A stretch of 34,699 bases of DNA from Desulfurococcaceae archaeon (GTDB taxonomy: Archaea; Thermoproteota; Thermoprotei_A; Sulfolobales; Ignisphaeraceae), in NCBI GenBank assembly GCA_020832925.1, contig JAJHRF010000016.1:1-34699 (forward strand). Direction: 5' to 3'. Each line of letters begins with the position of its first letter. The stretch's first letter is position 1. The notes under the pieces were generated by a model. The model made no database searches. It was not told the origin of the DNA and worked only from the letters and a program-made list of their open reading frames with translations. The position numbers and the translations under genes are program-made. Below are positions 1-34,699 of the stretch, piece after piece.

Positions 1-196
1 CCCTTAGATACAACAAATAAAGATAAATTAATGAGGATAAACATCTAGAGACTAACGGAAACGCTAGCGATATGGTTTTGGAAAATTATTGAGGTTGAAA
101 GAAAGTTTTAAATCTTTAGATCCGCTGGTTTGCTATGATCTTTATAATTTAGTATAGTATTAGAACACACTATGCATTACTATTATTAATTCCTTG

Positions 197-207
197 AATA
201 TATTTAA
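197..207 (+). promoter_or_regulatory. TATA box upstream of the PAC2 gene
   Basis: The stretch AATATATTTAA is a good archaeal TATA element. It sits about 45-50 bases before the ATG at 251, so transcription would start near 230 and leave a leader of roughly 20 bases. A G-rich GGGTATGG just before the ATG could serve as a weak ribosome binding site. The rest of 1-250 shows no gene that I can support. Confidence 0.5.
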
Positions 208-250
208 GCCTCTAGATGTTAATTAATAATCTTGGATTAGGGTATGGTAT

Positions 251-1015
251 ATGTTTTATAGTGAGGAATGGATAGGTAATTTTAGATTTGTTGAATATAA
301 GGAGTGGAATTTAGAGAAACCTGCTACACTTATTGTAGGTTTCCCTGATACAGGGCTTGTAGGAGTTATAGGGGTTTCATATTTAGTTAGTAAACTAGGT
401 TTAGATGAGGTTGGGGGTATAGATTCGCCTCACTTCCCGCCAATAGCAGTTATACAGAATGGTATCTTGAGGCATCCTATAAGGATATTTTCATCGAAGA
501 AGCTTGGCATTATTTATACTGAACTTACTTTTACCCCTGAAATAAGTTCTATCCTTATCCCAGTTATTGTTGATTATGCCAGGATTAAAGGATTTGATAT
601 GATAATAGGGTTGACAGGTATAGCTAAACCGAATAGACTTGATGCTGTAGAACTTATAACTTATTACGTATCTTCGCTAGGGAGAGTTGAGCTACTTGAA
701 AAAGCTGGCGCAAAAATTTTTGAAAATGGTATTCTTATAGGTCCATACGCTTTACTACTTAAAGAAGCTATGAGGAAGAGGATCCCAGCCCATGTACTAT
801 TAACAGAATCATTCCTAGAGTTCCCTGATCCAGAAGCTGCAGCTGTAGGTTTAACAACATTATCAAAGATAATTGGGGTAGAAATAGATGTTGGTGAACT
901 TTTGCAACAAGCAGAAATGATAAGACTTAGAGCAAGAGATTTGATGAGAAGAACTTCGCAGACTTTCTCTAGGTTAGGTAAAGATCTTGAGTATAGTGTA
1001 CCTTTGCACATGTAG
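251..1015 (+). CDS. PAC2-family proteasome assembly chaperone-like protein
   Basis: This 254-residue protein has the features of the archaeal PAC2 (DUF75/COG2047) family. Near residues 26-38 is the glycine-rich turn LIVGFPDTGLVG, followed by the PHFPPIAVIQNG segment and a Rossmann-like alternation of strands and helices. In eukaryotes PAC2 helps assemble the 20S proteasome; archaeal members are assigned by homology and their exact partner is less certain. It lies only 12 bases upstream of an Hsp20 gene on the same strand, which suggests a two-gene proteostasis operon read from the TATA box near 200. Length and both ends look normal for the family. I see no membrane segment, so it should be cytoplasmic. 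Confidence 0.85.
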   Translation: MFYSEEWIGNFRFVEYKEWNLEKPATLIVGFPDTGLVGVIGVSYLVSKLGLDEVGGIDSPHFPPIAVIQNGILRHPIRIFSSKKLGIIYTELTFTPEISSILIPVIVDYARIKGFDMIIGLTGIAKPNRLDAVELITYYVSSLGRVELLEKAGAKIFENGILIGPYALLLKEAMRKRIPAHVLLTESFLEFPDPEAAAVGLTTLSKIIGVEIDVGELLQQAEMIRLRARDLMRRTSQTFSRLGKDLEYSVPLHM

Positions 1016-1027
1016 AAGGGTGATATC

Positions 1028-1456
1028 ATGAGCGAATTCTTTGATGAATTCTTTGAAAAACTCGAGAAAAGACTTAGAATGTTGGAAAGAGATATTATGA
1101 GAAGTGTCGAAGAATTATTTAAGAATATTAACATCCCTGAATATAGAAGAACTCTAGAGATTAGCGAAACCGTAGAACCTTTGTACACGATCAAAGATTT
1201 AGGAGATAGAATTGTTGTCTACATAGATCTTCCATATGTTGCTGAAGGTGCAATAGATGTGAAATTCGAAGGTAGAACTATGTACATATATGCGAAACTT
1301 AAGGAGTCTGTGAAATTAGATAGATTCTCTAGAAGGTTTAGAGGGTTAGAGGTACAGGAATATAGAGTAGCTATAGAATTACCACTTGAACCAAAACCTG
1401 ATAAAACAAAAATTAGAATAAGGAAAGGTATTGTAGAGATAACTATATATAAATAG
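1028..1456 (+). CDS. Small heat-shock protein (Hsp20/alpha-crystallin)
   Basis: This 142-residue protein begins with a charged, amphipathic N-terminal helix rich in Glu, Lys and Phe (residues 1-35). An alpha-crystallin type beta-sandwich follows at about residues 45-142. The segments GDRIVVYIDLPYVAEG and IDVKFEGRTMYIYAKL match the central strands of the fold, and the C-terminus ends in alternating hydrophobic residues (IRIRKGIVEITIYK) in place of a separate IxI tail. Such proteins form oligomers that hold unfolded proteins in an ATP-independent way. A strong ribosome binding site, AGAAGGGTGAT, precedes the ATG, just after the PAC2 stop codon, so the two genes are probably co-transcribed. Sequence divergence from classical Hsp20 is noticeable, so the assignment is at the fold level. 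Confidence 0.8.
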   Translation: MSEFFDEFFEKLEKRLRMLERDIMRSVEELFKNINIPEYRRTLEISETVEPLYTIKDLGDRIVVYIDLPYVAEGAIDVKFEGRTMYIYAKLKESVKLDRFSRRFRGLEVQEYRVAIELPLEPKPDKTKIRIRKGIVEITIYK

Positions 1457-1473
1457 AAAAAGATTTCTCTATT

Positions 1474-1527
1474 CCTCAGACACTGGCGTTCTCATCATTT
1501 CTCAGACCGCTGAAAGGTCATCACAAC
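1474..1527 (-). ncRNA. C/D box guide sRNA
   Basis: On the minus strand all four boxes are canonical: C box GTGATGA (1524-1518), D' box CTGA (1505-1502), C' box ATGATGA (1498-1492) and D box CTGA (1479-1476). The D' and D guides are each exactly 12 nt, and the D'-C' spacer is 3 nt (GAA), as in archaeal C/D sRNAs that bind L7Ae, Nop5 and fibrillarin. The D' guide CCTTTCAGCGGT is complementary over 11 nt to ACCGCUGAAAG, a motif I recall from the conserved 3' part of 23S rRNA. The N+5 rule would place 2'-O-methylation on the fifth target base, a C. The D guide GAACGCCAGTGT predicts a U in ACACUGGCG; its target is not identified. The gene lies between hsp20 and larC, opposite both. Confidence 0.87.
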
Positions 1528-1663
1528 TACCTTATACAACTTCCAGAGAATAGTAATATTGTTTCTACAAATATTTCAAACTGCCGCATTATTACTTAAA
1601 ATTGTTTAAGGTTATTTAAGAGATCGCCTCTGTGCATGCTTTCGCTAAGCAAGGTGACTATAT

Positions 1664-2905
1664 ATGTCGAGGGTACTAGTTATTGACCCCTCTATAGCTG
1701 GTATATCTGGCGATATGCTGTTAGGTGGGTTTATAGGTTTAGGATTTAAACCTGAGAAACTAATTGAAGTTGCTAACGTTATTGAGAAAGCCGTTCCATG
1801 GGTAAGAAATTTCAAGATTCGAGTTGAAGAAGTTAAGAAGTTTGAGTTTAAGGCTTGGAGAGTTGATGTGTTAGTCGATGAGGAGAGGAGGTGTAGGAGA
1901 GCTTCGGATCTTCTAAATTCAATTGAAAAAGTTTCTTCGCTAATCGGTTTAAGTAATAAAGCTTCTAGAATAGCTTTAGAAGCTGTTAAAATTCTTGTAG
2001 AAGCTGAAGCTGAAGTTCACGGTGAGGATATCAGCGATGTAGATCTATGTGAGATAAGCTCTGCTGATACTGTATTAGATACTGTTGGTGTTGCATATGC
2101 ACTTCAAGAACTTGACCTACTGAACGCTAAAGTCTACGGGCTTCCGATAGCTGTTGGCGGTAGTAGGATACAGTTCTCACATGGTTCTGTATCTATTCCT
2201 ACACCTGTTGTTCTAGAAATAGCTAAGAAGAAAAATCTTGTACTTGTAGGAGGTCCTGTAGATGAAGAACTTGCAACACCGACTGGTGTAGCTCTTTACG
2301 CTGTAATAGTTGATGAGGTTAAGAATCTATTGCCTATGACGAAAATCGTTGCTGTTGGTTATGGAGCTGGGTCTAGAGATCTGAAGAGTGTACCGAACAT
2401 ATTGAGGTTGATAATAGGGGAAGAGCTAGAGATATACACAGAGGATACTATATACGTACTCGAGACAGATATCGATGATGTATCAGGAGAAATCCTGGGA
2501 TTTGTGGGCGAGAAATTGGTTTCTCAAGGAGCTCTCGATATAGCTTTCATACCTAAGATAGGTAAGAAAGGAAGGCCTTCGTTTATATTAAGGGTTTTAA
2601 CAAAACTTCAGGATTTAGAGAAACTCTTAGATATAGTGGTTAAGGAGACTGGTACCTTAGGGGTTAGGGTGATGAAGGTTCATAGATATATTGTTCCTAA
2701 CAGAGATATTGTGAAGACTGCTGTAGATATAAATGGTGAAAAGTATGAAGTAAGGGTTAAAATTAGTAGACTAGGAGATGGCAAGATTATATCGGTAAAA
2801 CCTGAGTTCGAAGACCTTAAAAACATATCTATTAAGACAGGTATCCCGTTAAGAAACATTATGAAAATCGTTATGGATAATATCAGCAATGAGCAAAAAC
2901 TATAG
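1664..2905 (+). CDS. larC: Nickel-pincer cofactor biosynthesis protein LarC
   Basis: LarC inserts nickel into the pyridinium-3,5-bisthiocarboxylic acid mononucleotide precursor in a CTP-dependent step, giving the nickel-pincer nucleotide. The 413-residue protein starts with the family hallmark DPSIAGISGDMLLGGFIGLG (residues 8-27) and carries the conserved segments ADTVLDTVGVAYAL, TPTGVALY and ETDIDDVSGEILGF. It is a single open frame covering both the LarC1 and LarC2 parts, unlike Lactiplantibacillus plantarum, where a programmed frameshift joins them. The ribosome binding site AAGGTGA (1651-1657) lies 6 bases before the ATG, and TTATTTAAG near 1612-1620 may be the TATA box. It is followed convergently by larB, with larE beyond. 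Confidence 0.93.
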   Translation: MSRVLVIDPSIAGISGDMLLGGFIGLGFKPEKLIEVANVIEKAVPWVRNFKIRVEEVKKFEFKAWRVDVLVDEERRCRRASDLLNSIEKVSSLIGLSNKASRIALEAVKILVEAEAEVHGEDISDVDLCEISSADTVLDTVGVAYALQELDLLNAKVYGLPIAVGGSRIQFSHGSVSIPTPVVLEIAKKKNLVLVGGPVDEELATPTGVALYAVIVDEVKNLLPMTKIVAVGYGAGSRDLKSVPNILRLIIGEELEIYTEDTIYVLETDIDDVSGEILGFVGEKLVSQGALDIAFIPKIGKKGRPSFILRVLTKLQDLEKLLDIVVKETGTLGVRVMKVHRYIVPNRDIVKTAVDINGEKYEVRVKISRLGDGKIISVKPEFEDLKNISIKTGIPLRNIMKIVMDNISNEQKL

Positions 2906-2935
2906 CATCCCTTCCCCAAGGTCTATAGCCAGGTT

Positions 2936-3754
2936 TTAAGATCGTTTCTGATCTTTATTAAAACATTTTTCTCTTGTTAGAGCAATTCTCCTACCTATAA
3001 GAGCTGCTATAACTCCTGCACCAACACCATTATCTATATTTACAACAGCTAGACCTAGTGGACATGCTTGTAGCATAGAGTACAGAGCCGCAACCCCTCC
3101 GCCACCTACCCCATAACCAACAGGTGTAGGAACACCTATAACCGGTACATCTATTAGCGAAGCTATAACAGATGGGAGAGCTCCCTCCATACCGGCTACA
3201 GCTACAACTACATCGACATCCTCTTCCTTAAGTTTTTTCAAAGCTTCTAAAACTCTATGGAACCCAGCTATACCTACATCGTAGATAGTTATCGCTTCGC
3301 ACCCCATAACTTCTACAACTGTTCTAGCTTCTTCAGCTACCTTGATATCAGCTGTCCCTGCAGTTACAATACCTACTCTACATAGATACCTAGGTAGTGA
3401 AACAGATTTTAGTTTTACAACAGCTATCCTACCTACCTCATTCAAGCTAACCTCAACATCAGCATCCTTGATACTCTTAAGCATCTCTATCTGTTGCTCT
3501 GTAAGCCTAGACACTACAACAACTCCTAAATTCCTCAATAACCTATCCATAATCTTCTTTAACGTCTCTACATCCTTACCTTCCCCAAGAACTATCTCAG
3601 GAATATCTCTCCTAACATATCTACTGATATCGAATTTAACAACATCATCTATAACCTCTAAAGCAAATAACCTTATTTTCTTCAGAGCTTCTTCAACACT
3701 CATCTTCTTACTAGCCACTGCCTCAAGTATAGATCTAAGATCTTCAGCTACCAT
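2936..3754 (-). CDS. larB: Nickel-pincer cofactor biosynthesis protein LarB
   Basis: LarB carboxylates the pyridinium ring of nicotinic acid adenine dinucleotide and hydrolyses it, the first committed step of nickel-pincer synthesis. The C-terminal half resembles AIR carboxylase (PurE): GIVTAGTADIKVAEEA, then VAVAGMEGALPSVIASL, then VGVGG-type glycine-rich loops and NIDNGVGAG. The N-terminal half has the LarB helix DLRSILEAVASKKMSVEEAL. I choose the ATG at 3754 (272 residues) because it has an AGGGAT ribosome binding site and matches the usual N-terminus. The open frame extends upstream to an ATG at 3799. It converges on larC and diverges from larE, with 69-114 bases between the two starts. 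Confidence 0.92.
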   Translation of the reverse strand: MVAEDLRSILEAVASKKMSVEEALKKIRLFALEVIDDVVKFDISRYVRRDIPEIVLGEGKDVETLKKIMDRLLRNLGVVVVSRLTEQQIEMLKSIKDADVEVSLNEVGRIAVVKLKSVSLPRYLCRVGIVTAGTADIKVAEEARTVVEVMGCEAITIYDVGIAGFHRVLEALKKLKEEDVDVVVAVAGMEGALPSVIASLIDVPVIGVPTPVGYGVGGGGVAALYSMLQACPLGLAVVNIDNGVGAGVIAALIGRRIALTREKCFNKDQKRS

Positions 3755-3868
3755 ATGTATCCCTAAAAAACTACACATTATACCATTTCGCACCTTCATA
3801 TAGGTTTCGTTTTTAACACTAGAAACCAGAACTAAGTAGATACTTGGTATAGCTATGGGGTATCGTCA

Positions 3869-4720
3869 ATGAATAGCAGAAACAGTGTTGCTAAGAAACT
3901 TGTTGAGAAGCTTATGCAGTGGTTTAAAGCTGTGAAACCTCTTGTTATGGTATTGTTTTCAGGAGGTGTAGATAGTTCTGTTGTATTAGCTACAGCATGT
4001 CTATCTATAGGATGTGAAAATGTTTTAGCTGTTACAGTTACATCCCCTATAAGATTTCCTGAGGATCTAGAGTGGGCTAAGAAGATAGCATCTATGTTAG
4101 GTGTTAAACATGTTATTGTAGAGACAAATGAGTTAAGTATAAAGGAGTTTGTATCGAATCCTCCTAACAGATGCTATATATGTAAAAAACATTTAGCAGG
4201 AAAAGTTATCGAATTAGTTAAGAAGTTTAATGTGGAAACGATTGTCGATGGAACTAATGCAGATGATTTAAAAAGCTATAGACCTGGTATCAAAGCTTTT
4301 AGAGAGATAGGGGTTAGAAGTCCTTTAGCTGAACTCGGTATAGGTAAGGAGGAGGTTAGGGTTATAGCTAAGGCTCTAAACTTACCGAATTGGGATAGAC
4401 CTCCCATGACTTGTTTAGCTACAAGGATACCCTATGGAGAACTTATAACAATTGAAAAACTTAGAAGAATAGCGAAAGCTGAGGAGATTATCAAAAGCCT
4501 TACAGGTGTTAAACTGGTTAGGGTAAGAGATCATAACTATATTGCTAGAATAGAAGTTTATCCAAAGGAGAGAAAGAAGTTCTTCGACGAAGAGTTGATG
4601 GATAGAATTGCATATGAACTTAAAAACTTAGGATACAAATATGTTACACTAGATCTTCAAGGTTATAGAAGTGGTAGTCTAGATGAATTACTAAAGGAAA
4701 ACAGACAGAATTCCGCATAA
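3869..4720 (+). CDS. larE: ATP-dependent sulfur transferase LarE
   Basis: LarE activates the two carboxylates of the pincer precursor by adenylylation and converts them to thiocarboxylates. The PP-loop motif is SGGVDSS (residues 31-37), followed by DGTNADD (127-133) and the family signature PPMTCLATRIPYGE (178-191). Cys182 is the position of the sacrificial cysteine in the L. plantarum enzyme. Two more cysteines sit in CYICK (Cys102, Cys105). This three-cysteine arrangement is that of the LarE subtype reported to hold a [4Fe-4S] cluster and to act catalytically, not by sacrificing its cysteine. That subtype fits an anaerobic thermophile. The gene is divergent from larB, and its length of 283 residues is normal. 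Confidence 0.93.
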   Translation: MNSRNSVAKKLVEKLMQWFKAVKPLVMVLFSGGVDSSVVLATACLSIGCENVLAVTVTSPIRFPEDLEWAKKIASMLGVKHVIVETNELSIKEFVSNPPNRCYICKKHLAGKVIELVKKFNVETIVDGTNADDLKSYRPGIKAFREIGVRSPLAELGIGKEEVRVIAKALNLPNWDRPPMTCLATRIPYGELITIEKLRRIAKAEEIIKSLTGVKLVRVRDHNYIARIEVYPKERKKFFDEELMDRIAYELKNLGYKYVTLDLQGYRSGSLDELLKENRQNSA

Positions 4721-4817
4721 TTAATTACATAACTTTTCATCAACCATATCGGTTTTTCCCGGTTTTCACAGTAGCAAAACTTAAATATTAACTAGACCTA
4801 TAAAAACGGTTTAAGTA

Positions 4818-5765
4818 ATGGGATGTGTTATGGCTAAATCCAAGGTTTTATTCGCTAAAGCTAGGCTTGAGCGATTAGAAAAAGAAGCTAGTCTTACATA
4901 TAAGTTTAGGAAATTGTTGGAAGAAAGCTCGCTGAAGAATATGATAATTCCTGGTAATATAGTAGCTATAAAGATCCATGTAGGGGATATGGAGCACGGA
5001 GGTTATAGAATGATCAGACCTATATTCGTGAAAATCTTGGTTGAATACGTTAAAAAACTTAGTGGTATACCATTTCTAACAGATACATGGGGTTTAAGAC
5101 ATGTTATAGCAGGTCTAGAGAATGGTTACAACTACGCTACAGTAGGTGCACCCCTAATACCTGTTTCAGGTATTAAAGAAACAGATGTAGTTAAAGTTAG
5201 AGTTCCTAACCCACTTAGAATCCCTGAGGTAGAAGTTGGTTCAGCTGTTTTCTACGCCGATGTACTCATAAATTTCGCCCATAGCAAAGGACACCCATCG
5301 TCAGGTTATGGAGGAGCTATAAAGAATATAGCTATGGGTTGTACAAGCCCCAATACAAGATCAGCTATACATAACCTAGAGAAAGAAGATACTATAGGTA
5401 GAGCGTTTCAGGAGGGAATGGTAGACGCTGTACACGCTACAATACTTAATAAACCTAGCAAAGTTTTCCACATAAACTACGTAATGGATGTACAACCTAC
5501 ATGCGATTGCGCACCTTGGTCAGATATACCTATAGTACCCGATATAGGGATACTTGCTTCAGAAGATATAGTTGCTCTAGAGAAAGCAACTATAGATTTA
5601 ATAAATCAAGCACCTGTAGTCCCAGGATCTATAGGTGAATTAGCTGGGTTAAAACCTGGTGATAACAAGTTCTTAGTAATCCACGGTAAAGATCCCTATA
5701 TACAGGTTGAAGCTGGGTATAGGAAAGGTCTTGGGAATCTAGAGTACGAGCTAATCGAGGTTTAA
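4818..5765 (+). CDS. DUF362 domain protein
   Basis: The protein has 315 residues and covers the DUF362 domain (PF04015). Recognisable segments are VAIKIHVGDMEHGG near residue 50, DTWGLRH near 94, INFAHSKGHPSSGYGGAIKN near 150-170 and CDCAPWSDIPIVPDIG near 230. The function of the family is not established; many members carry a C-terminal pair of [4Fe-4S] binding motifs. Here that part is a separate gene starting 7 bases downstream, which suggests the two proteins form a complex. A TATA-like CTTAAATATT near 4780 gives a short leader. The ATG at 4830 is an alternative start. The position after larE suggests, but does not show, a link with nickel-pincer enzymes. Confidence 0.82.
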   Translation: MGCVMAKSKVLFAKARLERLEKEASLTYKFRKLLEESSLKNMIIPGNIVAIKIHVGDMEHGGYRMIRPIFVKILVEYVKKLSGIPFLTDTWGLRHVIAGLENGYNYATVGAPLIPVSGIKETDVVKVRVPNPLRIPEVEVGSAVFYADVLINFAHSKGHPSSGYGGAIKNIAMGCTSPNTRSAIHNLEKEDTIGRAFQEGMVDAVHATILNKPSKVFHINYVMDVQPTCDCAPWSDIPIVPDIGILASEDIVALEKATIDLINQAPVVPGSIGELAGLKPGDNKFLVIHGKDPYIQVEAGYRKGLGNLEYELIEV

Positions 5766-5772
5766 CCTAGAT

Positions 5773-6009
5773 ATGACTAGCGCTGGGTACAGAGTATCTG
5801 TAGACCATAGCAAATGCACTGGATGTGCGCAATGCTACGCTGCATGCCCAAACAAAGTATTCGTTATAGAGAATAAGAAAGCTGTACCTGTATACCAAGA
5901 GAAATGTGTTGGATGTAGATCTTGTGTAGTTCGATGCCCAAGCGGAGCCATAACGTTAACACCACGAGATGTATACTCATTTTTCGCTAGATTCTATTCA
6001 AAACATTGA
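5773..6009 (+). CDS. Two-[4Fe-4S] ferredoxin, partner of the DUF362 protein
   Basis: This 78-residue protein has two classical CxxCxxCxxxCP motifs: Cys15, 18, 21, 25 and Cys45, 48, 51, 55. Each is expected to bind one low-potential [4Fe-4S] cluster with the cross-pairing of bacterial-type ferredoxins. It begins 7 bases after the DUF362 stop codon, so it is almost certainly co-transcribed with it. In many genomes the same module is the C-terminal domain of the DUF362 protein, so this is a split version. No membrane segment or signal peptide is visible. The last dozen residues (VYSFFARFYSKH) form a short basic and aromatic tail beyond the iron-sulfur fold. Confidence 0.9.
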   Translation: MTSAGYRVSVDHSKCTGCAQCYAACPNKVFVIENKKAVPVYQEKCVGCRSCVVRCPSGAITLTPRDVYSFFARFYSKH

Positions 6010-6088
6010 AACACAGCACAAAAATAGATATCTATATTTTATTCAATAATTTTTAACTCTGCTTTAAAATCATATCGATAGATACCCC

Positions 6089-6961
6089 ATGGTAAGAATG
6101 CTTATATCAGGGCTACTTCCACATGAATCAGGTAAAACATGGGTAGGTCTAACACTTACAAGAAAATTAGTTGAAGCTGGTATCAAGGTAGGGGTATTTA
6201 AACCTGTAGCAGGTCATAATGCATGGTACCAGTATAGAACTGTCGTAGAGAGTTTGTCTAGAGGTGTTCTGGTTGGAGAAGATATCGTGAGGTACTTAGG
6301 TATTGTTAAAGATCTCGATGTAGAGATTTCGAATCCTATAGATATACTCCTAGCTCCTCCAAGTATAGAGAAGTACTTAAAGAAAGATGTAGAAAGTTAT
6401 CTAGACGATTTAGAGAACCAGTTTAAACAAATGGTTTTAGCTAGAGTAAGTACGTGTATCCCCAAATATACAAACCACTATGTTTTTAAAGAAAACCTCG
6501 ATAATATCTCCCCCTACCTAAAGGAAGTCCTAGAAAAATTAGTTCTAAAGTTAAAAGCTATTGATATAAGCATTGAGAATTTTATCAAGATTCTCAGAAC
6601 CCCGAAGATAGAGGATATGCTATCTAAATGTCTAGAAGTTGTTGAACAAGGAAAAGATGTTGTAATTATAGAATCCTTTAACAATGCTATAGCGCCTTAC
6701 ACTAGAATTCTCAGAGAAACCGACATGATTTTAATTGTAAGCCCTTCAACAATCCTTATATACAAAGACAAAGTCGGTGAAGTTCTTTCAACGCTAACCA
6801 ATTTAATTAGTAGAGTTGGTGAAAAAGGTTTCGAAACAATAAACATTGTTACAAAGCTGAAACCAGACGAGATACTCCATGTTAAACCTCGATTAGATGT
6901 TGATGAAGATGACGAGTCTTTAAACACACTAGCTTTAAAGATATTTAAAATGTTGAGATAA
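6089..6961 (+). CDS. SIMIBI-type P-loop NTPase, function unknown
   Basis: The 290-residue protein opens with ISGLLPHESGKTWVGLTLT (residues 6-24). This is a deviant Walker A of the dethiobiotin-synthetase/MinD class, ending in SGKT with one more residue before GKT than in dethiobiotin synthetase. It is followed by VGVFKPVAGHNAW, similar to the substrate loop of that fold. A likely Walker B strand is VVIIESFNNAIAP near 203-215, and LILIVSPSTILIY follows the usual pattern of the family core. The middle (about 60-180) is a helical insert with no recognisable motif. Archaeal proteins of this type are usually annotated only as predicted ATPase/GTPase. A TTTAAAATC element at about 6061-6069 suggests a leaderless transcript. 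Confidence 0.7.
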   Translation: MVRMLISGLLPHESGKTWVGLTLTRKLVEAGIKVGVFKPVAGHNAWYQYRTVVESLSRGVLVGEDIVRYLGIVKDLDVEISNPIDILLAPPSIEKYLKKDVESYLDDLENQFKQMVLARVSTCIPKYTNHYVFKENLDNISPYLKEVLEKLVLKLKAIDISIENFIKILRTPKIEDMLSKCLEVVEQGKDVVIIESFNNAIAPYTRILRETDMILIVSPSTILIYKDKVGEVLSTLTNLISRVGEKGFETINIVTKLKPDEILHVKPRLDVDEDDESLNTLALKIFKMLR

Positions 6962-7011
6962 ATAATCTTGAGTATGTAAACAAACGCTTATTGATTTTTA
7001 TACAGATACTC

Positions 7012-7356
7012 CTAGATTTTCGCTACAAATATAGGGCAGATAGCTCCTACAAATGGTAGTCTCGATATATTGATTCTATAGACGTTGTCTTGAAGTACAA
7101 CAGCACCTTCTCCAACAATAGATACAATTTTATCAGCAAATTCTTTAGATAGTTTCCACCCTGTACAAATGTTGTCAATATTTTGTTTACATTTGCTACA
7201 ACGCCAAATCCCTATGTTTTCAACGAACTCTGTTACCAACCTGAGTTTTGCTGTATCAATACTTGTTACCATAGCTTCTAGTTTCTCAATCCGTTTCTTG
7301 ATATCTACTACCTCTGCTAGTGGTGGGATATCGGATGAGATTAAAGGTTCCGACAT
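7012..7356 (-). CDS. Small hypothetical protein with a four-cysteine motif
   Basis: I do not recognise a family. The protein has an acidic and helical N-terminus with a short coiled-coil stretch (VDIKKRIEKLEAMVTSIDTA), then WRCSKCKQNIDNICTGW with three cysteines and a fourth in GAICPIF near the C-terminus. The cysteines could bind zinc or an iron-sulfur cluster. I place the start at the ATG at 7356 (114 residues) because GAGGTG lies 8 bases upstream. A GTG at 7368 is also in frame. A TATA element (7394-7403) sits at the right distance, so it is a single-gene unit, converging on the P-loop NTPase gene. Confidence 0.65.
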   Translation of the reverse strand: MSEPLISSDIPPLAEVVDIKKRIEKLEAMVTSIDTAKLRLVTEFVENIGIWRCSKCKQNIDNICTGWKLSKEFADKIVSIVGEGAVVLQDNVYRINISRLPFVGAICPIFVAKI

Positions 7357-7393
7357 TTTCTGTAACACCTCTTCTCTAACTTGCTCTGTTCAA

Positions 7394-7403
7394 CATATAA
7401 AAG
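7394..7403 (-). promoter_or_regulatory. TATA box of the four-cysteine protein gene
   Basis: Read on the minus strand, CCTTTTATATG is a good TATA element. The start of transcription would fall near 7370, just ahead of the GAGGTG ribosome binding site and the ATG at 7356. Confidence 0.45.
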
Positions 7404-7474
7404 GTTGTAGGTATTCAAAAAAGATGAACTTCGGTTACTTTTACAAATCATCCCCATGTTCAGGGTTTATCTAT

Positions 7475-8413
7475 TCATAGTTTAAGTAATTCACTTACTA
7501 TAGGAGCTACTTTCTCTTCAACATCTTTCTCCGTCATTGTTAGAGGACCTATTTCAGCTATACTCCATATCTCTCTATGTCTATTTATATCACCTGGTTC
7601 AACTCTTCTAAGAGGACCTAGCGTCTCTAGTTCTAGGAAGAGATTGTTTGTATATACTTCGACAAGAGAGTTGAAGTCTGGGTAAATAGCTTCCTCGGCT
7701 CTGAATATTTTTATGAATAGGAAGTTCTCCACATAGTATGCGGCCCAGTTTGGGTTAGCTTTTACACCTATTTTAAACGGCTTCTCTGTCTTAGGGTCTT
7801 GTTTTACAAATAGATAGTTATCTTCTATAACAAGTCTTTTATCTGTTAACTTTGTGTAAGGCCATAACGCTAGAGATCTATCAGGTAGAAGACATTTTTC
7901 ATCAACACATCTAGGTTTTATAGGTATTATTGCGAAACCGTTGACCCTCATAACAGATAGAGCCCAGCATGCGAATTCTATAGACCATCTACCTATATTC
8001 GTAATCTCGTGTACAACTTCAACACTATAATCATCAGGTCCTCTCCTAATTACAAACCTTTTCTGTACCGAATTCTGAGGTTCTGGATTACCTTCAACAA
8101 CTACTTCATCATCTCTGACAACAATTTTAACAGGTTTATCATCTAGTGAGTAGCTCCTAGGCATAGCTTCAGGAGATGTCCAAAGCCTATGACCACCATA
8201 TATCCTCCAAACACCCTCAGGAGTCTCAACAGCGAAACTAGGTACTACACCAAATAGATTGAAATCTTTATCCTTATCCAATGCGAGATACAGTATCCTC
8301 GGACCGATATCTGTAGGAATCCCTACGAGAACATGGCCAAACCTAAATATCTTCAACTTAAAACCTTCAATAACATCCTCGAAACTCTCTACAATAGAGG
8401 ATCCCCGATACAC
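7475..8413 (-). CDS. Mutarotase-fold (aldose-epimerase-like/DUF4380-like) protein
   Basis: The 312-residue protein looks like a beta-sandwich of the galactose mutarotase-like superfamily. It has an early GIPTDIGPRILYLAL segment, GGHRLWTSPEAMPRSY with the conserved His-Arg-Leu-Trp, an EVVHEITNIG strand, and a central SVMRVNGFAIIPI. Proteins with the GGHRLW pattern are usually annotated as DUF4380 or hypothetical. The fold suggests binding or anomeric interconversion of a sugar, but the catalytic residues of true mutarotases cannot be assigned here. The start is a GTG; a TATA-like TTTTTAATATG about 25 bases upstream suggests a nearly leaderless transcript. It is downstream of, and on the same strand as, the broken GH63-like glycosidase gene, which supports a sugar-related role. 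Confidence 0.65.
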   Translation of the reverse strand: MYRGSSIVESFEDVIEGFKLKIFRFGHVLVGIPTDIGPRILYLALDKDKDFNLFGVVPSFAVETPEGVWRIYGGHRLWTSPEAMPRSYSLDDKPVKIVVRDDEVVVEGNPEPQNSVQKRFVIRRGPDDYSVEVVHEITNIGRWSIEFACWALSVMRVNGFAIIPIKPRCVDEKCLLPDRSLALWPYTKLTDKRLVIEDNYLFVKQDPKTEKPFKIGVKANPNWAAYYVENFLFIKIFRAEEAIYPDFNSLVEVYTNNLFLELETLGPLRRVEPGDINRHREIWSIAEIGPLTMTEKDVEEKVAPIVSELLKL

Positions 8414-8504
8414 ATTTTATAACTTAGCTACATATTAAAAATTTTACTAATAATGAACATTGATATAGAGTACATAGGAAATTCACTAATTAGAATTACA
8501 AATA

Positions 8505-10815
8505 CTATCTATTTAAATACCTTAGCGTTTTTAGACATACATGTTTACCGTATCCAGGTTCTAACTTCTCTAGATCCACAGCAAACTCAACTACCCCAGT
8601 TTCATCGCTAACTAGTTCTTCTCTTTTCTCTCCATCTATATACAATGCCACTTTAGCTTTAGGATCAAATTCACATATTTTTATAGTTGTTCTTCCTTCA
8701 CCCTTAATATCGAGGCATACGCTATAGAGGTTCTTTTCATAGTTTCTAACAACCACATTCCTAGATGCTTCAAAGAATACATTTCCATCCCTACTCACTC
8801 TTGTCAATTTTGGACTAAGTGTAACTGAATATCTATGTCCTTGTATCTGAAGGTTTTTGAGAATCATTTCCTCAGATACACCTAATGCACCAAATCTTAA
8901 TCCACCCCAAGCCTCAATATCAATAAATTTGTAAACTCCTATCAAAGCTAGTAATGCTCCCCATGAGTAATAGGGGTCTGAGTTTGGTACATCATCTCCA
9001 TCTCCTGTTACAGCGTTGTAGTTTTCGTGGTAATGACCTTCCTCTATCCATTCTTTCATAAATAGAGCTACACTTTTTCTAGCAAATTCATGAGCTACTT
9101 CATCAAATCCGTATCTCTTTAAACCTTCATAAACCAAGAAGTTCATAGGACCCCAGATCCTACCCCGCCAATAGTTCTGATCCTTAAAAGCAGGGTCGTC
9201 TCTCGATATTGAGGGTATGATGTATTCTCCCCAAAACTCTTTCGAATTCAACAAGCATTGCTCAACCATAATTCTAGCTCTTCTCTCATCAGGTATCCCA
9301 GCAATTAAAGGATAGAAGCATGTTGGTGATTTCCTCTTCGAAAACTCTCCACTCCAGAACCTATTGAGATAAAGTCCTTCATCTTCACTTCAAAGGAAAT
9401 CATTAATCCTCTTCTTCATCTCTTCATAATCTTTTTGAAACCTATTCATATCTTCTTCTAAACCAAGCTTCCTAGCTATTTAGGCTAAAGCTCACGCATT
9501 TAATGCATATAGACTATTTAAACCTACATCAGCTAAATTCATTGTGTTGACCTCTCTAACAAACTCTACCTCGTCATACATCGGGCTGTTATCGAATCCT
9601 GATTCAAATTTAGCAGCTTGAAGGGTATATCTCCATTGAGAACGACCAATAGTATCTGAACCCCATTCAAGTAAACCATCTTTATTTCTATCTCTAGCTG
9701 AAAACCGCCACTCATGATGTTTCTTGAGACGAGGGTATGCCCATTGAAGAAGTGATTTATCGAGGTTTAGCTTATATATCTTCCAAACTATATATGCACC
9801 TACAGGTGGTTGTGAACCATCTAGGGAAACTTCCTTGACGGAGATCACATTGGGTATAACTCCTCTAGGTGTTAATTCACTGGGTATAGCTTTAATATTT
9901 GCCTCCGATATCTCTATATCTTCGATAGAGCTTAGCAAAGCATTGAAGAATGTGTCCCACTCAAAAACTACATAACCACCGAAGTAATCATAAGCCCAAA
10001 CACGGCTTACAGGTGTATATACTCTATTATTGTATGGATCCCAAACAGTATTCCAGTAGAAAACCTGCGTCACGGCTTGAGCACAACCATCAAAATAGCC
10101 GCCAACTACTTGAACACGATTCTCTTCATATACCCTTCTCTTCCATTCAAGAATTTTCTCAACATTAGATAAATATGTGTTGCAAATCTTCAAAGAAGTT
10201 TCATAATCCTCTGAAACAGCGGCAACAAACCTTATCCTCTGATACCTTTCTCCCTGAGAACTGTAGAGCCCCAACCCTTCCCTTACTCCTAGCAGGTCTA
10301 ACATGCCCAAGTATTTCTAAATCTAGTTCCACTTCCTTGGATTCTTCATACAACCCCCAGTAATCTGGTTTACGATCAGTCTTCATAGATACTACATAGC
10401 CATTACTGAAATACGAAGTTGTTATAGTGTTAGCATCAGGATCATACCTTATACTATAGTTCTTATCCCAGAGACTTAAAACCTCCAACACCACATCAAC
10501 AGATTTACCAAAAGTAATTCTCCCTACAACGGTATAAGGATCCTCCTTCCCAAAAGATATATTCACCTCACTACCTCTATGATATAAAGAAACCTCAGCA
10601 ATAGAGCAATCAGGAGAACGAATACCCAATCTCCTAACCCCAGTACCCAGCTCTTTAACAACTGTTCTACGAAACTTTCTCACATAACTCCTAGAATTAG
10701 TATCAAACACGCCAACAAGAAGTTCAAAAGATGTAGGAAGGAAAACTATTGCATTTATCGCCCTTGTATCCCACGTACACCACAATTTTTCCAAGCTTAC
10801 TTCTTTTCTCCCCAT
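8505..10815 (-). pseudogene. Broken GH63/MGH1-like glycoside hydrolase gene
   Basis: Three collinear pieces of one enzyme of about 770 codons are visible. The N-terminal beta domain runs from the ATG at 10815 (AGGTG site upstream) to about 10265. The frame then shifts in a G-rich stretch between about 10265 and 10310. The (alpha/alpha)6 catalytic part continues to 8505 but is cut by TGA at 9492-9494, TAA at 9480-9482 and TGA at 9390-9392. Between and beyond the stops the frame still encodes family sequence: FEWDTFFNALL, then SEDEGLYLNRFWSG, then the hallmark YWRGRIWGPMNFLVYEGL and GHYHENYNAVTGDG. The C-terminus is a small beta domain. The family acts on alpha-glucosides or mannosylglycerate-type substrates; the substrate is not determined here. 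One active protein is not expected. Confidence 0.85.
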
Positions 10816-10857
10816 CTTGTTCAACACCTGACATTTTCGCTATGTTATTATTTTGTG

Positions 10858-10870
10858 GTTATTTAAAATA
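10858..10870 (-). promoter_or_regulatory. TATA box of the broken GH63-like gene
   Basis: On the minus strand TATTTTAAATAAC forms a TATA element about 45 bases before the ATG at 10815. The promoter has survived although the gene has not. On the opposite strand it is immediately followed by the truncated ABC ATPase relic. Confidence 0.45.
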
Positions 10871-10883
10871 CTTAGTGCTAGAT

Positions 10884-11390
10884 TCATATCCTTATCAGCT
10901 AAGTGATGGCGTGAAACAGAAAGTTGCCATAGCTTTAGCCACTATTTTAAACTAAGTGTATTGCTTGTCGATGAACCAACATCAGCACTTGATGTAGTTG
11001 TTCAAAGAGCTATATTACAGCTTCTAAAGAGAATGCAAAAAGGTTTTGACATGATAATAATATTAGCATCCCAGGTATACACATGCTAAGCGTTGCTAAT
11101 AGAATGGCTATTATGTATGCTAGTGAAAAGGTAGAGATAGATTTAATTAAATCTATCTTTGAAGAACTATTGCATCCATATACACATACCTTAAATACAT
11201 TACCTAGCTACGAAAGAGAGAAAGATACATCAAAGAATTTGTCGAACTAAAAGAAACAGAATTAAAAGAATTCCTATTGAAAGGCTGTAAATACCATTAC
11301 AGATGCCCTTGCATTACTAAGAAATGCCTTACAGAGAAACCCCCATATATAGAGACTTCACCAAATCATTATGTGATGTGATGTGCTGGA
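10884..11390 (+). pseudogene. Relic of a dipeptide/oligopeptide ABC transporter ATPase (DppD/OppD type)
   Basis: Only the C-terminal half remains and its reading frame changes three times. The signature region YPYQLSDGVKQKVAIALATI lies in one frame up to 10952. Walker B and D-loop (VLLVDEPTSALDVVVQRAI) lie in a second frame at about 10958-11070. The segment HMLSVANRMAIMY to NTLPSYERE lies in a third frame up to about 11215. The oligopeptide C-terminal domain, with GCKYHYRCPC and EKPPYIETSPNHYVM, returns to the first frame. Walker A and everything before it are missing. The final HYVMCW is destroyed by a duplicated ATGTG. The gene would have energised uptake of oligopeptides or, in hyperthermophiles, oligosaccharides. 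Its permease and binding-protein partners are not in the window. Confidence 0.85.
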
Positions 11391-11408
11391 ATTATATTGA
11401 ATTATATT
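11371..11408 (+). repeat. Short tandem duplications at the end of the ABC ATPase relic
   Basis: ATGTG occurs three times in a row at 11371-11385, and GAATTATATT occurs twice in a row at 11389-11408. Removing one ATGTG copy restores the frame to the family's conserved C-terminal His-Tyr-Val-Met-Cys-Trp. That copy therefore looks like a replication-slippage duplication that happened in this gene. Confidence 0.7.
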
Positions 11409-11483
11409 GACTCCAGCTAATTAAAATCATGCAAACTTTTAGCTTCTTCTTTATTACTTACTATCCTTGGTGAACATATTACT

Positions 11484-13403
11484 ATGAATTCAAGGGATAT
11501 ATTCGTTATTAATGTAAGAGATTCACCTTATGCAAAACTTATGCCTTTATCTTTAAATAATGTTATTGTTAAAGATAGTTTTTGGAGACCTAGGATAGTT
11601 AATCTTATTGATAAAACACTTCCATTACAGTACGAATTTTTAGAGAAGACAGGTAGACTTGATAATTTTAGAGTTGCCGCAGGGAAGAAATCTGGTGGTT
11701 TTACAGGTCTATGGTTTAATGATTCTGATGTATATAAATGGGTAGAAGCTACTGCATATGCTCTTGTTCATAGATGGAGCGGTGATCTTTATGAAAAACT
11801 TGTTAACGTTATAAAGGATGTAGCTGATGCTCAGGAATCTGATGGCTATATAAATACATTTATAAAGCTGAGAGGGTTGAAGAGATGGGAGAACCTAGCT
11901 TGGTCTCATGAACTATACTGTGGAGGTCATCTTATTCAAGCAGCGATAGCAACTAGAAGATCGATAAATGATGATGTTCTCTTCTCGGTAGCTAAGAAAT
12001 TTGCTGATCTAGTTGTAGAGACCTTCGGGTACGACGAGAATAAGCTAAGGACTTCTGATGGTCATCCTGAGATCGAGATGGCTCTAGTTGAACTGTATAG
12101 AGAGACAAGAGATAGAAGATACCTTGATTTAGCGAACTTCTTTATAGATATAAGAGGGAGAGGATGCGTTACTCAAACAAATAAAAATGAGCTCTTCAGG
12201 ATGAACTCTGTGTATCTTGTGGATCACGAGCATATCAAGATGATGAACGATTTCGCTGGTAGTCATGCTGTTAGAGCTCTATACTTCTTCACAGGTGCTA
12301 CAGATCTATACCTTGAGACTGGGGATCAAGAGCTTCTGAATGCTTTAAAGAGATTGTGGAGAAAAGCTTTGAGGAAGATATATATCACAGGTGGTTTTGG
12401 TTCTAGGTATGAAGGTGAAGCTTTTGGTGAGGATTACGAGCTTCCAAACGATAGAGCCTATAGCGAAACCTGTGCCTCTGTTGCTGGTGTTATGTGGGCT
12501 TGGAGAATGTTTCTAGCAACAGGAGATGTGGAGTACATGGATATCCTCGAGAAGATACTCTATAACGCTGCATTAGCTGGTATATCTTTCGATGGTACAA
12601 AGTATTTCTATGTAAATCCGTTAGCAGATTACTTAGGTAAACACGAGAGACAGCCATGGTATGAATGTGCTTGTTGCCCACCGAATATAGCTAGACTTAT
12701 AGCCTACATGCCGAGCATGATCTACTCAATATCAAAGAAAGAGCCAAAGATATGGGTAAACCTATTCGTAGGTAGTGAGGCTGATATAGATCTCCAAGGA
12801 AACAAGGTTAAGATAGCTATGGATACCAACTACCCATGGAATAGTAGAGTAGTCGTTAAGGTGTACCCTGAGAAGATTGATGAATTCTCATTGATGATCA
12901 GAATACCTAGATGGGCTACAGATACAAAGATTAGAGTTATAGATAAGGTATTTGAGCCTAGAACAGGTACATACTTCGAATTGAGTAGGAGATGGGATAC
13001 AGGAGACACTATCGAGATCGATATACCTATGAAACCTGCGCTCATAAACGCAAACCCGATGATAGAAGCAAACTGGGGTAAAGTAGCAATTGTCAGAGGA
13101 CCACTTGTATATGCTATCGAGCAAATAGATAACAAAGACTTCGATATAAACAACATAGTTATAAAACCTGGTGAGGTAAACCTCAGGGAGAAATACGAAC
13201 CACAGCTATTCAACGGGATAGTAACTATAGAAGGAGATGCCTACATAATAGACTACAAAGAGGACGAACTGTATCACCAACACCAAAACAAAGATAAATA
13301 CGTAAAACTAGGTAAGAAGGTGACATTCAAAACAATACCATACCACCTCTGGAATAACAGAGGAAAAACGAAAATGTATGTATGGTTCAAAGCACTTTAT
13401 TGA
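11484..13403 (+). CDS. GH127 beta-L-arabinofuranosidase
   Basis: The protein has 639 residues and the full GH127 layout: an (alpha/alpha)6 barrel of about 430 residues and C-terminal beta-sandwich domains. The metal and catalytic set known from Bifidobacterium HypBA1 is present: Glu328 and Cys330 in YSETCAS, and Cys397-Cys398 in YECACCPPN. The matching cysteine of HypBA1 is the nucleophile and a zinc ligand. Other family features are DAQESDGYINTF near 115, ELYCGGHLIQAA near 143 and ITGGFGSRYEGEAFG near 301. The enzyme releases L-arabinose from beta-linked arabinofuranosides; no signal peptide is seen, so it should act in the cytoplasm on imported oligosaccharides. GGTGA about 10 bases upstream supports the ATG. 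It is intact between two broken neighbours. Confidence 0.92.
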   Translation: MNSRDIFVINVRDSPYAKLMPLSLNNVIVKDSFWRPRIVNLIDKTLPLQYEFLEKTGRLDNFRVAAGKKSGGFTGLWFNDSDVYKWVEATAYALVHRWSGDLYEKLVNVIKDVADAQESDGYINTFIKLRGLKRWENLAWSHELYCGGHLIQAAIATRRSINDDVLFSVAKKFADLVVETFGYDENKLRTSDGHPEIEMALVELYRETRDRRYLDLANFFIDIRGRGCVTQTNKNELFRMNSVYLVDHEHIKMMNDFAGSHAVRALYFFTGATDLYLETGDQELLNALKRLWRKALRKIYITGGFGSRYEGEAFGEDYELPNDRAYSETCASVAGVMWAWRMFLATGDVEYMDILEKILYNAALAGISFDGTKYFYVNPLADYLGKHERQPWYECACCPPNIARLIAYMPSMIYSISKKEPKIWVNLFVGSEADIDLQGNKVKIAMDTNYPWNSRVVVKVYPEKIDEFSLMIRIPRWATDTKIRVIDKVFEPRTGTYFELSRRWDTGDTIEIDIPMKPALINANPMIEANWGKVAIVRGPLVYAIEQIDNKDFDINNIVIKPGEVNLREKYEPQLFNGIVTIEGDAYIIDYKEDELYHQHQNKDKYVKLGKKVTFKTIPYHLWNNRGKTKMYVWFKALY

Positions 13404-13506
13404 GGATAGCCCACCGCATCACAATTAAACTGTTGCTAAGTTTAAATAAAACCTCATAGCTTGCCTAGGTATTGGGTACCAAACCTTAATCAAGGGGTCT
13501 ATCTAT

Positions 13507-14745
13507 ATAGATTTAGATCTTGTTCTACATAACCTAGATAAGAGAATCTATGGACAGTTTATTGAGCATCTCGGGAGGTGTATCTATGGAGGTATATGGG
13601 TTGGTGAAAACTCTTCGATACCTAATTTAAAAGGTTATAGACTTGATGTTCTTGAAGCTGTTAAAGCGATTAAACCACCTATTGTTAGATGACCTGGAGG
13701 TAATTTTGTTTCTCAGTATCACTGGATGGATAGTATAGGGTCTAGGGATAAGAGGTCGAAGAGGTTTGATCTGGCTTGGGGGCAGGTAGAGCCTAACGAG
13801 TTTGGGACTGATGAATATATTAAGTGGGTTAGGTTAATCGGTTCTGAGCCTTTCATAGTTGTTAATGCGGGTAATGGGACTCCTGAGGAGGCTGCTGCAC
13901 GGGTTGAATAATGCAACTCAACGAAGGATACTTACTATGCAAATCTTAGGAAGAGGTATGAACATCCTGAGCCTTACAATGTTAAGTTGTTGGGTATAGG
14001 TAACGAGCTTTAGGGTAGATGGCAAGTAGGTTTCTGTAGAGATGCTGAGGAATATGCTTGGAGAACTGTTCAATTTGCTGATCATATGAAGAGAGTTGAT
14101 CCATCTATAAAGCTTGTTGCTGTTGGTATAGATTACGATTCTGAATTGAATATAGATATGATCAGGATAGCTGGTGAATACATAGACTATCTATCAATCC
14201 ACACATATATATCCATAGATAGGCAGGGGAAGACATACGAAGATCTTGTGGCATGGCCTATAGCTATAGAGGAGAATCTTAAGCATATCTATATAACAAT
14301 TGAGCAGACAAGACGTAGGTACAGGGTAAAGAAGGAGATTAGGATAGCATTTGATGAGTGGAACGTTTGGTATCCAGAGGCTCAGCCACCTTACCTTGAA
14401 CAGATAACGAGTATGAAAGACACTATTTTCACAGCTCTAGTTCTAAATGCACTCCAAAGATTATCAAATATAATGCCTATAGCGACATTTACGCAAACAG
14501 TCAACGTATTACCGCTTATACTAACTAAAGAGGATAAGACCCTATTAACACCTCAATACCTAGTATTCAAACTATACACAGAGATTGCAGAAGGTAATGT
14601 AGTAGTTGTAGATACTATATAACCACACTATATATCTAAAGAACTTGGGCTAGCTGTACCATACATAGATACGTCAGTAATACATCATCAAAATAAAGTA
14701 TACCTCTTCGCAGTAAATGAACATCCAGATGAAGAAGCAGAGTTT
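13507..14745 (+). pseudogene. Broken GH51 alpha-L-arabinofuranosidase gene
   Basis: A single frame encodes most of a GH51 enzyme: RIYGQFIEHLGRCIYGGIWV, then PGGNFVSQYHWMDSIG, then YYANLRKRYEHPEPYNVK, GIGNEL with the acid/base Glu, and FDEWNVWYPE with the nucleophile Glu. It is interrupted by TGA 13690-13692 (in VR-stop-PGGN), TAA 13909-13911 (VE-stop-CN), TAG 14011-14013 (NEL-stop-GRWQ) and TAA 14620-14622. The stops lie beside very conserved residues, so full activity is not possible. No ATG lies at the expected start; the codon at 13507 is ATA, and AGGGGT lies 8 bases before it. The 3' end is lost: near 14745 the sequence changes to a solute-binding protein gene. TTTAAATAAA at 13441-13450 may be its TATA box. 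Confidence 0.88.
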
Positions 14746-15179
14746 GGAATACTCCTGAAGGTCGGCAAAGACAAGATCTAAAAGATGTATACTACAAGAC
14801 TTTGAACCTTAAACCTATGCAATTCAACGATACTGAAGTTACACAATATGAATACTCTGTAGCTAGATACTTCAAAGCTACTTTAATAGATGCTCATGAT
14901 AGGCTAGTAGAGGTTTGGAAGAAATTAGTTGATCTAAAGATTAGAGGTGTACTAACAGAAGATAAATTCAATAACTACATAGAAACACTATCAACACCAC
15001 TAAAATTTGTAGATCCCTTAACTAATAGAGAGGTTATATTTACAAAAGACTATGCTAAAACTATAAGCTCTAAAATGAAAAGTGATAGCTCATTAGAACA
15101 GCAGCTCATGACTTTATGGACTCAAAAAGCTGTAGAAAGATATGAATCTATATTAGCAGAGCTTCAGAAGCTAAGCTAA
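14746..15179 (+). pseudogene. 3' fragment of an ABC solute-binding protein gene
   Basis: The last roughly 144 codons of an extracellular solute-binding protein remain. In this frame sequence resembling the family starts at NTPEGRQRQDLKDVYYKTLN, before the first possible start (TTG at 14802), and continues in EVWKKLVDLKIRGVLTEDKF to YESILAELQKLS and the stop. The signal peptide, lipobox and ligand-binding N-terminal lobe are absent, so this cannot be a working receptor. The frame differs from the GH51 frame that it abuts, and the join near 14740-14755 looks like a deletion that removed the GH51 3' end and the receptor 5' part together. It was the first gene of the transporter that continues with the permease and ATPase at 15.2-18.1 kb. 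Confidence 0.75.
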
Positions 15180-15191
15180 TAGCTGGTCGTA

Positions 15192-15393
15192 ATGAAGATA
15201 AACTTGGGGTATAAAATAAATAGAGCTACTTTTTTTATTTTCAGAACATTTCTATGTAGTATCTCTGTTTATTCCTTTAACTTACCTCGTTGTATTCCTC
15301 TTAATACCTCTAGCAATACCTTTAACAGAGCTTCTGAAAGCAAACCCTATAACTATAGCTAACTATGTATTTCAAAACCCTAGGTATATATCG
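15192..15393 (+). other. Out-of-frame N-terminus of the ABC permease
   Basis: The ATG at 15192 opens a basic, start-like peptide (MKINLGYKINRATFF) in a different frame from the permease. After the T7 tract at 15230-15236 the permease frame carries a clear first membrane helix (VVSLFIPLTYLVVFLLIPLA) and runs on without a stop to the TTG at 15394. Between the stop at 15217 and 15394 that frame holds no ATG, GTG or TTG. Joining the two parts needs a one-base gain in frame at the T run (a +1 shift), so a homopolymer indel is the simplest reading. Confidence 0.65.
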
Positions 15394-17022
15394 TTGAATC
15401 CTATCGGAAGCCTTCTTGAAGTTAAAAATGTTGTTTTCGGAGGTAGAAACATTACAATAGTTGTTCTCAAAGGTGTTAGTTTTGGATCGATAATTAATAG
15501 CTTCGTAGTTGCAACAATATCAACTCTTATAACAACTGCTATAGGGATTGCTATAGCTTTAATCTTGCCACTCTATGATTTCCCTGGAAAGAGTATCCTA
15601 AGAAATCTTGCAATTGTACCTCTATTCGCTGCACCTTTTGCAAGTGGTTATGTGGTGAAAAAGTTTTTTGATTGGCGATACGGTTTACTATCTTATGTAA
15701 TAAACGATGTTATTGGAATACCTCTTAGAATAGGTTTTGAAAGTTTTGCTGGTGTAATTTTATCTGAAGTTCTATCTCTATACGTAATTGTCTATCTTAA
15801 TGTTTCTGCAGCTATAAATAGTATAGATTATACACTTATTGAGCAAGCTCTAAACCTAGGTTCATCATTTAGAAAAATCTTAAGGGATATAATTATACAT
15901 TTATCAATGCCTGGTATAGCCGCAGGTGCATCGCTTACATTCATATTATCTATCGAGGATATAGCTAACCCGATAATATTTAAGGAGGATAGACTTATTG
16001 CTTATGAGATATTTAGAAGTTTCCAAGATCCAACAACAGGGTCAAGATCCCCTGGAGCTATCTTCATGACCATCCTCATAATTTTAATAAGTTTGGGGGT
16101 ATTCATAGGTATCAGGAGGTATGTTTCTTACAAAAGATATGCTGCTATAACTAGAGGTTTCAAACCATTGAAACCATTAAAACTTTCAAGGAAAGGCATT
16201 GCATTAGTATACCTCTTTATCTTACCTTTCCTACTCTTCGCATCTATTCCTCAGATAGGGGTCTTTATCTTGGCTTTCTCAACAAGATGGTATGAACCGT
16301 TGCCTGAAGGTTTTACATTAAAGAATTTCGCAGCGTTTGTTGATGATAAAATTGTTTTTACAGCTATTCGTAATAGCATAGTCTACTCTTTAACAGCTTT
16401 AGCCATCATAGCATTCATGTCTATACTAATAGCCTACTCATCTGCTAGAATTAAAGGTTCTCTATCTTATTTCTTAGACACTCTAGCTACTATACCTATA
16501 GCTGTACCAGGTATAGCTATAGCCTCCGGCTTTTTCCTCCTATTCACCTCTCCCCCATTCAGAGGTACATTATTCGACCCTGTTCTTTTCTCTCCAGGAA
16601 CCGCAATAACTATTGCATATACAGTAAGGAGATTACCATTCATGGTGAGAGCTGTTTACGCAGGTATTCAACAAGTTGCTGTAGAACTTGAGGAAGCCGC
16701 TCTAAACCTAGGTGCATCAAGATTCAAAGCTTTTACTTCAGCAGTTCTACCTCTAATGGCTCTACATATCCTTGGCGGAACACTTGTTGCTTTTGTCTAT
16801 TGTTTAAGTGAAACAAGTGTAGGTGTTATACTAGGTGGTTTAAAAGGTGTTTCCGTTGGTCATGCAGCCCCTATAACTTTTATTATGCAGGACTACCTCG
16901 AAACATTGTATGGTACACAAATAGTTGGTGCTCTAGGAGCTATACTGATAATTCTACAAGTAATCGCTACAGTAACTTCTTCAGCTATTTTAAGAGGTTA
17001 TGTAGTTATAGGTGTTAGATAG
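15394..17022 (+). CDS. Two-domain ABC transporter permease (FbpB-like), N-terminus frameshifted
   Basis: The 542-residue open part has two copies of the binding-protein-dependent permease domain. Each has its EAA loop: EQALNLGSSFRKILRD (about 150-165) and EEAALNLGASRFKAF (about 433-447). Roughly ten to twelve membrane helices are visible. Tandem permeases of this layout are found in Fe(III), thiamine, phosphonate and some sugar transporters. The open frame starts only at a weak TTG without a good ribosome binding site; the true first helix lies upstream in the same frame but out of frame with the natural ATG at 15192. With the truncated receptor upstream, the transporter is probably not working. 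The ATPase gene follows after 2 bases. Confidence 0.8.
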   Translation: MNPIGSLLEVKNVVFGGRNITIVVLKGVSFGSIINSFVVATISTLITTAIGIAIALILPLYDFPGKSILRNLAIVPLFAAPFASGYVVKKFFDWRYGLLSYVINDVIGIPLRIGFESFAGVILSEVLSLYVIVYLNVSAAINSIDYTLIEQALNLGSSFRKILRDIIIHLSMPGIAAGASLTFILSIEDIANPIIFKEDRLIAYEIFRSFQDPTTGSRSPGAIFMTILIILISLGVFIGIRRYVSYKRYAAITRGFKPLKPLKLSRKGIALVYLFILPFLLFASIPQIGVFILAFSTRWYEPLPEGFTLKNFAAFVDDKIVFTAIRNSIVYSLTALAIIAFMSILIAYSSARIKGSLSYFLDTLATIPIAVPGIAIASGFFLLFTSPPFRGTLFDPVLFSPGTAITIAYTVRRLPFMVRAVYAGIQQVAVELEEAALNLGASRFKAFTSAVLPLMALHILGGTLVAFVYCLSETSVGVILGGLKGVSVGHAAPITFIMQDYLETLYGTQIVGALGAILIILQVIATVTSSAILRGYVVIGVR

Positions 17023-17024
17023 CC

Positions 17025-18098
17025 ATGGGTTTTGTAGATATTTTAAATGTTACTAAAAAATTTGGAAATGTTGTAGCTTTAGATAACGTCACATTATCGA
17101 TTGATAGAGGGGAGATATTCGCTGTTCTAGGTCCTTCAGGTTGTGGTAAAACAACACTTCTAAGGATAATCGCAGGTCTTGAACTACCTGATAGCGGTAA
17201 GATTATAATAAACGGTGTTGATGTAACGTATGAGAAACCTCAGAAGAGAAGAGCTGTTATGGTTTTCCAGAACTGGGCCCTATGGCCTCATATGACTGTG
17301 TTTGAGAATATTGCTTACGGTTTGAAGATAAGAGGAGTCTCTAGAAATGAGATCGTGAAGAAGGTTAGATGGGTTTTAGAGTTAGTGAAACTTGAAGGTC
17401 TTGAGGATAGATATCCACACCAGTTATCAGGTGGTCAGCAGCAAAGAGTTGCTTTAGCAAGAGCTCTTGTTGTTGAACCAGAGCTTCTTCTTCTAGATGA
17501 ACCTTTAAGTAATTTAGATGCTCGTTTAAGGATAGAGATGAGGGACGAGCTTAGGAGTTTAATTAAAAAACTTGGGATAACAGCTATATATGTTACCCAC
17601 GACCAAGAAGAGGCTATGGTTGTAGCAGATAGAATTGCTGTTATGAATAGAGGTAGGGTTATGCAAGTTGGTACACCTAGCGAGATATTTTTCAAACCTA
17701 AGGATCTATTTGTAGCTACTTTCATTGGAAGAGCTAACGTAATTAGAGGTGTTGCTGAGAAAATTGAGAATGAGATAGTCTATGCCAAGGTCAACGACAA
17801 GTTGATCGTAGGTTTAAAGAGTTCTGAAGATCTCTCAATAGGGGATAGCATAGCGATTGTTGTAAGACCGCAGTTTATAAAATTGGGATGTAGAGGAGAT
17901 GAAGATAATATTTTCATAGGGAGAGTATTATCGTCGAAGGCTATCGGTCTATTAACCGAAGTTAAAATCGATACACCGATTGGTATTCTTACAGTTGCTG
18001 TAACAGGGTTGTACCAAAAAGATATTAGTAGTGCTGTGGATATATGTTTTGATAAAGAGAATGTATATATATTTAGATATGAAGAAGTTTCTTTCTAA
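17025..18098 (+). CDS. ABC transporter ATP-binding protein with TOBE domain
   Basis: The 357-residue ATPase of the FbpC/PotA/MalK class would drive the permease just upstream, whose stop codon is 2 bases before this ATG. It has Walker A GPSGCGKTT (36-44), a Q-loop FQNWALWP, signature LSGGQQQR (134-141), Walker B LLLLDEP (154-160), D-loop SNLDARL and the switch His in YVTHDQEEA. The last 110 residues form a TOBE-type beta domain (FIGRANVIRG onward). All motifs are intact, so the ATPase has outlasted its receptor and perhaps its permease. The ligand cannot be told from sequence alone. Confidence 0.88.
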   Translation: MGFVDILNVTKKFGNVVALDNVTLSIDRGEIFAVLGPSGCGKTTLLRIIAGLELPDSGKIIINGVDVTYEKPQKRRAVMVFQNWALWPHMTVFENIAYGLKIRGVSRNEIVKKVRWVLELVKLEGLEDRYPHQLSGGQQQRVALARALVVEPELLLLDEPLSNLDARLRIEMRDELRSLIKKLGITAIYVTHDQEEAMVVADRIAVMNRGRVMQVGTPSEIFFKPKDLFVATFIGRANVIRGVAEKIENEIVYAKVNDKLIVGLKSSEDLSIGDSIAIVVRPQFIKLGCRGDEDNIFIGRVLSSKAIGLLTEVKIDTPIGILTVAVTGLYQKDISSAVDICFDKENVYIFRYEEVSF

Positions 18099-18103
18099 AC
18101 CAT

Positions 18104-18742
18104 TCACAAAGTTTTCAATACTTCTACAAGTTTCTTTATACTACATGAAGGTATGTATATATCTACATCACTTTTCTTAACATATCTAGAGGGACAGAAA
18201 GCTATCGATATATCGCAACATCTAAACATATCTACATCATTTACATTATCCCCTATACAGATAAGTTTATCAAATCTAACCCCTTTTTGATCTAGGTAAT
18301 CTAGCAAAGCTGTACCTTTTCCATGAAAGTCTATATAACTTATAGGATAGCCTGTAAGTTTTCCATCGACGATCTTCAGCTCTACACCTATATAATCATC
18401 GAAACCAAGTTCTTTAACAGCTCTCTCACCTAGTAAACCAAAACCTCCTGTAACAGCTATAAAGAGATCCCCTACCCTAGTACGCCTGAAGTTAACAAGC
18501 TCTTCAACACCTTGTCTCCAAGGGATAGACCTAATAATGGTGTTGAAAATCTCGAAACTAAGTCCTTTGAAAAGCCTAAGCTCTAGAAAAACCCATTCTT
18601 CATAGCTTATCAACCCACTGAAAAAGTACTCAGCATAATTTTTAAATCTCTCCTCTAAACCAAAAACCATTTTAACATACCACCAACTACTTCTAACAGG
18701 CGTTAAAGTTCCATCTATATCAAATGCGAATACATACATCAC
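18104..18742 (-). CDS. HAD-superfamily phosphatase (PSP-like)
   Basis: The 212-residue protein has motif I FDIDGTLTP (nucleophile Asp8, acid/base Asp10), motif II in IAVTGG near 112-117 and motif IV GDNVNDVDMF near 171-180. A helical cap of about 80 residues follows motif I. The order and spacing resemble phosphoserine-phosphatase-like HAD enzymes of the class acting on small phosphorylated metabolites. The substrate is unknown. The gene converges on the ABC ATPase gene with only 5 bases between the stop codons, and its start (ATG at 18742, followed by a second ATG) has its own upstream region of about 200 bases shared divergently with the ABC-2 exporter. Confidence 0.82.
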   Translation of the reverse strand: MMYVFAFDIDGTLTPVRSSWWYVKMVFGLEERFKNYAEYFFSGLISYEEWVFLELRLFKGLSFEIFNTIIRSIPWRQGVEELVNFRRTRVGDLFIAVTGGFGLLGERAVKELGFDDYIGVELKIVDGKLTGYPISYIDFHGKGTALLDYLDQKGVRFDKLICIGDNVNDVDMFRCCDISIAFCPSRYVKKSDVDIYIPSCSIKKLVEVLKTL

Positions 18743-18960
18743 TGTATACCTATGGTAATATTTCTAATATCAATAGTTTAAGTACCTATAGATAAATAGA
18801 TCATCAAAGAGGCAATTCAATACCATACAGAATATATCTTAATGTAGAGATCTTTGTTAAACTAAATTTCTAGCTTAGGTTAATGTTAAGCAAGTATATT
18901 TGCTACTTAATGTGTTGAACATAGTGTAGACATCGAATATTGGATAAGGTAATACTGACA

Positions 18961-19905
18961 ATGACTGAAAAAGCTATTGAGATAATCAATTTGGTTAAGA
19001 AGTTCGGAAACTTTGTAGCTGTTGATAACATATCGTTAACAATTTACAGTGGAGAGATATTTGGTCTTCTAGGTCCTAATGGAAGTGGGAAAACAACAAC
19101 GTTGTTAACAATAGCTACTGTGTATAAACCTACTTCAGGCGATGTACGTGTTTATGGTTATAGCGTTGTTAGTGATGGAGATAAAGTTAGGAAGATGGTT
19201 GGAATAGCTTTCCAAGAGCCGAAGGCACTAGGTATAGATAAACCTTACGATCTTCTTCTATGGCATGCAAAAGTTGTTGGTTATTCGGGAGAAGAAGCTA
19301 GGAAAGTTGTTAAAGATGTTATGGAGGATCTAGGTCTATGGGAGCATAGGAATAAGTACTTCTATCAGCTTAGTGGTGGTACTAGGAAGAAGGTTGAGAT
19401 AGCCAAGGTGTTGATACAGAAACCTAAGGTAGCTATATTTGATGAACCAACAGCACAAGTAGATGTTGTTTCTAAGCATTATCTATGGGATAAAATTAAG
19501 GAGCTGAAAGAAGAAGGATCTACAATTATAATTGCTACAAACGATATGTTTGAAGCTGAAAGAATGTGTGAAAGAATAGCCATTATATATAAAGGCAAAG
19601 TGAAAGCTATAGGTACTATCAAAGAGCTTAAAGATTTTGTACCTCTTGGTGATACAATAGAACTTGAGCTAGCATCTTATGCAGATCAGCATGTTCTAGA
19701 TATACTTAGTCGTTTCGGCAAAGTACGGGGGTTGGGGAACAAGGTTTTGATATATGTTAACAGAGGTGAAGAAGTTGCTATCGATATCATTGATGCATTA
19801 AGAAGATCAGGTGTAAAAATTGTTAGGATAATGGTTAAAGAGCCCTCGCTTGACGACGTCTTCTTCTATATAACTGGTGCAAAACTTAAAGAGGAGATAA
19901 GCTGA
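18961..19905 (+). CDS. ABC-2 type exporter ATPase
   Basis: The protein has Walker A LGPNGSGKTT, signature LSGGTRKKVEIAKVL, Walker B VAIFDEPTAQVD and a C-terminal extension ending in EPSLDDVFFYITG, which is typical of ABC-2 (DRA/CcmA-like) ATPases. I place the start at the ATG at 18961 (314 residues) because an AAGGT site lies 10 bases before it; the frame is open back to a TTG at 18940. Its stop TGA overlaps the ATG of the first permease gene, so translation is coupled. Such transporters export drugs, lipids, polysaccharides or peptides; no substrate can be inferred here. The switch histidine seen in importer ATPases is replaced by Asn (ATNDMFEAE). Confidence 0.87.
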   Translation: MTEKAIEIINLVKKFGNFVAVDNISLTIYSGEIFGLLGPNGSGKTTTLLTIATVYKPTSGDVRVYGYSVVSDGDKVRKMVGIAFQEPKALGIDKPYDLLLWHAKVVGYSGEEARKVVKDVMEDLGLWEHRNKYFYQLSGGTRKKVEIAKVLIQKPKVAIFDEPTAQVDVVSKHYLWDKIKELKEEGSTIIIATNDMFEAERMCERIAIIYKGKVKAIGTIKELKDFVPLGDTIELELASYADQHVLDILSRFGKVRGLGNKVLIYVNRGEEVAIDIIDALRRSGVKIVRIMVKEPSLDDVFFYITGAKLKEEIS

Positions 19906-20726
19906 TGATATACATGAGCTCTCTTCTTAAAGATTTGAGGTATATTCTACTGCTTGTCCAATGGGATTTGATGAAGATTGTGAGAAGAGTTATATTTGTT
20001 GCTATGAGGTCTACATGGTTCGTAATTCAAGTAGTTTTCTTCGGACCTGTTATAGCTCAGATGGTAAATGCTAGAGGTATCGGATTAGATGTTTCATCCT
20101 ATTATAATTTCTATCTTTTAGGTATCTATACATCGATACTCTTCACTATAACAGCTTCAAGAGCATATGATATAGCTGAAGAATTTGAAGAAGGTATTAT
20201 TGAGTATCAGCTCTCTTTACCTATGAATAGGAAGATCCTTGCTTTAGGTAGAGCTATAGGTAGTGGCATAGCTTCTACATTGTTTACTCTACCAATGTTT
20301 TTAACAGTTATCATTTTGGCAAAGGAATTCGATCTTCTGACTATAGCTATCTCAATTGTATCAGCGTTGATCTTCTCTATAGCTATCTCAGGTTTCGTAT
20401 TAACTACTACACTCTCTATAAAATCTAGCGATGCAACAGATATCATTATGGGTGTACTCGATGCTATACTTATCAGACTTTCAACAATTTTCTACCCAGC
20501 TGTTATACTCAAGAATATTGCTCCTTATTACTATGCTGCGATAATCAATCCTTTATCTTATTTAGCGGATCTGTTACGTATTTTCTATTCATTCGAAGAA
20601 TTCGGGGAAATAGTTATCGTTAACCCAGAAGCTATGGCAAGCTACATACTCGGGCTTTTCATAGGTTTTACAGTTCTAGCTATGTATGTAATAGAGAAGA
20701 AGATAGAGGGTGGTGGATGGAGGTGA
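19905..20726 (+). CDS. ABC-2 type exporter permease 1
   Basis: This 273-residue integral membrane protein has about six predicted helices. The N-terminal amphipathic region (LRYILLLVQWDLMKIVRR) is followed by helices around FVIQVVFFGPVI and YLLGIYTSILFTITA. Then comes the cytoplasmic loop EEFEEGIIEYQLSLPMNRK, which is the contact region characteristic of ABC2_membrane proteins. It overlaps the ATPase gene by one base and the next permease gene by 10 bases, so the three genes form a coupled operon. With permease 2 it would make the heterodimeric membrane part of the exporter. Confidence 0.82.
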   Translation: MIYMSSLLKDLRYILLLVQWDLMKIVRRVIFVAMRSTWFVIQVVFFGPVIAQMVNARGIGLDVSSYYNFYLLGIYTSILFTITASRAYDIAEEFEEGIIEYQLSLPMNRKILALGRAIGSGIASTLFTLPMFLTVIILAKEFDLLTIAISIVSALIFSIAISGFVLTTTLSIKSSDATDIIMGVLDAILIRLSTIFYPAVILKNIAPYYYAAIINPLSYLADLLRIFYSFEEFGEIVIVNPEAMASYILGLFIGFTVLAMYVIEKKIEGGGWR

Positions 20727-21493
20727 GCGAAGTTAAGAAGTTATGGCTTACAGCTTTAAGAGATCTTGAAAGATTTGCAAACAATAAATATTGGCTAGCT
20801 GCTCAAATAGCTATGAATCTCGCCGATATATTCATATTTGCTCTTGTTTTTAGAGGATTTATAAAGAGAGATATTGTTCCTGATTACCTACAATATATGA
20901 CGCCTGGAGCAGTTGCTTTAGCATCATTTGTTGCTGCATTCTCTATAGGTAGAGAAGTTGGTATGGAGGTTAGAAGAGAACTTGTTGACTATCTCCTAGT
21001 TCTACCTATGAAAAGAACAACACTTGTCTTCGGCAGGATTTTAAGCGGTATGCTTAGGGGGCTCGTTTATCAAGTACCCTTCATAGTTATAGCTATGATC
21101 CTACTATCCCCACCAACCATAGGAAAAACACCAATACTTATAGCAACATCTATTATCCTCACAACCACAATGTCAAGTTTAGCAATAGCTGTTTCAACTA
21201 TTAGCAGAGACTTCAATATACAAGCAACTTTTAGAGCTCTCACTCACTACCTTCTATTCTTCTTCTCAAACGTATTCTACACAAGAAAAGCATTAGAGCT
21301 TAGGTTTCCACAACCTTTACCAGATATTATAAATATCATGCCCATATCTATTGCAGCTGATATCTATAGATGGTGTTTCAATTACTATCAATCAATTGAT
21401 ATTTGGCAGAAACTACTAGCACTAGCCATTTGGGGGGCAATATTAACACTAATTGCAACAACTATATACCTTAGGAATCTAACAAAGAGATGA
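20717..21493 (+). CDS. ABC-2 type exporter permease 2
   Basis: The 258-residue membrane protein is a second ABC-2 permease. It has an N-terminal WLTALRDLERFANNKYW region, about six helices, and the coupling loop EVRRELVDYLLVLPMKRTTL, which corresponds to the loop in permease 1. Its ATG lies inside the last codons of permease 1 (10-base overlap), which points to translational coupling. The two permeases are clearly different in sequence, so the exporter is probably a heterodimer. After the TGA stop there are about 240 bases without a gene before the DGC-type pseudogene. Confidence 0.8.
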   Translation: MEVSEVKKLWLTALRDLERFANNKYWLAAQIAMNLADIFIFALVFRGFIKRDIVPDYLQYMTPGAVALASFVAAFSIGREVGMEVRRELVDYLLVLPMKRTTLVFGRILSGMLRGLVYQVPFIVIAMILLSPPTIGKTPILIATSIILTTTMSSLAIAVSTISRDFNIQATFRALTHYLLFFFSNVFYTRKALELRFPQPLPDIINIMPISIAADIYRWCFNYYQSIDIWQKLLALAIWGAILTLIATTIYLRNLTKR

Positions 21494-21737
21494 CAACCAG
21501 GTCTCTAGTAACCTAATAAATAGTTATTCAAAGACATATCAACTCAACATATACTACTTAACATTCTTAATAATCTGAATACAATGATGAAACTATCTAG
21601 ACTATAACATCTAAACTCAAAACATTACCACTATCATTAAAAATAAAATACTAAGTACAACATATGGATAAAGCAATTGAAATACCTTGACCTTTTTAAA
21701 CTATCAACACTAGCTTCAGATAAAAAAATTGCTATTC

Positions 21738-22157
21738 TTATTCTTTTGGAAACATTGCTTGCTGTGCTAAGAATTCTGAAAGAAAGTTCTTTACAATTTT
21801 ATCTGCAATTTTCATAACCTCTTCATCGCTAAAATCTAGCGATGGTAGTTTATCTATACCTTCTTTAGCTACAACAACTTCATATGAGATCTGTATTCCT
21901 TTATCTCTCAACATTTTTGAAGTGCACATCAGTTGACATCCATTTATAGCTATAACTGCTTTTGCATTCTTGAAGATATCTATATGGGTTTTACTTCCAG
22001 CACCGATAGCTGAAAGACAACACATTCTAACCATATTAGGGTATGTTTTTGTAAGTCTTCTAGCAACCTCGTCACCTATTTACTCAGTACTTGATGCACC
22101 ATCACATGTAGCTATGATGATTAAATCTTTAGCATGTGTAGCGCAATGTGGTAACAA
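21738..22157 (-). pseudogene. DGC-type zinc-binding protein gene interrupted by one TAA
   Basis: The minus-strand frame from a TTG at 22157 encodes LIIIATCDGASSTE, then TAA at 22080-22082, then IGDEVARRLTKTYPNMVRMC and CLSAIGAG, and continues to the stop at 21738. Without the stop this is about 139 residues of the putative zinc-binding DGC family (PF08859), with the Cys-x-Gly-Ala-Ser start, a central Cys pair and GCQLMCTSKML near the middle. An ATG at 22034 gives a 98-residue product that would lack the first strand and its cysteine. The family often sits beside DUF134 and NifX-like genes, which are the next genes here. Only one lesion is seen, so it could be a recent mutation or a base-call error. 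Confidence 0.68.
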
Positions 22158-22353
22158 TTGATATCTACTTGACCTTGGGCTACTCATTTACAACACCTAT
22201 ATTCATAATTATGCACGCATATCATGTTCCTAATTTTAAGTTTAGTCGTTATGACATCTACATGAGGTGATAAGCATAGGTACGAAATTGTTATTAGTGT
22301 TTAGTTCAGATATATACATGTTTAGAGATCTAGAGTAGCGTAGGTGGCTATCT

Positions 22354-22701
22354 ATGCCAAGACGATGGTGTTATCGTTGGAGACGCTGTGGAATTAATAT
22401 ACCGATAGAAAGTAACATAAATATTGAGGATACTTTCTACATACCTATAAAACCTACATCAGATCTTGCTATAAGCAATTATGTAGAACTCTACGATTAC
22501 GAAGTAGAAGCTTTTGCATTAATACACTATGAAGGTTTAACAACAGATGAAGCTGCAACAAGAATGAAATTATCAAAAACAACTTTTTGGCGTATACTAG
22601 AGCAAACAAGGTTTAAATTAGCAAAAGCACTTATCGAACGTAAACCAATAAAGATAATATCCACAAAACAGATACCTCAAGAATTTTCTCAACAACCCTG
22701 A
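22354..22701 (+). CDS. DUF134 (UPF0251) helix-turn-helix protein
   Basis: The 115-residue protein matches the DUF134 family: a basic N-terminus MPRRWCYRWRRCG, the segment VELYDYEVEAFALIHYEGLT, and a sigma-like helix-turn-helix at about 70-97 (TDEAATRMKLSKTTFWRIL) with a recognition helix rich in Thr, Phe and Arg. The family is predicted to bind DNA and is commonly next to NifX-like and DUF5320 genes in anaerobic archaea and bacteria. A GGTGG ribosome binding site lies 8 bases before the ATG. It is a good candidate for the regulator of the operator pair at 22699-22765, whose first copy overlaps its own stop codon. Confidence 0.83.
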   Translation: MPRRWCYRWRRCGINIPIESNINIEDTFYIPIKPTSDLAISNYVELYDYEVEAFALIHYEGLTTDEAATRMKLSKTTFWRILEQTRFKLAKALIERKPIKIISTKQIPQEFSQQP

Positions 22702-22765
22702 AACATATTTCAAATTTAACATAGGGAAACTCGAGAAAAGCTTATAAGCTTTGAAACATATTTCA
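22699..22765 (+). promoter_or_regulatory. Promoter with paired 14-bp operators and palindromic TATA
   Basis: TGAAACATATTTCA occurs exactly at 22699-22712 and again at 22752-22765, 53 bp apart (about five helical turns). Each copy is itself an inverted repeat (TGAAA-4-TTTCA). Between them is the perfect 16-bp palindrome AAAGCTTATAAGCTTT (22737-22752), whose centre can serve as the TATA box for the gene starting at 22781. The second operator falls between TATA and the expected transcription start, a position typical of repression. Confidence 0.65.
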
Positions 22766-22780
22766 GGTCTGGTGAAAAAA

Positions 22781-23026
22781 ATGCATTGGTGGAGTTGTAA
22801 ACCATACCCAGGCCATGGTCCGTGGAGCCATTTACCACCACCACTAAGACCAGGATGGTGGTATGGTAGAGGATGGTGCTGGTGGATATATCCATTACCA
22901 CCATATACTCCATGGCTGAGTAAAGAAGACGAAATTAAGTATCTCGAAGAACTTAAGAAGTACATCACCGAAGTCGTATTGAAAGAAATTGATAAAAGAC
23001 TTGAGGAACTAAAATCCAGTAAGTAA
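22781..23026 (+). CDS. Tryptophan/proline-rich small protein, DUF5320-like
   Basis: I take the ATG at 22781 (81 residues), since GGTGA lies about 7 bases upstream and the operator-TATA arrangement puts transcription start just before it. The frame is open upstream to an ATG at 22751, but that codon lies inside the palindromic promoter. Residues 2-45 hold nine tryptophans, many prolines, glycines and histidines and two cysteines (HWWSC and RGWCWW). Residues 47-81 are a charged amphipathic helix that could form a coiled coil (EDEIKYLEELKKYI onward). This layout resembles DUF5320 proteins, which accompany DUF134 and NifX-like genes. The function is unknown; the aromatic, Cys and His residues could bind a metal centre. 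Confidence 0.7.
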   Translation: MHWWSCKPYPGHGPWSHLPPPLRPGWWYGRGWCWWIYPLPPYTPWLSKEDEIKYLEELKKYITEVVLKEIDKRLEELKSSK

Positions 23027-23039
23027 GTAGGTATTTGAA

Positions 23040-23456
23040 TTGTCCAACAATAGATCTAGAGATCAATCAATAACATTAGGGATACCTATAGTTAAAGTAG
23101 GTAATGAACTCTATATAAGTCCCCATTTTGGAAGAGCACCATTCTTTACTATTGTAGAGATAGCGGTAACAAGTAACAATTATAGAATAGTAGAGGTAAT
23201 ACAAAACCCTTACACACTACATGGACATGGAAAAGGTAGAAATATTGTAGATATCCTAATGACACGAAATATAAACGCTGTTATCACAATGAATATAGGT
23301 TACGGTGCATTTCATAGATTAAAAGAACGTAACATCGATGTATATCTCATCCCTATAGATAAAGAGAAAAGAAATGTTGTACCATTAAGTAGAGCTATAG
23401 AAATGTTTATAAATAAACAACTCGAAGAAGCAAAAGAACCTAGAGAACTAGAATAA
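23040..23456 (+). CDS. NifX/NifB-like dinitrogenase iron-molybdenum cofactor family protein
   Basis: The 138-residue protein has the NifX/NafY-like fold: IPIVKVGNELYISPHFGRAP near 15-34, a strand FTIVEIAV, GHGKGRNIVDILMTRNINAV near 66-85, and the glycine motif NIGYGAFHRLKE. Proteins of this kind bind iron-molybdenum or related metal clusters. Stand-alone members occur in many anaerobes without nitrogenase, and no nif genes are in this window. The start is a TTG preceded by TAGGTA, 13 bases after the stop of the tryptophan-rich protein gene, so both genes should be controlled by the operator pair. An alternative is a general metal or electron-cofactor chaperone. Confidence 0.82.
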   Translation: MSNNRSRDQSITLGIPIVKVGNELYISPHFGRAPFFTIVEIAVTSNNYRIVEVIQNPYTLHGHGKGRNIVDILMTRNINAVITMNIGYGAFHRLKERNIDVYLIPIDKEKRNVVPLSRAIEMFINKQLEEAKEPRELE

Positions 23457-23490
23457 TGTTCATCGAGATTTAAGAAACCAAATTTTTATT

Positions 23491-24711
23491 CTACTCTTTA
23501 TTGTTTATTATATCTAGTATCTTTTTGTATGGGAGTACAGGTTTTCCGTATACAAGGGTGTAGTATATTGTTGGTATACGAAGTTTTTTAAAGTAAGGTT
23601 CGAGTTTTTCATCAGCTATCACTATTAGGTTTTTCAATATTTTCGATATTTCGTATAGTTTGTAAGCTTTTTTCTCTGCGTATTCTTTTCTCCAGTAACC
23701 TGCTACCTCTATGTAAAATTCTCTACCATCTTTATATATCTTGAAGTCTGGTAAGTAGACTAATGAACCAAGTGCTATAGGCTCTTCTTCTCTCCTTACA
23801 TCTATACCTAGAGACTTCAAGACTCTGTATATAGATTCCTCTATTGAGCTATCGAAAATCTGTTTTACATATACCTGTCTATCAGTATCTATAAGAGGTT
23901 TAAATCTGTATGATAGAAGTTCTATTTCTAAAACTTTCTTACTTGTATGCATTGATGCTTCAATACTCCAGTATCTCGATAAATAGAGCATGCCGAGGAT
24001 TTTTGAAATAAGTAGTGAAAGTCTTGAGCCATATGCTGTAGGTCTTCTAAATAAACTTCTAGGTCCTTCAACAATAATCCTCAGAATATTTCCATGGTAT
24101 CTCATATCGTATACAAGTCCGTAGAGTTTCGAGAATCTTCCAACTATTTTAACAATATTGCCTAGATTCTTTTCATTCTTTGCAATATCTATAGTTATTC
24201 TCGATGAATTTACACATACTGTGTCTATAGTTTCAAAATTGAATATCTTAACAACTTTTTCTACAGAAGGTTCAATAACTTTAGTTAAAATTTGCTCGTT
24301 TATATCATCGCTCCATAGAATTTCATCTATATCTATATCTAATTTCAACTCTTTCCTAATTTTTTCTAAGAATTCATCCCTCTTCTCTTGAGTTATATAA
24401 CCTCCAAAATATGTATTTACAAATTGGAATACTTTTAGTCTAAGTATTTTCGGATCTATAGGTGGATTCTTTGGTTGCTGAGCTTTATAGAAGTAGTTCA
24501 TAACTTTTCTAAAAGCTTTGTAGAGCTTATCGTCTCCTACAACTATTCTTAGCTCTTCCCAATCTATATCACCTAGCTTCTTCCCTTCGTTAGCTCTGTA
24601 GAACTCTACAACATTTTCTATAAGTTCTCTATCTCTTTCAGGATCTAAGTAAAAAGGTTTTGCTTTACCACTACGAAATTCTAATTTTAGATTCTTCCTA
24701 CCATAGGTCAA
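23491..24711 (-). CDS. bax1: Bax1 nuclease (DUF790), partner of XPB
   Basis: The 406-residue protein belongs to DUF790 (PF05626), the family of the archaeal XPB-binding nuclease Bax1. The C-terminal part has the restriction-like core LVYLPDFKIYKDGREFYIEV (about 323-342) with a PD...E pattern followed by AGYWRKEYAEKK, as in the family. The N-terminal part is the helical region used for XPB binding. In archaea Bax1 cuts bubble DNA next to the helicase and the pair is thought to act in nucleotide excision repair. The start is a TTG 6 bases after the XPB stop codon, with AAAGGTTGA in the right place as ribosome binding site, so XPB and Bax1 are one transcript. Confidence 0.88.
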   Translation of the reverse strand: MTYGRKNLKLEFRSGKAKPFYLDPERDRELIENVVEFYRANEGKKLGDIDWEELRIVVGDDKLYKAFRKVMNYFYKAQQPKNPPIDPKILRLKVFQFVNTYFGGYITQEKRDEFLEKIRKELKLDIDIDEILWSDDINEQILTKVIEPSVEKVVKIFNFETIDTVCVNSSRITIDIAKNEKNLGNIVKIVGRFSKLYGLVYDMRYHGNILRIIVEGPRSLFRRPTAYGSRLSLLISKILGMLYLSRYWSIEASMHTSKKVLEIELLSYRFKPLIDTDRQVYVKQIFDSSIEESIYRVLKSLGIDVRREEEPIALGSLVYLPDFKIYKDGREFYIEVAGYWRKEYAEKKAYKLYEISKILKNLIVIADEKLEPYFKKLRIPTIYYTLVYGKPVLPYKKILDIINNKE

Positions 24712-24717
24712 GCAGAT

Positions 24718-26361
24718 TCAACCTTTATCGAATAATTCGAACCTTCTTCTCCTCTTAGCTAGAGCTGGTTCTTCTGTTCTCTTCGTTATAATCTCTATGA
24801 GAACTGCTTCTCTATCTTTAGGTCTTAATATTCTGCCAAGTCTCTGTATATATTCTCTATGGGAACCTGTGCCACTTATAACTATAGCTACAGATGCATC
24901 AGGTACATCAACTCCTTCATCTAGAGCCATAGCTGTTGCAAGAACTCTTATCTTTCCTTCTCTAAACAGCTTTAGGTATTCTTTCCTTTCTTTCTCTGGG
25001 GTATCGTGGAGTATTCTAGGTATTAGGAATCTCCTCGAAATCTCTCTAACTATATCTGTATAGCGAGAGAATATCAATACTTTCTCATCTCTATACCTAG
25101 CTAAAAGCTCTTCAACAACTTTGATCTTAGCTTCACTACTTAAAGCTATTTTCCTAGCTATATGTTTTGCTCTCAAAGCTTCTCTCGCTTTTTGATCTTT
25201 TGATGCAAGCTCTAAGACTTTTTTAAATCTCTCCCTAGGGTCTTTTATATTAGGTAGAACTTTTTTACAGAAATCGATGTATATCTTCATAAGCTTTCTA
25301 TACTCTTTATACTTATCCTCAGGTAGAGTTACATATATCTTCTCCTCTCTATGCCTAGCTAGATATCCACGTGACTGAAGAACATCTTTCTCTAGCGAGT
25401 AAACTATAGGACCTATGATATATCTATAGTATTTATGAAGACCATCGCTTCTATACGGTGTTGCTGTTAAACCTAACCTAAAGGGTGCTGATATATTTTC
25501 AAGAGCTTTTCTATAACTTGGACTTACAGCATGATGACATTCATCAGCTACTACTAAGCCGAAGTATGTAGGGTATTTCTCTAGATTTATACCTGCGGAA
25601 TCGTAGGTCATTATCGTTACGTCGTTTATCTCCTTCTTCCCACCGCCGAAAAGCCCTACTCTACTTGGAGAGATGGAGAGTAGTTTAACTATGTTATCAA
25701 ACCATTGATGCATAAGATCTATTGTTGGGACAAGGATAAGAGTCTTTACGGATAGATCTTCTATAGCTTTTAATGCTACAACAGTTTTCCCAGCTGCTAC
25801 AGGTAGAACTACTATACCTCTTCTCCCACTACTAACCCAAGAATTATAAGCTTCCTGCTGGTAATCCCGAAGAACAATCTTTAGCCTAGCTTCGAAAGAC
25901 GCTCTATAATCTAGATCGAAGCCTAGCTTATACCTAAAACCTTTAAACTCTATAAATTTCAGCACCTCATGAAGATCTACAGGTTTTACCCTAAGAGTAC
26001 CACTACCTTTATCAAATTGAGCAAGTTTCTTCTCCCTAAGCTCTCTCACAAGAAGCTTAGAATCTGTATAAATAACGATATCGGGAGTCTCTAAAACAAA
26101 GTAAACATCTATACCGCTACTCTCTAGAGAAGCTATCAAATTCTTCACATCCTCAGAAACATAAACCCCTACACTATCTAAAACAGATAAAGTCTTTTGA
26201 AGACCTACTTTAGATGCTTTCACTGGGTTAAGTCGGTAAAGCCATAGAGAAGAACTCTCATCAAATTCAATAGGATCTGCGACAAGGTTAACATCTCTAT
26301 GGATAGATGATGGAAGTATAGACTTTATTCTAAATACAAAAACCATAACTTTACCCATCAT
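24718..26361 (-). CDS. xpb: XPB-type DNA repair helicase
   Basis: The 547-residue SF2 helicase has a damage-recognition-like N-terminal domain (about 1-150), a Q-motif region LRDYQQEA (164-171), Walker A PVAAGKT (187-193), Walker B with DECH (273-276), motif III GLTATPYR (297-304) and motifs V-VI (ALDEGVDVPDAS, then YIQRLGRILRPK). A thumb-like helical insert lies at about 340-410. It unwinds or translocates on DNA with ATP. In eukaryotes XPB is a TFIIH subunit; in archaea it works with Bax1, which follows directly. The RED motif after motif III is Arg-Ser-Asp here, not Arg-Glu-Asp. Length is slightly above that of Sulfolobus XPB proteins. It is first in its operon and divergent from the nitroreductase gene. 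Confidence 0.9.
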   Translation of the reverse strand: MMGKVMVFVFRIKSILPSSIHRDVNLVADPIEFDESSSLWLYRLNPVKASKVGLQKTLSVLDSVGVYVSEDVKNLIASLESSGIDVYFVLETPDIVIYTDSKLLVRELREKKLAQFDKGSGTLRVKPVDLHEVLKFIEFKGFRYKLGFDLDYRASFEARLKIVLRDYQQEAYNSWVSSGRRGIVVLPVAAGKTVVALKAIEDLSVKTLILVPTIDLMHQWFDNIVKLLSISPSRVGLFGGGKKEINDVTIMTYDSAGINLEKYPTYFGLVVADECHHAVSPSYRKALENISAPFRLGLTATPYRSDGLHKYYRYIIGPIVYSLEKDVLQSRGYLARHREEKIYVTLPEDKYKEYRKLMKIYIDFCKKVLPNIKDPRERFKKVLELASKDQKAREALRAKHIARKIALSSEAKIKVVEELLARYRDEKVLIFSRYTDIVREISRRFLIPRILHDTPEKERKEYLKLFREGKIRVLATAMALDEGVDVPDASVAIVISGTGSHREYIQRLGRILRPKDREAVLIEIITKRTEEPALAKRRRRFELFDKG

Positions 26362-26547
26362 TAAACTATACTAAGATCTCTAAAATATTCTTAAGCTTAA
26401 ATATAGACATGTTAAATCTATATTACTCAAATAAGATATACACTAACTAAGTCGAGATGATAAATACTGCCCAGCATTACTACTAGCTAAGATTCATAGA
26501 TATGTTATATAACAGGATTTTCATTAAGAATCTTTTATTCAAACCTT

Positions 26548-26568
26548 ACCGATATAGATATTATCGGT
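26548..26568 (+). promoter_or_regulatory. Inverted repeat over the nitroreductase start
   Basis: ACCGATA (26548-26554) and TATCGGT (26562-26568) form a perfect 7-bp inverted repeat with a 7-base spacer. It overlaps the GTG at 26567 and the GGTGA that would be the ribosome binding site for a TTG start at 26576. It could be an operator across the transcription start or an RNA hairpin that hides the translation start. A second palindrome, TGTTATATAACA, lies at 26503-26514. Confidence 0.45.
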
Positions 26569-27103
26569 GAAACTTTTGGGAATATACGATGTTATAATTT
26601 CAAGAAGAAGTATTCGAGCTTATAAGAAAGAACCTATTAAAGAGGAAGATCTGAGAAAAATCTTAGAATCAGCTAGATGGGCTCCTAGTGCTGGAAATAG
26701 ACAGTCATGGCATTTTGTTGTTGTTCTAGATGATCAGGTTAAAGAAAAGCTTGTACCAGCTTGTAGAGGGCAGAGGTTTATAGCTAATGCCGCATGTATT
26801 ATAGTAGGACTTGCAGATGTAGAGACATCACCTAGATGGGCTATTGTTGATACAACTATAGCTCTTGAACATATAGTTTTGATGGCTACAGAGCTTGGCT
26901 ATGGAACATGCTGGATAGGGGCTTTCGATGAAAATGAGGTTAAGAAGATTTTAAATATCCCTGATAAATATAGAGTTGTTGCATTGATATCTATAGGAGT
27001 TCCAGCAGAATCTCCACCACCAAGACCGCGTAAACCTCTTAGAGAAATAGCATCTCTAAATATATTCGGTAATCCTATAGAGTTGCCTGAGGAAGAGAGT
27101 TAA
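26567..27103 (+). CDS. Nitroreductase-family FMN oxidoreductase
   Basis: The 178-residue protein has the FMN-binding start SRRSIRAYKKEPI (about 11-23), ARWAPSAGNRQSWHFVVV (35-52) with the conserved Pro-Ser-x-Asn/Gly-Asn/Gln pattern, and the later motif ELGYGTCWIGAF (107-118). The family reduces quinones, nitro compounds or flavins with NAD(P)H; the natural substrate is not known. Two starts are possible: GTG at 26567 (leaderless, with CTTTTATTC near 26532 as TATA) or TTG at 26576 with GGTGA six bases before it. It is divergent from xpb, with about 205 bases between the two genes. Confidence 0.87.
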   Translation: MKLLGIYDVIISRRSIRAYKKEPIKEEDLRKILESARWAPSAGNRQSWHFVVVLDDQVKEKLVPACRGQRFIANAACIIVGLADVETSPRWAIVDTTIALEHIVLMATELGYGTCWIGAFDENEVKKILNIPDKYRVVALISIGVPAESPPPRPRKPLREIASLNIFGNPIELPEEES

Positions 27104-27280
27104 ACATTCTTCACAACATATCTTCAACTCTAATTCATCAGAGAACTTCCACAACGATATTTATACAACCGAAAACCTCGCCTTTCAAAGAGGAGATTAC
27201 TAGAAAATTCATAAACCTTCTTTATTTTAATTAACTTGGTGATGAACATAAAAGTCTTTGTTTTTGAGCTATTGCAATGA

Positions 27281-27463
27281 TTAACAGCATACATAACCCT
27301 GAGCCTCGTGAGGAGTAGGAGTAATGAATCGGAGACCCAGCCTAGAATCAAACCTCTTGAAGAAGATGCAATCCTAAACCTCCCCACCAGCAGAAACTCT
27401 CGCTCTTCAGGGTGGGAAGGAGATCAGCAAGTTTTGGAGGAAAAGGGTAACTACCTTAGTTAA
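27281..27463 (+). mobile_element. Degenerate TnpB (IS200/IS605-type) 3' tail with hairpin
   Basis: One frame reads VRSRSNESETQPRIKPLEED, then AILNLPTSRNSRSSGWEGDQ, resembling the low-complexity tail and right-end region of archaeal IS605 TnpB/OrfB genes. The catalytic RuvC-like part of TnpB is absent, and the upstream frame is closed by a TGA at 27278. Within it, CCTCCCCACC (27379-27388) and GGTGGGAAGG (27411-27420) form a 10-bp inverted repeat with one mismatch. This is the kind of stem seen in right ends and omega RNAs of these elements. No left end or TnpA is seen, so it would be an immobile remnant. The identification rests on pattern resemblance only. Confidence 0.42.
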
Positions 27464-27852
27464 CGAAGTTTTCTAAGCTTTAAGCCTCGATGAAGCTGGG
27501 ACCTATGTCAAGACTCTTCTAAACTCACTAGCTGAATACGAAAAAGTAGTAACACTTTTGCATAGAGATGCTGTTAAAAAGATTCTGTGAAAAATTTAGA
27601 ATAGAAACACCATATTTTCGTTAATGAAGCTCTCCCTCTCTTCATAGAAACTACAGTAAGTAAATGTATTCTAATAACTAGTGTTAGTACTTGAGTATCT
27701 CTACATCTTTACTTTTAGTGTATTCCTCTACATCACTATTTTACACATCTTGTAAATACTGTAGCTATAGACATTGATGATGGCGGTAATGAAGTTGTGT
27801 TAAGATTTAAAATGTGTAGACATTCGTTCGATATTATTACCTTTAGCTAGAG
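27464..27852 (+). other. Degenerate stretch without an intact gene
   Basis: No complete gene is present, but pieces look like decayed coding sequence. One frame reads EISKFWRKRVTTLVNEVF from about 27420, a TAA at 27474-27476, then SLDEAGTYVKTLLNSLAEYE and VVTLLHRDAVKKIL before TGA. A second piece before the GH20 gene (about 27719-27850) reads FTHLVNTVAIDIDDGGNEVV and ends in TAG. Neither has a start codon or a family that I recognise. An opposite-strand open frame at 27130-27387 shows no protein-like features. Confidence 0.4.
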
Positions 27853-29556
27853 CTAGAGTATGCTGAATCCTAACATTTTTTCAAGTTCGTTTATACCTGC
27901 AGCTCTCCAGAATTTACCTATAATGTTATCTAGACCTTGAGGTTTACGTTCTTTCAACCATAACTCTGAGTAGATCTTAGCCAAGGATATATAGTCCGAT
28001 ACTGTTGCCTTATTATCTAAAACTTTTAACACAAGTTCATAAAATCTCTTTATAAACTCTAGTTCTGGAGGTAGCTGTATAGAGCTTGCTTTCTTGAGTA
28101 CTTCCTCTACCTCTTTCTTCAGATCTTCGAAAATACGATTCCCTAGATACATCTTAGCTATCTTGAGTAAATCTGTTTTCAATACTACGTGTTTAGGTAA
28201 CCAGAATCCCCATCTAATCCAGAATTCATCTTTAGCTGTAAATATACTTCCAAACAACTTCCTTACCTCTAACAGTTCCCTACTCTCACTTGTTATAGCT
28301 ACCCATTTCTCTTCCCACTCACCTTTACCTTCGGCAATCTCCATAGAGGCCATGATTAGTGGGTAAAGGTATTCAAATAAACATTCACTACCATCATCAC
28401 CCCATGCAGTAACTAAGAATCCTTCTACAGATAGATCTTCTTTAGCTGCTGCGAAGAAGTTCTTGAGGTTTTCTAGAGCTGTTACGAAGTCTGGGTAAAA
28501 TCTATTCCAATTCCATAAACCTGGAGCTACTATCTGCTTTAAACCTCTCGAACTTATGATCTTGATTATATTCTTGAAGTGGTCTACAGGTCTTGGTGTG
28601 TAATCCCAGTTAACGATTACAGCGTCTCTCCATATAGAGCTGTCTAGGAGTTTTCTCCATAGTTCACGCTCACTTTCTCTAAGGTAGGAAGCTGTTATCA
28701 TGTCTCCCCATAGCATAGGTTTTTTACCACCTTCTTTAACAATATCTATGAGCATCTTCATATGTTCTTCATAGAGCTTAGGACCTTCAAATCTCAATGT
28801 TTTATCTAGACTCTTACCTCTTCCTAAAGCCCATGTCTCATCCCCTCCAACATGAACATACTCTGAGGGAAAGAAATCGACGACTTCTTTAAGAAGTTCT
28901 ATTACAAACTTTTTCGCATCCTCGTCTAGCACATTTAGAACTCCTTCGGAAGGATGATGCCATTCGCTATATTTTCTATAAGGTGGAAGGGTGAGTATGT
29001 TCTCCATATGCCCTAGAAGTTCGAGTGAAGGTATAACCTCTATCCCTAACTTCTTCCCATATTCTATAACCTCTTTCAATTCTTCCCTAGTATACCTACC
29101 TCTAGTAGAACCTATATCGCGATATTTTTCCCAAGGAAATAAATCCTCGAAATATATCGCGAAATAGTTGTACTTTAATATGTATAGCCATTTAAGAAGT
29201 TTCTTAAGATAATCTACTGTTGGAACACCTCCGCGAGCTACATCTAGATGAAATCCTCTAAACTTATACCTAAAATCTTCAACTACTCTAACCCTAGGTA
29301 AGAAACCTTTACCCTGCATAATAAGCTGGATTAAAGTAGCGAAAGCTATATTCTCATTACCCCATACTCTAACAACACCTTTCTCTATGGACAACCCTGT
29401 AGAAGGTCCTTCAACCTTCTCTATAATCCAGCTACCCTTCTCGACATTGAACTCTTTCGCTAGGAACTCAGGAAAGTTTTGAAATCCATCACATTCATAC
29501 CAAGTACCATCGAATTCTAAAACTTTCGGTTCAGGAACTACGTAAACACGTTTCAT
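27853..29556 (-). CDS. GH20-family glycoside hydrolase (beta-N-acetylhexosaminidase type)
   Basis: The 567-residue protein has an N-terminal alpha/beta domain (about 1-95) and a TIM barrel that starts at FRGFHLDVARGGVPT (about 99-113). The GH20 hallmark HVGGDETWALG (235-245) contains the catalytic Asp239-Glu240 pair. In the family the Asp orients the substrate acetamido group and the Glu is the acid/base. Other barrel strands are visible in IEVIPSLELLGHMEN and KPMLWGDMI. No signal peptide is present, so it should act in the cytoplasm on imported amino-sugar oligosaccharides. The C-terminal 150 residues are helical, unlike most bacterial members. It is downstream of a GH31 gene on the same strand, 118 bases apart. 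Exact specificity is not determined. Confidence 0.85.
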   Translation of the reverse strand: MKRVYVVPEPKVLEFDGTWYECDGFQNFPEFLAKEFNVEKGSWIIEKVEGPSTGLSIEKGVVRVWGNENIAFATLIQLIMQGKGFLPRVRVVEDFRYKFRGFHLDVARGGVPTVDYLKKLLKWLYILKYNYFAIYFEDLFPWEKYRDIGSTRGRYTREELKEVIEYGKKLGIEVIPSLELLGHMENILTLPPYRKYSEWHHPSEGVLNVLDEDAKKFVIELLKEVVDFFPSEYVHVGGDETWALGRGKSLDKTLRFEGPKLYEEHMKMLIDIVKEGGKKPMLWGDMITASYLRESERELWRKLLDSSIWRDAVIVNWDYTPRPVDHFKNIIKIISSRGLKQIVAPGLWNWNRFYPDFVTALENLKNFFAAAKEDLSVEGFLVTAWGDDGSECLFEYLYPLIMASMEIAEGKGEWEEKWVAITSESRELLEVRKLFGSIFTAKDEFWIRWGFWLPKHVVLKTDLLKIAKMYLGNRIFEDLKKEVEEVLKKASSIQLPPELEFIKRFYELVLKVLDNKATVSDYISLAKIYSELWLKERKPQGLDNIIGKFWRAAGINELEKMLGFSIL

Positions 29557-29674
29557 ATATTAAACACCTGTTCGTTCTCTTTACTTAACTTAATACATAA
29601 ATCTCTTAAAATAACTTTTCATGTTTTACTTCTTTAGCGAGAACTGTTGAAAATCTTTTAATTTCTATTCATAG

Positions 29675-31900
29675 TTATAGACTTAGCGAGATCTCTTTAC
29701 CGTTGTAATCTACTATAGTATCTGGTTTTGCTTCTTCTAAACCAACTCCTTTGCCTTCTTCAACAAGTACTATCTTAAATCTTAGCTGAGGTATGTCCAT
29801 CGATCCTCTCTTATCTCTTATCACCAATCTGTTCTCTTTCTCAATCCATTTAATAGGTATCAAAGCGTATACCCCGTTTTCGTAGGCATATGTCTCCCCA
29901 TCATCTATATATAGGGTGAATTCCCCATCACGACCTCTGTATATCCTTAACTCGAATTCTGTTCCTATCTCATCGCTATTCTTTATGTTACTAGGAGCTA
30001 GAGGTATTAATGCACCTGCTTTTATATGTAGCGGTATTATATCTAGAAGCGCCTGTACCCTTATCCTGTATCCACCAAGAAGTTTCTTACCTGTCCAGAA
30101 ATCGTACCAAAGTCCTTGGGGCAGGTATACCTCTCTCTCAAATGTTGACGGGGTTGTTATAGGTGACACCATTATGAAGGGGCCGAACATGTATTGATTA
30201 TCTATGTTAATAACGTTCTTATCTTCTCTGAAATCCATGACTAGAGGTCTCATAATTGTGTAATCTTTTTCATATACCATCCAGGCTAGGGTGTAGATGT
30301 ATGGTAGTAATCGATATCTAAGCTTAATGTATTTAATTAGAATTTCTTCAGCATCTTTACCAAATCTCCAAGGTTCTTTAGGATAGTAAGTTCCGTGAAC
30401 TCTGAAAATAGGGCAGAAAGCACCCCATTGGAACCATCTAATGAATAGTTCTTTGTAACCTTCTGTCTCAGGATTTCCACTGAAGAACCCTCCTATATCT
30501 GTTGTCCAATAAGGTAGACCTGATAAACTATAATTTAACCCGGCCCATATCTGAGTCCTAAAAGTTGTCCAATCCCCCGTTACATCACCACTCCAATTCA
30601 CTACACCATGCCTCTGTATTCCAGCGAAACCTGATCTCGTCAATATCAATACTCTTCTATTCGATACCTTCCTCTGACCTTCGTAGACAGCTTTCGTTTC
30701 TAGCAATGGATATATATTCAAGTATTTCAACATCTTCTTACCGTTACCTATATCAAGTGTTCTCTGCCAAGTATCGTAAACGAGCCCAGGCCCTACCTCA
30801 GGTTCTGAAGCATCTAACCACCAACCATCTATACCTATTCTAAAGAATACCTCCTCTATCTTTCTCCATAACCATTCCCTACACTCCTCCTTAAATACGT
30901 TAACTAATCCATAATTGCCATGTCCTCCACCTACTATACATCTCCTCTCCTCAGTTTCCCTATATATATCTGTTTTCTTTTCGAAGAAAGGCCATATAGA
31001 TATGAGTATTCTGATACCTAGTTTGTGAATATCTTCAACCATTTTCTTTGGATCTGGGTAAAATTCTTCATCAAATTTAAATGCATTCCATCCGTATTTT
31101 ACCCAGTATTTCCAATCTTGAACAATTATATCTATAGGTATACCTCTATCTCTAAACATTTTAGCTGTAGAAACAATCTCTTCTTGTGATGCATACCTCT
31201 CTTTCGATTGCCAGTAACCGAAAGCATACCTAGGTAGCATAACAGCTTTCCCTGTTAACCATCTATACCCAGCAATAACTCTATCTAAATCAGGGCCATA
31301 CACTACGAAATAGCTTAGATAATCCCCAGCTTCAAACCATACCCTAAGGACATTACCTCTAGACTCTATAACCCCCATAGAATACATATCCCATAGAATC
31401 CCGTAACCAGCACTAGATACTAGGAATGGTACAGCTATATCTGTATTCCTTTGAACGAGGTATACAGTATGGTTTCTATAATTATAAACACTATGAGCAG
31501 AGTAACCAGCGTGCTGACCAAGACCATAGAGACCTGAATCAGGATCTATCTCAAATACTTGTTCAAAACTATAAAACTCCATATTGTAATGATATTGTTT
31601 AATAACTCTTCTACCAACTTCCTTAATGATTAGATCACTAAACCTTATCTCTATAGAACCTCCAACTTTATCGATATATACAGAAATCTCATCTGATGCA
31701 ACTACAACCTTGCCGTCTTTCTCGTTAACAACTATAGACACAGGCTTAGGCTTAGCTACAACAGCATAGCTCTCCTCAACATATGCACCGTGGGGAATAT
31801 GGATAATATTAACGATGTTACTATCATAGAACTTAACAACGATTTTACCTAAACCGAAAGGTATCTCAACGAAGCTCTTCTCCATGAGGTTCCCTAACAT
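29675..31900 (-). CDS. GH31 alpha-xylosidase/alpha-glucosidase
   Basis: The 741-residue protein has the complete GH31 layout: an N-terminal beta-sandwich (about 1-215), a catalytic barrel from LPRYAFGYWQSKERY (222-236), the nucleophile motif DGWWLDASEPE with Asp363, and the acid/base region NWSGDVTGDW with Asp439. The proximal and distal C-terminal beta domains follow. The WLDASEPE form of the nucleophile motif is closer to alpha-xylosidases and related enzymes than to classical alpha-glucosidases (WxDMNE), so I lean to alpha-xylosidase. There is no signal peptide. ATG at 31900 is taken as start; ATG at 31885 is an alternative. It precedes the GH20 gene in the same direction. Confidence 0.88.
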   Translation of the reverse strand: MLGNLMEKSFVEIPFGLGKIVVKFYDSNIVNIIHIPHGAYVEESYAVVAKPKPVSIVVNEKDGKVVVASDEISVYIDKVGGSIEIRFSDLIIKEVGRRVIKQYHYNMEFYSFEQVFEIDPDSGLYGLGQHAGYSAHSVYNYRNHTVYLVQRNTDIAVPFLVSSAGYGILWDMYSMGVIESRGNVLRVWFEAGDYLSYFVVYGPDLDRVIAGYRWLTGKAVMLPRYAFGYWQSKERYASQEEIVSTAKMFRDRGIPIDIIVQDWKYWVKYGWNAFKFDEEFYPDPKKMVEDIHKLGIRILISIWPFFEKKTDIYRETEERRCIVGGGHGNYGLVNVFKEECREWLWRKIEEVFFRIGIDGWWLDASEPEVGPGLVYDTWQRTLDIGNGKKMLKYLNIYPLLETKAVYEGQRKVSNRRVLILTRSGFAGIQRHGVVNWSGDVTGDWTTFRTQIWAGLNYSLSGLPYWTTDIGGFFSGNPETEGYKELFIRWFQWGAFCPIFRVHGTYYPKEPWRFGKDAEEILIKYIKLRYRLLPYIYTLAWMVYEKDYTIMRPLVMDFREDKNVINIDNQYMFGPFIMVSPITTPSTFEREVYLPQGLWYDFWTGKKLLGGYRIRVQALLDIIPLHIKAGALIPLAPSNIKNSDEIGTEFELRIYRGRDGEFTLYIDDGETYAYENGVYALIPIKWIEKENRLVIRDKRGSMDIPQLRFKIVLVEEGKGVGLEEAKPDTIVDYNGKEISLSL

Positions 31901-32111
31901 CTATCCTCAAGATCTAACTATATAAGCATTTTTATCAAAGCATTTAGTTCTAATGATTAGTACCGAAATTATTACTGTATAGGAGCTTAAGGACTTAGTA
32001 AGAGATTTGCTTTGTAGTGATGAGACTTAAATTAGGGTTTTAACAATGCGTAATAGACTATTTTATTAAGATGAAACGTGTTCATGATTTATGTTGTCCT
32101 CAAGATAAAGC

Positions 32112-32124
32112 TTATATATTTAAA
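32112..32124 (+). promoter_or_regulatory. TATA box of the 2-hydroxyacid dehydrogenase gene
   Basis: TTATATATTTAAA is a strong TATA element. Transcription would start near 32145-32150, a few bases before the ATG at 32156. This rules out the earlier in-frame start at 32078, which lies upstream of the promoter. Confidence 0.6.
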
Positions 32125-32155
32125 TCTTTTGATAATGTTGATAGGTTTTTCAGAT

Positions 32156-33166
32156 ATGAAGAAATTCAAGGTTTTGATCACAGCTCCTATATATAATGTA
32201 TATATCGATATTCTTAAAGAATATGTTGATGTATATGTCGTTAATAAGCTTCTTAGTGAAGAAGATATCGTAAACCTTGTTAAGGAGCTTGACCCTGTAG
32301 CTATTGTTGCTGTCAGAGGGAGTGATCCTATTACTAGGAAAGTTTTTGAGAATAGCTCAAGACTTCTTATCGTTGCTAGACACGGTGTTGGTTATGATAG
32401 AGTTGATGTTGAGGCAGCTACTGAGCACGGTGTTTGGGTAACAGTTACACCTGTTAAAGAGCTCTTCTTAGCTGTTGCTGAACATGCTATTGCTTTGATT
32501 ATGTGTTTAGCTAGGAGGATATGTTTAGCTGATGAAGCTACTAGAAAAGGTGTTTGGAGTAGGGAAGAATTTGAAGGTTTACTGCTTGAGAACAAGGTTT
32601 TAGGGATCATCGGATTGGGTAGGATAGGGATGGAGATAGCTAGGAAGGCTAAAGGGCTTGGTATGAGAATTGTATATTTTGACAAGATTAGGAAGAAAGA
32701 TGTTGAGGAAACTCTTGGTGTAGAGTATCTCGATCTACATAGTCTTCTAAAGGTATCAGATTTCGTAGTAATCGCGGTACCTTTAACAAAAGAAACTCTG
32801 GGCATGATAGGGGAAGAAGAATTAAAATCTATGAAGAGATCGGCATACATAATTAATATCGCTAGAGGTGGCATAATAAATCATGAAGCTCTGGTGAAAG
32901 CTCTTGAAGAGAGATGGATTGCTGGTGCAGCACTAGATGTTTTTCCTATCGAACCTCTTCCGCAAAACGATCCTATAATAAAGACTAGGAATACCGTACT
33001 GACTCCCCATATAGCGTGGTTTACGAAAGAATCGCGAATAGCTATGGCTAGAACAGTAGTGGAGGAAGTTCTAAGAGTACTTAAATGTGAAGACCCGCTT
33101 TATCCTGTGAACCCTGAGGTTAGAGATAAAGCAAAGAGCAAGTGTAAAAAACTGGTCACCGAATAA
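32156..33166 (+). CDS. D-isomer-specific 2-hydroxyacid dehydrogenase
   Basis: With the start at 32156 the protein has 336 residues. It shows the two-domain fold of the family: a substrate domain in the first about 100 residues and at the C-terminus, and an NAD-binding Rossmann domain with GIIGLGRIGMEIA. The catalytic triad is visible: Arg in NIARGGIIN, Glu in DVFPIEPLP and His in LTPHIAWFT. The N-terminal VARHGVGYDRVDVEAATEHG is typical of phosphoglycerate, glyoxylate and hydroxypyruvate reductase relatives. The exact substrate is unknown. The C-terminal tail is lysine-rich and cysteine-containing. The leader is very short according to the TATA position. Its neighbours are a GH31 gene (divergent) and a PLD protein gene (convergent). 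Confidence 0.87.
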   Translation: MKKFKVLITAPIYNVYIDILKEYVDVYVVNKLLSEEDIVNLVKELDPVAIVAVRGSDPITRKVFENSSRLLIVARHGVGYDRVDVEAATEHGVWVTVTPVKELFLAVAEHAIALIMCLARRICLADEATRKGVWSREEFEGLLLENKVLGIIGLGRIGMEIARKAKGLGMRIVYFDKIRKKDVEETLGVEYLDLHSLLKVSDFVVIAVPLTKETLGMIGEEELKSMKRSAYIINIARGGIINHEALVKALEERWIAGAALDVFPIEPLPQNDPIIKTRNTVLTPHIAWFTKESRIAMARTVVEEVLRVLKCEDPLYPVNPEVRDKAKSKCKKLVTE

Positions 33167-33447
33167 ACGAATATGATGCTAGAGTACGATTAAGGGAATA
33201 CATATGGATCATGTTCATATCTTCTAAATCTTCAAAAGATTTCCGCATTCCTAAATATCTTACTCAATAATACGTGAACCTTTATTGATAGATATCAATA
33301 CGGTATGATAAAGCTATGGTATTACATAATTGTTTAGGCGCTTTAAAGAATTCATCTTGTTTTGTACTTACGGATAATTGTGTGAATCAAGCTAAATAAA
33401 TTAATACTGAAGCAGTAGATTAACGATGTTCTCTAAAATAGGTTAGT

Positions 33448-34125
33448 CTATCGCAATACCCTACCTTGATTCCATAAACTATTGATGTAGTTCAGTACAT
33501 CCTGAGCTATTTCCTTCGATATTATTAGGACGGACACTTCATTATTATACATTAAAGCGCTTTCTGTCCAGTTATGGCTTCCGATGAACACATAGAGATC
33601 GTCAACGACTACAACCTTTGCATGCGTTGTAATACCAGCTTTAGGATCGAGTTTTACTGAAATGTTGTTGCTTAATAAATACTCTATGGTCTCTGGATAG
33701 CTATCGTAAGTCTCGTCATCAACTAAAACCTTGACTTCTACACCTTTCCTATTTAGGGATACCAAAGTCTCAAGAAGTTTATTGACAGGATCATTTACAT
33801 CTTTAGGATCATACTTAACAACATACATTACCACAACAACACTTTTATTCGCTTTAGAAACAATATCAAGAAGTTTTGAGTAGTACTCTTTATTTTTAAG
33901 CACATAAACTTGATATAAAATATTCTGAGAACTTATCTGAGGTATCCCTTGAACAATTGTTGTAACATTCTCTCTTACGGTTGTTAACTGAGTAAAAGTA
34001 ATAGTGATAGTTGTAGTACTAACTATTCCACTGGGAACTCGAAAAATATCTGAAACTAAGAAAATACCCACAGCAACACCTATAATAAACGTCATAATCA
34101 ATAATGTTCTCGATGTATCACCCAT
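33448..34125 (-). CDS. Membrane-anchored single-HKD phospholipase D-family protein
   Basis: The protein starts with one hydrophobic helix (LLIMTFIIGVAVGIFLVSDI, about 8-27), followed by a Thr-rich linker and a PLD-like domain (about 70-225). It has one HKD motif: HAKVVVVDDLYVFIGSHNW with His168, Lys170 and the downstream Gly-Ser-x-Asn, ending in NNEVSVLI. Single-HKD proteins such as the bacterial endonuclease Nuc form the active site as a homodimer. The single helix suggests a membrane anchor with the domain outside the cell. I choose the ATG at 34125 (225 residues) with GGTGG 4-5 bases before it; a GTG at 34140 is also in frame. Nuclease versus lipase activity cannot be decided. Confidence 0.82.
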   Translation of the reverse strand: MGDTSRTLLIMTFIIGVAVGIFLVSDIFRVPSGIVSTTTITITFTQLTTVRENVTTIVQGIPQISSQNILYQVYVLKNKEYYSKLLDIVSKANKSVVVVMYVVKYDPKDVNDPVNKLLETLVSLNRKGVEVKVLVDDETYDSYPETIEYLLSNNISVKLDPKAGITTHAKVVVVDDLYVFIGSHNWTESALMYNNEVSVLIISKEIAQDVLNYINSLWNQGRVLR

Positions 34126-34140
34126 ATAACCACCAATCAC

Positions 34141-34600
34141 TCACTAGAAAAGTATCTATTTTATACCTTGTTTAAAATCGTGAAATTCATCACTAAATCA
34201 ATCCTAACCCTTGTTAAATAACCTTTTAAATCAATTATCGAGAACATAGTCTTAACTTAAAATAAATTATGCTTCCTCCATAACTTAGTAAACACTTACT
34301 TCTTATACAATATCTTCATATAAACCCTCACTATATTCATTAAGCAAAATTTTCATACAATTAATATGATCAAACCAATAGTCAAGATTAATTCACCGCA
34401 TTCATAATTTTCGAATACGTTACAATACTTACTCTATGAACAAATTTTTCAATATATCGCCGAAACCTAGGGATGTAATGTTAATGCTAGTAACACTATA
34501 GATTTCAAGACTATATCACGTATATCATGTGGAAGTACATAAAGGGTTCTGGAGGCTAGCCTTCCAAGGAGCTAGCTCTAATATTGTTTAGTTGTTGTAT
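34141..34600. other. Gene-poor stretch with two adjacent palindromes
   Basis: No open frame of protein-like character is seen over 460 bases, and no tRNA, sRNA or transposon end is recognised. At its right side are two perfect 10-bp palindromes six bases apart, AGGCTAGCCT (34553-34562) and GAGCTAGCTC (34569-34578). They lie 20-50 bases beyond the stop codon of the partial gene at the window edge, where they could form stems in its 3' untranslated region. Confidence 0.4.
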
Positions 34601-34699
34601 TTATCTAGAATTCTTCAAATATTTCCAAAATCGGTAGTTGTAGATACATCCTGGGTCTGGAGCTAGTGGATCGCCAAAATATCCAAAAGCTCTAGCTCT
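34601..34699 (-). CDS. 3' end of an unrecognised gene, cut by the window edge
   Basis: The last 32 codons of a minus-strand gene run from the window edge to TAA at 34601-34603. The residues include [20 protein letters not shown] and then WKYLKNSR at the end. The aromatic and Pro/Asp-rich composition with few low-complexity runs looks like the tail of a real, well-conserved protein. I do not recognise the family from this piece, and codon use resembles the neighbours. It could be metabolic, but I make no assignment. Confidence 0.55.

What the first reader, a model, noticed from the sequence alone, without database searches (positions are those of the whole stretch)
1474..1527. Canonical C/D box sRNA with a plausible 23S rRNA target
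All four boxes are perfect, both guides are 12 nt and the D'-C' spacer is 3 nt. The D' guide complements ACCGCUGAAAG, which I recall as part of the conserved 3' region of 23S rRNA, predicting Cm at the fifth base. The D guide (GAACGCCAGTGT) predicts Um in ACACUGGCG, whose location is unknown and could be another rRNA site or a tRNA.
Basis: partly seen in the sequence, partly recalled or inferred. Interest (0 to 1): 0.6.

Follow-up and report, generated by a model that had tools for sequence, protein, structure and literature searches.

The report
Ordinary archaeal rRNA-methylation guide RNA
This is a textbook archaeal C/D box small RNA from a hot-spring archaeon of the genus Ignisphaera that probably directs methylation of two or three sites in the large ribosomal RNA; such RNAs are common, and the only mildly unusual point is that its two guides sit in the opposite order to those of its relatives.

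Summary
Window 1524-1476 reads GTGATGA-12 nt-CTGA-3 nt-ATGATGA-12 nt-CTGA, all boxes perfect; 300 simulated windows gave none. The host assembly holds no rRNA, so targets were tested on sister genomes (genus Ignisphaera) and relatives. The same guide fits a second 23S site equally well (two G-U pairs, same computed energy), 41 nt from the D-guide site. Only 8 contiguous pairs form in sister rRNA, but related guides in other families score 9.5-11 there. A tRNA-Leu match (U44) cannot be excluded. In another family of the order, sRNAs carry the same two guides in swapped slots, and I. aggregans pairs the U guide with a different partner. Guide swapping and circular rearrangement of this kind are already described. 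No transcript or methylation was measured. Verdict: a real gene by sequence, a new member of a known kind, low interest.

The parts
1476..1524 (-). C/D box sRNA core (C box to D box)
   Evidence: perfect boxes and spacing; 0 in 300 simulations
1518..1524 (-). C box GTGATGA
1506..1517 (-). D' guide CCTTTCAGCGGT; 11 WC pairs to 23S ACCGCUGAAAG (E. coli C2745), and 11 pairs with 2 G-U to 23S GCCGCUGAAGG (E. coli ~1897)
1502..1505 (-). D' box CTGA
1499..1501 (-). D'-C' spacer GAA
1492..1498 (-). C' box ATGATGA
1480..1491 (-). D guide GAACGCCAGTGT; 8 WC pairs to 23S CCACUGGCGGUC (Um near E. coli 1841)
1476..1479 (-). D box CTGA
1457..1461 (-). run of five T about 15 nt downstream of the D box on the minus strand (TCTTTTTC), possible archaeal U-rich terminator
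   Evidence: sequence; function inferred

Best explanation
It is a double-guide archaeal C/D box sRNA of an Ignisphaera species. Inferred from the known mechanism: L7Ae binds the C/D and C'/D' kink motifs, Nop5 and fibrillarin join, and the ribose opposite the fifth guide base upstream of each D box is methylated. The D guide most likely directs Um in the helix 68 region of 23S rRNA (E. coli ~1841). The D' guide most likely directs Cm at 23S C2745 (E. coli numbering, helix 97 region) and/or at a C 41 nt downstream of the helix 68 U. In the second case one sRNA would hold two nearby segments around helix 68 and may help it fold. Shown here: anatomy, complementarity in sister rRNAs, recurrence of both guides in other C/D sRNAs. 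Inferred: transcription, RNP assembly, methylation.
For: Perfect architecture far beyond chance. D' guide: 11 contiguous WC pairs covering the +5 base in 10 of 11 rRNAs; shuffled guides reach this in 1%. The same guide before a D-like box, preceded by a C-like box, occurs in 8 further genomes of the order. The second D' site has the same duplex energy, -17.9 kcal/mol, and lies 41 nt from the D site. D guide: in other families, guides ending CGCCAGTGT score 9.5-11 pairs at the same U (G-U counted as half). Sister genomes G009 and G001 hold the U guide in another C/D sRNA. sRNAs of family f9 (G044, G128, G138, and G126 with a decayed U guide) join both guides in one RNA.
Against: No rRNA in the host assembly, so no rRNA target was tested in its own genome. 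The D guide has only 8 contiguous WC pairs in sister rRNA, below the 9-pair rule of Dennis et al. 2015 (PMC4644070), and 22% of shuffled guides do as well somewhere in 16S+23S. The same-genus genome G002 has a G-to-A change in the H97 target. No expression data.
Confidence: 0.88

Rival explanations
1. The D guide now targets tRNA-Leu(UAA) and tRNA-Leu(CAA) at the U just after the anticodon stem (position 44), rather than (or besides) 23S rRNA.
For: In the host genome the guide forms 9 contiguous pairs (8 WC, 1 G-U) with CCGCUGGCGUAG of these two tRNAs, computed -16.8 against -16.1 kcal/mol for the 23S site. The A at guide position 10 pairs with the tRNA and not with 23S.
Against: Shuffled guides reach this in about 10% of cases. 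Relatives' guides fit 23S better than this tRNA site. Three other tRNA-Leu isoacceptors lack the match at one base.
Confidence: 0.15
2. The D guide is an orphan: it is decaying and only the D' guide works.
For: 8 WC pairs only; position 10 has lost its pair with 23S. Orphan guides are common: 28% in Pyrobaculum (PMC7994747).
Against: Eight bases near the D box, including the methylation position, keep perfect pairing with the sister rRNAs, and the D box is intact.
Confidence: 0.15
3. A chance pattern or degenerate relic that is not transcribed.
For: No transcript data; no stem-loop terminator found by the simple scan.
Against: About 4e-6 expected by chance; both guides recur in C/D sRNAs of other genera.
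Confidence: 0.03

Closest known systems
[quoted passage not shown]
   Same: Box consensus, two 12-nt guides, N-plus-five geometry, 23S targets, helix 68 as a methylation hotspot
   Different: Nothing in kind; the guide pair was not checked against the published list, whose supplements could not be opened
sRNAs of family f9 of the same order (G044, G128, G138; G126 degenerate)
   Same: Same two target sites in one RNA
   Different: Guides in opposite slots: U guide before D', C guide before D
C/D sRNA of Ignisphaera aggregans (G009, L069) and of G001 (L023)
   Same: Same U guide (xxxCGCCAGTGT or xxxTGCCAGTGT)
   Different: U guide sits before D'; the partner guide targets 23S 28 nt upstream of the U, not the C sites
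Methanopyrus kandleri sR88 versus sR39/119 (PMC4644070)
   Same: Guide positions exchanged, read there as a circular rearrangement
   Different: Different guides and organism
Rfam sR14 (RF01145), snoPyro_CD (RF00095), sR12 (RF01147)
   Same: Overall box architecture
   Different: Guides differ; scores below the gathering cut-offs

Membership tests
Archaeal C/D box sRNA | C (RTGATGA) and D (CTGA) boxes, with C' and D' | tested here: met
   four perfect boxes
Archaeal C/D box sRNA | Guide spacing of about 10-12 nt and a short D'-C' loop | tested here: met
   12, 3, 12 nt
Archaeal C/D box sRNA | At least 9 consecutive WC pairs to rRNA including +5: D' guide | tested here: met
   11 pairs in sister-genome 23S; host rRNA not available
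Archaeal C/D box sRNA | At least 9 consecutive WC pairs to rRNA including +5: D guide | tested here: inconclusive
   8 pairs in sister 23S, up to 11 for the guides of relatives; host rRNA absent
Archaeal C/D box sRNA | Conserved guide in related genomes | tested here: met
Archaeal C/D box sRNA | Expressed and bound by L7Ae, Nop5 and fibrillarin | not testable with these tools
   needs RNA-seq and pull-down
Double guide with two sites within 100 nt | D and D' sites within 100 nt | tested here: inconclusive
   41 nt apart if the second D' site is used (2 G-U pairs); about 886 nt if the H97 site is used

The most novel reading that the evidence does not exclude
The gene arose by circular permutation of an older sRNA that joins a helix 68 U guide and a C guide, its RNA holds both sides of helix 68 and also a second, distant 23S site, and one drifting guide base is shifting the D guide towards tRNA-Leu U44.
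Probability: 0.1. Interest if true: 0.35.

Novelty: new member of a known kind. Interest (0 to 1): 0.15.

Why it matters
It adds one well-supported methylation guide and its predicted targets for a genus in which such genes are probably little annotated. The comparison across genera is a clean small example of guide modules being re-paired and swapped between sRNA slots while their rRNA targets stay fixed.

Tried and rejected
16S targets: at most 7 contiguous WC pairs covering the +5 base for either guide in the two 16S rRNAs tested. A perfect 9-nt D target ACACTGGCG elsewhere in the host genome: only the sRNA itself matches. Host 16S and 23S: not found in the assembly. Scans of named genomes with the Hsp20 and LarC neighbours to study synteny gave no useful locus. 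The first duplex script was wrong because loci on the minus strand were not turned; one search replaces it. Similarity to Rfam sR14 and sR12 was rejected as homology because the guides differ. The relaxed guide pattern in the family found further sequences with other letters at the D box; these were not followed. The alignment was uninformative.

Full report
Observation. The minus strand at 1524-1476 reads GTGATGA CCTTTCAGCGGT CTGA GAA ATGATGA GAACGCCAGTGT CTGA. The expected number of such structures in a sequence of this composition and length is about 4e-6, and none arose in 300 simulated windows. No other candidate exists in the window even with two box mismatches.

Surroundings. The sRNA lies in the gap between an Hsp20-like gene (1028-1456, +; Pfam HSP20 20.5 bits, just under its 20.8 cut-off) and a larC-like nickel-insertion gene (1664-2905, +; 349.8 bits), in the opposite orientation to both. 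A T-rich stretch follows the D box on the minus strand. A promoter was not identified; most archaeal C/D sRNA genes lack their own promoter (PMC7994747).

Host. The sister genome G009 has exactly 1,875,953 bases, the published size of Ignisphaera aggregans DSM 17230 (PMC3035270). The window's genome is placed in the same genus, so it is very probably another Ignisphaera species. Its assembly has 44 tRNA matches but no 16S or 23S rRNA, so the rRNA of sister genomes served as proxy.

D' guide. It forms 11 contiguous Watson-Crick pairs with 23S ACCGCUGAAAG in 10 of 11 rRNAs from the same genus and order. In G002 one base of the site is changed (ACCACUGAAAG). The base opposite guide position five is C, E. 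coli C2745. Shuffled guides reach 11 pairs in 16S+23S in 1% of trials. A second 23S site, GCCGCUGAAGGC, gives 11 pairs with two G-U and the same computed energy (-17.9 kcal/mol). It predicts Cm at position 2064 of the sister rRNA L033, near E. coli 1897.

D guide. The best 23S site is CCACUGGCGGUC, predicting Um at L033 position 2023, near E. coli 1841 in the helix 68 region (the E. coli alignment is loose here, and helix names are from general knowledge). It has 8 contiguous pairs, a mismatch and two more pairs. By itself this is weak: 22% of shuffled guides do as well somewhere in 16S+23S. The support is comparative: guides ending CGCCAGTGT before CTGA in other families score 9.5 to 11 pairs at this same U (G042, G052 and G128 with rRNA of their own genome, G133 with rRNA of its genus; G113 and the near-identical guide of G138 with a relative's rRNA; G185 against the site sequence only). 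The two helix 68 sites are 41 nt apart, which fits the frequent double-guide pattern of sites within 100 nt (PMC4644070).

Rival target. In the host genome tRNA-Leu(UAA) and tRNA-Leu(CAA) contain CCGCUGGCGUAG, with 9 contiguous pairs (one G-U) to the D guide and the U after the anticodon stem at the methylation position. The computed energy is about that of the 23S site, but 10% of shuffled guides do as well. I give it about 0.15.

Evolution. The C guide, downstream of a C-like box and before a D-like box, occurs in eight other genomes of the order and the U guide in seven. In G044, G128, G138 and, with a decayed U guide, G126 (all family f9) one sRNA carries both, with the U guide before D' and the C guide before D. 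The window has the opposite order. In I. aggregans (G009) and in G001 the U guide sits before D' with a partner that pairs 10 bases with 23S 28 nt upstream. The simplest readings are circular rearrangement, recombination of guide modules, or convergence; all three are already discussed for archaeal C/D sRNAs (M. kandleri sR88 and others, PMC4644070). The data here do not decide between them.

Verdict. A real C/D box sRNA gene by sequence evidence, with at least one well-supported 23S target. It is a new member of a known kind and of low interest. Transcription and methylation were not tested.

Noticed in passing
L069 (G009) and L023 (G001), sRNA with D guides ATACTCACCCTC and CTACACACCCTC: The partner guide differs between the two species; the G009 guide pairs 10 bases with G009's own 23S AAGGGTGAGTAC, and the G001 guide pairs 10 bases with the AAGGGTGTGTAC form seen in other members of the genus. 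This looks like guide-target co-change.
   Followed up: partly
L057 (G044) and L058 (G126): The sRNAs with both guides begin a few tens of bases or less after what looks like a tRNA 3' end, suggesting tRNA-sRNA co-transcripts, a known arrangement.
   Followed up: no
window 1664-4720: Neighbouring genes resemble a lar set: larC (Ni_insertion), a larB-like AIR carboxylase-domain gene on the minus strand, and a larE-like PP-loop ATPase (lar names are inference).
   Followed up: partly
L056 (G008:C10 16S rRNA): The 16S gene is about 190 nt longer than in sister genomes, with extra sequence after AAGGCTGAAA, consistent with an archaeal rRNA intron.
   Followed up: no
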